Assembly (NCBI RefSeq): GCF_000452705.1
Contig: NZ_CP007014.1
Coordinates: forward strand, 4,866,501 to 4,930,500
Length of the DNA stretch: 64,000 bases
Direction: 5' to 3'
From: Pseudomonas syringae CC1557
GTDB taxonomy: Bacteria > Pseudomonadota > Gammaproteobacteria > Pseudomonadales > Pseudomonadaceae
Positions 1-64,000 of this stretch are shown here, one piece after another. Under the pieces are notes generated by a model. The model did not search any database. It saw only the letters and a list, made by a program, of their open reading frames with translations, and was not told the DNA's origin. The position numbers and the translations under genes are program-made. Positions within the stretch are counted from its first letter, which is position 1; every line of letters begins with the position of its first letter.

Positions 1-4
1 GGTA

Positions 5-21
5 CAGCAGCGTCGCTGCTG
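5..21. other. 8-bp inverted repeat upstream of the levansucrase
   Basis: CAGCAGCG and its exact reverse complement are separated by one base, 30 nt before the levansucrase ATG. It could be an operator or part of the 5' leader hairpin. Only 50 bases of leader are in the window, so the promoter itself cannot be judged. Confidence 0.35.
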
Positions 22-50
22 CCTCCCAACGCTAATTAAAGGTATCAACT

Positions 51-1346
51 ATGTCCAATAGCAGCTCTGCTGTAAGCCAGCTCAAAAATATTCCTCTAGC
101 AGGTAACATCAATTACGCACCCACTGTCTGGTCCCGTGCCGATGCGCTGAAGGTCAATGAAAATGACCCGACCACCACGCAGCCACTGGTCAGTCCGGAC
201 TTTCCGGTCATGAGTGATACGGTATTCATCTGGGACACCATGCCGCTGCGCGAGCTGGATGGCACGGTGGTGTCGGTCAACGGCTGGTCGGTCATCCTTA
301 CCCTAACAGCTGACCGTCACCCCAATGATCCGCAATATCTCGACGCCAATGGCCGTTATGACATCAAGCGTGACTGGGAAGATCGTCATGGCCGCGCACG
401 CATGTGCTACTGGTACTCGCGTACCGGCAAGGACTGGATTTTTGGTGGTCGTGTAATGGCCGAGGGGGTATCACCTACCACCCGAGAGTGGGCCGGCACT
501 CCCATACTGTTGAATGACAAAGGCGATATTGATCTTTATTACACCTGCGTCACGCCCGGCGCAGCGATCGCCAAAGTACGTGGCAGTATTGTGACGTCCG
601 ATCAGGGCGTGGAGTTGAAAGACTTTACCCAGGTCAAAAAACTGTTCGAGGCCGACGGCACCTATTATCAAACCGAAGCGCAGAACTCGACCTGGAACTT
701 CCGCGACCCCAGCCCGTTCATTGACCCCAATGACGGCAAGTTGTACATGGTGTTTGAAGGCAACGTCGCCGGTGAACGCGGTTCGCACACAGTAGGGAGT
801 GTCGAACTTGGTCCTGTGCCACCAGGTCATGAAGACGTGGGAGGGGCCAGATTCCAGGTAGGTTGCATCGGTCTGGCGGTCGCAAAAGATCTCAGTGGTG
901 AAGAGTGGGACATACTGCCTCCCTTGGTGACTGCCGTCGGCGTGAACGATCAGACCGAGCGCCCGCACTATGTCTTTCAAGACGGCAAGTATTACTTGTT
1001 CACCATCAGTCACAAGTTTACGTATGCCGATGGTATTACAGGGCCAGACGGTGTCTACGGTTTTGTCGGAGAACATTTGTTCGGTCCGTACCGGCCAATG
1101 AACGCTTCAGGCCTGGTGCTCGGCAATCCGCCCGAGCAGCCTTTCCAGACGTATTCCCACTGCGTCATGCCGAACGGTCTGGTGACTTCATTCATCGACA
1201 GCGTGCCCACCGAAGGTGAGGATTATCGTATCGGCGGCACCGAAGCGCCGACGGTGAGAATCCTCTTGAAAGGAGATCGCTCGTTCGTGCAGGAAGAATA
1301 TGACTACGGTTACATTCCTGCGATGAAAGACGTGCAACTGAGCTGA
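51..1346 (+). CDS. lscB/lscC: levansucrase, glycoside hydrolase family 68
   Basis: Extracellular levansucrase of 431 aa. It splits sucrose and polymerises the fructosyl units into levan, an exopolysaccharide. The GH68 catalytic residues are visible: nucleophile Asp62 in FIWDTMPLR, transition-state stabiliser Asp219 in NFRDPSPF, and acid/base Glu303 in QTERPHYVF. These are the positions known for P. syringae Lsc enzymes. No classical signal peptide is present, as is usual for this family. An AAAGG lies 8 nt before the ATG. The first 20 residues ([20 protein letters not shown]) precede the conserved [14 protein letters not shown] block. In P. syringae the expressed paralogs lscB and lscC carry such a leader, acquired with a phage-associated promoter element, and the silent lscA lacks it. 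The sequence cannot separate lscB from lscC. It lies at the edge of an accessory region. Confidence 0.97.
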
Positions 1347-1365
1347 CACGCCATCCGCGTACGAT

Positions 1366-1403
1366 GCCTGAAGAACGCCTGTGCAAGCAGACGCTCTTCA
1401 GGC
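1366..1403 (+). terminator. possible terminator hairpin after the levansucrase gene
   Basis: GCCTGAAGA (1366-1374) and TCTTCAGGC (1395-1403) form a perfect 9-bp stem with a 20-nt loop, starting 20 nt after the stop codon. Only a weak T-rich stretch follows, so termination is plausible but not certain. Confidence 0.4.
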
Positions 1404-1531
1404 GTTCCTCTCGGCAGCTTGCTCATCGCGAGGAGCTGCTCGACCATGGTTACATACTCGCGCGTTGGAAGGTGCCGTAACCGTTAATGAATAGGCGTTT
1501 CAAAATGCCCATACATAAAGGAGAAGCCGCA

Positions 1532-2713
1532 ATGGCGATCGCGAACAAAAATCTCAAGGCGACATGGGTCGCAACCGTTACGAATCTTGACTGGCCGTCA
1601 GTCTCCTCTCTGGCCATCACTGATGAGGCTGCACGTGTCAGTGCACAGAAAGAAGAGCTGACCGGCATTCTTGATGATATTGCGGCAATGAAAATGAATG
1701 CAGTTATATTCCAGGTTGTTCCCTGCGCAGATGCATTCTACGCATCAGACCTGCTTCCATGGTCGAAATACCTGACGGGGACACTCGGGAAAAATCCTGG
1801 TTTCGACCCGCTGGCTTATGCTGTTGAGCAGGCGCACGCTCGTAATATTGAGCTGCACGCCTGGGTGAACCCCTACCGCATATCAATGAGCACCAGCGAT
1901 GCCACAATAGATGAGCTTAATAACTCATCCTCTGACTCGCCGGCCTCTGTGTTTAAACTGCATCCTGAGTGGGCGGAAACTTCAGCGAACCGCTTTGTTC
2001 TCAACCCCGGCATACCTGAAGTTCAGGCGTGGGTGAGCAGTATTGTTGAAGAAATCGTCACTAAATACGATGTCGATGCCATTCAGTTCGATGATTATTT
2101 TTATTATGAATCCACCGATTCCCCTCTGAATGATGATGCCACCTACCAGAAATATAATTCGACCTTTACCACAAAGGCCGATTGGCGACGGAATAACACT
2201 TATTCGCTGGTTGATGCGTGCCATAAAAAAATAGCCGCAGTCAACACGGCTGTCTTGTTTGGCGTCAGCCCGGCAGGCGTCTGGCGGAATAAATCTGAAG
2301 ACCCGCTGGGGTCTGATACACAGGCAGGTGCGTCCAATTACGATTTCGCGTATGCAGACACCCGGAAATGGGTAATTGACGGCATCATTGATTATATCGC
2401 CCCACAGGTCTACTGGCCGTTTGCCCGGGAGGTTGCCCGCTATGACGTCATCACACAGTGGTGGGCGGATACCGTCAGAGGGACGGGCACAGCGTTATAT
2501 GTGGGTATGGCTCTGTATAAAGTGGGAACGGCATCAGAAGCCGAGCCCGACTGGACTGTCGAGGGGGGCGTGCCTGAATTTACTCGTCAGCTTGACCTGA
2601 ATGATTCTCTGGCTGAGGTGTCAGGTTGTATGTTTTTTCGACATATGTTTCTGCGCGCTTCACAGACACAGCAGGTGGTTGATTACCTGAAGCTTCGGTG
2701 GGCCGACGTCTAA
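1532..2713 (+). CDS. GHL10-type (DUF187/YngK-like) glycoside hydrolase
   Basis: A 393-aa protein resembling the GHL10 glycosyl-hydrolase-like family (PF02638; YngK and YddW relatives), a TIM-barrel fold linked to cell-envelope glycans. Family-type segments in order are KMNAVIFQV, IELHAWVNPYR (about residue 108), VDAIQFDDYFYY with the acidic pair expected at the active site (about 185), FGVSPAGVWRN, and DYIAPQVYWPF (about 290). No signal peptide is seen. The ATG at 1532 is preferred over the upstream in-frame ATG at 1487 because AAAGGAG sits 8 nt before it. The sequence is visibly AT-richer than the conserved core of the window, which suggests transfer, probably from an enterobacterial source. 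The substrate is unknown. It sits 185 nt after the levansucrase in the same direction but with its own ribosome-binding site. Confidence 0.85.
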   Translation: MAIANKNLKATWVATVTNLDWPSVSSLAITDEAARVSAQKEELTGILDDIAAMKMNAVIFQVVPCADAFYASDLLPWSKYLTGTLGKNPGFDPLAYAVEQAHARNIELHAWVNPYRISMSTSDATIDELNNSSSDSPASVFKLHPEWAETSANRFVLNPGIPEVQAWVSSIVEEIVTKYDVDAIQFDDYFYYESTDSPLNDDATYQKYNSTFTTKADWRRNNTYSLVDACHKKIAAVNTAVLFGVSPAGVWRNKSEDPLGSDTQAGASNYDFAYADTRKWVIDGIIDYIAPQVYWPFAREVARYDVITQWWADTVRGTGTALYVGMALYKVGTASEAEPDWTVEGGVPEFTRQLDLNDSLAEVSGCMFFRHMFLRASQTQQVVDYLKLRWADV

Positions 2714-2726
2714 TATTTTTATCGTT

Positions 2727-2751
2727 GGGCTTGTGCGCAATGGGCAAGCCC
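2727..2751 (+). terminator. weak hairpin downstream of the GHL10 gene
   Basis: GGGCTTG pairs with CAAGCCC across an 11-nt loop, 13 nt after the stop codon. The T-run after it is poor (TTGTAATG). Confidence 0.35.
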
Positions 2752-2888
2752 TTGTAATGAGCCGTCTTTTTTAAAATGGATTTCTCCCGATCAAGACATG
2801 CAATTCGGGCTTCCAACCCTTGAGTTTTCTGCTGCTCGTGCGTACGCGCTTTGCTCTGTCGTGAGAAATTAAAATGACGGACTGCATA

Positions 2889-3167
2889 TTAAGAAATGTC
2901 CCTGTATTCCATTGCAGACATTTTCCATGCGATATAGCTTAATTCAGGATTTAGTTCGAATTCGCCTGACTTAATATAGTCGATGAGTTGATGCAGACGT
3001 GAAAATTTTTTAACTTCCCCCTTCTGCGCACTATTATATAATCGGCCATCACAGTGAACATCACCCCAAAAGTACCAAAAAAACTGATACGCTTTTTTTT
3101 CAAAAACATCCACTGCTACGTGGCCTGTAGTTTCTACTACTTCGGCGGGCTTTATAAGTTCATCCAA
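2889..3167 (-). CDS. small hypothetical protein, TTG start
   Basis: A 92-aa acidic, aromatic-rich protein that I do not recognise. It has no signal peptide and no membrane helix. The centre contains FFWYFWGDVHCDGRLY and the C-terminal half is predicted helical (LHQLIDYIKSGEFELNPELSYIAWKM). The start is TTG at 3167, with AGGAG 7 nt upstream; an ATG three bases in is in another frame and stops at once. The coding sequence is AT-rich like the neighbouring GHL10 gene, in keeping with an accessory origin. The size and orphan position would suit an immunity or anti-phage accessory protein, but nothing in the sequence shows this. Confidence 0.6.
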   Translation of the reverse strand: MDELIKPAEVVETTGHVAVDVFEKKAYQFFWYFWGDVHCDGRLYNSAQKGEVKKFSRLHQLIDYIKSGEFELNPELSYIAWKMSAMEYRDIS

Positions 3168-3305
3168 AGAAACACTCCTGGCACACAGCGGGCGTGAGAT
3201 TGTGCAACCGGCAATGGCCAGGCCGCTATCAATTTAGTAACACCCTTCAACCATGTAATCGCTACCGCCAAAAATACGTGAGCATGAGAACAGGAGTCTA
3301 TTGAG

Positions 3306-3932
3306 ATGCAAGTGGAGAATCTGATTGGGGTGGCGATCATCGCGCTGGGCATGGTCATGACGCCGGGCCCGATCATGGTCTACTTAACGTCCAGAGCAAT
3401 TTCGCAAGGACGCATGGCCGGTATGATCTCGCTGGCAGGGGTCGCCTTGGGATTCGCCTGTTACCTGATTGCTTCAGGTCTAGGTCTGGCGGCGCTGTTC
3501 AAGGCCTTCCCGATGGCTTATGACGTGGTCCGATTTGGAGGGGCTTTCTACCTCGGCTATCTAGCCTGGAATATGTTTAGCGGTGCCTCAGTGTTCGAAC
3601 CGCGCGAACTTCCACCGCACTCCCCTCGTAAGCTTTTCACCATGGGGCTGGTGACGAACTTACTGAACCCCAAGATAGCACTGATGTATACCGCACTGAT
3701 TCCCCAGTTCATTGATCCCTCGGCAGGCTCAACACTGCAGCAGTACATACAGTTGGGGCTGGTGCAGATATCCATTGCACTTACATTGAACGGTCTGATC
3801 GTCCTGGCTGCCGCGCGAGTCAGTCGCTTCCTTGCCGCTCGGCCGACGGCCATGCGCGCGCACCGCTGGGCGTCGGGTACGTTACTGGGAGTGTTCGCGG
3901 TAGATATACTTATGCGCAATCCGCTAGCATAA
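3306..3932 (+). CDS. LysE/RhtB-family amino-acid exporter
   Basis: A 208-aa inner-membrane protein with the length and hydrophobic pattern of the LysE/RhtB family, which exports amino acids or related small metabolites. Family marks are the N-terminal TPGP motif (MVMTPGPIMVYLTSRAISQGR), the GFACYLIASGLGLAALF helix, and NLLNPKIALMYTALIPQF in the middle. Six hydrophobic segments can be counted. The ATG at 3306 follows AACAGGAGTCTATTGAG, where AGGAG is a good ribosome-binding site. The substrate cannot be told from sequence. The next downstream sequence is the decayed LuxR fragment, on the opposite strand. Confidence 0.9.
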   Translation: MQVENLIGVAIIALGMVMTPGPIMVYLTSRAISQGRMAGMISLAGVALGFACYLIASGLGLAALFKAFPMAYDVVRFGGAFYLGYLAWNMFSGASVFEPRELPPHSPRKLFTMGLVTNLLNPKIALMYTALIPQFIDPSAGSTLQQYIQLGLVQISIALTLNGLIVLAAARVSRFLAARPTAMRAHRWASGTLLGVFAVDILMRNPLA

Positions 3933-3950
3933 ACCCGTTTCCAGCGAGCC

Positions 3951-4196
3951 GTGGTAAAGCCTGAGCTCACGTTTCTTCAGAAAATCCTGCCACCCCCCTG
4001 ATCAAGCCGCTCTGGCCTGTTACGCTTCGCTCCGGCCCGCCTCAAATAGGTATCGATGGAGCTGCTCTTGACATCAGGTTCTGTACGAAAAGTCGGCGAG
4101 CGCTCGAACCTTGGACTTTATCAATATACCAAGGCATATTTCCTCTTCTCGTATTGACAACCGAAACTTCGACTGACTCGTCATGCTCAAGTTGCC
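3951..4196 (-). pseudogene. decayed duplicate of the 3' end of the neighbouring LuxR gene
   Basis: This stretch aligns over its whole length with 5115-5368, which covers the end of the intact LuxR gene and a few bases past its stop. Shared blocks include GCTTCGCTCC, ATCGATGGAGCTGCTCTTGA, GTCGGCGAGCGCTCGAA, ACCAAGGCATATTTC and TCATGCTCAAGTTGC. The stop codon is kept. The copy has many substitutions, a small deletion near 4028, an insertion of about 13 nt near 4090, and a loss of about 17 nt near 4180, so the frame is destroyed. It encodes only remains of the HTH domain. The N-terminal sensor part is missing and unrelated sequence follows. It fills most of the gap between the exporter and the next gene. 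Confidence 0.85.
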
Positions 4197-4288
4197 GTTT
4201 CTGAGGAATTCGCGACGGATATTAGAGTGCATTCCCGGGCGGGTGGAGATATAAGTATCTCCACGGCTAAATGTTCCCTGAGGCTTAT

Positions 4289-4774
4289 TTATTTTTTCCA
4301 GTTGATGCTCACCGGATTGGTTACCGTGTTTTTTTCTTGAGTGTAAGTGCCGTTTTGCTGGGCAAGGCCCTCGCCGGTATCAACAACAGCGTTCTGGATG
4401 AACATATTTTGCTTGTCTCCACGGACGAAAGTTAACTGATGAAAGGCCGTTTTATTTCCCCAGTCGCTGGAAGGCAGAGAAATGAAACGTACGGTGAACG
4501 TTTCCTCATCTACATTGCCCTGTATGGAGTAAACGCCATAGTGGTTTTCACCCTGCGAAATGAGTTTGTATGTGCCGTTGTCGTAATAATAAATTTCGGC
4601 ATCGGGGAAAGGTTTTTTGTCGTACATTTTACGGTAATGCAGCACTTGCTTAATGGTGGGCTGACCGAAGCTAACGGTCAGTTCCTTACCATCCACCGAG
4701 GTGGTCAGTCCTTCGGCGTAGGCACCGTTCATGAGCATTAGCAGACTTAGGGTTACCGTTGTTATTAATTTCAA
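4289..4774 (-). CDS. secreted hypothetical protein, TTG start
   Basis: A 161-aa protein that I do not recognise. The N-terminus is a clear Sec signal peptide (MKLITTVTLSLLMLMNGAYA, cleavage after AYA), so the mature protein of about 141 aa should be periplasmic or secreted. The rest is rich in beta-type and polar residues (DNGTYKLISQGENHYGVYSIQGNVDEETFTVRFISL) with no cysteines and no membrane segment. The start is TTG at 4774, with GAGGA 8 nt upstream and the signal peptide starting immediately. Coding composition is AT-rich. It stands alone between the LuxR remnant and the intact LuxR gene. Confidence 0.7.
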   Translation of the reverse strand: MKLITTVTLSLLMLMNGAYAEGLTTSVDGKELTVSFGQPTIKQVLHYRKMYDKKPFPDAEIYYYDNGTYKLISQGENHYGVYSIQGNVDEETFTVRFISLPSSDWGNKTAFHQLTFVRGDKQNMFIQNAVVDTGEGLAQQNGTYTQEKNTVTNPVSINWKK

Positions 4775-5114
4775 TTCACTTTTCCTCGCCTGGTTTTATG
4801 GATGACGTTGCGTCAACGTGCTGAGACTACTATCTACATTGGCAATGTTACAATTTTCATGCCTGCGCTGCATACAGTTTATGAACTAGTCAGCCTGCGG
4901 CACTGGTCAACCTCGTTGGCCCACACCTCCCCAGCGGTGACGGTCGTAACGGCCTCAACAATCGCCCCCCCCTTCAGCAAGTACACTCCAGCGCACTTCG
5001 TATATTCAGCACATTTAGAGGCTTTTCAGTGATACCTATGGCCAGCTTGCGCTGAGCATCTGCCAAGATTGACTTCGACCTCAAGCAGCGAGAAACGCTA
5101 CGTGACAACTCGAC
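4775..5114. other. intergenic stretch without recognisable content
   Basis: No supported gene, RNA or repeat was found here. The short open frame at 4802-5032 has no good ribosome-binding site and no recognisable protein. The promoter for the TTG-started gene at 4774 should lie at the left end. At the right end begins the homology to the decayed LuxR copy. Confidence 0.5.
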
Positions 5115-5130
5115 GTGGCAGAGCGTGAGC

Positions 5131-5952
5131 TCAAGTTTCTTCAGGAAGTCCGGCCATCCACCTGATCAAGCCATTCCGGCCTGTTGCGCCAAGCTTCGCT
5201 CCAGCGCGCTTCAAATAGGTCTCGATGGAGCTGCTCTTGACATTAAGTTTGTCGGCGAGCGCTCGAATCGAAGACCCCATCAGTAGACCAAGGCATATTT
5301 CTTTTTCACGCATTGACAACCGTAACTTTGATTGACTCAACTTCTCGTTGAAATCATGCTCAAGTTGCAGGGCGCTCTGCCTAAAGGCTTCGTTTTCGGC
5401 ATTTGTCATGCAAGAAATGAGCATTGCACCAGCGTGCTGCTCCAGCATGGGGAGCAACGCCTCTGAAAAATTCTTCAAAAATGATAATTCGGAAAGTGAG
5501 AAATCACGCTGGTGATGCTCGCGGTACAGAGAAATAACCCAAAGCTTTTTCGACTTGTGCGCTACCAGATTGCAGTTATAAAAACCCGGCGCACCCGAGC
5601 TGGCTTTTCCAGCGCTATACGTTGGTTTCAAGTGAACCAGCAAAGTTTGTTCACCTTCGATTATTCGATTGAGCAGAATCTCATGCTGCGAATAAGTCGG
5701 GCTCATCAACTTATGTTCGGCACTCTCTTGCCCCAAGGGCTGGATACTGACAATACGTCGTTCATTCTCGTTGAGACTCCATTCACTCAAATCGAGGAAA
5801 TCTATAGCAACGGTGGCCGCAATAACCTTGTGCATATTAGAAGCGAATCCTGCATCGCCCACGCTTTCAATTAAATTGCCGAGTTCCATAAAATAGCTCG
5901 ACTGATTTCCCGTCATTTCAGAATTCTTTTCCATTAGAAGATATTCGCCCAT
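5131..5952 (-). CDS. LuxR-type HTH transcriptional regulator
   Basis: A 273-aa regulator with a C-terminal LuxR/GerE helix-turn-helix (LSMREKEICLGLLMGSSIRALADKLNVKSSSIETYLKRAG, about residues 208-265, in which the usual E-V-L-x-L and T-V-x-x-H positions are degenerate). The N-terminal 190 residues are not recognised and do not show the acyl-homoserine-lactone-binding residues of LuxR/LasR, so an unknown ligand or partner is more likely. The ATG at 5952 is preferred over 5991 because GGAGG lies 9 nt before it; 5934 is a further in-frame candidate. Its last 240 bases are the source, or sister, of the decayed copy at 3951-4196. It is a solitary gene in the accessory region and its target is unknown. 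Confidence 0.85.
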   Translation of the reverse strand: MGEYLLMEKNSEMTGNQSSYFMELGNLIESVGDAGFASNMHKVIAATVAIDFLDLSEWSLNENERRIVSIQPLGQESAEHKLMSPTYSQHEILLNRIIEGEQTLLVHLKPTYSAGKASSGAPGFYNCNLVAHKSKKLWVISLYREHHQRDFSLSELSFLKNFSEALLPMLEQHAGAMLISCMTNAENEAFRQSALQLEHDFNEKLSQSKLRLSMREKEICLGLLMGSSIRALADKLNVKSSSIETYLKRAGAKLGATGRNGLIRWMAGLPEET

Positions 5953-6292
5953 CGGAGTCTGCCTCCAGCGAAGCCAAAAGCAACCTTTCATAGAAGGCCG
6001 CCGCGTGGCTTAAATGCCTAGTAGTGCACGCACCTCAGGTTGTAGGATGATTTAGCCGACGTATTTAATCCTCGGCAGGAAATGATCGCCATTACCCGCG
6101 CCGGGGTTTGTGACATCGCCAAAAAGCAGTCGGTTCGTCCGAACAGTAAGTACGAGCATGGTTACCACGTTGCGTTGTCGGTGTGCATATCCGGCTGGGG
6201 TAAGGTCCGGCTATGCGGCTATACAAATAGCCTCATCGACGTCGCCAGTATCGACTGTGCCCTCTACAGGAGCGAGCACTGCACCCTTGTCG

Positions 6293-6373
6293 TCAGTAAT
6301 GGGCGCTGCTCCGGGCTTGAGCAAGGGTGGGGTCGATGAGCTGGTTGGCCTGTGCAAGAGTTAATAGCGTCAT
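6293..6373 (-). pseudogene. possible N-terminal remnant of a GlcG/HbpS (DUF336) protein
   Basis: Read on the minus strand from an ATG at 6373, the sequence gives 26 residues, MTLLTLAQANQLIDPTLAQA and six more, then a stop. The first 20 look like the start of GlcG/HbpS-type heme-binding proteins (TLAxAxxLIDAALAxAR). The rest of that family, including the VAVLDAGG block, is absent. It would be a truncated relic. The match is short, so the call is tentative. The remainder of 5953-6487 shows no gene. Confidence 0.35.
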
Positions 6374-6448
6374 GACATGCAGTCCTGATAAATGGATACA
6401 AGGCCAGCCTAGAGATTAGTAAGTTAGCGCGCCATAGCGTCGGGCGTA

Positions 6449-6479
6449 TTCACACTATCCATGGCATGGATAGTGTGAA
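6449..6479. repeat. 31-bp perfect palindrome
   Basis: Fifteen bases, TTCACACTATCCATG, are followed by one G and the exact reverse complement. It starts 9 nt beyond the stop of the LysR gene. No T-run follows on either strand, so it is not a standard terminator. A binding site for a dimeric protein, a recombination relic or a cruciform are possible. Confidence 0.8.
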
Positions 6480-6487
6480 CAGTGCCA

Positions 6488-7414
6488 TCAGCGAGCAGGA
6501 CGATTTAGCGAGGAGAACTGGGCGTGAACCAAACCACGTAACCAGATATGCGCTGCGTCTTTGTGCACTCGCTCGTGCCAGTATTGTCGGACGGGTATAC
6601 AGGGAGGGCTCATCGGTAACGTTACGAGACGCACGTTGGCATAGCGGGCAAACACGTGGGCAATGTCGCTGGGTACTGTTGCAAGCAGGTCAGAGTTTTC
6701 AAGGACGGGTAATAGGCTCATGAAATGTGCCAGCTCGAGCCGCACGCTTATCCGTAGACAGTTTTCAACCATGAACTGTTCTATGAAATGATGGCGTCCA
6801 TCCACCCTCACGACAACGTGATCAGCATCAAGGTACGCTTCCAGTGATAGATGTGTACCGCCCGCCAGCAGCGGATGCTCGGCACGCATGACACAGATAT
6901 GCGCGCTGTCGAATAGCTTCTGTTGAAAGTACTGTGCTCGCTCAAGGTCTGGAAAATATCCGATAGCCAGTTCTGCATCCCCCGAATCCAATATCTCCAA
7001 AGTGGCAGCGCGAGCACACGACATTACCCGTAGCGTCGCGGAGGGAGCCACAAGCGTCAGAGCCCTCAGCAGCGAAGGGACAATAACTACCTCACCTATG
7101 TCGGGTACCAGAATACTGAAAGCTCGCGTGCATTGGGCGGGGTCGAATAACGCAGGCTGCAACAACTCCTCACGTACGGTCTGCAATACTTTTTCAATGG
7201 CTGGTGCTAGCGCAATCGCACGTGGGCTAGGTTTCATTTCAGAGCCGCTACGCACAAACAAGGGATCGTCGAATTGCACACGCAATCTGGCCAGTGCCGC
7301 GCTCATGGCTGGCTGGCTGAGGCCAATGCGATCGGCCGCCCGACTGACGCTACGGCACTCGAGCAGGGCTCCAAAAACGGTGATCAAGTTCATGTCCAGC
7401 GAACGTAAATCCAT
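6488..7414 (-). CDS. LysR-family transcriptional regulator
   Basis: A 308-aa LysR-type regulator. The N-terminal winged HTH spans about residues 8-65 (DMNLITVFGALLECRSVSRAADRIGLSQPAMSAALARLR, then FDDPLFVRSG). The rest is the periplasmic-binding-protein-like effector domain (about 92-300). The DMNLL-type start and the DPLFVR motif resemble the NodD/PcpR/NahR branch, which often controls aromatic or xenobiotic catabolism, but the ligand is unknown here. The ATG at 7414 is preceded by GAGAAAGCTC, a weak ribosome-binding site. No intact divergent target gene remains: upstream lies only the topB fragment, and downstream lie the palindrome and the possible GlcG/HbpS relic. It is probably an orphan left after island decay. 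Confidence 0.93.
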   Translation of the reverse strand: MDLRSLDMNLITVFGALLECRSVSRAADRIGLSQPAMSAALARLRVQFDDPLFVRSGSEMKPSPRAIALAPAIEKVLQTVREELLQPALFDPAQCTRAFSILVPDIGEVVIVPSLLRALTLVAPSATLRVMSCARAATLEILDSGDAELAIGYFPDLERAQYFQQKLFDSAHICVMRAEHPLLAGGTHLSLEAYLDADHVVVRVDGRHHFIEQFMVENCLRISVRLELAHFMSLLPVLENSDLLATVPSDIAHVFARYANVRLVTLPMSPPCIPVRQYWHERVHKDAAHIWLRGLVHAQFSSLNRPAR

Positions 7415-7524
7415 GAGCTTTCTCGCGAAGAATTATCAATCCAATGGTTACCGCAGCGGTAAGCATACCTATGCGCATCATGCAGTTTATTAATGTTTCG
7501 CGTTCCGGACCACGTGCCAGGAAA

Positions 7525-7707
7525 AACCACATGGACACACTCCCAATCCTGCCTAAGCGATGGAGAGTGCTCTTCAAACCGAAAACAGCCAGTCAGTTAA
7601 AGATCGTCAAGCAACTACTCCAGCAGGCCACTGAACTCGTTATTGCGACGGACGCTGACCGCGAGAGGGAGATGATCGCCCGCGAGCTGATCGAGTATTG
7701 TGGGTAA
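7525..7707 (+). pseudogene. topB: fragment of DNA topoisomerase III (topB)
   Basis: About 59 residues ending at a stop at 7707 match the TOPRIM part of topoisomerase III: MDTLPILPKRW, KPKTASQLKIVKQLL, then ELVIATDADREREMIARELIEYCG. The first part corresponds to the LADLPIVPEKW region of E. coli TopB. The TOPRIM metal-binding motif DxDREGE reads DADRERE here, so a conserved glycine is lost. The N-terminus and all of the catalytic-tyrosine part are missing. Topoisomerase III genes are typical cargo of PAPI-1/clc/PPHGI-1-type integrative elements, and this fragment lies 270 nt from a tRNA cluster used by such elements. It is read as an island remnant. Confidence 0.75.
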
Positions 7708-7755
7708 TGACTGCGAAATATGGACCGATACACGCGCCGCACAGCATTTTTTGCC

Positions 7756-7798
7756 AAAAAAAACGCCCCGTACACAAGCATTCGCTCGGTACGAGGCG
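7756..7798 (-). terminator. rho-independent terminator
   Basis: On the minus strand CGCCTCGTAC pairs with GTACGGGGCG (one G-T wobble) over a 15-nt loop and is followed by eight Ts. It lies 13 nt beyond a minus-strand stop codon at 7812 and would end whatever transcript once ran through there. Confidence 0.75.
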
Positions 7799-7811
7799 CT
7801 CCAGTTTTACA

Positions 7812-7877
7812 TCACGGTTTGCTGTTGCCGTATTTCGCGTCAGGCGGCAGCTTAAAGCGGTCCCACCTGAAAATGCA
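7812..7877 (-). pseudogene. possible C-terminal tail of a lost minus-strand gene
   Basis: The minus-strand frame reads CIFRWDRFKLPPDAKYGNSKP and then TGA, and a strong terminator follows at once. The sequence looks like a natural protein end, but the frame upstream runs into the tRNA terminator, so the body of the gene is missing. I cannot name the family. This is inferred from layout and codon use only. Confidence 0.25.
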
Positions 7878-7883
7878 TCCAAC

Positions 7884-7911
7884 AAAAAAGGCGTCCCGAA
7901 GGACGCCTTTT
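7884..7911 (-). terminator. terminator of the distal tRNA-Pro gene
   Basis: AGGCGTCC pairs with GGACGCCT around a CGAA/TTCG tetraloop. On the minus strand it is followed by six Ts; four Ts follow on the plus strand, so it may work both ways. It lies 64 nt after the tRNA-Pro 3' end. Confidence 0.85.
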
Positions 7912-7975
7912 CTGTTGGACTCAAAACGACTGTTCTTGAGTCCTGATCTTCAACCCTGATACAGCTGGGCGAAAA

Positions 7976-8052
7976 TGGTCGGGGTAAGGGGATTCGAACT
8001 CCTGACATCCTGCTCCCAAAGCAGGCGCGCTACCGGACTGCGCTATACCCCG
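7976..8052 (-). tRNA. tRNA-Pro (UGG), distal copy
   Basis: A 77-nt tRNA on the minus strand with the 3' ACCA encoded. The acceptor stem is CGGGGTA/TACCCCG, the anticodon arm is CTGCTTTGGGAGCAG with anticodon TGG, and the T arm contains GTTCGAATC. It is identical over its full length to the tRNA-Pro at 8231-8307. It lies after the terminator that follows tRNA-Lys, unlike the three promoter-proximal tRNAs, so it looks like a later duplication, perhaps left by an integration event. Confidence 0.97.
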
Positions 8053-8060
8053 ATGATGCT

Positions 8061-8086
8061 AAAAAACACCTCCGAGGAGGCGTTTT
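8061..8086 (-). terminator. terminator after tRNA-Lys
   Basis: On the minus strand ACGCCTCC pairs with GGAGGTGT (one wobble) and runs into six Ts. It separates the Asn-Pro-Lys tRNA transcript from the distal tRNA-Pro. Confidence 0.75.
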
Positions 8087-8149
8087 CTATTTGGGTGACG
8101 CTTGTGGCGTCACTCCCTAAGATCCAGCCAGATACAAACCAGCTAAAAA

Positions 8150-8225
8150 TGGTGGGTCGTGTGGGATTCGAACCTACGACCAATTGGTTAAAAGCCAACT
8201 GCTCTACCAACTGAGCTAACGACCC
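8150..8225 (-). tRNA. tRNA-Lys (UUU)
   Basis: A 76-nt tRNA with acceptor stem GGGTCGT/ACGACCC, anticodon arm TTGGCTTTTAACCAA (anticodon TTT), T loop GTTCGAATC and encoded 3' ACCA. This tRNA-Lys next to clpB is the attachment site of large islands in other pseudomonads (PAPI-1 in P. aeruginosa; PPHGI-1 uses a tRNA-Lys in P. syringae pv. phaseolicola). No second copy of its 3' end is seen in this window. Confidence 0.97.
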
Positions 8226-8230
8226 AAATA

Positions 8231-8307
8231 TGGTCGGGGTAAGGGGATTCGAACTCCTGACATCCTGCTCCCAAAGCAGGCGCGCTACCGGACTGCGCTA
8301 TACCCCG
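8231..8307 (-). tRNA. tRNA-Pro (UGG), proximal copy
   Basis: A 77-nt tRNA with anticodon TGG and encoded ACCA, identical to the copy at 7976-8052. It is only 5 nt upstream of tRNA-Lys on the minus strand, so the two are cut from one transcript with tRNA-Asn. Confidence 0.97.
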
Positions 8308-8336
8308 ACTGAAACCGCATTGAATCTTGCGAAATC

Positions 8337-8412
<76 letters not shown>

Positions 8413-8541
8413 ACTATCAATTTCAGATTCAACTTTACAACCTGTTGCCTTGAAACCAGCGTGCTGTTAACTCGTTGATTTCAATCTCATCGACCTTTGC
8501 GCTTCGTTTGTATCGTTGCGTTCACGTCTCTGAGGCGCGCT

Positions 8542-8569
8542 ATTCTACAATTTTAAAAACACCTGTCAA
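8542..8569 (-). promoter_or_regulatory. sigma-70 promoter of the tRNA transcript
   Basis: On the minus strand a perfect -35 TTGACA (8564-8569) is separated by 16 nt from -10 TAGAAT (8542-8547). The next bases, AGCGCGCC, form a GC-rich discriminator typical of stable-RNA promoters under stringent control. Confidence 0.85.
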
Positions 8570-8654
8570 CCCTATAAATTGCTTTTTAAGACAATGATTT
8601 GCGATTTTTTTTCAGATAGCCTCTCGGGCCCGATTCTACTGCTGACCGCGCCTC

Positions 8655-8680
8655 AAAAAAAGGCCCTCTGTCCGAGGGCC
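8655..8680 (-). terminator. clpB terminator
   Basis: GGCCCTC pairs with GAGGGCC over a 5-nt loop, followed by seven Ts on the minus strand, 27 nt after the clpB stop codon. Confidence 0.92.
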
Positions 8681-8707
8681 CTTCTATAAGAGCGTTGACA
8701 AGCGCTG

Positions 8708-11272
<2,565 letters not shown>

Positions 11273-11442
11273 TAGTCACCTTCCTTTTAATGCAGGCCGG
11301 AGCAATGAACACACCTATAAAGAAAACCTGCTTGATAGCCAGTTAGATGCGGACGATTCTGCGTGTTTCAAGCGGGCGCGGGTTGATACAGATCAGACGA
11401 GCGTCAGGCAAGCCTAGCTGGCCTGCGCAAAACAGCCTGCAA

Positions 11443-12171
11443 TCAGGCGTGTTCGATCCAGATCAGTGAGGCGAAGCGACCTGTGCGGGCGGCACGGCGG
11501 TAAGAAAAGAAGCGTGAATCAGTAACGGTATCCAGCCCACCGCCATAAACGGCAGAGATACCGTGGGCAGCCAGTCGCATCCGGGCAAGCGTATAAATGT
11601 CGGCCATGAAACGATCAGGATTCGAACTGGCGACAAATGCCCCGGCGGTTTGAAGATGTCTGCTTGTAAATGCCTCGCGCACCTCTGGACCGACTTCAAA
11701 GGAAGGCTGGCCGATGGCCGGACCGAGCCAGACAAGAATGTCTTGCGGATCACTTTGCAGGCTGTCCGCTGTCGCTTCCAGCACACCCGCCGCCAGACCG
11801 CGCCAGCCTGCATGCGCAGCAGCGACACGCGTACCGTCGCGGCGGCAGAACAGGGCTGGCAGGCAATCGGCGGTCATGATGGTGCACGCCACGCCAGGAC
11901 TGCTTGTCCAGCTGGCATCGGCTTCGACGACACGGGAAGGGTCGGCATGAACCACGTCCACGCCGTGAACCTGGCGCAACCAGGCTGGCTGAACATTCAG
12001 ATGAGAGGTCAGGCGCAGGCGATTGCTCGCCACGGCCTCTGGGCTGTCATCGACATGATCGCCCAGATTGAAGCTGTCGAACGGGGCCAGACTGGCTCCG
12101 CCCGAACGGGTGGTAACGCACGACTTGATCTGCGCTGGCGCGGGCCAGTCAGGTATCAGCCAGTCATTCAC
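11443..12171 (-). CDS. pgeF: peptidoglycan editing factor PgeF (YfiH, laccase domain)
   Basis: A 242-aa cytoplasmic protein of the YfiH/PgeF family, earlier called polyphenol oxidase. E. coli PgeF keeps L-Ser out of the muropeptide by removing mis-made UDP-MurNAc-L-Ser; purine nucleosidase or phosphorylase activity is reported for relatives. The metal-site residues are visible in RQVHGVDVVHAD (His), TMTADCLPALFC-type sequence (Cys; here TADCLPALFC) and AAHAGWRGLAAGVLEA (His). The start overlaps the rluD stop by 4 nt (ATGA-type), so the two are translationally coupled. The same pair occurs in most pseudomonads. Confidence 0.95.
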   Translation of the reverse strand: MNDWLIPDWPAPAQIKSCVTTRSGGASLAPFDSFNLGDHVDDSPEAVASNRLRLTSHLNVQPAWLRQVHGVDVVHADPSRVVEADASWTSSPGVACTIMTADCLPALFCRRDGTRVAAAHAGWRGLAAGVLEATADSLQSDPQDILVWLGPAIGQPSFEVGPEVREAFTSRHLQTAGAFVASSNPDRFMADIYTLARMRLAAHGISAVYGGGLDTVTDSRFFSYRRAARTGRFASLIWIEHA

Positions 12172-13130
12172 CCGATGAACGCCTCGCGATCCTGCTTGAG
12201 CAGCGACAGCAACCAGACAAAATCATCCGGCAGTGGCGATTCCCAGCTCATGCGCTTGCCGGTGATCGGATGATCCAGCTCCAGGAAGCGCGCATGCAGT
12301 GCCTGACGCGGGAAGGTCTTGAGTGAATCGACCATGGTCAGGCTCGCGGCGGGCGGAATGCGGAAACGACCGCCGTAAGCCGGATCGCCGACCAACGGGT
12401 AGTTGATGTGCGCCATGTGCACGCGGATCTGGTGCGTGCGGCCGGTTTCCAGCTTGACCCGCACATGCGTGTGCGAACGGAAGCGCTCCAGCACGCGGTA
12501 ATGACTGACCGCCTGCTTGCCACCTTCCATGACCGCCATGCGCTGACGCTGCTGGCCGTGGCGGCCGATAGGCGCGTCGATCTTGCCACCTGCGGTCACC
12601 ACGCCGATCACGATGCACTCGTAGATACGGCTGACACTGCGACTCTGCAACTGAGTCACCAGTTGTGTCTGTGCCTGAATGGTCTTGGCGACCACCATCA
12701 GACCGGTGGTGTCCTTGTCCAGGCGATGCACGATGCCGGCACGCGGGACATTGATGATGTCCGGCACGTGGTGCAGCAAGGCGTTAAGCAGCGTGCCGTC
12801 GGCATGACCGGCAGCCGGATGCACCACCAGCCCTGCGGGCTTGTTGATGACGAGGATCTGGTCGTCTTCATAGATAATGTCGAGCTCGATGTCCTGAGCG
12901 ACCCATTCACCCTGGGCCTCCTGCTCGGCAATCAGCTCGAGAACAGCACCACCATGCACGATGTCACGAGGGCGCAGAACGCCTCCGTCCACAGTCAGGC
13001 GGCCGTCCTTGATCCAGGCGGAAAGGCGCGAGCGCGAGTGCTCAGCGAATAATTGTGCGGCGACTTGATCGAGGCGTTGACCGCCCAATTCGGACGGCAC
13101 CTCTGCGCGAAGTTCTATATTTTCGGACAT
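12168..13130 (-). CDS. rluD: 23S rRNA pseudouridine synthase RluD
   Basis: A 320-aa enzyme that converts U1911, U1915 and U1917 of helix 69 in 23S rRNA to pseudouridine during large-subunit maturation. It has an N-terminal S4 RNA-binding domain (about 17-75, LDQVAAQLFAEHSRSRLSAWIKDGRLTVDG) and the RluA-type catalytic domain with VINKPAGLVVHP and the signature GIVHRLDKDTTGL; the catalytic aspartate is Asp138. The C-terminal RTHQIRVHMAHINYPLVGD motif is intact. It is first of the rluD-pgeF pair and faces away from bamD, as in other pseudomonads where the bamD/rluD divergence is conserved. Confidence 0.98.
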   Translation of the reverse strand: MSENIELRAEVPSELGGQRLDQVAAQLFAEHSRSRLSAWIKDGRLTVDGGVLRPRDIVHGGAVLELIAEQEAQGEWVAQDIELDIIYEDDQILVINKPAGLVVHPAAGHADGTLLNALLHHVPDIINVPRAGIVHRLDKDTTGLMVVAKTIQAQTQLVTQLQSRSVSRIYECIVIGVVTAGGKIDAPIGRHGQQRQRMAVMEGGKQAVSHYRVLERFRSHTHVRVKLETGRTHQIRVHMAHINYPLVGDPAYGGRFRIPPAASLTMVDSLKTFPRQALHARFLELDHPITGKRMSWESPLPDDFVWLLSLLKQDREAFIG

Positions 13131-13279
13131 GACCAGACTAGGTGGCGGCTAGCCTTTGGTTTCGGCAGCGCGCTTGTGGTTAAATACGGCGTCTTTTGTC
13201 CCGCCGGTATCGCGGGGCGCTCATCATAACAGGACGGCCCCGCCCAAGACAGCAGGCCGTTATAGGGACGCAAGCCGCC

Positions 13280-14302
13280 ATGCAAGTGAAACACCTGCTG
13301 CTGATCGCCATCCTCGCATTGACTGCGGCCTGTTCGTCGAAGGAAGTCATCGACGAAAACCTCAGCGAAGTCGAGCTGTACCAGCAGGCGCAGGCCGACC
13401 TGGGAAATAATAGCTATAACAGTGCCACTGAGAAGCTCAAGGCGCTGGAATCACGCTATCCGTTCGGTCGCTACGCTGACCAGGCACAGCTCGAGTTGAT
13501 TTACTCGAACTACAAAAACGGTGAACCCGAAGCAGCCAAATCCGCTGCCGAGCGTTTCATCCGCCTGCACCCGCAGCACCCGAATGTCGACTACGCGTAT
13601 TACATGAAGGGCCTGACCTCCTTCGACCAGGACGTCGGCCTGCTGGCTCGCTTCCTGCCGCTGGACCAGACCAAACGTGACCCGGGTGCTGCACGCGACT
13701 CGTTCAACGAGTTCGCCCAGCTGACCAGCCGCTATCCCAATAGCCGCTACGCGCCTGACGCCAAGCAACGCATGATTTACCTGCGCAACCTGCTGGCGTC
13801 CTACGAAATCCACGTAGCTGACTACTACCTGACCCGTCAGGCCTACGTCGCAGCCGCCAACCGCGGTCGTTATGTAGTGGAAAACTTCCAGGAGACGCCT
13901 TCAGTGGGCGACGGCCTGGCCGTGATGGTCGAGTCTTATCAGCGTCTGCACCTCGACGACCTGGCTGCCACCAGCCTGGAAGTGCTGAAGACCAACTACC
14001 CGAACCACCCGCAACTGGCTGACGGCAAGTTCACCCCGCGTGAGGCTGAAGCCGACAACCGTTCGTGGCTGTCGAAAGCGACCCTCGGCCTGATCGACGG
14101 CAGCGCGCCGCTGCCACCGGGCCAGACCCGTGCCGATCAGGACATCAAGAAGCAGTATCAGGATGCCAAGGACTCGATCCCGAAAGAGCTGTTGCCGGAA
14201 AACCAGGCAGAGCTGGACGAGCAGGCCGCGAAAGAAGCTGAAGAGAAAGGCACCAAGAGCCGTTCGTGGTTCAGCTACATGACCCTGGGTCTGTTCGACT
14301 GA
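13280..14302 (+). CDS. bamD: outer-membrane assembly lipoprotein BamD (ComL)
   Basis: A 340-aa lipoprotein of the BAM complex, anchored to the inner leaflet of the outer membrane, where it works with BamA to fold beta-barrel proteins. The signal peptide [18 protein letters not shown] ends in a lipobox with Cys18. Five TPR-like helices follow (about 30-245, starting [37 protein letters not shown]). The tail of about 90 residues ([33 protein letters not shown] region) is a Pseudomonas-type extension, longer than the 245-aa E. coli protein. The ATG at 13280, not the open-frame start at 13196, is chosen because the signal peptide begins there. A strong terminator follows. Confidence 0.97.
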
Positions 14303-14314
14303 TCCTGAGCGCGT

Positions 14315-14344
14315 AAAAAAGAGGCCTTCGGGCCTCTTTTTTTT
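14315..14344 (+). terminator. bamD terminator
   Basis: GAGGCC-TTCG-GGCCTC hairpin with A6 before and T8 after, 12 nt from the stop codon. Confidence 0.95.
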
Positions 14345-14420
14345 AGCATCACATTAGCCACTGTGCGCCCGCTCGCGGCTTGGCTACACTGCGCCATCGT
14401 CAATCACTAAGCGGGTAGTC

Positions 14421-14660
14421 ATGATTCGCCTATTAATGTGGGTCGCGTTGATCGCGGCGGTGATCTGGTTCGTCAAACGCCTGATCAACCCTCCCAAGCA
14501 AAAAACCCGCAAACAGCCGCCTGAAATCGATGCTGCGCCGATGGTCCGTTGCGCCCATTGTGGTGTTCACTCGCCTCGCGACCGCGCATTGAGTCAGGGG
14601 CAGCACTGGTATTGCAGCGAGGCACACCGGCTGGAAGGCCCTGCGGCACGTGACCGCTGA
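14421..14660 (+). CDS. PP0621-type small membrane protein with zinc-ribbon-like end
   Basis: A 79-aa protein with one N-terminal transmembrane helix (IRLLMWVALIAAVIWFVKRLI) and a C-terminal cysteine cluster (VRCAHCGVHSPRD, then HWYCSEAHRLEG) that looks like a small zinc ribbon. This is the conserved pseudomonad protein always found directly before pilS. Its function is unknown. Its end overlaps the pilS GTG start by 11 nt, so it is probably co-translated with pilS and may act with the kinase, but that is inference. Confidence 0.85.
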   Translation: MIRLLMWVALIAAVIWFVKRLINPPKQKTRKQPPEIDAAPMVRCAHCGVHSPRDRALSQGQHWYCSEAHRLEGPAARDR

Positions 14661-16242
14661 GACGTCCTACCTTGCCAGCCCACAGGCGCAACGGATTCTG
14701 CGCCTGTATCACCTTTATCGACTGACCATTGGCGTCGTATTGGTCCTGTTGATCTCCAGCAGCCTGGAAACCGAACTGTTGCAACTGGCCAACCCGAACC
14801 TGTTTCGCTCTGGTTGCTGGCTGTATCTGGTGTTCAATATTCTGGTCGTGGTACTGCTGGAACGGCCTACTCGTCAGTCGCACCTGTTCAGCCTGGCGAT
14901 GGTCGACGCCATCATGCTGTCCGGCTTGTTCTATGCGGCGGGCGGCCCTTCCAGCGGCATCGGCAATCTGCTGATCGCCTCGGTGGCTATCAGCAACGTA
15001 TTGCTGCGCGGCCGCATCGGCCTGTTGATAGCCGCCGTGTCTGCCATCGGCATCATTTACCTGACGTTTTACATCAGCTTCGGCACGCCTTCGGTGTCCA
15101 ACGACTACGTGCAGGCAGGTTCTCTGGGTGCACTGTGCTTCGCCGCTGCGCTGCTGGTGCAGGCGCTGACCGCACGCATGCAGACCAGCGAAGTACTTGC
15201 CGAACAGCGAGCAGCGGACGTCGACAGTCTGGAAGAACTCAACGCTCTGATCCTGCAACGCATGCGTACCGGCATTCTGGTGCTGGACGCCCGCCGTCAG
15301 GTGCTGCTGGCCAATCAGGGCGCACTGTCTTTACTTGGCCACGAGCGGCTGGTCGGCCAGGTCATCGACGCCTACTCGCCGCAACTGGTGGAGCGCCTGC
15401 GCCAGTGGCTGATCAACCCGATCATGTTGCCACGCAGCATCACCTCATCTGCAATCGGGCCTGAACTGCAACCCAGCTTTGTCGCCCTCAATCGTGGCGA
15501 TCAGCGCCAGACGCTGATTTTTCTTGAAGACCTCTCGCAGATCGCCCATCAGGCGCAACAACTCAAGCTCGCCGCGCTGGGTCGCCTGACTGCCGGCATT
15601 GCCCATGAAATACGCAACCCACTGGGTGCGGTGAGCCATGCGGCGCAGTTGCTGAACGAGTCGGAAGCGCTCAGCGCGCCGGATCGTCGTTTGGGGCAGA
15701 TCATTCACGATCAGTCGCAACGCATCGACCGGGTGATCGAAAACGTCTTGCAGCTCTCCCGGCGACGCGAGGCGCAACCGCAGCTGCTGGATCTGAAAGT
15801 CTGGCTGGACGCCTTTGTCGCCGACTTCCGCGACTCCGTCCTGCCCAACCAGCTGCTTCATGTGGAGGTCCATTCCGGCACGCTGACCACCCGCATGGAT
15901 GCGGAGCAACTGACACAAGTCGTGACCAATCTGGTGCAGAACGGTCTGCGCTACAGCAGCAGAAATCACCCATTAGCGCAGGTCTGGCTGAAGCTGCATC
16001 ATGACCTGCAAAGCGACCTGCCCATTCTGGAAGTACTGGATGACGGGCCGGGGGTCAGCGAGCCGCATCTGAGCAAGCTGTTCGAACCGTTTTTTACCAC
16101 CGAAAGCAAAGGCACCGGTCTGGGGCTATACCTTTCCAGAGAGTTGTGCGAAAGCAATCAGGCGCATCTGGAATACGCCCCCCGCGCGGATGGCGGCAGT
16201 TGTTTGCGCATCACCTTCGCCCACCCGTTCAAAACGAGCTGA
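14650..16242 (+). CDS. pilS: sensor histidine kinase PilS
   Basis: A 530-aa inner-membrane kinase that controls the type IV pilin gene pilA through PilR; in P. aeruginosa it senses pilin levels in the membrane. Six hydrophobic segments fill residues 20-172, then come a PAS-like domain (about 195-300), a HisKA domain with the phospho-accepting His319 in GIAHEIRNPLGAVSHAAQLL, and the ATPase domain with N-box (VVTNLVQNGLRY), DDGPGV, FFTTESKGTGLGLYLS. The start codon is GTG at 14650, overlapping the previous gene. pilR starts 2 nt after the stop. Confidence 0.97.
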   Translation: MTAETSYLASPQAQRILRLYHLYRLTIGVVLVLLISSSLETELLQLANPNLFRSGCWLYLVFNILVVVLLERPTRQSHLFSLAMVDAIMLSGLFYAAGGPSSGIGNLLIASVAISNVLLRGRIGLLIAAVSAIGIIYLTFYISFGTPSVSNDYVQAGSLGALCFAAALLVQALTARMQTSEVLAEQRAADVDSLEELNALILQRMRTGILVLDARRQVLLANQGALSLLGHERLVGQVIDAYSPQLVERLRQWLINPIMLPRSITSSAIGPELQPSFVALNRGDQRQTLIFLEDLSQIAHQAQQLKLAALGRLTAGIAHEIRNPLGAVSHAAQLLNESEALSAPDRRLGQIIHDQSQRIDRVIENVLQLSRRREAQPQLLDLKVWLDAFVADFRDSVLPNQLLHVEVHSGTLTTRMDAEQLTQVVTNLVQNGLRYSSRNHPLAQVWLKLHHDLQSDLPILEVLDDGPGVSEPHLSKLFEPFFTTESKGTGLGLYLSRELCESNQAHLEYAPRADGGSCLRITFAHPFKTS

Positions 16243-16244
16243 GC

Positions 16245-17585
16245 ATGAGCCCACGGCAAAAGATCCTGATAGTCGACGATGAGCCGGATATTCGCGAACT
16301 CCTGGAAATCACTCTGGGACGCATGAAGCTCGACACCCGCAGCGCACGCAATGTTGCCGAAGCGCATGAATGGCTGGCGCGCGAGCCGTTCGACATGTGT
16401 CTGACCGACATGCGCTTGCCCGATGGCAATGGCCTTGAACTGGTGCAGCACATTCAGCACGGTTATCCACAGGTGCCGGTGGCCATGATCACGGCCCATG
16501 GCAATCTGGACACCGCGATTCATGCGCTCAAGGCGGGAGCCTTCGATTTCGTGACCAAACCGGTCGACCTCAACCGGCTGCGTGAGCTGGTGACCAGCGC
16601 GCTGAGCCTGCCCTCAAGCGTTCAACCGGCGTGCAGCATCGACAGCCGCCTGCTAGGCGATTCGCCGCCAATGCGCACGTTGCGCAATCAGATCGGCAAG
16701 CTTGCGCGCAGTCAGGCGCCGATCTACATCAGCGGCGAATCAGGCAGCGGCAAAGAGCTGGTGGCGCGGCTGATACACGAACAGGGGCCGCGTAGCGAAA
16801 AGCCCTTCGTGCCGGTCAACTGCGGGGCGATCCCTTCTGAACTGATGGAAAGCGAATTCTTCGGCCATCGCAAAGGCAGCTTCAGTGGTGCGCACGAAGA
16901 CAAGCCCGGCCTGTTTCAGGCAGCCCAAAACGGAACGCTGTTTCTCGACGAAGTGGCTGACCTGCCGCTGGCCATGCAGGTAAAACTGTTGCGGGCGATT
17001 CAGGAGAAATCCATTCGCAGCATCGGCGGCCAGCAGGAACAGGTGGTCGACGTGCGCATCCTGTGCGCGACCCATAAAGACCTCAGTGCCGAAGTGGCGG
17101 CCGGGCGTTTTCGTCAGGACCTGTATTACCGGCTGAACGTGATCGAACTGCGCGTGCCCTCATTGCGCGAACGCCGTGAGGATATCGACCAACTGGCAGC
17201 CAGCGTTCTGCGCCGCCTGGCAGGCAAGGATGCCCAGCCGGTTGCGCGTTTGCATGCACAGGCGCTGGAAACCCTGAAAAATTATCGCTTCCCCGGTAAC
17301 GTGCGCGAACTGGAGAACATGCTGGAGCGCGCCTACACCCTCTGCGAAAACGATGAGATCCACGCCAGCGACCTGCGTCTGGCCGAGTCCTGCAGCCCCC
17401 AGGAACACCATGGCGCGAACCTCGCCGATATCGACAATCTTGAGGATTACCTGGAAAGCGTCGAGCGTAAACTGATCCTGCAAGCCCTCGAAGAAACCCG
17501 CTGGAACCGCACCGCTGCCGCAGAACGGCTGAGTTTGTCCTTCAGGTCACTGCGTTACCGGCTGAAGAAGCTGGGGCTGGATTGA
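16245..17585 (+). CDS. pilR: sigma-54-dependent response regulator PilR
   Basis: A 446-aa NtrC-family activator of pilA transcription with RpoN. The receiver domain (1-120) has acidic pair Asp11-Asp12, phospho-site Asp55 in CLTDMRLPDGNG, and Lys at FVTKPVD. The AAA+ domain has Walker A GESGSGKE (164-171), Walker B GTLFLDEVADLPL, and the sigma-54 loop reading GSFSGA instead of the usual GAFTGA; a GSFTGA form is normal for PilR, so this is a mild change. A Fis-type HTH ends the protein (RWNRTAAAERLSLSFRSLRYRLKKLGLD). The ATG at 16245 is 2 nt after the pilS stop, and the receiver domain starts right after it. Confidence 0.97.
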   Translation: MSPRQKILIVDDEPDIRELLEITLGRMKLDTRSARNVAEAHEWLAREPFDMCLTDMRLPDGNGLELVQHIQHGYPQVPVAMITAHGNLDTAIHALKAGAFDFVTKPVDLNRLRELVTSALSLPSSVQPACSIDSRLLGDSPPMRTLRNQIGKLARSQAPIYISGESGSGKELVARLIHEQGPRSEKPFVPVNCGAIPSELMESEFFGHRKGSFSGAHEDKPGLFQAAQNGTLFLDEVADLPLAMQVKLLRAIQEKSIRSIGGQQEQVVDVRILCATHKDLSAEVAAGRFRQDLYYRLNVIELRVPSLRERREDIDQLAASVLRRLAGKDAQPVARLHAQALETLKNYRFPGNVRELENMLERAYTLCENDEIHASDLRLAESCSPQEHHGANLADIDNLEDYLESVERKLILQALEETRWNRTAAAERLSLSFRSLRYRLKKLGLD

Positions 17586-17592
17586 GGATCAC

Positions 17593-17815
17593 AACTATCG
17601 TACCGACGCTCTGCGTCCGATCTTGCATAGGCGGCGCAGCGCAGATTTGTGACGCGGAGCGTCACCCAAGGCGTTCCCACGCTGGAGCGTGCGGAACGAT
17701 CAGCGCTGAGCCGGCGCTTTAGGAACGGGAAGCGTCCGTGAGAACACCTATCGTGCCGACGCTCTGCGTCGGTATGCCGTTCTGGACGCTCCGCGTCCGG
17801 TCTAGCTCGGGTGTT
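17593..17815. repeat. interspersed repeat block (two modules)
   Basis: The region between pilR and the TetR gene has two related modules (ACTATCGTACCGACGCTCTG... and CCTATCGTGCCGACGCTCTG...), plus TGACGCGGAGCGTCACCCA and GTTCCCACGCTGGAGCGTG. Each part is an inverted repeat (GACGCTCTGCGTC, GACGCGGAGCGTC, CACGCTGGAGCGTG). Closely related modules recur at 38493-38692. These are typical short interspersed repeats of P. syringae genomes. No gene was found in this 317-nt gap. Confidence 0.85.
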
Positions 17816-17902
17816 GCGAAGTATTGAAGCAGCAATAATCATGACCACTCTCAAGCGCAGTCACTCATTGTCCACTCCTATCAATGCCAGTAAGCTCCCC
17901 CC

Positions 17903-18520
17903 ATGAACAAAACCATCAGCAATCCCGCAGCAGGCCGTGGTCCGGCAGACCATGAGATTCGTGATCAGATCGTGATTGCGGCCACGGAGCATTTCAGCCA
18001 ATACGGTTACGGCAAGACCACTGTCTCTGATCTCGCCAGGGCCATCGGTTTTTCCAAGGCGTATATCTACAAGTTCTTCGAGTCCAAACAGGCCATCGGC
18101 GAGATGATCTGCGCCAACTGCCTGAGCGAAATCGAGGCTGAAGTCCGCGCAGCGGTCAACGACGCGAGCACCCCACCGGAAAAGCTGCGACGCATGTTCA
18201 AGTCGGTTGTCGACGCCAGCGTGCGGCTGTTCTCACAAGATCGCAAGCTGTACGAAATCGCCGCTTCGGCAGCCACTGAGCACTGGCAGGCAACGTTGAT
18301 TTATCAGGAACAGCTCCAGGAAATCCTTCAGGAGATTCTCCAGGAAGGTCGGCAAACCGGCGACTTCGAGCGCAAGACGCCGCTTGATGAAACCGTCGCG
18401 GCGATCTACCTGGTGATGCGAACCTACTCCAATCCGCTGCTCCTGCAGCACAGCTTCGATTACACAGACGAAGGCCCCGCCCAACTGTCCAGCCTGGTGC
18501 TACGCAGCCTGTCGCCGTGA
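17903..18520 (+). CDS. TetR-family repressor of the adjoining RND pump
   Basis: A 205-aa regulator with the TetR N-terminal HTH (about residues 25-72, HFSQYGYGKTTVSDLARAIGFSKAYIYKFFESKQAIGEMI) and an all-helical ligand-binding C-terminus. It lies 81 nt upstream of, and in the same direction as, an RND adaptor gene and its pump, so it very likely represses that operon and responds to a pump substrate. A TetR-style palindrome overlaps a -10 box in the gap to the adaptor gene, which supports this. The ligand is unknown. Confidence 0.93.
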   Translation: MNKTISNPAAGRGPADHEIRDQIVIAATEHFSQYGYGKTTVSDLARAIGFSKAYIYKFFESKQAIGEMICANCLSEIEAEVRAAVNDASTPPEKLRRMFKSVVDASVRLFSQDRKLYEIAASAATEHWQATLIYQEQLQEILQEILQEGRQTGDFERKTPLDETVAAIYLVMRTYSNPLLLQHSFDYTDEGPAQLSSLVLRSLSP

Positions 18521-18541
18521 GTAAAACAGATTTGTGACTAT

Positions 18542-18563
18542 TGACTAATTTGGTCACTAGAAT
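18542..18563 (+). promoter_or_regulatory. candidate TetR operator and -10 box before the efflux genes
   Basis: TGACTAATTTGGTCA (18542-18556) is an imperfect 15-bp palindrome of the kind bound by TetR dimers. Two bases later comes TAGAAT, a good -10 hexamer. A repressor on the palindrome would cover the promoter. The adaptor ATG is 38 nt downstream. Confidence 0.5.
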
Positions 18564-18601
18564 CAAAGTGCAGGTCTCGATCACTGCACGTTGAGATTCC
18601 C

Positions 18602-19717
18602 ATGCTCCGGCACCGCCTCGCCCTGCTCACTTTTGCCTGTGTTCTACCGATCGCACTGACCGCCTGCAGCGAAAAGACGCAATCGGACCCGCGCACCGAA
18701 TCGCCTTTGGTGCGCGTCGCAACCCTCAAAGAGGCTGTCGTAGCACCCCGCGCCTTCACCGGGACTGTGGCGGCGAGAGTGCAAAGCGATCTGGGCTTCA
18801 GGGTTTCCGGCAAGGTACTGGAGCGATTTGTCGACACTGGGCAAGCCGTAAAACGCGGGCAACCGCTGATGCGTATCGATCCTGCAGACCTGAAACTGGC
18901 TGCCCAGGCGCAACGCGAGGCAGTGACTGCCGCCAGAGCGCAGGCCAGGCAGACGGCGGATGATGAGGCGCGCTACCGAAACCTGCGCAGCAGCGGCGCA
19001 ATATCGGCTTCAAACTACGACCAGATCAAAGCCGCAGCCGACTCGGCCAAGGCTCGACTCAGCGCCGCCGAAGCGCAGGCAGAAGTTGCTTTCAATGCGA
19101 CCCGTTATGCAGAACTCATCGCGGATGCCGACGGTATCGTCATGGAAACCCTCGTTGAACCTGGCCAGGTCGTCAGCGCCGGACAAGTGGTAGTGCGGGT
19201 TGCACATGCAGGGCCTCGTGAAGCCGTCATTCAGCTCCCGGAGAACCTGCGACCGCGCATAGGTTCTGCCGCGCAAGCCACGCTGTTCGGCAATCAGGAC
19301 CTCAACACCAGCGCTCGGCTGCGACAGCTCTCGGACGTTGCAGACCGCCAGACCCGCACCTTCGAGGCGCGTTATGTGCTGGAAGGCGATATGGCCAATG
19401 CGCCGCTGGGCACCACCATCACCGTGAAAATTCCAGGCACAGACGCCTTCGGACAGGACGTTTTCCAGGTACCGATCAGCGCCTTGTACGACGCGGGCAA
19501 GGGACCGGGCATCTGGGTCATCAAAGGCGAGTCGGCGCAGGCTTACTGGACGCCGGTAACCGTCCGCCACCTTGATGACGAGCACGCTTTTATCAGCACC
19601 CAGCTCAGCCCCGGCGTGCCGATAGTCGCCCTGGGCGCACACCTGCTGCATGACGCCCAGCCCGTAAGAGTGATCGCGCCAGCGGCGGCCAGCGTGGCCG
19701 AGAGTGCGCAACCATGA
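18602..19717 (+). CDS. RND efflux periplasmic adaptor (membrane fusion) lipoprotein
   Basis: A 371-aa membrane fusion protein that would link an inner-membrane RND pump to an outer-membrane TolC-like channel. The signal peptide ends in a lipobox (LPIALTAC, Cys22). It is followed by the lipoyl/barrel-sandwich half (GFRVSGKVLERFVDTGQAVKRGQPLMRID), a helical hairpin (about 95-165), the returning lipoyl half (DADGIVMETLVEPGQVVSAGQ), and beta-barrel and membrane-proximal parts. The stop overlaps the pump start (ATGA). The outer-membrane partner is not encoded here, so a shared TolC/OpmH-type channel would be used. Any effect on the cell depends on whether the pump gene is really broken. Confidence 0.95.
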   Translation: MLRHRLALLTFACVLPIALTACSEKTQSDPRTESPLVRVATLKEAVVAPRAFTGTVAARVQSDLGFRVSGKVLERFVDTGQAVKRGQPLMRIDPADLKLAAQAQREAVTAARAQARQTADDEARYRNLRSSGAISASNYDQIKAAADSAKARLSAAEAQAEVAFNATRYAELIADADGIVMETLVEPGQVVSAGQVVVRVAHAGPREAVIQLPENLRPRIGSAAQATLFGNQDLNTSARLRQLSDVADRQTRTFEARYVLEGDMANAPLGTTITVKIPGTDAFGQDVFQVPISALYDAGKGPGIWVIKGESAQAYWTPVTVRHLDDEHAFISTQLSPGVPIVALGAHLLHDAQPVRVIAPAAASVAESAQP

Positions 19718-22700
19718 GCGGTGATCGTTTCAACCTGTCGGCACTGGCGGTGCGTGAGCGCTCGATCACCCTGTTTCTGATCTGCCTGATTTCATTGGCC
19801 GGAATCATTGCGTTTTTCAAACTGGGTCGCGCTGAAGACCCGCCTTCACGGTCAAGGTGATGACCGTGGTGTCGGTCTGGCCCGGCGCAACTGCGCAGGA
19901 GATGCAAGACCAGGTCGCGGAAAAGATCGAAAAACGCCTGCAGGAACTGCGCTGGTACGACCGTACCGAAACCTACACCCGACCGGGTATGGCGTTCACA
20001 ACCCTGACCTTGCTCGACAGCACGCCGCCCTCACAGGTCCCGGATGAGTTCTATCAGGCGCGCAAGAAAATCAGTGACGAGGCCATGACACTCCCATCCG
20101 GAGTCATCGGGCCGATGGTCAACGATGAATACTCTGATGTCACTTTTGCACTGTTCGCGCTGAAGGCCAAAGGCGAGCCACAGCGCGTGCTGGTCCGGGA
20201 CGCCGAATCTCTGCGCCAACGCTTGCTGCATGTGTCAGGCGTGAAGAAAGTCAATATCGTCGGCGAGCAGCCGGAACGGATTTACGTTGAGTTCTCGCAT
20301 GAGCGACTGGCAACGCTGGGGATCAGCCCTCAGGACGTATTCACCGCACTGAACAACCAGAATGCGCTGACTGCGGCAGGCTCGGTTGAAACCCGTGGGC
20401 CGCAGGTGTTCATTCGGTTGGATGGCGCGTTCGATGAGTTGCAGAAAATCCGCGACACACCGGTCGTGGCGCAGGGCCGCACGCTGAAGCTGGCGGACAT
20501 CGCAACGGTCAAACGCGGTTACGAAGACCCGGCGACGTTCATGATTCGCAGTGGCGGCGAACCCGCGCTGCTGCTGGGTATTGTCATGCGTGACGGCTGG
20601 AACGGCCTGGACCTGGGCAAGGCACTGGATCGAGAAGTCGGCGCGATCAACGCCGAGCTGCCACTAGGCATGAGCCTGAATAAAGTCACCGATCAGGCCG
20701 TCAACATAAGCTCGTCGGTCGACGAGTTCATGATCAAGTTCTTCGTCGCCCTGCTGGTGGTCATGCTGGTCTGCTTCATCAGCATGGGCTGGCGTGTCGG
20801 CGTGGTGGTCGCTGCCGCCGTACCGCTGACCCTGGCGATGGTCTTCGTGATCATGGCCATGAGCGGCAAGAATTTTGACCGCATCACACTGGGCTCGCTG
20901 ATCCTGGCCCTAGGACTGTTGGTCGACGACGCGATCATTGCCATCGAAATGACGGTGGTGAAAATGGAAGAAGGTTATGACCGCATCGCCGCGTCTGCCT
21001 ACGCCTGGAGCCACACCGCCGCCCCCATGTTATCCGGCACGCTGGTCACCGCCGTCGGCTTTATGCCCAACGGCTTCGCACGTTCCACTGCGGGCGAATA
21101 CACCAGCAACATGTTCTGGATCGTGGGCATTGCACTGATTGCCTCGTGGGTCGTCGCCGTTTATTTCACACCGTATCTGGGCGTCAAGCTGCTGCCTGAC
21201 GTGAAGCAGGTCGAAGGCGGGCACGCAGCGCTTTACGACACACCGCGCTACAACCGTTTCCGCCGGATTCTAGCCAGGATCATCGCTGGCAAATGGATGG
21301 TCGCAGGTTCGGTCATCGGGCTTTTTGTGCTGGCCGTGCTGGGCATGGGGCTGGTCAAGAAGCAGTTTTTCCCGGTGTCTGATCGCCCTGAAGTACTGGT
21401 CGAAGTGCAGATGCCTTACGGCACATCAATCGCGCAAACCAGTGCCGCCGCCACAAAAGTGGAAAACTGGCTGGCCGAGCAGGCCGAAGCTACCATCGTC
21501 ACCGCCTACATCGGCCAGGGTGCGCCACGTTTCTACATGGCGATGGGCCCGGAATTGCCTGACCCGTCATTCGCCAAGATCGTGGTCCGCACTGACAGCC
21601 AGGAACAACGCGAAACGCTGAAACACCGATTGCGCCAGGCGATCTCCGAAGGCTTGGCGGCGGAAGCGCGTGTGCGGGTCACACAGTTGGTATTCGGCCC
21701 GTATTCAGCATTCCCTGTTGCCTATCGTGTCAGCGGCCAGGACCCGGACATGCTGCGTAGCATTGCTTCGCAGGTGCAGCAGGTCATGACCGCCAGCCCG
21801 ATGATGCGCACGGTCAATACCGACTGGGGCAGCCGCACACCGACTTTGCATTTCACCCTGCAACAGGACCGCATGCAGGCCATCGGCTTGAGCTCCAGCC
21901 AGGTCGCGCAACAGCTGCAGTTCCTTCTGACGGGCCTGCCCGTTACTGCGGTGCGTGAGGACATTCGCACGGTGCAGGTGATCGCCCGCTCAGCTGGAGA
22001 CACGCGCCTCGATCCGGCGAAAATAATGGACTTCACCCTCGCAGGCGCCGACGGGCAGCGTATTCCGCTGTCGCAGGTGGGGAGCGTCGACGTGCGCATG
22101 GAAGAGCCGGTAATGCGACGTCGTGACCGCGTGCCGACCATCACAGTGCGCGGCGACATCGCCGACGGCCTGCAACCACCCGATGTGTCGACAGCCATCA
22201 CCCGGCAGTTGCAGCCAATAATCGACACCTTGCCCAGTGGCTACCGGATTACGCAGGCAGGCTCAATCGAAGAGTCCGGCAAGGCGATGGACGCGATGCT
22301 GCCGCTGTTCCCCATCATGCTGGCGGTGACGCTGATCATCATCATTCTGCAAGTGCGCTCGATATCGGCCATGGTCATGGTGTTCCTGACCAGCCCGTTG
22401 GGACTCATCGGAGTGGTGCCTACGCTGATTCTTTTTCAGCAACCGTTCGGCATCAATGCACTGGTCGGGCTGATCGCCCTGTCGGGCATTCTGATGCGCA
22501 ACACGCTGATTCTGATCGGCCAGATTCATCATAACGAGCAGGCAGGGCTTGATCCGTTTCAGGCGGTGGTCGAGGCAACCGTACAACGTGCGCGCCCCGT
22601 GATACTGACGGCGCTGGCGGCCATTCTGGCCTTCATCCCGCTCACCCATTCGGTGTTCTGGGGCACGCTCGCCTACACGCTGATCGGCGGCACCTTCGCG

Positions 22701-22802
22701 GGTACGGTACTGACACTGGTGTTCTTGCCCGCCATGTATTCGATCTGGTTCAGGATCAGGGCGCAGGGTAACAACAGGCCGATGACTGTACAGTCTGAGT
22801 GA
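19714..22802 (+). pseudogene. RND efflux pump, disrupted by a one-base deletion
   Basis: Inner-membrane RND transporter of the AcrB/TriC type, about 1029 aa if restored. The start at 19714 overlaps the adaptor gene and reads MSGDRFNLSALAVRERSITL, then a first membrane helix, then GRAEDP. After 19842 the frame shifts: CCG CCT TCA CGG TCA AGG TGA stops, while restoring one G gives PAFTVKVMTVVSVWPGATAQEM, which continues in the 981-aa frame from 19857. The span is 3089 nt, one short of a multiple of three. The rest is intact, including the proton-relay aspartates in GLLVDDAIIAIEM and the second set of membrane helices. Either a real recent loss or a sequencing error. Confidence 0.88.
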
Positions 22803-22812
22803 ATGCAGTCAG

Positions 22813-23917
22813 TCAGAAATGCAGGCGGCCTGCCGGTGCGTAAGGCGCTGGGTCAATGATGGGCTTGCGGTCCAGCAGCAAGTCGGTGAGCAATTGGCAC
22901 GACGCAGGGGCCAGTACCAACCCGTTGCGGTAGTGACCGCAGTTCAGCCAAAGCCCTTCGAAACCGGCAAGCGGCCCGATAAAGGGGATGCCTTCGGGTG
23001 AGCCTGGACGCAGCCCGGCCCACTGGGCGATGGGTTCGGCATTGGTCAGTTCTGGTAGCAACTCAATGGCCGATGCCCTCAAGCTTTCCAGAGCAGCCTG
23101 CGTGGTGGTCTTGTCGAACCCTTCGTGTTCCAGCGTACTGCCGATCAGGATATGCCCGTCACGACGCGGGATTGCATAACGCCCTTTCGCCAGCACCATG
23201 CTCGACAGAAAATCCGATGCGCATTTGTAGAGGATCATCTGACCTTTTACCGGCTCGACCGGCAGGTCCACGCCGAGAGTCTTGAGCAGCTCACCGCTCC
23301 AGGCGCCTGCAGTGAGAATCACCCGATCCCCGATGACAGCACCTGACGGTGTGTTAACGCCTGAAACCCTGCTGCCTTCACGCACAAAGCCGCTGACTTC
23401 GCACTGCTCCGCGAATCTCGACATTGGGCATCGCCAGCAAGGCCGCCTTAAGCGATTTGACCAGCCGGGGGTTGCGCACATTGGCCACATTGGCCATGTA
23501 GATCGCCCGTGAGTACCCCTCCCCCAGCACCGGCACGGCATCATGCACAGCCGAGATATCGACACTGCTCAAGGGCCGCTTTTCGCGGGCAGCCCACTCA
23601 AGCGCGGCCTGTTCGTCATCGAGGTCGAGCCAGTACAGGCCGGTGGTATGAACTTCGGGATCGACGCCGGTCTGCGCGAACAAGCGCTCACCGAGGAGCG
23701 GATAGAAGTCCTGCGACCAGTGCGCCAACGCGGTGACCGCCGGGCTGTAGCGCCATGGATAAAGCGGCGAAACGATCCCGCCACCGGCCCATGAAGATTC
23801 CTGGCCGACGGCGGAGCGATCAAGCAATACGACGTTGACCTGTTCGGAAGCGAGATTGAAGGCGGTCAGCAGACCTATGACTCCACCGCCGACGATGACT
23901 ACTTTCTGCTTGGACAT
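22813..23917 (-). pseudogene. thiO: glycine oxidase ThiO, disrupted by a one-base insertion
   Basis: FAD-dependent glycine/D-amino-acid oxidase of about 367 aa that supplies iminoglycine for the thiazole of thiamine. The N-terminal frame starts MSKQKVVIVGGGVIGLLTAFNLA (FAD GxGxxG motif) and runs to LLAMPNVEIR; it then shifts at an extra C within 23409-23410 (plus strand). Removing one base continues the protein as EQCEVSGFVREGSRVSGV in the other frame, through TAGAWSGELL and the C-terminal GLRPGSPEGIPFIGP and GHYRNGLVLAPA blocks. The span of 1105 nt is one over a multiple of three. The gene holds the same place between pilR and the minor pilins as PA4548 of PAO1. Real mutation or sequencing error cannot be separated here. 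Confidence 0.88.
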
Positions 23918-23943
23918 CTTGCTCTCGGGACAGGAAAACGGTT

Positions 23944-24348
23944 TCAGCGGCCCCAACAGTCTTTCGGGGTCACGCCGGCTGTGGCGCCTGGATTGGTGCG
24001 CGCTCCGGTGTTGGTGATCACGAAGCTGCCGCACTTGTCGCCAGCCATCATCGAGCCCGGGATGGGGTCGGCTGTCAGGGTGAAATCGGTGGCGTTTAGG
24101 ACCGGCGTAATTTTGTAGTACGTATTGGCAGCCACCACCGTCGCCCCGGCGTAGCTAGCCGGACTGATTCTAGAATAATAGCGCTCCAGCGCCTGCGTTT
24201 GCTCCGACAGCAGACTGGCGATAGCCGAACGCTGAGTGCGTTTTACGTACTCGGTGTAACTGGGATAAGCGATGGCGGCCAGAATACCGACAATCGCCAC
24301 GACGATCATGAGTTCGATCAACGTAAAGCCCCTGGATGTCGCGCGCAT
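23944..24348 (-). CDS. pilE: minor type IV pilin PilE
   Basis: A 134-aa minor pilin that helps prime pilus assembly. The type III signal is a short basic leader, then [29 protein letters not shown] with Glu at position 5 of the mature chain. Two cysteines near the end (DKCGSF and KDCWGR) would form the D-loop disulfide. The ATG at 24348 has AGGGA 8 nt before it; an upstream start at 24378 would lie within pilY1 and add an unneeded leader. It is last in the minus-strand operon fimT-pilV-pilW-pilX-pilY1-pilE. There is only an 11-nt gap after pilY1, so no pilY2 is present. Confidence 0.95.
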
Positions 24349-24359
24349 GATTAGTTTCC

Positions 24360-27300
24360 CTATTGGATTTGTCGCCACATGATGCGTTGAAAGACCGTCG
24401 CAGATAAGGGCTCTATAAAACCGAAGATATTTCCTTTGCTGTCCGTTACATAGGTCACTGCATTGGAGGACGAAGAAACCACCGAAGCCAGATTTGGAAT
24501 ACCCGCGCCAAAACCGATGCCAGACACCAATATATCGCTGGTGGTGATGTCACCGTCCCCATTGGTATCAAGGAAGCGATAAGTGAGCATACTGCCGGTT
24601 ATCGGTTCCAGCTCTAACAGTCGACCTGTCCCCGTACTTTCGCAGGGATCAGTTGAGTTTACCGCCGCTGTAGTGAACGCAATTCGCCCCCTGATGGTTT
24701 GTGCCGGGAAGATAATTCGTTCACCCACATATGGCGCGCCTGTAGAGAGCGGCAAATACCAGCCTTTCTGGCTCGTCCAATCCACTTTATTCGACCTGGA
24801 GGTAAAATAGGTTGCTCCAGATCCGGTCGTACTCGAAACGATCTGCTGGGCCTGCAGGTTACCCTCTACGATACCTCCAACTCCTCCGTCTGCATCCCAT
24901 ATGGCATAGAAATCCTGTAGCGCAGTTGTCTGCTTGTCGGCCGTTTCAAGAAACTTGCCGGTCCCGAAATAGATAAGCTTTCCGTTAAGAGGGTGGTCCA
25001 GAATATAGGGCTGTACGGTAATCGGCTGGCCCGCGCCTCGTGGCGCAGTAAACAAAGGCGATCCACTGAATGCAACCTTCCAGCCGCTGGCAGCATTAGA
25101 GCTCAAATCAAACTTCCACATGCGCCCTTTCAGGTCGCCTGCGTAAGCCGCCTGAACCACGTTCTGCGAGTTCACGCGCAGCTTTACCGATGACAGCCCG
25201 TTATCCGTTTCGCTGCCAATGGCCGGAGTAGGGATTTCAGCGATCAGCGCTCCCGTCGACGCATTCAGCACGAAAAGAGAGGCTCGGCCGGTAAAGCTGC
25301 CGTAACCATTGCCGACCACGACTATCCCGGTGCCGTCATTCATTCGGGCGGCCTCAGGCCTGGAGTAGGTGTACCCCAGATTATTGAATTTGTTGTTGGT
25401 GTTAGAGGTGTCAGGCGCTTTGACTTCCCAAAGAGCACCTACGTTATTGGTTGTGCCCTCAAACAGCCTGATAGCAAAGAACGCCTTGCCGCCGGCGCCC
25501 AGTCCGCTTGCAGCGACTGTGCGCCACGTAGCACCGCTGCCATTCTGGGTATCAAATACAGCTATCTGCCCGTCTGCTGTAAATTTATGCACCCCTGCCC
25601 CATAGTTGCTTGCTGCGATAGTGGCCAGCGAGTTCAGCGCCGTCGATGGCATATAGCCGTAAGTGCGCTTGCCTGTGCCGGGAGTAATCACGTTAAAGAA
25701 ACCGTCGTTGGCATTGACCAGCAGGCTTGAGCTCATGTTGTTGGCCTTGATGGTCAGATAATCAGAGTAGGACGTGCCGGTGCCGTAATCTGTGGACGTC
25801 TTCTCCGAAGGGCTCGTAACCAGCAGATTGGTATTGATCAAATCGCCCAGCACTCGCGTGCGAGTTCGCAACGCCGCATTTGCAGTGCCTTTGGCCCAGG
25901 CGATCATTTGCGAACCGTTCACGCCATTAGGCAACGTAGCAGTAAATGCAGTTTGCTGGGCAGGAGACAGGGCAGTGAAATTCAGCGCAATGACCGCAGA
26001 CGATAACGTATTCCAGCTTTCGTAGGTCGGCGGAGGGGTAGAGCTCGCTAATATCGTTGTGTCGGAAGACCAGGCGAGAGCACCTGTAGCCCCGGTGCTG
26101 GCATCCAGCTTGAAGGCATTTACCGTGCCGTGCCAGTCAGTCGGGTCATACAGCGTCTGGAAGAAAAGCGTGCCCGACGCCAAGGACGAGGAGTTCGATG
26201 ACGCACCTCCGCCAGAACCCGCCTTCGCGTAAATATCACTCAACGCAAGGTTCAATGCAGCGTTCAAACCAGCACTATCGTTGGTCTGAAAATACTTTCC
26301 ATGCCCATGGTTGTCGTCTGCAGCATCAATCAGCATCTGGTTCGATGCTGTGAAACCGATGGTGTAGGTACTCAGGTTTTGCTTGGTGAAACCTGCGTTA
26401 TCCCAACTTTTACCAGTCAGGTCACCGCCTGGATTCACAGCGTCGCGTCGCAGGTCAATGTCGTAAGCGAATTTGGCCAGATCGTCCAGATACAGCGTGT
26501 CACCCTCACCATCACCCGACAGATTGTCTCCATCGTTGGCCGCATTAAGATCCCAGTTGGGTAGCGAACGAGTGGTATTCAGAACATCGTCTGGGTCGTT
26601 GGTCGGGAAGGTTCGATCGTAGGTTGGCAAGCCATCGGTAACCACGACACCGTAGTTTTTCTGGCAACGGTATTGAATCGGACTCACATAGTTCGAACCG
26701 TTCTGATAGTACGGTGACATGCCGCGAAAATACCGCGTGATCTCATAATAGGTCTCAGCCAGCGGGGTGTTGGCTGTCGGGTTCAGGTCGGCAATGGCCT
26801 GCTTGAGGGCCGTAATATTGTCATTAGCCTGGGCCTGAGTGACGCCATTGGTGGTGCCTGCCACCGGGGATAGATCGGTGACGACTCTTGCAATCTTGCC
26901 ACCTGGTCCGAGGTCGAAATTATTCGGATCGTTGAACGTGGCAAGCCCGATTCTTAGCGACGTATTGTTGGTCACCAGATTGGTTGCTACGGTTTTGGCA
27001 ACGTTCATCCGGTAATCGTTGGGGATGACACCAGTAAGGTAGTTGCGAACTCCGAAGTTAGGCTGGACCAGATCGATCAGATAGGACAGGTAATTGGCGG
27101 TATAACGCGTTAGCCCGCCTCCGGCAGGATCAGGAAGGGCGAGGCAGTATCGAATATTACCGCGAAAAACGGGACGCCCTCCCGACGGGCAAAGCAGCGA
27201 CAGATCGAAAATACTGATGCCGTTGATATCTCCCAACGACAACGTATCGTCTCCCGAGATCGTGCTCGCAAAAGGACAGACAACGGTGATGAAACCACTT

Positions 27301-27548
27301 ATACATTGAGTGGAGTAATAAGTGATGTCCGACCGCTTAATCGTCGGATCGAACCCTGCCGCCCAGATGATGTTGTACATACTCCCGGAGTTATCCACGA
27401 GCAGCATCAGATTCGGCGCCACCGCCGATGCACTGAGCAATGGCACCTGCGCGGGGGTAAACGCGTAAACCGGCGTCGTCATGTACAACGCAAACAATGC
27501 GCCGTAAATGTACCTCAATGCACCACGCAGCACCTTAACAGTTGGCAT
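24360..27548 (-). CDS. pilY1: pilus-associated adhesin PilY1
   Basis: A 1062-aa secreted protein of the type IV pilus tip, needed for pilus extension, adhesion and surface sensing. It has a Sec signal ([14 protein letters not shown]), an N-terminal von Willebrand A-like part with a MIDAS-type DNSGSM (about residue 53), and the C-terminal beta-propeller PilC/PilY1 domain. Near the end is an EF-hand-like calcium loop, [12 protein letters not shown], matching the calcium-controlled extension/retraction role known for PilY1. The ATG at 27548 overlaps the end of pilX by 14 nt and has GGAGAG just before it; the longer frame to 27599 adds residues that hide the signal peptide. Length is slightly below the 1161 aa of P. 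aeruginosa. Confidence 0.96.
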
Positions 27549-28038
27549 AAATGCTCTCCAGCACCGTGCGCGGGGCGGTCTGACTGGAAACGGGAGCAAC
27601 AGCAGTTACCCGATAAAGCGTCGCGGCACTTGAAGTTTTACACTTTACCGGCGTCATCGTAGTGCCCAGATTCTGAATGGCATACACCCCGCCGCCCGCC
27701 GCTTCAAACCACGTCACACCGGCGCTACCTGCACCTTTGCCTTGCACCGTATTGAAGTCGGTAGGTGGCGCACAATTGGCTTGAGAGCACACAGCCATTG
27801 AGAAACCCGCCTTTTTAATCTCCGACTCCCCAAGGCGCAACGCCGCTTCAGCCATTTGAAAGGATTGGTTACGGACCATTACGCTGCCCGCCATCTTCTC
27901 CTGCAACGTGGCGTTCTGCATCGATGAAATACCCAGCAGCGTCAGCAGCAGCAGGAATACCAGACTGACCAGCAACACCATGCCGCGCTGTCGGGCAGCG
28001 AAGGCATGGGGCACATTAAGGCGCACGATCTTGTTCAT
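27535..28038 (-). CDS. pilX: minor type IV pilin PilX
   Basis: A 167-aa minor pilin. Class III leader ending RQRG, then MVLLVSLVFLLLLTLLGISSM. The usual Glu5 of pilins is replaced by Val, as is normal for PilX/GspK-type subunits that sit at the pilus tip. The C-terminal half has two cysteine pairs. The start is ATG at 28038; an in-frame TTG at 28053, overlapping the pilW stop, is possible. It is fourth in the pilin operon and overlaps pilY1. Confidence 0.92.
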   Translation of the reverse strand: MNKIVRLNVPHAFAARQRGMVLLVSLVFLLLLTLLGISSMQNATLQEKMAGSVMVRNQSFQMAEAALRLGESEIKKAGFSMAVCSQANCAPPTDFNTVQGKGAGSAGVTWFEAAGGGVYAIQNLGTTMTPVKCKTSSAATLYRVTAVAPVSSQTAPRTVLESIYANC

Positions 28039-28049
28039 GTTCGGCCTGT

Positions 28050-28754
28050 TCAAAAGCGGTTACGCAAATAGGCGACGACGCTGTACTGCTGAGTATTGAC
28101 GCGTCCATCCGGGTCCTTCAGCGTCAAGAGGATGCGGACGCTGCGTATATCGCCGGCATTGGCTTCGGTAATGGTCCGGGTGTAAGTCATCGGATTGCCC
28201 ACCATGCCGAAGAGAAAATCCAGTCCGACCACGTTCTGTAGCAGCGGCTCTGGCTTACCACCCGTGGTGGCCTGGATAGTCAGGTCTGTGCCGCTCAGTG
28301 TGTAAACCAGTTGCCGCAAGGGAAACGCGGTTTGCCCGGCAGTTGGAGCACGCGCACCGGCATATAGCTGGAGCGTTGATTGGCAATCCGAAATGATCGT
28401 CCAGGTGGGCGAGCCTCCTGTAGTGCCAATATCAGCAGTTATCAGCGTCAGTTTATTGTTCGCGTTATCCCACAGGATCGGGTTATCCATCGCTATGGGA
28501 TAGGTTATAGCTGGCGAAACAGGTATGTAACCACTGAAGCTAAGGCAGCCATACATACCGGTCATCCTGATTTCCTGTACCAGTTTGCTCAAGATGAAAC
28601 GGGCATCTTCCTGCATGCGCGCGGCAGCGTTCTGGCTCTGAAACGTGCCTCTGGAAGCGGTGAATATCTGGATGATGCCCAGGCTCACTACCAGCCCGAG
28701 CACCAGTGCCACCATGATTTCGACCAGTCCGAAGCCTCTGGAAGCTTTTCTCAT
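28050..28754 (-). CDS. pilW: minor type IV pilin PilW
   Basis: A 234-aa minor pilin with leader MRKASRG|FGLVEIMVALVLGLVVSLGIIQIF (Glu5 present). The extended C-terminal region (about 200 aa) is typical of PilW/GspJ-like subunits that bridge the tip complex. The start overlaps the pilV stop by 4 nt, which suggests translational coupling. Confidence 0.94.
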   Translation of the reverse strand: MRKASRGFGLVEIMVALVLGLVVSLGIIQIFTASRGTFQSQNAAARMQEDARFILSKLVQEIRMTGMYGCLSFSGYIPVSPAITYPIAMDNPILWDNANNKLTLITADIGTTGGSPTWTIISDCQSTLQLYAGARAPTAGQTAFPLRQLVYTLSGTDLTIQATTGGKPEPLLQNVVGLDFLFGMVGNPMTYTRTITEANAGDIRSVRILLTLKDPDGRVNTQQYSVVAYLRNRF

Positions 28755-29269
28755 GGGGAGACCCCGATGCGCGAGACTAGCTTGAAGCTTTGAGGTGGCG
28801 GCGTAACAGTCGCACTGCCTGTTGCCTGATTGCTCGCACCGGCGGCACGTGTGTCGCTCCAGCCAACGGTAATAGTCACCAACGTAGAGTCACTGACCAC
28901 AATGCTGCCCGTGCCGCTCGTGCTTGCAAAATTAATGATATTGGCTCTGAAATCAGACAGATCCTGATCTCTGGCCTTGTTCAGGTTGGCAACAGGGGCC
29001 AAATCCAGACTTGCCAAACCATAAGTCGCCAACACATTGCTGTTCGACCCATTGGCACTCGCATTACCATCAACGTTGGCGCGAATACGGTCCATCATGT
29101 CGTAGGCAATGAAGCTGGCCTGGCTGCTCATGGTCGAGCTGTCGGTGTATTTGAGCGCATTAAGCTGAATAGCCGCAGCCCCCAACAGCCCGATAGCCAG
29201 GATCAGTACCGAAACCAGTACCTCGATCAAGGTCATGCCGGTCTGGCGATGTCGGGTGTTGTAAAGCAT
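28751..29269 (-). CDS. pilV: minor type IV pilin PilV
   Basis: A 172-aa minor pilin with leader MLYNTRHRQTG|MTLIEVLVSVLILAIGLLGAAAIQ (Glu5 present), the pattern of PilV/GspI. The ATG at 29269 overlaps the fimT stop (TGATG) and has GGTGGA upstream. The longer frame to 29308 would start inside fimT and give an over-long leader. Confidence 0.94.
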   Translation of the reverse strand: MLYNTRHRQTGMTLIEVLVSVLILAIGLLGAAAIQLNALKYTDSSTMSSQASFIAYDMMDRIRANVDGNASANGSNSNVLATYGLASLDLAPVANLNKARDQDLSDFRANIINFASTSGTGSIVVSDSTLVTITVGWSDTRAAGASNQATGSATVTPPPQSFKLVSRIGVSP

Positions 29270-29742
29270 CAGCAGCTTCCACCGAGGACAATCCGCCCAG
29301 TCAGGCAAATACTCATGTTTTTAGTCGTGCTGCCTCGGGTGTAGGTCATGGTTACCGCCGAAGCCGGGGCTATAAGCCCGCCCAGATTATTGAAGTCAAA
29401 TGCCGCTACGTTAGGGTTCGATACCAGCGTCCCCCCGCCGCTCATAGCGGCAATGGTACGAAGCGCAGTAGGCGGCGTCTTGGTGTCGGAAGCCAGATAC
29501 ACCTGCAATTCGCCGGTCCAGGCGGTCCCGCTGGTCGGTGCAATTCGCACTGTCACTCCCCTGTTTATCGCCTCAAGTCGCGCATAGTTGAGCGCTCGCT
29601 GCAAATCGCTGAGTTCTGTGTCGGCTTTGTTGCTCTGGATGGAGCTGGTGAAATTCGGGATCGCGATAGCCGCCAGGATGCCCACCAGGGACACAGTGAC
29701 TAACAATTCGATGAGGCTGAATCCCTTGGCTATATGACGCAT
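29269..29742 (-). CDS. fimT: type IV pilin-like protein FimT, first gene of the minor pilin operon
   Basis: A 157-aa GspH/FimT-type pseudopilin. Leader [31 protein letters not shown], then the conserved LQRALNYARLEAINRGVTVRIAP block of FimT/FimU. In this family such subunits prime pilus assembly, and some FimT proteins bind DNA during natural transformation. Two cysteines lie in the last 15 residues. The ATG at 29742 has AGGAG 7 nt upstream. It heads the minus-strand operon. A second FimT/FimU-like gene is divergently oriented 131 nt away. Confidence 0.93.
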   Translation of the reverse strand: MRHIAKGFSLIELLVTVSLVGILAAIAIPNFTSSIQSNKADTELSDLQRALNYARLEAINRGVTVRIAPTSGTAWTGELQVYLASDTKTPPTALRTIAAMSGGGTLVSNPNVAAFDFNNLGGLIAPASAVTMTYTRGSTTKNMSICLTGRIVLGGSC

Positions 29743-29873
29743 TGAGTGTCTCCTAGACGTTATGACTATAAGGCAGCAACGCCGCAGGAAAATCCATAGC
29801 GAGACGTACGGTTGTTTTGCGACGACGAACGTCCGCAAGGTTCGGAAACGGCGTTTTCCAGGGAGGAAAGCAC

Positions 29874-30374
29874 ATGAAGCATGCAGGATTCACACTGGTC
29901 GAATTACTCATCGTGGTTGCACTGATCGCCATTCTCGCCAACATCGCAACACCTTCTTTCAAGGAACTGATCGAATCAAATCGTGGACTCGCAACGGCTC
30001 AGGAGCTGGCCAGCGGCATCCGCTCGGCAAGAGTCGCCGCGATCACGCGCAATCAGATCGTGACGATTTACGCCATCGAGCAAGACTGGAGCAATGGCTG
30101 GCGGATCATACTCGACACAGATGGCAAAGGGCCTGACGAAAACGATACGTTACTGGTGGAACGCGCCAATGGCGGTGAGACACGGGTTGCTGGCAGCCCA
30201 AAGCGAGCCAGACAGCTGAGCTTCAATGGCCTTGGAGGGTTGCGGGGCAGGACTAACGATACGCTGCATGTTTGCGTCAGGGACCAGCCGGTCAGCCGCT
30301 ATCGCGTGATAGTGGCTGCCACCGGCCGGGTCAGGATCGAAGACACAAAAAGGGAAACAGCCTTGTGCGGCTGA
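29874..30374 (+). CDS. second FimT/FimU-like pseudopilin, divergent
   Basis: A 166-aa GspH-type pseudopilin with leader MKHAG|FTLVELLIVVALIAILANIATPSFKELIESN (Glu5 present) and the SGIRSARVAAITRNQIVTIY block of the family. Two cysteines (HVCVRD and ALCG) could pair. GGGAGG sits about 10 nt before the ATG at 29874. It is divergent from the fimT operon, with which it shares a 131-nt promoter region, and ends 6 nt before the convergent ispH stop. PAO1 has fimT and fimU side by side; here the two copies point apart. The likely role is again minor-pilin priming or DNA binding. Confidence 0.9.
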   Translation: MKHAGFTLVELLIVVALIAILANIATPSFKELIESNRGLATAQELASGIRSARVAAITRNQIVTIYAIEQDWSNGWRIILDTDGKGPDENDTLLVERANGGETRVAGSPKRARQLSFNGLGGLRGRTNDTLHVCVRDQPVSRYRVIVAATGRVRIEDTKRETALCG

Positions 30375-30380
30375 GCGATG

Positions 30381-31328
30381 TCAGAGCAGCGACTTGACGC
30401 GCAGCTCCTTGGGCATCGAGAAGGTGATGTTCTCCTCACGACCCGCCAGCTCATCCGCGCCGGTCGCGCCCCAGGCGTGCAGTTGCTGAATCACCCCACG
30501 CACCAGCACTTCCGGAGCCGATGCACCGGCGGTGATGCCGATCTGTTGCACGCCGTCGAACCAGCTCTGCTGCATGTCTTCAGCGCCATCGATCAGGTAC
30601 GCCGGGGTGGCCATGCGCTCGGCCAGTTCGCGAAGACGGTTGGAGTTGGAGCTGTTCGGGCTGCCCACCACCAATACCACGTCGCACTCGTCGGCCAGTT
30701 GCTTGACGGCGTCCTGACGGTTTTGTGTGGCGTAGCAGATGTCGTCCTTGCGCGGCCCGCCAATGGCCGGGAAACGCGTGCGCAAGGCGTCAATGACACG
30801 GCTGGTATCGTCCATCGACAATGTGGTCTGGGTCACGAAGGCCAGCGAGTCCGGGTTGCGGACCTGTAACTTCGCGACGTCACTTTCGTCCTCGACCAGA
30901 TAGATCGCGCCGCCATTGATGGCGTCGTACTGACCCATGGTGCCTTCGACTTCCGGGTGACCGGCATGACCGATCAGAATGCACTCGCGACCGTCCCGGC
31001 TGTAGCGGGCGACCTCGATATGTACTTTGGTGACCAGCGGGCAGGTGGCATCGAACACTTTCAGGCCACGACCTGCGGCTTCTGTGCGAACGGCCTGGGA
31101 AACACCGTGGGCACTGAAAATAACGATGACGTCGTCCGGCACCTGGTCCAGTTCTTCGACGAAGATCGCACCGCGAGAGCGCAGGTCTTCGACGACAAAT
31201 TTGTTGTGAACAACTTCATGGCGCACGTAGATCGGCGGACCAAACACTTCCAGAGCACGATTGACGATTTCGATCGCACGATCCACTCCGGCACAGAAGC
31301 CGCGGGGGTTGGCGAGTTTGATTTGCAT
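30381..31328 (-). CDS. ispH: 4-hydroxy-3-methylbut-2-enyl diphosphate reductase IspH
   Basis: A 315-aa iron-sulfur enzyme, last step of the MEP pathway, making IPP and DMAPP from HMBPP. The three cluster-binding cysteines are Cys12 ([10 protein letters not shown]), Cys96 ([11 protein letters not shown]) and Cys198 (ICYATQNRQ), and the catalytic His124-Pro-Glu126 lies in [11 protein letters not shown]. The ATG at 31328 is preferred to 31340 since [14 protein letters not shown] is the normal start. Last gene of the ribF-ileS-lspA-fkpB-ispH series. Confidence 0.99.
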
Positions 31329-31381
31329 GCTGTGCCTCATGTGCGGAACAGCCCGGCCGAAGCCGGGCTTGATGGCGAAGA

Positions 31382-31858
31382 TCAGGAAGCCAGAATCGCC
31401 TGCACTTCGAATATTTCCACTTCGAAGCTCAGGGTCTTGCCCGCCAGCGGGTGATTGAAGTCGATGGTGACCTGCTCGTCATCGAAGGCTTTCACCACGC
31501 CGGGCAACTCGGTGTTGGCCGCGTCATTGAAGATCACCAGCAACCCCTCGGACAGCTCCATGCCCACGAACTGCGAGCGTGGCATGATCTGCACGTTTTG
31601 TGGGTTGGGCTGACCAAAGGCGTTTTCCGGTGGAATCTGCACGGTCTTTTTGTCGCCCGCCTTGAAACCGAAAATCGCCATTTCAAAACCGGGCAGCAAG
31701 TTGCCGTCGCCGACCTTGAACGTGGCAGGCGCCTTTTCGAACGTACTGTCGACGGTATCACCGTTTTCCAGACGCAGGGCGAAGTGCAAGGTGACCTGTG
31801 TGTTCTGACCGATGCGCAGCTCGCCAGACGAGCCTTGAGTCGAAGGTTGCTCAGTCAT
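31382..31858 (-). CDS. fkpB: FKBP-type peptidyl-prolyl isomerase FkpB (SlpA)
   Basis: A 158-aa SlyD-like FKBP isomerase and chaperone with the FKBP fold ([42 protein letters not shown], then [16 protein letters not shown] insert-in-flap region [15 protein letters not shown]). It lacks the His-rich tail of SlyD. The start overlaps the lspA stop by 4 nt. The lspA-fkpB-ispH order is conserved across gammaproteobacteria. Confidence 0.95.
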
Positions 31859-32358
31859 TGACGGTCTCTCCGGTTTTTTTTGCTCTTGAACATGTCCAGC
31901 GCCAGCATGATCGCGCCGACGGTGATTGCACTGTCGGCGACGTTGAAGGCCGGGAAATACCAGCGGTTTTCCCAGTGAACCAAAATGAAGTCGATCACAT
32001 GACCCAATACGATGCGGTCATAGAGATTACCCAACGCGCCGCCCAGCACCAGCGCCAGCGCAATGGCCAGCCAGGTGTCATCGCGACCGAGACGCTTGAG
32101 CCAGACCACCAGTACCGCGCTGACTACAATCGCGATCAGGGCGAACAACCAGCGCTGCCAACCGGCACCATCTGCCAGAAAGCTGAAGGCAGCACCCGTG
32201 TTGTAGGCCAGGGTCCAGCTGAAGAAATCCGGAATCACCACGATCTGCTGATACAGGCTCAACGCATTCTCGAAGTAATACTTGCTGGCCTGGTCTATCA
32301 CCACAATCAGCACGGTCAACCACAGCCAGGCCAGCCGGCCAAACGAGGCGTTAGGCAT
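31855..32358 (-). CDS. lspA: lipoprotein signal peptidase LspA
   Basis: A 167-aa inner-membrane aspartyl peptidase that removes signal peptides of lipidated prolipoproteins such as BamD and the efflux adaptor in this window. Four membrane helices are visible. The catalytic pair is Asp123 in [11 protein letters not shown] and Asp142 in [10 protein letters not shown], one off the P. aeruginosa numbering. The ATG at 32358 overlaps the ileS end by 8 nt; a longer frame to 32379 only adds a hydrophilic leader. Confidence 0.98.
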
Positions 32359-35182
32359 AGTGACGCACCTCGCCTGCACCGCTGATGTTGTCTACGCAAC
32401 GGCCGCAGATTTCCGGATGCTCGGGGTTCACACCGACATCCTCGCGGTGATGCCAGCAACGGGCACACTTGGCGTGGCTGGACTTGACCACCTTCAGTTT
32501 CAGACCCGCTACTTCGGTGACCACCGCATCCGCCGGAGCCGACACGAACGGTGCAACGCTGGCGGTCGAGGTGATCAGCACAAAACGCAGTTCGTTGCTC
32601 AGCTTCGACAGGTCAGCAACCAGTGAATCTTCTGCGTACAAGGTCACTTCAGCCTGCAGGTTGCCGCCAATGGCCTTGGCCGCGCGCAGGTTTTCCATCT
32701 CCTTGTTGACCGAGGTCTTCACCGCCATGATCCGCTCCCAGTAGGCGCGGTCCATGTCGAACTCGGCAGGCATTTCGGTCAGGCCTTCGTACCAGGTGTT
32801 GAGCATCACCGATTCGTTGCGCTCGCCCGGCAGGAACTGCCACAGCTCGTCGGCGGTGAACGCCAGGATCGGCGCGATCCAGCGTACCAGCGCTTCCGAG
32901 ATGTGGAACAGCGCGGTCTGGCAGGAGCGACGCGCAGTGCTGTCGGCAGCCGTGGTGTACTGGCGATCCTTGATGATGTCCAGATAGAAACCACCCAGCT
33001 CCTGCACGCAGAAGTTGTGGATCTTCGAGTACACGTTCCAGAAGCGGTATTCACCGTAATGCTCTTGCAGCTCACGTTGCAGCAGCAGGGTGCGGTCCAC
33101 GGCCCAGCGGTCCAGCGCGAGCATCTCTTCGGCTGGCAGGATGTCGGTCGCCGGGTTGAAGCCCGTCAGGTTCGAAAGCAGGAAGCGTGCAGTGTTGCGG
33201 ATACGACGATAGGCATCGGCGCTGCGCTGCAGGATCTGATCGGAAACCGCCATTTCGCCCGAATAGTCAGTTGCCGATACCCACAGGCGCATGATGTCTG
33301 CACCCAGCGAATCGTTGACCTTCTGCGGCGCGACTACGTTATTCAGCGACTTGGACATCTTGCGACCGTTCTCGTCGACCACAAACCCGTGGGTCAGCAG
33401 TTCGCGATACGGTGCGTGGTCGTCCAGCATGCAACCGGTCAGCAGCGACGAATGGAACCAGCCGCGGTGCTGGTCGGAACCTTCCAGGTACAGGTCGGCA
33501 CGCGGACCGCTTTCATGGCCCATCGGGTGCGAACCGCGCAGTACATGCCAATGCGTGGTGCCCGAGTCAAACCAGACGTCCAGAGTGTCGGAGATCTTGT
33601 CGTACTTGCCGGCTTCGTCACCCAGCAACTCGCTGGCGTCCAGCTTGAACCAGGCTTCGATGCCCTCTTTCTCGACGCGCTGGGCCACTTCTTCCATCAG
33701 CTCGACGGTACGTGGGTGCAGGTCGCCGCTTTCCTTGTGCAGGAAGAACGGAATCGGCACGCCCCAGTTGCGCTGACGCGAGATGCACCAGTCAGGACGG
33801 TTCGCGATCATCGAGTGCAGGCGCGCCTGACCCCAGGCCGGTACGAATTCGGTGTCTTCGATGGCCTTGACCGCACGCTTGCGCAGCGTTTCACCGCTCT
33901 CAGGCTGCTTGTCCATGCCCACGAACCACTGCGCGGTGGCGCGGTAAATCAGTGGCGACTTGTGGCGCCAGCAGTGCATGTAGCTGTGGCTGATGGTTTC
34001 GGTGTCCATGAGGCTGCCGACTTCGACCAGCTTGTCGATGATGTTCTGGTTGGCCTTGAAGATGAACTGGCCACCGAAAAACTCCAGCGACTCGACATAC
34101 ACACCATTGCTCTGCACAGGGCTGATGATGTCGTCGTTGCTGAGGCCGTACTGCTTGCAGATATTGAAGTCGTCCACGCCATAGGCAGGCGAGCAGTGAA
34201 CAATACCGGTGCCCGCACCCAGTTCGACGTATTCCGCCAGGTAGATCGGCGACAGACGGTCGTAGAACGGGTGGCGGAAATTGATCAGTTCCAGCGCCTG
34301 ACCGGTGGTGGTCGCGATGACCGTGCCTTCCAGCTTGTAACGGGCCAGACAGCTTTCGACCAGCTCGGACGCCAGCACCAGCAGTTTGTCGCCGACATCG
34401 ACCAGCGAATATTCGAACTCCGGGTGAACGTTCAGCGCCTGGTTGGCCGGAATGGTCCAAGGCGTAGTAGTCCAGATGACGATGGACGCAGGCTTGCCCA
34501 GCGAAGGCAGGCCGAACGCTGCGGCCAGCTTAGCCTCGTCGGCAGTCGGGAACGCGACGTCGATGGTCGAGGATTTCTTGTCCTGGTATTCGACTTCGGC
34601 TTCGGCCAATGCCGATCCGCAGTCGAAACACCAGTTGACCGGCTTCAGGCCCTTGAAGACGAAACCGCCCTTGACCATCTCCGCCAGCGCACGGATTTCC
34701 CCGGCTTCGTTGGCGAAATTCATGGTCAGGTACGGATTGCTCCAGTCGCCCAGCACGCCCAGACGGATGAACTCGGACTTCTGGCCTTCGATCTGTTCGG
34801 CTGCATAGGCGCGGCACAGCTCACGCGTGCGATCGGCGGACAGGTTCTTGCCGTGGGTCACTTCGACCTTGTGTTCAATCGGCAGACCATGACAGTCCCA
34901 GCCCGGCACATAAGGGGCATCGAAGCCCGCCAGGGTCTTGGAACGCAGGATCATGTCCTTGAGAATCTTGTTGACCGCATGACCGATGTGAATATTGCCG
35001 TTGGCGTACGGAGGACCGTCGTGCAGGACGAACTTGGGACGATCCTTGCCAATCTCGCGCAGCTTCTGGTACAGGCCAATGCTGTCCCAGCGCTGCAGAG
35101 TTTGCGGCTCGCGCTGGGGCAGGCCGGCCTTCATAGGGAAGGCGGTGTCCGGAAGGTTTAGCGTGGATTTGTAGTCGGTCAT
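32351..35182 (-). CDS. ileS: isoleucyl-tRNA synthetase
   Basis: Class I aminoacyl-tRNA synthetase of 943 aa. HIGH motif in [18 protein letters not shown] (about residue 58), the editing CP1 domain (about 190-400, containing [18 protein letters not shown]), KMSKS in [10 protein letters not shown] (about 605), the anticodon-binding domain, and a C-terminal zinc finger with CARCWHH and CGRCV. The full length is typical of the short (ileS1-type) form sensitive to mupirocin. It overlaps lspA and starts 74 nt after ribF. Confidence 0.99.
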
Positions 35183-35256
35183 TTCAGGCTCTTGGTTAGG
35201 CTATGCATGCAAAATGTCTGCGTTCGGTCGACTATTTTTGATACATGTCCATCAGG

Positions 35257-36183
35257 TTAACCATGCCAATGGGCACGGGCGGCGGCGACGTCCGCATTGA
35301 TCGCCGTCTTGAGCGCCTCAAGCGAGGCAAAACGCTGCTCATCACGTAGCTTGTGGTGGAAAGCCACCGTTAAACGCCGGCCGTAAAGGTCGCCGGCAAA
35401 ATCCAGAAGATGCACCTCAAGGTGGGCACTGCCATCACCGGCCACTGTCGGGCGCACACCAATATTGGCGACCCCCGGCCAAGCCTTGCCGTCGATGTCC
35501 ATGCTGACCAGGTAAACCCCGCTCAGCGGCACGCGACGACGCTTGAGTTGTACGTTGGCGGTGGGCGTACCCAATTGCCGCGCCAGCTTCTGGCCATGCA
35601 ATACCCGTCCGGTTATCTGGAACGGACGACCCAGCATACGCTCGGCAAGGGCAAAATCCGACGCAGCCAGGGCTTTACGCACTTTGGTACTGCTGACCCG
35701 GATGCCATCGATCTCAACGGTCTGCGCCGCTTCTACGGTAAAGCCATAAGTTGTGCCGGCCTGTTGCAGGAAGTCAAAGTCACCGACCCGGTCAAAGCCA
35801 AAACGAAAATCGTCGCCCACTTCGAGGTGCAGAACACCCAGACCGTCGATCAGCACGGTTTCCACGAAACTCGCCGCACTGAGTTTGCACAGGCGCTGAT
35901 TGAAGGACAGGCAAAGTACCCGGTCAACGCCCTCGGCTTCAAGCAGCTCAAGCTTGTCGCGCAAACGCGCCAGGCGTGCCGGAGCCGTGTCGGGCGCAAA
36001 AAACTCACGCGGCTGTGGCTCGAAAATCACCACGCAGCTGGGCACACCCAACTCGACGGCACGCTCACGCAACCTCGCCAGGATAGCCTGGTGGCCGCGG
36101 TGTACACCGTCGAAATTGCCAATCGTGGCGACGCAGCCCCGATGTTCGGGGCGCAGGTTGTGAAGGCCTCTAACCAGCTGCAT
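35257..36183 (-). CDS. ribF: bifunctional riboflavin kinase / FAD synthetase
   Basis: A 308-aa enzyme that phosphorylates riboflavin to FMN and adenylates FMN to FAD. The N-terminal FAD synthetase part has GNFDGVHRGHQAIL (about 23-36) and the IDGIRVSSTKVRKAL segment; the C-terminal riboflavin kinase part has the GRVLHGQKLARQLGTPTANV motif. The ATG at 36183 is the standard start (MQLVRGLHNLRPEHRG). A -10 box TATAAT lies 29 nt upstream, and the murJ terminator lies further up, so ribF heads its own operon with ileS, lspA, fkpB and ispH. Confidence 0.98.
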   Translation of the reverse strand: MQLVRGLHNLRPEHRGCVATIGNFDGVHRGHQAILARLRERAVELGVPSCVVIFEPQPREFFAPDTAPARLARLRDKLELLEAEGVDRVLCLSFNQRLCKLSAASFVETVLIDGLGVLHLEVGDDFRFGFDRVGDFDFLQQAGTTYGFTVEAAQTVEIDGIRVSSTKVRKALAASDFALAERMLGRPFQITGRVLHGQKLARQLGTPTANVQLKRRRVPLSGVYLVSMDIDGKAWPGVANIGVRPTVAGDGSAHLEVHLLDFAGDLYGRRLTVAFHHKLRDEQRFASLEALKTAINADVAAARAHWHG

Positions 36184-36211
36184 AACGCACTTCTTGCTCA
36201 TAAAGTGGCCG

Positions 36212-36217
36212 ATTATA
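36212..36217 (-). promoter_or_regulatory. -10 element of the ribF promoter
   Basis: A perfect TATAAT on the minus strand, 29 nt before the ribF ATG. The -35 region at the proper spacing (CTGTCG, 18 nt upstream) is weak. Confidence 0.55.
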
Positions 36218-36282
36218 ACCACACAAGGCCACGGACGACAGGCAACACGCCAAGACCGGACAGCGGTTCGTGGCGCGCAATG

Positions 36283-36309
36283 AAAAAAAAACCGACAGCC
36301 AACCGCTGT
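36283..36309 (-). terminator. murJ terminator
   Basis: ACAGC-GGTTG-GCTGT hairpin followed by CGG and nine Ts on the minus strand, 9 nt after the murJ stop. Confidence 0.65.
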
Positions 36310-36317
36310 GCAGCGAC

Positions 36318-37856
36318 CTACATGACCGCCTTGCGGGCGAAATCCCGGAGGCGAAAGCCGAGTAACAGAAGCATTGCAAAATAGGTCACGACACCCGCCG
36401 CCACCAGCGCACCGAGACGCAGAAAGCGCTCAAGCATTTGTCCGTGGTCCCACGCGGGCATGAAATGCATCATCCCCAGCAGGACGGCCGACATCACGGT
36501 AACTGCAACGACCAGTTTCAGCAGAAACTTCGTCCAGCCCGGCTGCGGCTGAAACAGCTGTTGCTTGCGCAACTGCCAGAACAGCAGGCCGGCGTTGATG
36601 CACGCGCCCACGCTAATCGCCAGCGCCAGCCCTGCATGCTGCAACGGCACTATAAACGCAAGGTTGAGCAACTGAGTGACGATGAGGGTGAAGATCGCGA
36701 TTTTCACCGGGGTGCGGATATTTTGTTGAGCATAAAAGCCGGGTGCCAGCACCTTGATCAGGATGATCCCCAGCAGCCCGACCGAATAGGCGACCAGCGC
36801 ACGCTGGGTCATGGCCGAGTCCAGCGCATCGAACTTGCCGTATTGAAACAGCGAAACGGTCAACGGTTCGGCAAGCAACCCCAGCGCCAGCGTGCAAGGC
36901 AGCACCAGCACAAAACACAGACGCAGCCCCCAGTCGAGAATCCGTGAATACTCCTGACGATCCCGTTGTGCGTAGGTTTTGGACAGGATCGGCAGCAGAA
37001 TCGTACCCAGCGCAACCCCCAGCACGCCGGATGGCAATTCCATCAAGCGGTCTGCGTAGTACATCCACGACACCGAGCCGGCGACGAGGAACGAGGCAAA
37101 AATCGTATTGATGATCAGAGAAATCTGACTGACTGACACGCCGAGGATGGCGGGCAGCATCTGTTTCATGACCCGCCAGACGCCGGTATCACGCAGATTC
37201 AGACGCGGCAGCACCAGCATGCCGATCTTTTTCAGGTGCGGCAGCTGGTACAGCAACTGTAGCAAGCCGCCGACCAGCACTGCCCAGCCCAGCGCCATCA
37301 CCGGAGGATCGAAGTAAGGGGTAAGGAACAGCGCGAAGAAGATCATGCTGACGTTGAGCAGCGTCGGCACGAATGCAGGCACCGAGAAGCGGTTCCAGGT
37401 ATTGAGAATCGCACCGGCCATCGAGGACAGGGAAATCAGCAATATATAAGGAAAGGTCACGCGCAGCAGATCCGAGGTCAGCGCAAACTTTTCTGGCGTG
37501 TCGACAAAGCCTGGCGCCGTGGCCCAGATCACCCAAGGCGCGAAAATAACGCCCAGCAGCGTCACCAGCGCCAGCGCCAGCGTCAGCAGCCCGGTCACGT
37601 ACGCAACAAACGTGCGGGTCGCCTCCTCGCCCTGCTGGCTCTTGTATTCAGCCAGAATCGGCACGAATGCCTGGGAAAAAGCCCCTTCGGCAAAAATGCG
37701 CCGCAGCAGATTGGGCAGTTTGAAGGCAATGAAAAACGCATCCGTTGCCATTCCGGCGCCGAAAGTGCGCGCGATAATGGTGTCGCGAATGAAGCCCAGA
37801 ACCCGGGAAACCATGGTGATAGAGCTGACGGCGGCAAGTGACTTGAGTAGATTCAT
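36318..37856 (-). CDS. murJ: lipid II flippase MurJ (MviN)
   Basis: A 512-aa inner-membrane protein of the MOP superfamily with about 14 helices that moves lipid II to the periplasmic side for cell-wall synthesis. The start [33 protein letters not shown] with the conserved Arg residues and the following [25 protein letters not shown] block are diagnostic. The ATG at 37856 is chosen over the open frame to 37904. It is divergent from rpsT, as in other pseudomonads. Confidence 0.98.
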
Positions 37857-38026
37857 GGAAAGAGTTGTGCGCCTTGGCAAAGGATGGGCGATTAAGCCAG
37901 CCATTTATGCGATACTTCGCGCCGCAAAAACGCCCGAAGCAAAGGCCGCGAGTTTACAGGTCACAGGCCGGAAATAAATCCTCCGGTCAAATGTAGCAAC
38001 CACTCAGCGGAACACCTTAACTGCCC

Positions 38027-38055
38027 TTGACAAGACTTCAACTCATCGGCATGAT
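38027..38055 (+). promoter_or_regulatory. rpsT promoter
   Basis: TTGACA (38027-38032), 17-nt spacer, CATGAT (38050-38055). A near-consensus sigma-70 promoter 52 nt before the rpsT GTG start. Confidence 0.7.
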
Positions 38056-38106
38056 TCGCGGCCTATTTTGTTTGCTATTTCACAAAGTCTTTCGAGGAGC
38101 TCGACG

Positions 38107-38386
38107 GTGGCCAACACACCTTCCGCCAAAAAACGTGCAAAACAGGCTGAGAAGCGTCGCAGCCACAACGCCAGCCTGCGTTCCATGGTTCGTACCTACA
38201 TCAAGAATGTAGTTAAAGCCATTGACGCAAAAGACGCAGAAAAAGCGCAAGCCGCTTATGTTCTTGCAGTGCCTGTTATCGACCGTATGGCCGACAAAGG
38301 CATCATCCACAAGAACAAGGCTGCTCGCCATAAAGGGTCGTCTGAACGGTCACATCAAGGCTCTGAGCCTTGCTGCTGCAGCCTAA
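38107..38386 (+). CDS. rpsT: 30S ribosomal protein S20, frame broken by an extra G
   Basis: S20 binds 16S rRNA early in 30S assembly. The start is GTG at 38107, with GAGGAG upstream, and the sequence runs normally ([20 protein letters not shown] onward) to NKAARHKG. There the run GGG at 38335-38337 carries one G too many: as written it reads [14 protein letters not shown] and runs on, whereas with one G removed it gives [16 protein letters not shown] and the stop TAA at 38386. The restored protein is 92 aa, the normal pseudomonad length. The span is 280 nt, one over a multiple of three. Because loss of the S20 C-terminus would be costly, a sequencing error is the likeliest cause. Confidence 0.95.
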
Positions 38387-38398
38387 GCGACACGCTTG

Positions 38399-38428
38399 TT
38401 AAAAAACCGACCTCAGGGTCGGTTTTTT
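38399..38428 (+). terminator. rpsT terminator
   Basis: CCGACC-TCA-GGGTCGG-type hairpin with A6 before and T6 after, 13 nt from the corrected stop codon. Confidence 0.93.
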
Positions 38429-38479
38429 ATTGCCTGAAGGAAAGAGGCAGGAACAAGAGTATTCATCATGCCGCCACAA

Positions 38480-38492
38480 CCCCCCCCCCCCC
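38480..38492. repeat. homopolymer of 13 C
   Basis: An uninterrupted run of 13 C bases at the left edge of the repeat block. It is intergenic, so length change would not alter a known reading frame. Such runs are also prone to sequencing error. Confidence 0.9.
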
Positions 38493-38692
38493 ACGCTGGA
38501 GCGCAGGGAACGATAATCTCACCCATCGTGCGACGCTCCGCGTCGGCATGCCGTTCTGGACGCTCTGCGTCCGATCTTGAGTGTGTGGTGCGGTGCAGTT
38601 TTTTGACGCAGAGCGTCACCCACAGCATTCCCACGCTGGAGCGTAGGGAACGATAATCTCAACTATCGTGCGACGCTCCGCGTCCGATCTCG
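38493..38692. repeat. interspersed repeat block (two direct copies)
   Basis: Two near-identical copies (38492-38548 and 38633-38690) of a unit made of ACGCTGGAGCG, AGGGAACGATAATCTCA, CATCGTGCGACGCTCCGCGTC. Between them are GGACGCTCTGCGTCCGATCT and TGACGCAGAGCGTCACCCA. Parts match the block at 17593-17815. No gene was found between the rpsT terminator and creA. Confidence 0.85.
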
Positions 38693-38700
38693 CTACACGC

Positions 38701-39171
38701 TCAAGGTGCGGGCGCGGCTGCCCATGGCAGGATCGGAATAGCGGTCACGGCATTCTGTGGGCTACCCTCGATGACGCGGTCGCTGTAGACCAGGTACACC
38801 AGCGTGTTGCGCTTCTTGTCGAAGAAACGCACCACCTGCATGGTCTTGAAGACCAGCGAAGTGCGCTCCTTGAAGACCTCATCGCCATCCTTGAGGTTTT
38901 CCTTGAACCGGATGGCCCCGACCTGACGGCAGGCGATGGACGCCTCGGCACGGTCTTCAGCCAGCCCCAGGCCGCCCTTCACTCCACCAGTCTTGGCGCG
39001 CGACAGGTAGCACGTCACACCCTCGACCTTGGGATCATCGAAAGCCTCGACCACGATTCGATCGTTAGGCCCGACCATCTTGAACACTGTGGACACCTGA
39101 CCGATCTCTTCTGCCGAGACCAGCACCGGCACCAACAACAAAGCAGCCAGAACACCTTGCATGACGCGCAT
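38701..39171 (-). CDS. creA: CreA-family protein
   Basis: A 156-aa protein of the CreA family (DUF/PF05981), a conserved periplasmic protein of unknown role. It has a Sec signal ([20 protein letters not shown], cleavage after VSA), then [41 protein letters not shown] and IACRQVGAI with two conserved cysteines, likely paired in the periplasm. It follows proB in the same direction after 38 nt; PAO1 has the same neighbour order (PA4564-PA4565). Confidence 0.93.
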
Positions 39172-39209
39172 CGCTTATTCCTTTTATTTACCTGAACCCA
39201 CAACCCCAA

Positions 39210-40328
39210 TCAGACGAGGATCAGGTTATCCCGGTGAATCAACTCCGGCTCGGCCATGTAGCCTAGCTCACGAACAATGGCTTCGGAGGAATGACCAATG
39301 ATTTTCTGGGCCTCGATGGCGCTGTAGTTACTCAGGCCACGAGCGATCTCCCGACCATCCGACGCCACACACACCACCATCTCGCCTCGACGAAAACTGC
39401 CCTGCACCAGCTTGACGCCAACCGGCAGCAGGCTTTTATGATCCTTTGCCAGCGCCGACACCGCACCATCGTCCAGCACCAGTGTGCCGCGAGTCTGCAG
39501 ATGACCTGCCAGCCATTGCTTGCGCGCAGCGAGCATTTCGCGCTCGGGAGACAGCAAGGTCCCCAGCCGCTCACCCCCCTTGAGTCGCGCCAGAACGCGC
39601 TCGATGCGCCCGCCGACGATCACTGTATGAGCACCGGAACGCGCGGCCAGACGCGCCGCGCGCAGCTTGGTCTGCATACCACCACGACCCAGCGCACCGC
39701 CGGTGCCGCCCGCCACCGCATCCAGCGCCGGATCATCGGCACGCGCTTCGTAAATCAGTTGTGCGTCAGGGTTATTGCGCGGATCAGCATCGAACATGCC
39801 GTCACGGTCGGTCAGGATGACCAGCAGATCAGCCTCGACCAGATTGGCGACCAGCGCCGCCAGCGTGTCATTGTCGCCAAAACGGATTTCGTCGGTGACC
39901 ACGGTGTCGTTCTCATTGATGACCGGCACCACGCCAAGTTCGACCAGTGTGCGCAGCGTACTGCGCGCGTTCAGGTAACGCTTGCGATCCGACAGGTCAT
40001 CGTGCGTCAGCAGGATCTGCGCGGTATGCCGGCCATGCTCGGCAAAGCTCGACTCCCACGCCTGCACCAGCCCCATCTGGCCGATTGCAGCAGCAGCCTG
40101 AAGCTCGTGCATCGCACTGGGTCGCGCTGTCCAGCCAAGGCGACTCATACCGGCCGCCACAGCCCCGGAAGAAACCAGCACCAGCTCGACGCCCGCCTCA
40201 TGCAGCGCCACCATCTGTTCAACCCACACACCCATGGCGTTGCGATCCAGGCCCTTGCCATCCGCGGTCAGCAGGGCACTGCCGATTTTCACAACCCAGC
40301 GCTGGGCACCCGTCACTTTGCTGCGCAT
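39210..40328 (-). CDS. proB: glutamate 5-kinase
   Basis: A 372-aa enzyme, first step of proline synthesis from glutamate (ATP + Glu to gamma-glutamyl phosphate). N-terminal amino-acid-kinase domain ([81 protein letters not shown]) followed by a C-terminal PUA domain (about 275-372). Length is standard. It lies 90 nt after obgE on the minus strand, with a terminator between. Confidence 0.99.
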
Positions 40329-40370
40329 CTTCTTCCAACCTTAGCCAGAGGGTTTTCAAATTCGGGATAC

Positions 40371-40400
40371 AAAAACGCCGCTAACAATCGTAGCGGCGTT
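40371..40400 (-). terminator. obgE terminator
   Basis: On the minus strand AACGCCGCTA pairs with TAGCGGCGTT over a 7-nt loop and runs into a T-tract, 19 nt after the obgE stop. Confidence 0.9.
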
Positions 40401-40418
40401 CAAGTTTACTTCAAGCAA

Positions 40419-41684
<1,266 letters not shown>

Positions 41685-41814
41685 TTACATAAGACTCTTG
41701 CAAAAATGAGCGTTGCGATACCGATCAGAAACCAGCGACCCCAGGGGTCAACATCACAACAGCCCGCACAAACAGTTTTGCAAGAGACTCACCTGCCTCT
41801 CTACCTCTACAAAC

Positions 41815-41844
41815 AAAAAAGCCCCGTCGCAAGACAGGGCTTTT
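41815..41844 (-). terminator. terminator (or attenuator) after rpmA
   Basis: AGCCCTGTC-TTGC-GACGGGGCT hairpin followed by six Ts on the minus strand, 14 nt after the rpmA stop. obgE is the next gene, so it may only lower read-through. Confidence 0.88.
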
Positions 41845-41858
41845 AAGCAACTGCGTGA

Positions 41859-42134
41859 TTACGCTGCGGAGACTTCAGTCTTCGGAACGATGCTCACGTA
41901 GCGGCGACCGAAGGCGCCCTTGACTTGAAACTTGATCACGCCTTCCACTTTCGCGAACAGGGTGTGATCCTTGCCCATGCCAACGCCGTAGCCAGCGTGG
42001 AATTGGGTACCGCGCTGACGCACGATGATGTTGCCAGGGATGATAGCCTGGCCGCCATACATCTTCACGCCAAGGCGTTTGGCTTCTGAGTCGCGCCCGT
42101 TACGGGTACTACCACCAGCTTTTTTGTGAGCCAT
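41859..42134 (-). CDS. rpmA: 50S ribosomal protein L27
   Basis: A 91-aa protein whose N-terminal tail reaches the peptidyl-transferase centre. The full family sequence is present ([20 protein letters not shown], then [15 protein letters not shown] and [13 protein letters not shown]). It follows rplU after 32 nt. Confidence 0.99.
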
Positions 42135-42166
42135 GAGTCAATTCTCCAAATGAGGATTAGGCTGAA

Positions 42167-42478
42167 TTAAGCCTGAATACCTGTAATTTTGATCTCGGTG
42201 TACCACTGGCGGTGGCCCATGCGCTTCATGTGGTGCTTACGACGACGGAACTTGATGATACGAACCTTGTCGTGACGACCTTGCGAGATCACTTCAGCCA
42301 CAACAGTGGCGCCAGCAACAACCGGAGCACCGATGTTGACGTCGTCGCCATTGCCAACCAGCAGAACGCGGTCGAAAGTGACGGATTCGCCAGTAGCGAT
42401 TTCCAGTTTTTCAATTTTCAGGTATTCACCTGGGGCGACTTTGTACTGCTTGCCACCGGTAACAATTACTGCGTACAT
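42167..42478 (-). CDS. rplU: 50S ribosomal protein L21
   Basis: A 103-aa L21, normal length, which binds 23S rRNA. It begins [20 protein letters not shown] and ends [17 protein letters not shown], then [12 protein letters not shown]. The ATG at 42478 is used; the open frame extends further but adds no L21 sequence. First gene of rplU-rpmA-(obgE), with its promoter 132-160 nt upstream. Confidence 0.99.
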
Positions 42479-42609
42479 GGTATTTCTCCGAAAATCCTGC
42501 TCACCCAGCTCTTTATAAGAAGAGTATTGGCTGGCATGGCTGCATGGGGCTGGAACGGCCCGTTTGCATTGCGTAAGGCAGGTGCTGCCCAGGAAAGTTA
42601 GGGTGCGCG

Positions 42610-42638
42610 ATTGTACGCAAGGCAATCATGGGTTGCAA
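42610..42638 (-). promoter_or_regulatory. rplU promoter
   Basis: On the minus strand TTGCAA (42633-42638), 17-nt spacer, TACAAT (42610-42615), about 130 nt before the rplU ATG, which gives a long 5' leader. Confidence 0.65.
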
Positions 42639-42656
42639 GAGGCGGGTCGTCATACC

Positions 42657-42685
42657 TTGACACGCTCTAGCCCGCAACCTAGCAT
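42657..42685 (+). promoter_or_regulatory. ispB promoter
   Basis: TTGACA (42657-42662), 17-nt spacer, TAGCAT (42680-42685), 33 nt before the ispB ATG. It points away from the rplU promoter 19 bp to its left. Confidence 0.75.
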
Positions 42686-42717
42686 GCGGCGCAACCTATC
42701 CGGAGCACGTGTCGCTG

Positions 42718-43686
42718 ATGCAACCCCAAGCCTTCTACCGCACGGTGGCGGACGACTTTAGTGCCGTTGACCTTATCATCAAAAAGCAACTGACGTCGCG
42801 CGTACCGCTGGTTTCCAAGATCGGCGATTACATCACGTCGGCCGGCGGCAAACGCCTGCGTCCGCTGCTGGTGCTGTTGTGTGGCAAGGCCCTGGGCCGT
42901 GAAGGCGACGATGTTCGCCTGCTGGCCGCCACCATCGAGTTCCTGCACACCGCCACGCTGCTGCACGACGATGTCGTTGACATGTCCGGCATGCGTCGTG
43001 GGCGCTCTACCGCCAACGCACTGTGGGGCAACGCGCCCAGCGTGCTGGTCGGCGACTTCCTTTATTCCCGCTCGTTCGAAATGATGGTCGAGCTGGGTTC
43101 GATGGACGTCATGAGAATTCTTTCCAAGGCAACCCGCGTGATTGCCGAGGGCGAAGTCCTGCAACTCTCCAAGATCCGCGACGCCAGCACCACCGAAGAA
43201 ACGTATATGGAAGTGATTCGCGGCAAGACAGCCATGCTGTTCGAAGCCTCGACCCACAGCGCCGCCGCCCTGTGCAATGCCTCTGACACGCAGACTGAAG
43301 CCTTGCGCACCTTCGGCGATCACCTGGGTGTGGCCTTCCAGCTGGTTGACGATCTGCTCGACTACCTCGGTGATGCCGAAACGCTGGGCAAGAACGTTGG
43401 TGACGATCTGGCCGAAGGCAAGCCTACCCTGCCGCTGATCTACACCATGCGCGAAGGCAGCCCCGAGCAAGCCGCGCTGGTTCGTCAGGCTATTCAGAAA
43501 GGTGGCCTGGAAGATCTGGAAAGCATCCGCAATGCCGTGGAAAGCGCCGGTGCGCTGGATTACACCGCACGCCTGGCCCGCGACTATGCCGCGCGCGCCA
43601 TTGCCTGCCTTGAAGCCCTTCCGCCCAGCGAATACCGCGATGCACTGGTCGAGCTGAGTGAGTTTGCGGTCGCCCGCACGCACTGA
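42718..43686 (+). CDS. ispB: octaprenyl/polyprenyl diphosphate synthase
   Basis: A 322-aa trans-prenyltransferase that makes the side chain of ubiquinone, using IPP from the MEP pathway completed by IspH. The first and second Asp-rich motifs are LLHDDVVDMSGMRRGR (DDxxD, about residue 82) and QLVDDLLDYLGD (about 210). GGKRLRPLLVLLCGKALG is the usual lead-in. The ATG at 42718 gives MQPQAFYRTVADDFSAVD, the known start; a GTG three codons upstream is too close to the Shine-Dalgarno-like GGAGC. Confidence 0.97.
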   Translation: MQPQAFYRTVADDFSAVDLIIKKQLTSRVPLVSKIGDYITSAGGKRLRPLLVLLCGKALGREGDDVRLLAATIEFLHTATLLHDDVVDMSGMRRGRSTANALWGNAPSVLVGDFLYSRSFEMMVELGSMDVMRILSKATRVIAEGEVLQLSKIRDASTTEETYMEVIRGKTAMLFEASTHSAAALCNASDTQTEALRTFGDHLGVAFQLVDDLLDYLGDAETLGKNVGDDLAEGKPTLPLIYTMREGSPEQAALVRQAIQKGGLEDLESIRNAVESAGALDYTARLARDYAARAIACLEALPPSEYRDALVELSEFAVARTH

Positions 43687-43775
43687 TCGCATGCAGTTGC
43701 AACCAGAAGCCCGTCCAGTGTGACGGGCTTTCTTTTACCTGACATAAACTGACCTGAATCAACCATCCAGCACAA

Positions 43776-43834
43776 AATGAGAATTAATCTCAATAGTGCC
43801 TTGCTATTATTCCAATAGGAATTATTCTCATCTA
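43776..43834 (+). promoter_or_regulatory. two Fur-box-like sequences
   Basis: AATGAGAATTAATCTCAAT (43776-43794) is a near-palindromic Fur-type box. A second related stretch, ATAGGAATTATTCTCATC (about 43815-43832), lies just downstream. A -10-like TATTAT falls between them. They precede the small gene at 43856, whose PAO1 counterpart (PA4570) is known to respond to iron. Confidence 0.65.
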
Positions 43835-43855
43835 ACCGAACACAGGAGATGAGAC

Positions 43856-44098
43856 ATGACTTATTTGATCGATGCATGGCTGGACCGCCCCCACCCTTAC
43901 CTGAGAATTCTGCACCGCGAGACCGGCGAGGTGTGTGCCGTTCTGGAAGAGGAAGCTCTGGAGGAGTTGCGTGATCAGGGAGACCTGGACGTTTACAGTC
44001 TGAGTTCGAGCGAGCCGCTGGTGCTCAAGGAGATGGTGCGCAATCTGTTTCTATTCTGTTATGCGCGGGCGTTGCGCCCCATGGGTGAGTTGCACTGA
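43856..44098 (+). CDS. small conserved protein, PA4570-like, probably iron-regulated
   Basis: An 80-aa acidic cytoplasmic protein without recognised domain, similar in place and size to PA4570 of P. aeruginosa. It starts MTYLIDAWLDRPHPYLRILH and has a helical, acidic middle (EEEALEELRDQGDLD). AGGAG lies 9 nt before the ATG. Fur-box-like sequences upstream suggest expression under iron limitation. Function unknown. A 13-bp perfect hairpin follows between it and fklB. Confidence 0.8.
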   Translation: MTYLIDAWLDRPHPYLRILHRETGEVCAVLEEEALEELRDQGDLDVYSLSSSEPLVLKEMVRNLFLFCYARALRPMGELH

Positions 44099-44123
44099 GC
44101 ATGAAGCATCAGCACAACCCCGC

Positions 44124-44154
44124 CGCTGAACGAATCAGCTCGATTCGTTCAGCG
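44124..44154. terminator. 13-bp perfect hairpin between convergent genes
   Basis: CGCTGAACGAATC pairs with GATTCGTTCAGCG over a 5-nt loop. It lies between the ends of the PA4570-like gene and fklB. No strong T-run follows on either side, so it may be a bidirectional, U-poor terminator. Confidence 0.55.
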
Positions 44155-44177
44155 ACCTTCTGTACCGAACGGGTCGA

Positions 44178-44795
44178 TTACAGAACGTCGAGCAGTTCCA
44201 CATCAAACACCAGCACGCTGTGCGGTGCGATGCTGCCAACGCCCTGCGCGCCGTAAGCCAGTTCGCTCGGCACGTACAGACGCCATTTGCTGCCAGCGTT
44301 CATCAATTGCAGTGCTTCGGTCCAGCCAGCGATCACGCCGCTGACCGGGAATTCGGCCGGCTCGCCACGATCGTAGGAGCTGTCGAACACATTGCCGTCG
44401 ATCAGCGTGCCGTGGTAATGAACGCGTACCTGGTCCTCACGGGTTGGCTTGGCGCCTTCACCAGCGGTCAGCACTTCAAACTGAAGACCCGACGCCAGAG
44501 TGGTCACGCCTTCGCGCTTGGCATTTTCAGCCAGATAAGCCTTGCCAGCGCCAGCAGCCTGTTCAGCCTTGGCAGCCGCTTCGGCCTGCATGATTTCACG
44601 GATGACCTTGAAGCTGGCGGACATTTCTTCCTGACCGACACGGCTTGGCTGACCGCCAAAGGCATCGCGCAGACCTGCAACGATGGCTTCCAGATCAACG
44701 CCCGGTGGCGGGTTGTCGCGCAACTGGTCGCCCAACTGACGGCCAATGCCGTAGCTGACGCGGGTTTCGTCGGTGGACAGATTGACTTCGGACAT
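44178..44795 (-). CDS. fklB: FKBP-type peptidyl-prolyl isomerase FklB
   Basis: A 205-aa FKBP isomerase with an N-terminal dimerisation domain (DETRVSYGIGRQLGDQL, then a helical part to about 105) and a C-terminal FKBP domain (VRVHYHGTLIDGNVFDSSYDRGEPAEFPVSGVIAGWTEALQLM, AYGAQGVGSIAPHSVLVFDVELLDVL). No signal peptide is evident from the ATG at 44795, so it is probably cytoplasmic like E. coli FklB. The longer frame to 44882 carries no helpful leader. Confidence 0.93.
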   Translation of the reverse strand: MSEVNLSTDETRVSYGIGRQLGDQLRDNPPPGVDLEAIVAGLRDAFGGQPSRVGQEEMSASFKVIREIMQAEAAAKAEQAAGAGKAYLAENAKREGVTTLASGLQFEVLTAGEGAKPTREDQVRVHYHGTLIDGNVFDSSYDRGEPAEFPVSGVIAGWTEALQLMNAGSKWRLYVPSELAYGAQGVGSIAPHSVLVFDVELLDVL

Positions 44796-44948
44796 GACAC
44801 TGCTCCGCAAAGGGGCACGCAGTCGGTAATCGCGTAAAACCTCAACGGTCACCACGATGTACCCTGATGCGCCCCGAACCAAAAGGCCGAGCAGCCTAGC
44901 ACAGTTGGCCGGACGAGCCCTATCACAGCAGCGATCGAACGCTGACTG

Positions 44949-45257
44949 TCAGGACCATGAGGAGTGAAAAGAGATCGGCATGCGCATCTCCGAGCGATCG
45001 TTGACCGGCATACCACACAGCTCGTCATGCACGACGCAATGCACCAGATAAAACGGCACCACCGGAAAATCCTTCAGCATATCCCTCGCGTGCTCCACCG
45101 AACGCAGGTGCAGGGTCTTGCCTGCCGGGTCCTTGAGCATCACCGAGGTGCCATTCATACGCACATCCAGCAGATAAATACCGCCTTCAAGGGAAATCAG
45201 GTTCAACTCCTCGACCCGCCCGGCCTGGGCATGGCTGGCCAATTCCTGATAATTCAT
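44949..45257 (-). CDS. conserved protein, PA4573-like (DUF6482-type)
   Basis: A 102-aa cytoplasmic protein conserved in pseudomonads at this place. It starts MNYQELASHAQAGRVEELNL and contains the FYLVHCVVHDELCGM segment with two cysteines. The ATG at 45257 is preferred to the open frame at 45323. The DUF number is from memory. Function unknown. Confidence 0.8.
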   Translation of the reverse strand: MNYQELASHAQAGRVEELNLISLEGGIYLLDVRMNGTSVMLKDPAGKTLHLRSVEHARDMLKDFPVVPFYLVHCVVHDELCGMPVNDRSEMRMPISFHSSWS

Positions 45258-45391
45258 GATCGAACCTCCTGCGCTGCATGTTAAGCATCGGAATGGACTT
45301 TTTACCGCATCGCCGGACAACATGCCAGAAAGCGGCTGCGTGCCCTTTCAGACCTGACAGGCCATCGCACAGCGGGCGGCCGGGTCAGGCC

Positions 45392-45886
45392 TCAATGCTC
45401 GTGCTTGGTCAGTTTGTCCAGATAGCCCATCGCAAATGCCGATATCACGAAAGTCATGTGGATAATCACGTACCACATCAGGTATTCCGGCTTGATGTTG
45501 GTGGCATCCATGAACACCCGCAGCAGGTGAATAGAGGAAATCGCCACGATGGAGGCCGCGACTTTCATCTTCAGCGAAGACGAGTCCATGGTCCCCAGCC
45601 AGTTGAGCTTTTCCTTGTCCTCATCGATGTCCAGTTGCGAGACGAAGTTCTCATAGCCGGAAATCATCACCATCACCAGCAAGCCACCGACCAGCGCCAT
45701 GTCGATCAACGACAGCAGCACCAGAATCAGATCGGCTTCGGCAAGCGAAAAAATGTTGGGAATGACGTGAAAGACTTCCTGGAAGAATTTGAGACACAAC
45801 GCCAGCAGGCCAAGGGAAAGACCGAAATAGATCGGCGCCAGCAGCCAGCGCGATGCGTACATGGCATTTTCAAAAAAACGTTCCAT
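45392..45886 (-). CDS. UPF0114 (YqhA/TIGR00645) membrane protein
   Basis: A 164-aa inner-membrane protein of the YqhA family, with four hydrophobic segments and the family start [20 protein letters not shown]. The acidic loop [11 protein letters not shown] and [20 protein letters not shown] are typical. It corresponds to PA4574. The ATG at 45886 is chosen since [14 protein letters not shown] is the usual start. Function unknown. Confidence 0.93.
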
Positions 45887-46011
45887 TGAAACTCGCAAGG
45901 TGTTTTGAAAGGACGGGCGAGTATATCAGCGGGGAAGCGCGGCTCTGACGATGCGACAAAATATCGCACTTGGCACATCACCATGATTTCGGAATACAGG
46001 CCGGCGAATGA

Positions 46012-46341
46012 TCAGAACTGCGATGATCGCTGGCAAAGCGACATATCGCTATTGATGCGCCGCAGTTCGGCCTGCATATGCAGGGACCAGATCGAAATAT
46101 TGTCTGTAGATCGATAGCCGTGCAGCGACAGGCTTTCAGTAATGGAGGTCAGCACTGACTGCGCAGAAGGCTGACCATTGAACGGCCCCTGGGCCTTGAT
46201 GGCAGACGGCTGCTCATCAGCCATGCCAGCGGCAAACAACAGCATCCATCGGTTGCTGTCACAAGGAAGCGGCCGAATGACACATTCAATACGGGTCATC
46301 AGCCCCAGACATTCTCGGGTAAGGCAAAGGCTACGCTGCAT
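46012..46341 (-). CDS. small conserved protein, PA4575-like
   Basis: A 109-aa protein with no recognised domain; the position fits PA4575. It starts MQRSLCLTRECLGLMTRIEC and has a middle DSNRWMLLFAAGMADEQPSA. AGGAG lies 6 nt before the ATG at 46341, which decides against the longer frame to 46398. No signal peptide or helix. Function unknown. Confidence 0.75.
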   Translation of the reverse strand: MQRSLCLTRECLGLMTRIECVIRPLPCDSNRWMLLFAAGMADEQPSAIKAQGPFNGQPSAQSVLTSITESLSLHGYRSTDNISIWSLHMQAELRRINSDMSLCQRSSQF

Positions 46342-46513
46342 AATGCGCTCCTGATCAGTACCGATATCCAGCTTCTCTCGAAGCAGAATATGCACCAATC
46401 CTCAAGGCCACGGCGGTCACAGCCAAGACTAGAGGAAAACTGCACTACGCGAAACATCACTGATGAACGGGGCCTGGCGACCTGTTTGCCACCCGGCCCG
46501 ATTCACACGGCTG

Positions 46514-48949
46514 TCAGAGCTTGAGTTCCGGCTGCAACTGCGCGGGCTCTTTTTCCAGTTCTTCCTTGAGATCTTCGTCGCTGAGCATTTCCGCAATGTC
46601 CCGCAGACGCTCCACCACCCGAGCGTTGACGCTGCCCTCGGGAAATTCGCCGTTCTCGTCCGGCGCACCCGCAGGCTCGCCGACCAGCAGGCTCAAGGCC
46701 TCATCTGCCTGACGAACTGCGTAGATATGGAATTGACCGTCGCGCACCGCCTGCACCAAACGCTCATCGAGCATCAGCGTGGTGACGTTGGCGTGCGGGA
46801 TAATTGCGCCCTGCTCACCCGTCAGCCCACGCGCCTCACAAAGCCGGAAGAAGCCTTCGATCTTCTCGTTGACCCCGCCCACCGCCTGCACCTCACCAAA
46901 CTGGTTGATGGACCCGGTGATTGCGAAGCACTGCTTGAGCGGCGTGCGTGACAGCGCCGAGATCAGCGTGCAGGCTTCGCCCAGCGACGCGCTGTCGCCG
47001 TCCACGTAACCGTAGGATTGCTCAAGCGCAATGCTCGCGGAAATCGCCAGCGGGAATTCCTGAGCGTAGCGGCTGCCCAGATAACCGGTGAGGATCATCA
47101 CGCCCTTGGAGTGGATCGGCTGCCCAAGGTTGACTTCGCGCTCGATGTCGACAATCCCGCTGCCACCGGGATAGACGGTCGCCGAAATACGCGCCGGAAC
47201 GCCGAAGGCTGAATCACCAACCTCCAGAACCGTCAGGCCGTTGCATTTGCCGACCGCGGCGCCATCGGTATCAATCAGGATCACGCCCGCCATCATGTCA
47301 TCGAGAATTCGTGCCGAGACCCGCCCGGTACGCGTGGCCTTGGCTTTCAGAGCACGCTCGATATGCCCGGCGTCAGTCTGATGATCGTTGGCCAGTTGAC
47401 GAATGAAGTCCGCCTCACTGACCAACTGGAACAGGTCACCGATACGCGCCGACAAACGCCCCTGATGTTCGGCCAGGCGAGCGCTATAGGTCGCCAGCCG
47501 CGCCACGGCGTCGGCCGTAAGCGGCGCCATGCCCTCTTCGGACGTACGGGTTTTCAGCAACTGCGCGAACTGCTCCAGGGTTTCGTCGACCATCGGGATT
47601 TCTTCGTCGAAATCGACCAGCACCCGAAACATCTCCTGAAAGTCAGGATCAAGGTCTTGCAGCGTGTAATACAGCGAGCGCGAACCAATGATGACGATCT
47701 TGACGCTCCACGGAATGACCTGCGGCGTCAGCGAGACGGTCGCCACACGGCCCAGCTCGCCCAAGGGCGACTCCATCTTCAGCTTGCGCGATTGCAGCGT
47801 GCGCTTGAGCGCATCCCAGACGAACGGCTCGCTGAGCATCTTCTCCGCTTCCAGAATCAGGAAGCCACCATTGGCACGGTGCAAGGCACCGGGGCGCAAC
47901 TGCCGATAAGTAGTGTAAAGCGCTCCCTGATCGGTGCTGTATTCAATGCGCCCGAACAGATTGTCGTACGTGGGGTGCTGCTCGAAAACCACCGGTGCGC
48001 CGCCGTCGTGGGTATGCCCGACGACCAGACTCGGGCTGTACTGTTCTTCCAGCACTTTACGCGCCTGGGCGTCGGTCTTGGCGTCATCGACCAGTTGCTC
48101 GACCACCGTTTTGAGCAGATACACCTGCATGGCTTGCAGATACGCGCAGACTGCAGCGTTTTCGGCGTACTTTTCCGACAGCGGCGCCAGCAGCGGTTGC
48201 AAGGTCAGGGTGATGGTTTCTTCGTTCAACTGCCGCAGCTGATTGCTCGACTCGCGCTTCCATTGCGGCAGGCTGGCCAACTCTTCGTTGAGGCGCTCCT
48301 CAAGGGCAGAAATGTCGTCATGGAAACGCTCGCGATCTGCCTCGGGCAGTTGCGAAAACTCGGCCTCGTCCAGCGCCTTGCCATCGGCCATCGGCGTGAA
48401 AGCGATGTTGGAACTGTCGCGATACAGCGCAATGTCCTTCTCCAGCGACAGGCGCTCGATGACATCCAGTGCCCGGTCATAACGCTGATTGAAAGCCCGA
48501 TCGATCGAGCTTTTCTTCTGCTGATAGGACGGGTGCTCGAACACAGCAGGGAACGTCACCAGCAGGTTGTCGATCAGGCCATTGATATCGGCCATGAAGG
48601 ACTGCGCGCTGCCCGGCGGCAATTCCAGCGCCTTGGGCTCGCGCGGCTCATCGAAATTATTGACATAGACCCAGTCGGACGGCGTCTGCATCCGCTTGGC
48701 TTCGGCCTTGAGGTAACGTTTGACGAACGAAAAACGGCCGGTGCCGGGCTCGCCCATGACGAACACATTGTAACCGGGACGCGGCATGGCAACGCCGAAC
48801 TGCAAGGCCTCGACGGCACGCTCCTGGCCAAGTACTCCGCGAAAGGGTTCAAGATCATTGGTGGTCGAAAAGCTGAACTGTTCAGCGGAAAACGGACGGG
48901 TCAGCGCATGTGGCGCCAGGCGTAGGTTGGCTGCGACAGAATCGGGCAT
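46514..48949 (-). CDS. Lon-like (LonB-type) ATP-dependent protease
   Basis: An 811-aa protein of the Lon-like AAA+ protease branch that lacks the usual Lon N-terminal domain; the place fits PA4576. The first ATPase motif reads MGEPGTGRFSFVKRYL (about residue 66), with Arg where Walker A normally has Lys. A long helical insertion follows (about 110-290), then FLILEAEKML as Walker B region. The C-terminal S16 protease domain has the catalytic Ser in YVDGDSASLGEACTLISAL and the catalytic Lys in GGVNEKIEGFFRLCE. The acidic tail ends EEPAQLQPELKL. Substrates are unknown. Confidence 0.93.
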   Translation of the reverse strand: MPDSVAANLRLAPHALTRPFSAEQFSFSTTNDLEPFRGVLGQERAVEALQFGVAMPRPGYNVFVMGEPGTGRFSFVKRYLKAEAKRMQTPSDWVYVNNFDEPREPKALELPPGSAQSFMADINGLIDNLLVTFPAVFEHPSYQQKKSSIDRAFNQRYDRALDVIERLSLEKDIALYRDSSNIAFTPMADGKALDEAEFSQLPEADRERFHDDISALEERLNEELASLPQWKRESSNQLRQLNEETITLTLQPLLAPLSEKYAENAAVCAYLQAMQVYLLKTVVEQLVDDAKTDAQARKVLEEQYSPSLVVGHTHDGGAPVVFEQHPTYDNLFGRIEYSTDQGALYTTYRQLRPGALHRANGGFLILEAEKMLSEPFVWDALKRTLQSRKLKMESPLGELGRVATVSLTPQVIPWSVKIVIIGSRSLYYTLQDLDPDFQEMFRVLVDFDEEIPMVDETLEQFAQLLKTRTSEEGMAPLTADAVARLATYSARLAEHQGRLSARIGDLFQLVSEADFIRQLANDHQTDAGHIERALKAKATRTGRVSARILDDMMAGVILIDTDGAAVGKCNGLTVLEVGDSAFGVPARISATVYPGGSGIVDIEREVNLGQPIHSKGVMILTGYLGSRYAQEFPLAISASIALEQSYGYVDGDSASLGEACTLISALSRTPLKQCFAITGSINQFGEVQAVGGVNEKIEGFFRLCEARGLTGEQGAIIPHANVTTLMLDERLVQAVRDGQFHIYAVRQADEALSLLVGEPAGAPDENGEFPEGSVNARVVERLRDIAEMLSDEDLKEELEKEPAQLQPELKL

Positions 48950-49225
48950 CAGTAATCCTTACATCAGGCGGGGCAGATGTCGGCATTCTGGCGCTCGCCG
49001 CACACGACTTGCAAGGCAGGAAAAGCCCGAATGTTTTTTAACGTCTTGAACGCTGCCGACAACACCTGCTAAAAAGTAATGGCGGGTAATAATCTGCGAC
49101 AAATGACGGAACCCTTGGAACCCGCCCAGGCTCCAAATGAAACAGGTGGTTATAAGATGACCAGCTGTCTTGATGTAGATACTCAAGAAACTCGACCCTT
49201 GGCTGAACTAAAAAGAGAAAAAGCT

Positions 49226-49714
49226 ATGAAACGGATTCTTCTTGGTACGCTCTTCGCCGCTGTATCCATCAACGCTATGGCTCAAGCCCCAGGTGGTCCT
49301 GACTGCGGTTGGGGCAATATGTTGTTTGAAGGCCAGCGCGGTACGCCAGCTCACTTCCTGGCTTCAACCACCAACGGCACCTCGGGTAACGCTACCTTCG
49401 GCATGACCTCCGGCACCAATGGTTGCTCGACCAACGGCGCACTGACCTACGGCGGCAAATCCTGGCTTGCCATGAACGGCATGATGGATGAACTCTCCAA
49501 GGACATGGCAATGGGTCAGGGCGAAGCACTGACGACCTACGCCGTGGTACTGGGCGTTGCTCCAGAAGATCGCGAGCACTTCGCGGCCGTCACTCACGAA
49601 CACTTCTCGCAAATTTTCAGCAAGGCCGACGCCACGGCTGAAGACGTTCACACCAACACCGTCAACGTTCTGAAAAACGACCCGACTCTGGCCAAGTACG
49701 CTACCCAGGCTTAA
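49226..49714 (+). CDS. DUF3015 secreted protein
   Basis: A 162-aa exported protein of the DUF3015 family (PF11220), restricted mainly to gammaproteobacteria. Sec signal MKRILLGTLFAAVSINAMAQ (cleavage after AMA). The mature part has DCGWGNMLFEGQRGTPAHFLAS and a later CSTNGALTYGGKSWLAMN, and ends in a helical region. The ATG at 49226 is chosen because the signal peptide starts there; the upstream frame from 49079 is not exported-like. Function unknown. Confidence 0.9.
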   Translation: MKRILLGTLFAAVSINAMAQAPGGPDCGWGNMLFEGQRGTPAHFLASTTNGTSGNATFGMTSGTNGCSTNGALTYGGKSWLAMNGMMDELSKDMAMGQGEALTTYAVVLGVAPEDREHFAAVTHEHFSQIFSKADATAEDVHTNTVNVLKNDPTLAKYATQA

Positions 49715-49723
49715 AGTTGTTCG

Positions 49724-49749
49724 CCCGCCCTTTCTTCGCAAAGGGCGGG
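49724..49749 (+). terminator. terminator after the DUF3015 gene
   Basis: CCCGCCCTTT pairs with AAAGGGCGGG over a 6-nt loop, 9 nt after the stop, followed by a T-poor ATCTGTTTCCC. Confidence 0.65.
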
Positions 49750-49800
49750 ATCTGTTTCCCTGACTGCTTCTGACTTCCCCTGACTAGTTGCCTGCCCTCT

Positions 49801-51654
49801 ATGCTCAAACGTCTTGTATCGCTGGCGCTGTTTGTCTGTGCCCCCTTGTCTGCGGCTCCCCACCCGAGCGCTGACCGTTTGCAGCAATTGGCCAACGAGC
49901 CGTTCTGGATTTCCCTGGGCCACTACGAGGCTGGCAAGCTTGGCGGCTGGCGCAGCTACGTGACCGATCCCAAATTCTTTCTCGCTGCCGACGGTGCACA
50001 CGACCCGAAGGCGGAACTGAGCGCCACACTTAAGGCCATCTACACACCTGTCACCAACGAACAGACCCATCCACAGTGTGTGTACCCGGCGCGCACCCGC
50101 TGGCTGCGCGATCAGTTGCACCTGACTGACCTGCCGACGCCGGACTGCAAGGAATTCAAGGCCTGGTACAAGGACGTGGCCCCGGACAGCACCGTGCTGA
50201 TCTTTCCGGCGGCCTACCTGAACAGCCCGTCTTCCATGTTCGGCCACACGCTGCTGCGCATCGATCCGGCCAGCGCGAAAACCAACAACACCACACTGTT
50301 GAGCTATGCGATTAACTTCGGTGCCTACATCGAAGGCATGGACAACAGCATTTTGTACGCCTGGAAAGGCCTGGCCGGCGGCTATCCGGGTTTGTTTGCA
50401 CTGGTGCCCTATCAGGAAAAACTCTCGGAATACCGCAGCCTGGAAAACCGCGACCTGTGGGAATACCGGCTGAACCTGACCCCGGAAGAAACCGGGCGTA
50501 TGGTCGAACACGTTTGGGAGCTCAAGCAGATCCGCTTCAGCTACTTCTTCTTTGATGAAAACTGCTCCTATCGCTTGCTGGAATTGCTGCAGGTTGCCCG
50601 ACCGGGGCTGCGCCTCACCGAACAGTTCGGGCTGACTGCAATCCCGACCGACACCGTCAAAGCCATCAAGGCCGCCGGGCTGGTCGAGAAGATCGACTAT
50701 CGTCCGTCACGCGAGCGCGAGTTGCTGAGCCGTGCCGCGCCCCTTGATGCCGACGAGCAGCAGTGGGTATTGAAGGTCAGCGCCGATCAGAAGCAGCTGC
50801 AGGACAGCCAGTACCTGGCCTTGCCGAAAGAACGCCGGGCACTGATTCAGGACGCGGCCTATCGTCTGGAACGTTATCGCGCCAACGGTCTTGAGCGCGA
50901 TGCCCAGCGCTCGCAACGCAGTTTTGAACTGTTGCAGGCCATCAACCAGAATCCGCCGCCACAACTCGACATTCCGCGCCCCGGCCTGCCGGAAGAAGGC
51001 CATGAATCGCGCACCTGGCAATTGGGGGCAGGTACACGAGGCGACAAGGCGTTTGCCGAATACGGCTTGCGCATGGCTTATCACGATCTGAACGACAACG
51101 CCTACGGCTTCCCGCTGGGCGCGCAGATCGAGATTCTTCAGCTCAAGGTGCGCCAATACGAAGGCAACGACTGGCAGGTGCAGCAGCTGGATCTGGCCAC
51201 CATTCGTTCGCTGACACCGCGTACCGAACTGCTGAAACCCTGGTCATGGCAGGTCACTGGTGGACTCGAACGCGTACTCGGCAAGCATGGTGACGAAAAC
51301 CTCGTCAGTCATGTGAATGGCGGCGGCGGTGGAACCTGGCAACTGGGTGACGAAGTGCTGGGCTTTGCGCTGGGTACGGTGCGTATCGAGCACAATAATG
51401 ACTTTGCCGAATTCGTCTCCCCCGCTGCCGGCTTTAACACCGGCGTGCTCTGGCGCAATCCGCTTGGCAATCTGAGCCTGGAGGCCAAGGGCGACTATTT
51501 CACCAACGGTGAAGTGCGCCGCAGCGTCAGCCTCAATCAGCAATGGGAGCTTTCCCGCAACCTCGGCCTGCGTCTGAGCGCCCAACGCGAATTCAGCCAG
51601 ATGAGCTCGCCGCAGAACGAAGTGATGCTTGAAGTGAAGTGGTATCACTATTAA
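49801..51654 (+). CDS. DUF4105 / Lnb N-terminal periplasmic domain protein
   Basis: A 617-aa exported protein. Signal peptide MLKRLVSLALFVCAPLSAAP. The N-terminal half has the DUF4105 signature: SSMFGHTLLRIDP, NTTLLSYAINFGAY and FFFDENCSYRLLELL (about residues 140-265). The C-terminal 300 residues have many short amphipathic beta strands and end in a Trp-Tyr-His-Tyr motif (LEVKWYHY), as expected for an outer-membrane-type barrel. The position fits PA4579. Function unknown; the family is discussed as periplasmic or outer-membrane hydrolase-like. Confidence 0.9.
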   Translation: MLKRLVSLALFVCAPLSAAPHPSADRLQQLANEPFWISLGHYEAGKLGGWRSYVTDPKFFLAADGAHDPKAELSATLKAIYTPVTNEQTHPQCVYPARTRWLRDQLHLTDLPTPDCKEFKAWYKDVAPDSTVLIFPAAYLNSPSSMFGHTLLRIDPASAKTNNTTLLSYAINFGAYIEGMDNSILYAWKGLAGGYPGLFALVPYQEKLSEYRSLENRDLWEYRLNLTPEETGRMVEHVWELKQIRFSYFFFDENCSYRLLELLQVARPGLRLTEQFGLTAIPTDTVKAIKAAGLVEKIDYRPSRERELLSRAAPLDADEQQWVLKVSADQKQLQDSQYLALPKERRALIQDAAYRLERYRANGLERDAQRSQRSFELLQAINQNPPPQLDIPRPGLPEEGHESRTWQLGAGTRGDKAFAEYGLRMAYHDLNDNAYGFPLGAQIEILQLKVRQYEGNDWQVQQLDLATIRSLTPRTELLKPWSWQVTGGLERVLGKHGDENLVSHVNGGGGGTWQLGDEVLGFALGTVRIEHNNDFAEFVSPAAGFNTGVLWRNPLGNLSLEAKGDYFTNGEVRRSVSLNQQWELSRNLGLRLSAQREFSQMSSPQNEVMLEVKWYHY

Positions 51655-51785
51655 TCAGGTTTCAGAAACCGCTTTCATCGGGCCAGCCAATGAAAGCACG
51701 ATGACATCACCTATTACCTACGTCGCTTTTACAAATAACTCACAAATTACCTTCTAGACTCCTCTAATAAGTAGAGGAAACCACC

Positions 51786-52139
51786 ATGAAGCGGTATTGG
51801 CTGTTGTTGTCGCTGGCCATCGTGCTGGCGGGTTGTCAGTCCACCCGTGACCAGATGCTGGCCGAGGGATACCCACCCGGCTTTGCTGACGGTTATCAGG
51901 ATGGCTGTGGCAGCGGTCGGGAAGCCGCGGGCGCCAGCACCGGGCTTTTCAAGAAGAACGTGCCCCGCTACCTGAAGGAAAAGCTCTACGCCGAAGGCTG
52001 GACCGATGGCTTTCGTCAGTGCCAGGCCGCCCAGAACAATCGTGACCGCTTCGACCCCGGGCAGATTTTCAATGACCGTGATCGCGACTGGGAACGGGAA
52101 AAAACCCGTAGCGCCGCTAAGGCTTACCGTCCGAACTGA
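51786..52139 (+). CDS. small lipoprotein, PA4580-like
   Basis: A 117-aa lipoprotein. The signal peptide ends in LAGCQS with Cys17 as the lipid-bearing residue. The mature part is rich in Gly, Asp and aromatic residues (GYPPGFADGYQDGCGSGREAAG, then AEGWTDGFRQCQ) with repeated GF/YxDG units, a pattern that suggests a small repeat. RBS AGAGGAAACCACC lies before the ATG. Function unknown. Confidence 0.85.
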   Translation: MKRYWLLLSLAIVLAGCQSTRDQMLAEGYPPGFADGYQDGCGSGREAAGASTGLFKKNVPRYLKEKLYAEGWTDGFRQCQAAQNNRDRFDPGQIFNDRDRDWEREKTRSAAKAYRPN

Positions 52140-52226
52140 CGCGCAGGCACCTCGCAGGCACACCGCAAATCCGACGAAACCAATGCCGCCCTTTCGTGGC
52201 CTAACGCCTATTAGGGAGGACACTTC

Positions 52227-52724
52227 ATGAGTCGCGCATTCGTAAACGAAGACAACGCCGCTGCCGACGCCGAGCAGCCGATAGAACGCCTGGTCAGCGC
52301 ACAGACCAACTATGTGACAGCCCGCGGCCTGGAGCTGTTGCAAGAGCAAGTGCGTAATCTGCAAGCCCAACACAGCGCGCAAAGCGCCTTGGGTGATGAC
52401 GCCGACAAACAGCGCCTGGCTGACCTTGAACGCGATTTACGCTATTTCAACCAGCGCCTGCAAAGCGCGCAGGTCGTTGCTGCAGCGGTGTCGACCGAGA
52501 AAGTTCAGATTGGCAGTCGGGTCACGTTTGCCGATGAAGACGACAACCAGCAGCGGGTGCATCTGGTCGGCGAGGATCAGGCCGATGCCGCCAACGGGCT
52601 GATCAACTGGGGATCGCCACTGGGCCGCGCATTGATCGGCGCCCGGAAAGGCGACGAAGTGGTGTGGCAACGTCCGGCGGGGGATTTGTCGATCGAAGTG
52701 TTGCTGATCGAAACCGACGAGTGA
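52227..52724 (+). CDS. GreA/GreB-family elongation factor-like protein
   Basis: A 165-aa protein with a coiled-coil N-terminal half (GLELLQEQVRNLQAQH ... LADLERDLRYFNQRLQSAQ, about 38-90) and the C-terminal GreA/GreB domain (KVQIGSRVTFADEDDNQQRVHLVGEDQADAANGLINWGSPLGRALIGARKGDEV). This is the layout of GreA/B and Rnk relatives, which act in the RNA polymerase secondary channel. GGGAGGACACTTC lies before the ATG. It is a short pseudomonad type, so the exact role is open. Confidence 0.85.
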   Translation: MSRAFVNEDNAAADAEQPIERLVSAQTNYVTARGLELLQEQVRNLQAQHSAQSALGDDADKQRLADLERDLRYFNQRLQSAQVVAAAVSTEKVQIGSRVTFADEDDNQQRVHLVGEDQADAANGLINWGSPLGRALIGARKGDEVVWQRPAGDLSIEVLLIETDE

Positions 52725-52738
52725 GCTGTCGGCGACAG

Positions 52739-52762
52739 CGCCGTTCCCGGTCAGGAACGGCG
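52739..52762. terminator. hairpin between convergent genes
   Basis: CGCCGTTCC pairs with GGAACGGCG over a 6-nt loop, between the GreA/B-like gene and ettA. No T-run, so the terminator call is weak. Confidence 0.5.
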
Positions 52763-52778
52763 CATGCCTGAAAGCTGA

Positions 52779-54443
52779 TCAGGCCAGCTTTTTGTGACGC
52801 ACGCGGTGCGGTTGAGCCGCCGCTTCGCCCAGACGCTTTTTACGATCGGCTTCGTATTCGGTGTAGTTGCCTTCGAAGAAGATCGCTTGCGAGTCATCTT
52901 CGTACGCCAGAATGTGCGTAGCCACACGGTCAAGGAACCACCGATCGTGAGAGATCACAATGGCAGCGCCCGGGAAGTCCAGCAGCGCTTCCTCCAGCGA
53001 ACGCAGGGTTTCAACGTCGAGGTCGTTGGACGGTTCGTCGAGCAGCAAGACATTACCGCCCTCTTTCAACGTCAACGCCAGGTGCAGACGACCGCGCTCA
53101 CCACCGGACAGGTCCTTGACGAATTTCTGCTGATCGCCACCCTTGAAGTTGAAACGACCGACATAGGTACGCGACGGGATTTCATAGTTGCCGATGCGGA
53201 TCACATCGGACCCGTCGGAAACGGCCTGGAACACCGACTTGCTGCCATCCAGATCATCACGACTCTGGTCCACACAGGCCAGCTGCACGGTTTCGCCGAC
53301 TTCGATGCTGCCGGAATCCGGCTGTTCCTTGCCCATCAGCATGCGGAACAGGGTCGATTTACCGGCACCGTTACCGCCGATTACGCCCACGATGGCGCCC
53401 TTGGGCATGGAGAACGACAGGTTGTCGATCAGCACGCGGTCGCCGTAACCCTTGGTGACGTTCTTGAACTCAATCACCTTGTCACCCAGGCGCGGACCGG
53501 CCGGGATGTAGATCTCGTTGGTCTCGCTGCGCTTCTGGAATTCCTGCGATTGCATTTCTTCGAAGCGTTGCAGACGCGCCTTGGATTTGGACTGACGCGC
53601 CTTGGCGCCCTTGCGGACCCACTCCAGCTCGTCTTTCATGGCCTTTTCATGGGCCGTCTGCTGCTTGGATTCCTGGGCCAGACGATCAGACTTGGCTTCA
53701 AGCCAGCCCGAATAGTTGCCCTCGTAAGGAATACCCGCGCCGCGGTCGAGTTCCAGAATCCAGCCCGCCACGTTATCCAGGAAGTAACGGTCGTGCGTGA
53801 TCGCGACCACAGTGCCCGGGAAGTCGTGCAGGAAGTGCTCCAGCCAGGCGACGGAATCGGCGTCCAGGTGGTTGGTCGGTTCGTCGAGCAAGAGCATGTC
53901 CGGTGCAGACAGCAACAGGCGGCATAGCGCGACACGCCGCTTTTCACCACCTGACAGGACCGAAACCTTGGCGTCCCAGGCCGGCAGGCGCAGTGCATCG
54001 GCCGCCACTTCCAGTTGACGCTCCAGATTGTGACCGTCGCTGGCTTGCAGGATCGACTCGAGCTTGGCCTGTTCGGCGGCCAGCTTGTCGAAGTCTGCAT
54101 CCGGTTCAGCGTATTCGGCGTAAACCTGATCAAGACGGGCCTGGGCGTCCTTGATGACGCTGACCGCCTCTTCAACCACTTCGCGGACCGTCTTGTTCGG
54201 ATCAAGTTGCGGCTCTTGCGGCAGATAACCCACATTAAGTTCCGGCATCGGACGCGCTTCGCCGTCAAACTCGGTATCGACACCTGCCATGATCTTCAGC
54301 AGCGTGGATTTGCCCGAACCGTTGAGACCCAGCACGCCGATCTTGGCGCCCGGAAAGAAGGACAGAGAGATATTTTTCAGAATTTCCCGCTTCGGCGGCA
54401 CAACTTTGCTCAGCCGATGCATGGTGTAGACGTATTGAGCCAT
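52779..54443 (-). CDS. ettA: energy-dependent translational throttle protein EttA
   Basis: A 554-aa ABC-F ATPase that binds the ribosomal E site and gates the first steps of elongation according to ATP/ADP. Two ABC modules: Walker A GLNGSGKST (about residue 38) and GGNGAGKST (about 358), with signature motifs LSGGEKRR and LSGGERGR, and Walker B LLLDEPTNHLD and LLLDEPSNDLD. Between them is the P-site interaction linker (EWVRKGAKARQSKSKARLQRFEEM). Length is normal. It is convergent with the GreA/B-like gene. Confidence 0.98.
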   Translation of the reverse strand: MAQYVYTMHRLSKVVPPKREILKNISLSFFPGAKIGVLGLNGSGKSTLLKIMAGVDTEFDGEARPMPELNVGYLPQEPQLDPNKTVREVVEEAVSVIKDAQARLDQVYAEYAEPDADFDKLAAEQAKLESILQASDGHNLERQLEVAADALRLPAWDAKVSVLSGGEKRRVALCRLLLSAPDMLLLDEPTNHLDADSVAWLEHFLHDFPGTVVAITHDRYFLDNVAGWILELDRGAGIPYEGNYSGWLEAKSDRLAQESKQQTAHEKAMKDELEWVRKGAKARQSKSKARLQRFEEMQSQEFQKRSETNEIYIPAGPRLGDKVIEFKNVTKGYGDRVLIDNLSFSMPKGAIVGVIGGNGAGKSTLFRMLMGKEQPDSGSIEVGETVQLACVDQSRDDLDGSKSVFQAVSDGSDVIRIGNYEIPSRTYVGRFNFKGGDQQKFVKDLSGGERGRLHLALTLKEGGNVLLLDEPSNDLDVETLRSLEEALLDFPGAAIVISHDRWFLDRVATHILAYEDDSQAIFFEGNYTEYEADRKKRLGEAAAQPHRVRHKKLA

Positions 54444-54822
54444 GGAATGAAAACCTAGCGTCTGTGATGAGGACCGATCTGGAACGCGAGCTTAAAGCTC
54501 CGGCCGAAAAAAAGCTTTTATTTGTCCCTGAGACTTGCCGCAGGACCGTTCCGCGCCTTGAATAAAACCAGGCATAAACAGGTTGGGGCAGTGCAGACGA
54601 ATATAAAGCCGGGTTGTCAGTGCAAAAAGTGGAGTCACTCATGCTGGAGTCGGTGGAGACCACGCGTTGCGCAAAGCTACCCGAATGCAGCCCGCAGGGC
54701 AAACGATACACCCCACAGGGCTGGCACTCTGCCACAACTAAAGGCATGCTAGCCGCCCTTCGGGGGACCGGCTATGTTGCTTAAAGCATTACTGCTCCAG
54801 TTCAGCACTCAGGAACAACGAT
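54444..54822. other. intergenic region upstream of ettA and morA
   Basis: Divergent promoter region of ettA (minus) and morA (plus). No gene or convincing sigma-70 pair could be picked out, though T-rich stretches around 54510-54530 and 54590-54600 could serve ettA. CCGCCCTTCGGGGGACCGG at about 54755 is a small GC hairpin. Confidence 0.45.
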
Positions 54823-57800
54823 TTGCCCACATCAACGCATTTGTCGTCATCGCGTGTTGCTGCGAACAGTACGGGCAGGCATCTGAGTGGGTCGGTGAAA
54901 GGTGCGCTGGCGGCGCTGGTATTGCTGATGCTTGCCCTGCTGCTGTGGCAACTGATCGAGCAGTTCCACCAGACTCAGGAGCGCCAGCGTCAGCGCAGCA
55001 TCGAGTACAGCGTTCAGCTCTCCGACCGGATGACCCTGAACATGGCGCTCAAGGCACAGATCGCCATGAACCTGCTGGACGAGGCCCAGTCGTCCGGAGA
55101 GCAACTGGAGCAACCCCACGCGCTCGCGGCCTTGCGCACAGCATTACCCGCACTGCGCAGCGCCGCCCGGCTTAACCCGGCGGGCAACATTGTCAGCGAC
55201 AGCGCTGAAGCCTCACGCGACGGGGAGTTTCTGCAACGCACCATGAAGCAGGCGCTGGGCCGCCCCTATTTCTACATCAGCACCGATGACGGCGCTCAGG
55301 TCTATCTGCTGGTTCGCCTGGGCACAGGCAGCAGCGGAGACTACTGGGCGTTGCGCATGTCTCCGGACGCACTCAAAGACCTGTTCAGCCAGCCTGCCCA
55401 GGATATTCAACACCTGTGGCGCCTGGAACAGCGCAAAACCCAACGGGTGATCCTGCGTGAAGTCATGCCTGCCAACGACTCCGACAGCGGCCTGGCGGAC
55501 ACCATTCTGCTGCAGCCGCTAGTCAACAGTGACTGGCAACTGCGCGGGCTGTTCGATGCCTACAAAACCCGCAGGGCGCTACTCGGGCCGTTGATTAGCA
55601 AGTGCCTGATCGGCCTGTTGTTGTCGATTCTTCCGTTGATCGCACTGATCAGCCTGCGCACCCGGCAGCGGCAGATGCAGCAAAGCCGTCGCCGCTATCG
55701 GGATATTTTCGAAGGTGCGGGCGTTGCGATCTGTGTCATGGACATGTCCGGCCTGCCGGAGCAACTGGAAGCACTGCAGATCAAGTCCGACGAGGACTTT
55801 GATCGCGTGGTCAGGAATCAACCAACGGCGCTGAAGAGACTGTTGCAGCAATTGCGGATCACCGAAGTCAACGAGGTGGCGCTGGCCCTGCTGAATATCG
55901 AGTGCGCCGAGCGGGCGTGGCAGAAGCTGATCGAGGGCGAGTCGCGCGCACGCCCCGGCATCGGCATTCAACTGATTCAGGCAGTGCTCGACAAACAGCC
56001 ACGGCTGGAACTGGAAATCTGCCTCACCCAGGCAGGCGCTCAGGACAAACACTTGTGGCTGGTGATGCGCCTGCCCGAGGTGCACAGCGACTCCGATGCG
56101 GTGATCCTCAGCATCGGCGACATTACCAGCCGCAAACAGATCGAACTGTCACTGCAGGACCGGGAAAGCTTCTGGTCCGACGTCGTGCGCACGGTGCCGG
56201 ATCACCTGTACGTTCAGGATGTGCTGAGCCAGCGAATGATCTACAGCAACCACCATTTCGGGCACACACTGGGCTACAGCAAGTCCGAACTACAGGCCAT
56301 GGGCGAGTTCTTCTGGGAGGTCCTGCTGCACCAGGAAGACGCCAAGACCTATCAGGACATGCGCCTGCGTCAGCGCCATTACGGCCACAATGAGTTGCTG
56401 CAAAACGTGTTGCGCTTTCGTGATCGAGAAAACCGCTGGCGCAGCTTCGACGTTCGCGAACAGGCGCTGGCCTGGGACGCTGAAAACCGGGTTACCCGAA
56501 TCATCGGCATTGCCAAGGACATTACCGATCAGGTTGCGTCCAGTCAGTCATTGCGTGACAGCGAGCAACGTTATCGCATGCTTGCCGAGAGCATCAGCGA
56601 TGTGATTTTTACCACCGACAATCAACTGCGAGCCAATTATGTGAGCCCTTCGGTGGAGAGCATCCTGGGCTACAGTCCCGACTGGATCCTTGAACATGGC
56701 TGGACAGGTGCCGTTGCTACTCAACAGCAACTGAGCGGTTTCTACGCGCTCATGAGCCGCATTCGCAAGGTGCTGAAAAAACCCCTGGAACTGGCCAGCC
56801 TGCGCAGCGAAGTCACGACCCGACTGTTCCTCTTCGACTGCCTGCGCGCCGACGGCCGCAAGATTCCGGTCGAGTTGCGGGTGGTACTGGTCTGGGATGA
56901 GCACCATAATTTCGAGGGCATCCTCGGCGTGGGCCGGGACGTCAGTCAGCAGCGACGGGCGGAAAAAGACCTGCGCATGGCCGCCACGGTCTTCGAGCAT
57001 TCGACCTCGGCGATCCTGATCACCGACCCGGCGGGCTATATCGTACGGGCCAACGAGGCCTTCACGCGGGTCAGCGGCTATGAAGTCGCTCAGGTGGTCG
57101 ACCAGTTGCCGAGCATGCTCACGGTGGAAGCAGAGCAGGAAGCGCACGTGCGTTACATCATCAGGCAATTGAGCGGACGCGGCACCTGGGAAGGCGAGAT
57201 ACGCCTCAAACGACGCAATGGCGAGCAGTACCCGGCTTGGGTCGGCATCACAGCGGTGCTCGATGACGAAGGTGATCTGGCGAGTTACGTGTGCTTTTTC
57301 AGCGATATCAGTGAGCGCAAGGCCAGCGAGGATCGCATTCATCGCCTTGCCTACTACGACGCGTTGACGCACCTGCCCAATCGCACCCTGTTTCAGGACC
57401 GTCTGTACTCGGCGCTGCAACAGGCCGAGCGCCAGCAAGGCTGGGTGGGCCTGATGTTTCTGGATCTGGACCGCTTCAAGCCGATCAATGATTCGCTGGG
57501 ACATGCCGCAGGCGACCGTATGCTTCAGGAAATGGCCACGCGTCTGCTCGCCTGTGTCGATGCCGATGACACGGTGGCGCGCATGGGCGGCGACGAATTC
57601 ACCTTGCTATTGCAACAAGGCAGTACCCGTGAAGAGGCGATGAATCGTGCGATTCAGGTTGCCGAGCGGATTCTGACCAGCCTGGTGACACCGTTCGTGC
57701 TCGAAGGCCGCGAGTTTTTCGTCACGGCCAGTATCGGCATCGCCCTCAGCCCGCAGGATGGCAAAGAGCTGAGCCAGTTGATGAAAAACGCTGACACGGC

Positions 57801-58659
57801 GATGTATCACGCCAAGGAATGCGGCAAGAACAACTTCCAGTTCTATCAGGCGAACATGAATGCCACGGCGCTGGAGCGTCTGGAGCTGGAAAGCGACCTG
57901 CGTCACGCCCTTGAGCAGCAGGAGTTCACTCTCTACTACCAACCGCAGTTCAGTGGTGATGGCAAGCGTCTGACGGGCGCAGAGGCCTTGCTGCGCTGGC
58001 GTCATCCACGGCGTGGGCTGGTCCCGCCCAATGATTTCATCCCGGTGCTGGAAGAACTCGGGCTGGTGGTGGAAGTCGGCGACTGGGTGCTGACCGAAGC
58101 CTGTCGTCAGCTAAAACACTGGCATCAGGCCAAGGTGCGAGTGCCGAAGGTGTCGGTCAATATCTCGGCCAGGCAGTTCTCGGATGGCCAGCTTGGCAAA
58201 CGCATTGCCACGATTCTGGAGCAAACCGGCCTTTCGCCCGCCTGTCTTGAGCTGGAACTGACGGAAAGCATCCTGATGCGTGAGGTCAACGAGGCCATGC
58301 AGATCCTCGACGGGCTGAAAAATCTCGGTTTGAGCATAGCGGTGGATGACTTCGGCACGGGTTACTCGTCGCTGAACTACCTCAAACAGTTCCCGATCGA
58401 TGTGCTGAAGATCGACCGTACGTTCGTCGACGGCCTGCCATCCGGCGAGCAGGACGCGCAGATCGCGCGCGCCATCATCGCCATGGCGCACAGCCTGAAC
58501 CTGTCGGTCATCGCCGAGGGCGTGGAAACCCACGAGCAACTGGAGTTTCTCCGCGAACACGGCTGTGACGAGGTCCAGGGCTACCTCTTCGGCCGCCCGA
58601 TGCCACCCAGACAGTTCGAAGCGCAATTCAGCAACGATGCGCTGTTCATGCTGGATTGA
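54823..58659 (+). CDS. morA: GGDEF-EAL c-di-GMP enzyme MorA
   Basis: A 1278-aa inner-membrane protein, the MorA regulator of motility and biofilm. Layout: a first transmembrane helix (about 27-49), a periplasmic sensor part, a second helix (about 262-282), four PAS-type segments (about 290-830), a GGDEF domain with intact MGGDEFTLLL, and an EAL domain with GAEALLRWRHP, ELTESILM, DDFGTGYSSLNYLKQFPID and KIDRTFVDGLPSG. Both enzyme sites look functional, so it could both make and break c-di-GMP. The TTG at 54823, with AGGA 9 nt upstream, gives the frame; no ATG suits. It is near but shorter than the 1415-aa PA4601. Confidence 0.95.
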   Translation: MPTSTHLSSSRVAANSTGRHLSGSVKGALAALVLLMLALLLWQLIEQFHQTQERQRQRSIEYSVQLSDRMTLNMALKAQIAMNLLDEAQSSGEQLEQPHALAALRTALPALRSAARLNPAGNIVSDSAEASRDGEFLQRTMKQALGRPYFYISTDDGAQVYLLVRLGTGSSGDYWALRMSPDALKDLFSQPAQDIQHLWRLEQRKTQRVILREVMPANDSDSGLADTILLQPLVNSDWQLRGLFDAYKTRRALLGPLISKCLIGLLLSILPLIALISLRTRQRQMQQSRRRYRDIFEGAGVAICVMDMSGLPEQLEALQIKSDEDFDRVVRNQPTALKRLLQQLRITEVNEVALALLNIECAERAWQKLIEGESRARPGIGIQLIQAVLDKQPRLELEICLTQAGAQDKHLWLVMRLPEVHSDSDAVILSIGDITSRKQIELSLQDRESFWSDVVRTVPDHLYVQDVLSQRMIYSNHHFGHTLGYSKSELQAMGEFFWEVLLHQEDAKTYQDMRLRQRHYGHNELLQNVLRFRDRENRWRSFDVREQALAWDAENRVTRIIGIAKDITDQVASSQSLRDSEQRYRMLAESISDVIFTTDNQLRANYVSPSVESILGYSPDWILEHGWTGAVATQQQLSGFYALMSRIRKVLKKPLELASLRSEVTTRLFLFDCLRADGRKIPVELRVVLVWDEHHNFEGILGVGRDVSQQRRAEKDLRMAATVFEHSTSAILITDPAGYIVRANEAFTRVSGYEVAQVVDQLPSMLTVEAEQEAHVRYIIRQLSGRGTWEGEIRLKRRNGEQYPAWVGITAVLDDEGDLASYVCFFSDISERKASEDRIHRLAYYDALTHLPNRTLFQDRLYSALQQAERQQGWVGLMFLDLDRFKPINDSLGHAAGDRMLQEMATRLLACVDADDTVARMGGDEFTLLLQQGSTREEAMNRAIQVAERILTSLVTPFVLEGREFFVTASIGIALSPQDGKELSQLMKNADTAMYHAKECGKNNFQFYQANMNATALERLELESDLRHALEQQEFTLYYQPQFSGDGKRLTGAEALLRWRHPRRGLVPPNDFIPVLEELGLVVEVGDWVLTEACRQLKHWHQAKVRVPKVSVNISARQFSDGQLGKRIATILEQTGLSPACLELELTESILMREVNEAMQILDGLKNLGLSIAVDDFGTGYSSLNYLKQFPIDVLKIDRTFVDGLPSGEQDAQIARAIIAMAHSLNLSVIAEGVETHEQLEFLREHGCDEVQGYLFGRPMPPRQFEAQFSNDALFMLD

Positions 58660-58797
58660 GGTCGAGCTTCGCGGCCTGGCCATCGTACATTTGAACGATA
58701 GCCGAACCCTTGAATATGAGTAGACTTGAGCCACAGCCTCGCACAGCGTCAATGACAGCGAGCACTCTACCCATAACAAAGAACACAAGGGGGTAGC

Positions 58798-59790
58798 ATG
58801 ATCAGCGATACAACATCCCTGGACAGTGTTTCCTGTCAGGTCGTGGAAGCCTTGAACGAAGTGATTCTCGAGCTCCAGACCGAGGTCAGCAGCGCGTCGA
58901 TCTCTACGTTTCATCAACAGGCGCTTGGGCGGGTTAGCGCGCTGGTGCAGTTCGACAAGGCGTGGTGGGGAAGGTCCACCTGGCATGACAACTGGCCCGT
59001 CGAGCACAGTTCCTTCTTGCTGGGCCTGCCCACCGGTTACGCCGCCGAGTGGGAGCAACTCAAGACCTCGGATGCCAGTGTCGGCCGAATGCATCAGACT
59101 CAGGGCGTCTGTCAGATCATTCACTGCACGGCAGCGGATGCACCTCCCGCGCTTGCCGCACTCGGACGCCAGTACGATCTTTGCTTCGCGCTGGGCATCG
59201 TCCTGACCGACCCGCACACCCAGCAGGGCGTGCATTTGACGCTGTTTCGCTCGGCCGACCACACGCCCTTTTCGCCCCTGGACAAACGCCTGATCGAGTG
59301 GCTGATGCCGCATCTGGTCGCCGCCGAACAGGCCAGTTATCTGCGCACGCTCACGACCCTGCGGGAAACTCAGGGTGCTTACGACGAGACCGCCATGGCG
59401 GTGAGCGATCGTTATGGCGTGCTGCTTTCCATGGAGCCAGCGTTCTCGTCGATGCTGGGCTCGGAATGGCCTGACAGACCGTCCAATCGTCTACCGCGAC
59501 AGTGCAACCCGCAAGCAGGCTATTCGGGTCTGAACCTGCATATCACATCACAGCCCGTGGGCGACCTCATTCTATTGACGGCGCGCCGACGCAGCAGTCT
59601 GGAACTGTTGAGCACGCGCGAACTTCAGGTCGCCCGAGGCTTTGCGGTCGGACAGACTTACAAGGAAGTTGCTCGCAGCATCGGTATGTCCCCCTGCACC
59701 GTCCGACACCACTTGAGAAAGATCTACAACAAGCTCGGTGTCACCCGTAAAGCGCAGATCGCTCAGTTACTCCATTTGACTGACGGCTGA
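58798..59790 (+). CDS. LuxR-family transcriptional regulator
   Basis: A 330-aa regulator with a C-terminal LuxR HTH (about residues 265-325, LLSTRELQVARGFAVGQTYKEVARSIGMSPCTVRHHLRKIYNKLGV). The N-terminal 250 residues are a GAF/PAS-like sensor without a recognised ligand site. It is first of a same-strand set with an outer-membrane channel and an amidase, 97 nt and 48 nt apart, absent between morA and glyA in PAO1. It most likely controls those genes. GGGGGTAGC lies before the ATG. Confidence 0.9.
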   Translation: MISDTTSLDSVSCQVVEALNEVILELQTEVSSASISTFHQQALGRVSALVQFDKAWWGRSTWHDNWPVEHSSFLLGLPTGYAAEWEQLKTSDASVGRMHQTQGVCQIIHCTAADAPPALAALGRQYDLCFALGIVLTDPHTQQGVHLTLFRSADHTPFSPLDKRLIEWLMPHLVAAEQASYLRTLTTLRETQGAYDETAMAVSDRYGVLLSMEPAFSSMLGSEWPDRPSNRLPRQCNPQAGYSGLNLHITSQPVGDLILLTARRRSSLELLSTRELQVARGFAVGQTYKEVARSIGMSPCTVRHHLRKIYNKLGVTRKAQIAQLLHLTDG

Positions 59791-59886
59791 CGCCAACGCG
59801 TTCTACCCCACTTCCGGTTTTTCCAATAACTGCCACCCCGCAAGGGAGGGCTGTGCTCGCCCATAAAAATAAGAAGGCACTTGCCA

Positions 59887-60822
59887 ATGTCATTAACAAA
59901 ACCGTTCCTTAGCGCTTCCGTGCTCGCCATGGCGATCCTTTGGTTATCGTCCACGGCCTGCGCCACCGAAAATGCTGCGCCCACGACAGCCGCTGGTGTT
60001 TTCGACTTTGGCGCTGGCTTCATGCCGCCCTCCACTCCCAATGGCACCGTCGGCACCCGCATCAGCAACTACCGGGCAGATGTCATCAAGGACAGTCACG
60101 GCAATAACAGCCCCAACGATTTTCATATAAACGTCCTGGCGATCGGCCTCGCTTACTTGCGAATGACCGAGCAGGAGTTTCTCGGTGCCCGCTATGGTTT
60201 CGCGGTGGTGCCGATCTTTTTCAAGATGGATGCAGACCTGGGTGTGAATGCCGGGGGACAACGGGTATTCAGCGACAGTGCATCGCTCTTTCGTCAGGCG
60301 GACCTGCAAGTGGTGCCGATCATCCTGGACTGGAAGCTCGGGCCGGGGCTGGGCATCAATACCCAACTGATGTTTCAGGCGCCCACCGGGGACTATGACA
60401 AAAACCGTCTGGTCAGCCCCGGTACAAACCACTGGACGGTTTCTCCGCAGTTGAATGCGACCTACATTTCACCCGGTGGCTTCGAGGTTTCCTCGAGCTT
60501 TCAGATCGATATAAACGCGCGTAACCCCGACACCGATTACCGCAGTGGCGTTGAGTACCGACATGAGTTTGCGGTGGGCCAACATGTGGGCGACTGGACC
60601 GTCGGCATTGGCGGCTACTACTACCGGCAGCTGTCTGACGACGACGCGCCGGGGCTGACCCGCGGCAATCGCGCCCGGGTACTCGCCGCAGGCCCTGCAG
60701 TAAGTTACTTCAAACCCGGCGCCGGGCTGCCCCCCATCTGGCTGCACGCCTACAAGGAGTTCGACGCACGCAACCGTGCCGAGGGCTACACCGTGGCGCT
60801 GCGTACCGGCATCAGTTTCTAA
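59887..60822 (+). CDS. SphA/MetA-type outer-membrane channel
   Basis: A 311-aa exported beta-barrel protein of the SphA/phenol meta-pathway (PF13557) kind, which takes up aromatic and other catabolic substrates across the outer membrane. The signal peptide MSLTKPFLSASVLAMAILWLSSTACA ends at ACA, then alternating hydrophobic strands run to the terminal Phe (TVALRTGISF), as for OM barrels. GAGFMPPSTPNGTVGTRISNYRAD is the family start. The ATG at 59887 is used, six bases after a TTG in the same frame. It lies between a LuxR regulator and an amidase. Confidence 0.88.
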   Translation: MSLTKPFLSASVLAMAILWLSSTACATENAAPTTAAGVFDFGAGFMPPSTPNGTVGTRISNYRADVIKDSHGNNSPNDFHINVLAIGLAYLRMTEQEFLGARYGFAVVPIFFKMDADLGVNAGGQRVFSDSASLFRQADLQVVPIILDWKLGPGLGINTQLMFQAPTGDYDKNRLVSPGTNHWTVSPQLNATYISPGGFEVSSSFQIDINARNPDTDYRSGVEYRHEFAVGQHVGDWTVGIGGYYYRQLSDDDAPGLTRGNRARVLAAGPAVSYFKPGAGLPPIWLHAYKEFDARNRAEGYTVALRTGISF

Positions 60823-60869
60823 GTGGCGTACGCACCGTGACGGCACATTTTCAATCCTGGAGACGATCA

Positions 60870-62321
60870 ATGAAAAACCTGCACGAACTATTCAATACGC
60901 TGGACGGACGTGGCCTGGCAGCACTGGTGCGCAATGGCGAGGTGAGCCCGGCCGAGCTGCTGGAAACCGCTATCGCGCGGGTAGAGCAGGTCGAGCCTGG
61001 CCTGAACGCCGTCAGCGAAAGGCTTTACGATCAGGCTCGTGGCCAAGCGAGCGGGAGTAGCGTCAGGCAGGGCGTCATGGCGGGCGTACCGACCCTGGTG
61101 AAAGACATGTTCACCCCGATGGCAGGGGCACGGATGACCCATGGTTCCCATGCGCTGGGCGAGTTTCGCTCAGACATCGACTGCGAAATTGTCAGCCGAC
61201 TGCGCCAGGCAGGCTGTCAACTGATCGGAACAACCACTGCCCCTGAATTCGGCGTGTCCTACAGCACCGAATCGCAACGCTTCGGCGCGACCCGCAACCC
61301 CTGGAATCCGCAACACAGCGCGGGCGGTTCCAGTGGGGGTGCGGCGGCTCTGGTTGCGGCGCGCGCCATTCCGTTCGCCCATGGCAACGATGGCGGCGGC
61401 TCGCTTCGTGTGCCAGCCTCCTGCTGTGGTGTATTCGGCTTCAAACCCTCGCGCGGCTTATTGCCATCCGGTCCGATGGTCGGCGAGGGCTGGGCAGGTC
61501 TGAGCACGGCTCATGCGATTACCCTGTCGGTAGGCGACAGCGCCGCCCTGCTTGACGCCACTGCCGGGAGCGACCTGGGGGCTCCCTATGCGGCCCCCAT
61601 GCCGGCGACGCCCTTTGCACACGCCGCAGGACGCGATCCCAAGCGCCTGAAAATCGCCCTGATCTCGGCAATATCGCCGTGGCCCGCCGAACCTGAAGCA
61701 CTGGCCGCATTGCAACACACCGCGGCCTTGCTGGAGGCGCTCGGCCATTACGTGGTTCCGGCGACATTGCCAGTCCGACTGCCTGAATTCCTTGATGCGA
61801 CGTTCGACATCATCGGCTCACACACCCAGGGCTACCTCGATCTGCTGGGGAAAATGCGCGGTTTCCCGGTGACCATGGAAGAGCTGGAACCGCGCACCCG
61901 TGTCATTCTGCGCGAGCGCGGGCAGTTGCCTGCAACACGCTACATTTCGGCGGTCGAATCGATGCATGCACTGGGCCGGGCGATGGCCGGTTTCTTCGAA
62001 GAGTACGACATTGTCCTCACCCCGACGCTCAACCGCGCTCCACCCCGCCTGGGAGAGCTGGCCTTCGACGACGACAGCCGATCCCTGCAGGACTTCATAG
62101 CGCTTTCGCACAGTTACTCGCCCTACACAGCGATCTTCAACGCAACAGGTCAGCCGGCCATGTCCGTCCCCCTCTACTGGACAGCCGATTCGCTGCCAAT
62201 GGGTTCGCACTTCGTCGCGCGGTTTGGTGACGAACTGACCTTGCTGAGCCTCGCCGGCCAACTGGAACGCGCCCAGCCGTGGGCCGCACGCAGGCCGCCT
62301 CTGAGTGCTAATGCGGGTTGA
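60870..62321 (+). CDS. amidase-signature hydrolase, NylA-like
   Basis: A 483-aa cytoplasmic amidase-signature enzyme. The catalytic Ser-cisSer-Lys triad reads Lys78 (TLVKDMFTP), Ser154 (AGGSSGGAAALVAARAI) and Ser178 (GNDGGGSLRVPASCCGVFGFKPS). The extended similarity around GPMVGEGWAGLSTAHAITLSV is of the 6-aminohexanoate-cyclic-dimer hydrolase (NylA) kind, although the natural substrate is likely another cyclic or aryl amide. GGAG lies 8 nt before the ATG at 60870. It is last of the LuxR-channel-amidase set. The pairing of a channel with an amidase fits import and cleavage of an amide. Confidence 0.92.
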   Translation: MKNLHELFNTLDGRGLAALVRNGEVSPAELLETAIARVEQVEPGLNAVSERLYDQARGQASGSSVRQGVMAGVPTLVKDMFTPMAGARMTHGSHALGEFRSDIDCEIVSRLRQAGCQLIGTTTAPEFGVSYSTESQRFGATRNPWNPQHSAGGSSGGAAALVAARAIPFAHGNDGGGSLRVPASCCGVFGFKPSRGLLPSGPMVGEGWAGLSTAHAITLSVGDSAALLDATAGSDLGAPYAAPMPATPFAHAAGRDPKRLKIALISAISPWPAEPEALAALQHTAALLEALGHYVVPATLPVRLPEFLDATFDIIGSHTQGYLDLLGKMRGFPVTMEELEPRTRVILRERGQLPATRYISAVESMHALGRAMAGFFEEYDIVLTPTLNRAPPRLGELAFDDDSRSLQDFIALSHSYSPYTAIFNATGQPAMSVPLYWTADSLPMGSHFVARFGDELTLLSLAGQLERAQPWAARRPPLSANAG

Positions 62322-62523
62322 TGCGAGTGGGCTTTTGCCAGCAATGGAGGCAAGGTCACAGGAGTGGTCTTGCCCCTCGAAACCCACAGAAGCCAGGATC
62401 CCGCGCCTTTTCCCGTGCTGCGTGAACCCCATCACTGCTCAAGATGACTGCCTTTCATATGCCAGATAAAACCCGATGGGGTAGAATAGACGCCTTTTCC
62501 GCCATGCCCCCTTGAGGACTGCC

Positions 62524-63777
62524 ATGTTCAGCCGTGATTTGACTATCGCCAAGTACGACGCCGATCTGTTTGCCGCCATGGAGCAAGAAGCTCTGCGTCA
62601 GGAAGAACACATCGAGCTGATTGCCTCGGAAAACTACACCAGTCCGGCCGTCATGGAAGCTCAAGGCTCGGTCCTGACCAACAAGTACGCTGAAGGCTAT
62701 CCAGGCAAGCGCTACTACGGCGGCTGCGAGTACGTCGATGTTGTCGAGCAACTGGCCATCGACCGCGCCAAAGAGCTGTTCGGCGCTGATTATGCCAACG
62801 TCCAGCCACACGCAGGCTCACAGGCCAACTCGGCTGTTTACCTGGCCCTGCTGCAAGGCGGAGACACCATTCTGGGCATGAGCCTGGCCCACGGCGGTCA
62901 CTTGACCCACGGCGCCAGTGTTTCGTCCTCGGGCAAACTGTACAACGCCGTTCAGTACGGCATCGACGGCAACGGCATGATCGACTACGACGAAGTCGAA
63001 CGTCTGGCCGTCGAGCACAAACCGAAAATGATTGTCGCAGGCTTCTCTGCCTACTCGCAGATCCTCGACTTCCCGCGCTTCCGTGCCATCGCTGACAAGG
63101 TCGGTGCCTACCTGTTCGTCGACATGGCTCACGTAGCCGGTCTGGTTGCGGCAGGTGTCTACCCGAACCCGGTGCCATTCGCCGACGTCGTGACCACCAC
63201 CACGCACAAGACCCTGCGCGGTCCTCGGGGCGGCCTGATCCTGGCGCGCGCCAACCCGGAAATCGAGAAGAAGCTGAACTCCGCCGTATTCCCTGGCTCC
63301 CAGGGCGGTCCGCTGGAGCACGTCATCGCAGCCAAGGCCATCTGCTTCAAGGAAGCGCTGCAGCCTGAGTTCAAGGCCTACCAGCAACAAGTGGTCAAGA
63401 ACGCCAAGGCCATGGCCGGTGTGTTCATCGAGCGCGGCTTCGACGTGGTGTCCGGCGGTACTGAAAACCACCTGTTCCTGCTGTCGCTGATCAAACAGGA
63501 CATCTCCGGTAAAGACGCCGACGCCGCTCTGGGTCGTGCCTTCATTACCGTCAACAAAAACTCCGTACCCAACGACCCACGCTCCCCGTTCGTCACCTCC
63601 GGCCTGCGCTTCGGCACCCCGGCAGTGACCACTCGCGGCTTCAAGGAAGCAGAGTGCAAGGAACTGGCTGGCTGGATCTGCGACATCCTGGCTGACCTGA
63701 ACAACGAAACCGTGATCGACGCGGTTCGTGAGAAGGTCAAGGCCATCTGCGCCAAGCTGCCGGTTTACGGCGCTTGA
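62524..63777 (+). CDS. glyA: serine hydroxymethyltransferase
   Basis: A 417-aa PLP enzyme that interconverts serine and glycine with tetrahydrofolate and feeds one-carbon metabolism. The PLP lysine is in [20 protein letters not shown] (about residue 229). [34 protein letters not shown] is the family start. The ATG at 62524 with TTGAGGA upstream is used. A -10-like TAGAAT is at 62482-62487. Pseudomonads have more than one glyA; this is the copy next to morA (PA4602 place). Confidence 0.98.
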
Positions 63778-63802
63778 TAAGCTTCGTGTAAACGCAATAC
63801 CG

Positions 63803-63836
63803 AAAGCCCCGGTTCGTGAGAACCGGGGCTTTTTTG
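63803..63836 (+). terminator. glyA terminator
   Basis: AAGCCCCGGTT pairs with AACCGGGGCTT over CGTGAG, with T6 after. It starts 26 nt after the stop codon. Confidence 0.95.
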
Positions 63837-64000
63837 CTTGAAGTTCGCCGTTAAAAGCGATCCTAAACATTCCTTTAAATAAAGTTTCAAACGTTTAATC
63901 ACCAAACAACCTATAACCGACAGCGCAATAACTCTTCGCACCAACTGTAAAACCATTCCTACATAAAACAAAGAACCTCCCTATTCAAACCAGATCTCAT
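63837..64000. other. AT-rich end of the window
   Basis: No supported gene or signal. The A/T-rich run (CCTTTAAATAAAGTTTC and following) may be a promoter region of the next gene outside the window. Confidence 0.4.

Follow-up and report, generated by a model that had tools for sequence, protein, structure and literature searches.

ICEs of Pseudomonas syringae have been described repeatedly beside clpB, and three published systems lie closest to the locus analysed here. For PsICEs, PMC10945833 reports 52-bp repeats in tRNA-Lys; one of their sites, att-1, is the tRNA-Lys gene by clpB, and ICEPph1302A/PPHGI-1 is among the elements placed there. Baltrus et al. (PMC8895235) describe tandem ICEs in PmaES4326 and a decayed island in PtoDC3000, located between clpB and hopR, with the integrase at the tRNA end and a ParA-type ATPase at the far end beside another tRNA-Pro. 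PFGI-1 of Pseudomonas fluorescens Pf-5 (PMC2647930) occupies a tRNA-Lys 3′ end between 49-bp repeats, and its class is named in the relaxase model TIGR03760, which is matched by the ICE of one of the genomes compared below (G356).

The window, a 64,000-nucleotide stretch of P. syringae CC1557 (NZ_CP007014.1, positions 4,866,501 to 4,930,500), shares its site with the att-1 PsICEs and differs from PFGI-1, which sits at the other tRNA-Lys, by exsB (PMC2647930). Set against the att-1 elements of PMC10945833, the window holds only about 0.4 kb of recognised ICE sequence and no att repeat, and the repeats in its relatives measure 54 bp rather than 52. The resemblance to the PmaES4326 and PtoDC3000 regions (PMC8895235) extends to clpB, the tRNA order Asn-Pro-Lys-Pro, topB and the decay of an ICE; those strains retain entire ICEs or a region spanning about 70 kb, whereas the window is almost devoid of ICE genes. 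Among the features typical of PsICEs and the PFGI-1 class, the window contains the att-1 position by clpB and a fragment of the topB of this ICE lineage, and contains neither a tyrosine integrase nor a MobH/TraI_2 relaxase nor tRNA-Lys repeats of about 52 bp. The site is a published P. syringae ICE hotspot (PMC8895235, PMC10945833), and the scar is an ordinary one, if well documented.

We consider it highly probable that an ICE of the P. syringae type (PFGI-1/PAPI-1/PPHGI-1 superfamily) left its scar here after decaying by deletions at the clpB-side tRNA array, with the tRNA-Pro pair itself being old. The ICE would have occupied the Asn-Pro-Lys-Pro array, its integrase end facing the tRNAs; deletions would then have taken the integrase, the relaxase, the secretion genes and most of topB, an order of events that we infer, and would have left short ICE pieces in their original arrangement. 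The stretch 7525..8307 is the core of the locus, and ICE-like sequence extends leftwards to about position 4900. The features, in window coordinates, are as follows.

4900..4986, plus strand: weaker third ICE-like remnant, collinear (88 bp; 76% to G115, 80–81% to two G401 contigs)
5131..5991, minus strand: LuxR-type gene between ICE remnants
6488..7414, minus strand: LysR-type gene between ICE remnants
7532..7706, plus strand: topB fragment of 175 bp, beginning near codon 62 and confined to the TOPRIM part (153/175 nt identical to G115 topB)
7705..7706, no strand: deletion junction between topB and the integrase end, 2-bp overlap (alignment coordinates and letters)
7705..7853, no strand: ICE integrase-side end, found between integrase stop and tRNA in relatives' ICEs (87% to G115)
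7760..7802, minus strand: hairpin (folding, z −5.48)
7878..7919, minus strand: terminator-like hairpin T, downstream of the outer tRNA-Pro (folding, z −9.60)
7976..8052, minus strand: outer tRNA-Pro (TGG) (ARAGORN)
8060..8089, minus strand: terminator-like hairpin between tRNA-Lys and the outer tRNA-Pro (folding, z −5.55)
8150..8225, minus strand: tRNA-Lys (TTT), ICE attachment site in relatives (ARAGORN)
8231..8307, minus strand: inner tRNA-Pro (TGG) (ARAGORN)
8337..8412, minus strand: tRNA-Asn (GTT) (ARAGORN)

ARAGORN places the four tRNA genes on the minus strand in the order Asn-Pro-Lys-Pro, directly adjoining clpB (8708–11272), and the outer tRNA-Pro is identical to the inner one, so that both the order and the identical pair given in the preliminary description are borne out. 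The terminators it had placed around the outer tRNA-Pro also fold as three hairpins, although a simple consensus terminator scan lists none of them, probably because the paired A/T tracts use up the T run. Hairpin T marks a boundary in several alignments with relatives, which end at 7878–7884. GC content is 48–55% to the left of the tRNAs as against 58–60% in clpB. A plasmid search with positions 7420–8700 gave 756 records; each of the 20 listed matches falls in the tRNA part and covers less than 80% of the query. One, from a Pseudomonas veronii plasmid (NZ_CP142042.1:17191-17597), matches the tRNA part at 83% over 43% of the query.

The topB piece is, by its similarity to intact genes, a genuine ICE remnant. 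The open reading frame at 7444–7707 gives a partial Toprim match (PF01751, E 7e-7, profile positions 41–80 of 96) in which the motif DADREGE is changed to DADRERE, in keeping with the earlier report of a topoisomerase III fragment with a broken TOPRIM motif. When positions 7415–7974 were searched against 398 genomes of the genus, with two places scored per genome, the fragment proved 87–89% identical to topB of G115, G356 and G401 and 77% identical to that of G077, G347 and G405; the matched gene is unbroken in G115 and G356 (673 and 677 aa). Such genes are common, 285 of the 398 genomes giving some match at E 1e-6, mostly topB at 70–78%, and the window's own genome holds two further matches at 71%. 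The proposed origin in a topB-carrying ICE is supported by the 87% identity to topB of the complete G115 ICE and by the integrase-end piece that adjoins the fragment. Elsewhere in this genome, an ICE-like region of a different lineage (G000:C1:2603616-2656000) has a relaxase, topB and ParA that are 57%, 62% and 51% identical, respectively, to those of the ICEs studied, and a topoisomerase gene lies on a 53.6-kb second contig, perhaps a plasmid (G000:C2:21980-23335).

The topB fragment runs into the integrase-side end with a 2-bp overlap, and the DNA missing at this junction amounts to about 66.8 kb measured on G115 and about 51.9 kb measured on G356. Positions 7722–7853 are 86% identical to the stretch just beyond the integrase stop in G356, and 7727–8060 are 90% identical to P. 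congelans. The reading of an orphan protein tail here is not supported: 7705–7853 matches the interval between integrase stop and tRNA in relatives' ICEs. A further 24 positions, 7854–7877, extend this end and are common to P. congelans, G347 and the left copy in G115 while being absent from the intact G115 ICE end. The window's integrase end abuts T and the group-typical Lys-Pro spacer, whereas the ends in G115 and G356 abut a different stretch and spacer, so that either the lost ICE ended in another way or a rearrangement has altered its end. Among the matches listed for the 398 genus genomes (two places scored in each), none is an intact ICE whose end is of the window type. The integrase itself was not found in the window's genome, whose three integrase matches reach 27% at best, and the single relaxase match (57%) lies 2.3 Mb away.

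The third, weaker remnant corresponds to positions 29575–29662 of the G115 locus, which precede topB at 80624, and the three ICE pieces of the window accordingly stand in ICE order. The adjacent 4986–5107 has its match in the levansucrase-side region of G401, which breaks this order and indicates that the left part has been rearranged. Between the remnants, the LysR-type gene has a best listed match of only 41% among the 398 genus genomes (five places scored in each); in a protein collection it has relatives at 89% and at 77% (P. gingeri), most of the next ones lying near 55%, with two of those named coming from Polaromonas. In the LuxR-type region, about 230 bp are repeated at 78% identity (3950–4179 and 5114–5338), across a 161-aa open reading frame. 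Farther left, a large NRPS-like coding region lies between about 30.3 and 0.5 kb from the window start; it is read in two overlapping frames (6537 and 3407 codons) and ends just before the levansucrase gene at 51–1346, and condensation and AMP-binding domains are recognised in its first 1000 residues. G334 lacks the region between the NRPS gene start and T, which spans 38.1 kb in the window's genome; we rejected it as an empty site, since the NRPS gene start is kept before T and the arrangement looks like a deletion.

Complete elements in relatives show what such an ICE contains. The G115 ICE, 136.8 kb long, carries topB, a ParA-like gene, dnaB, a relaxase, conjugation genes and an integrase; on either side stands a 54-bp direct repeat taken from the tRNA-Lys 3′ end, which corresponds to window positions 8145–8198. 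It also carries its own tRNA-Pro between integrase and tRNA-Lys, with a spacer unlike that at the other end. The G356 element has a MobH/TraI_2 relaxase, PFGI-1-class conjugation proteins and a tyrosine recombinase (PF00589), with NF041494, TIGR03760, TIGR03744, TIGR03749, TIGR03752 and TIGR03755 all over cut-off. We considered and rejected the reading of G356 as an ICE in tRNA-Pro, its Lys-Pro spacer being of the type carried by the G115 ICE. Remnants are also found: P. congelans, whose ClpB is 99.4% identical to that of the window, retains DNA pieces of the relaxase and the integrase and the integrase end directly before T and the four-tRNA array, and G115 (left copy) and G347 have shorter integrase-end pieces before T. 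One apparent boundary in G347 falls in unreadable sequence and was set aside. In P. floridensis and P. tremae, the ParA-side ICE end lies in tRNA-Lys, with 54 and 50 identical bases. At L089 (G347), between two copies of T, two 205-aa open reading frames follow one of 131 aa and by eye resemble a type III effector and chaperone.

Which tRNA was used, left undecided between Lys and Pro at the outset, can be narrowed by these relatives. The expected direct repeat of a tRNA 3′ end is lacking: in the window's genome neither 3′ end has a second copy outside complete tRNA genes, and a search with tRNA-Lys recovers nothing beyond the gene itself and a second complete tRNA-Lys gene, with no direct repeat of about 52 bp. 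From the comparison with relatives, tRNA-Lys nevertheless appears the likelier target, because the G115 ICE is flanked by the 54-bp tRNA-Lys repeat and carries its own tRNA-Pro, in agreement with the 52-bp tRNA-Lys repeats of PsICEs in PMC10945833. For this lineage we infer the target rather than read it directly, given that the genome yielded no second att copy and that the preserved end abuts T and the group spacer. An ICE of the same kind may instead have targeted the 3′ end of the outer tRNA-Pro, the integrase end, T and tRNA-Pro together forming its natural end; this is a possible but distinctly less probable reading. It would account for the integrase end lying beside T in the window, P. 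congelans, G115 (left copy) and G347, and for the displaced T and last 12 nt of tRNA-Pro that break at the same base in G115 and G347. It also agrees with PMC8895235, which reports the array Asn-Pro-Lys-Pro, places the two successive ES4326 ICEs at tRNA-Pro, and suggests that the first recreated a tRNA-Pro that the second used as its integration point. Against it, G115 is the sole case in which both ends of the ICE are seen, and there the repeat falls in tRNA-Lys; in P. floridensis and P. tremae, too, the ParA-side end lies in tRNA-Lys. In G115, moreover, the 12 nt are followed, across a short overlap, by sequence from inside the ICE, which has the look of a deletion. The shared break itself, recorded at L082 (G115) and L089 (G347), stands beside different sequences in the two genomes.

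The preferred reading, an ICE decayed at an old array, separates the scar from the tRNA-Pro pair. In a survey of 57 genomes, 36 of them of the same genus and including the window's own, ARAGORN finds the four-gene array in 24 of the 36: the window and 23 further loci (L012–L034), one genome each. The other 12 comprise ten with only Asn-Pro-Lys in the stretch examined, one (G007) with only Asn and Pro there, and one (G035) whose outer Pro sits on another contig. In a midpoint-rooted ClpB tree of 32 rows, from which eight loci without clpB in the flank are left out (L036–L040, L151, L154 and L157), 24 of the 25 rows in the window's group are four-gene, the exception being G035; three of the remaining seven are four-gene and four are three-gene. 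The four-gene label requires at least three changes on this tree, a figure as low as which arose in 5 of 500 shuffles; ancestry is here a reading of the clustering, and G356 is scored as four-gene though its outer Pro is read as ICE-borne. A pattern search found seven named records, which we take to belong to the P. syringae group. ARAGORN detects four tRNAs in P. triticifolii, P. viridiflava and P. alliivorans, and in P. congelans once the flank is included; the P. amygdali stretch yields no tRNA.

The two tRNA-Pro genes are therefore an old state of the array and not by themselves the trace of an island. That they arose here as an integration duplicate, as the preliminary description had it, is very improbable: a tRNA-Pro copy is indeed found in ICEs of this family (the G115 ICE, and those of PMC8895235), but the wide occurrence of the array across the genus and the ClpB tree, without an island, largely contradicts such an origin for this lineage. 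A topB piece brought in by chance through an unrelated rearrangement, or an assembly artefact, would fit the mere 175 bp of topB that is left, and is the least credible explanation of all in view of the adjoining second ICE piece, the collinear third one, the related remnants in P. congelans and an 871-bp contig encoding a 78-aa protein with both fragment ends and the DADRERE change (3 differences), the last two of which mean that the scar is not private to one assembly.

For the outer tRNA-Pro, then, the position in the array is old, and an ICE may have replaced the copy that occupies it. We tentatively suggest, as an idea that is more doubtful than not, that an ICE entering here brings with it the entire downstream tRNA-Pro, its own spacer and the tRNA-Lys end, and that the 3′ part of the tRNA operon is thereby exchanged at every integration; part of this idea, an ICE recreating tRNA-Pro, is already present in PMC8895235.

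With this locus a known ICE hotspot gains an example that is almost erased. It shows how an old tRNA duplication, recognisable by an array that is widespread without an island, can be separated from ICE cargo, recognisable because the element brings a last tRNA of its own. The locus also suggests a way to test which is the true attachment site, tRNA-Lys or tRNA-Pro, on which PMC10945833 and PMC8895235 read differently. If the swap occurs, an ancient ICE would have left behind the copy of the outer tRNA-Pro and T now seen in the window, P. congelans, G115 and G347, and the array would owe its completeness to the very elements that invade it.
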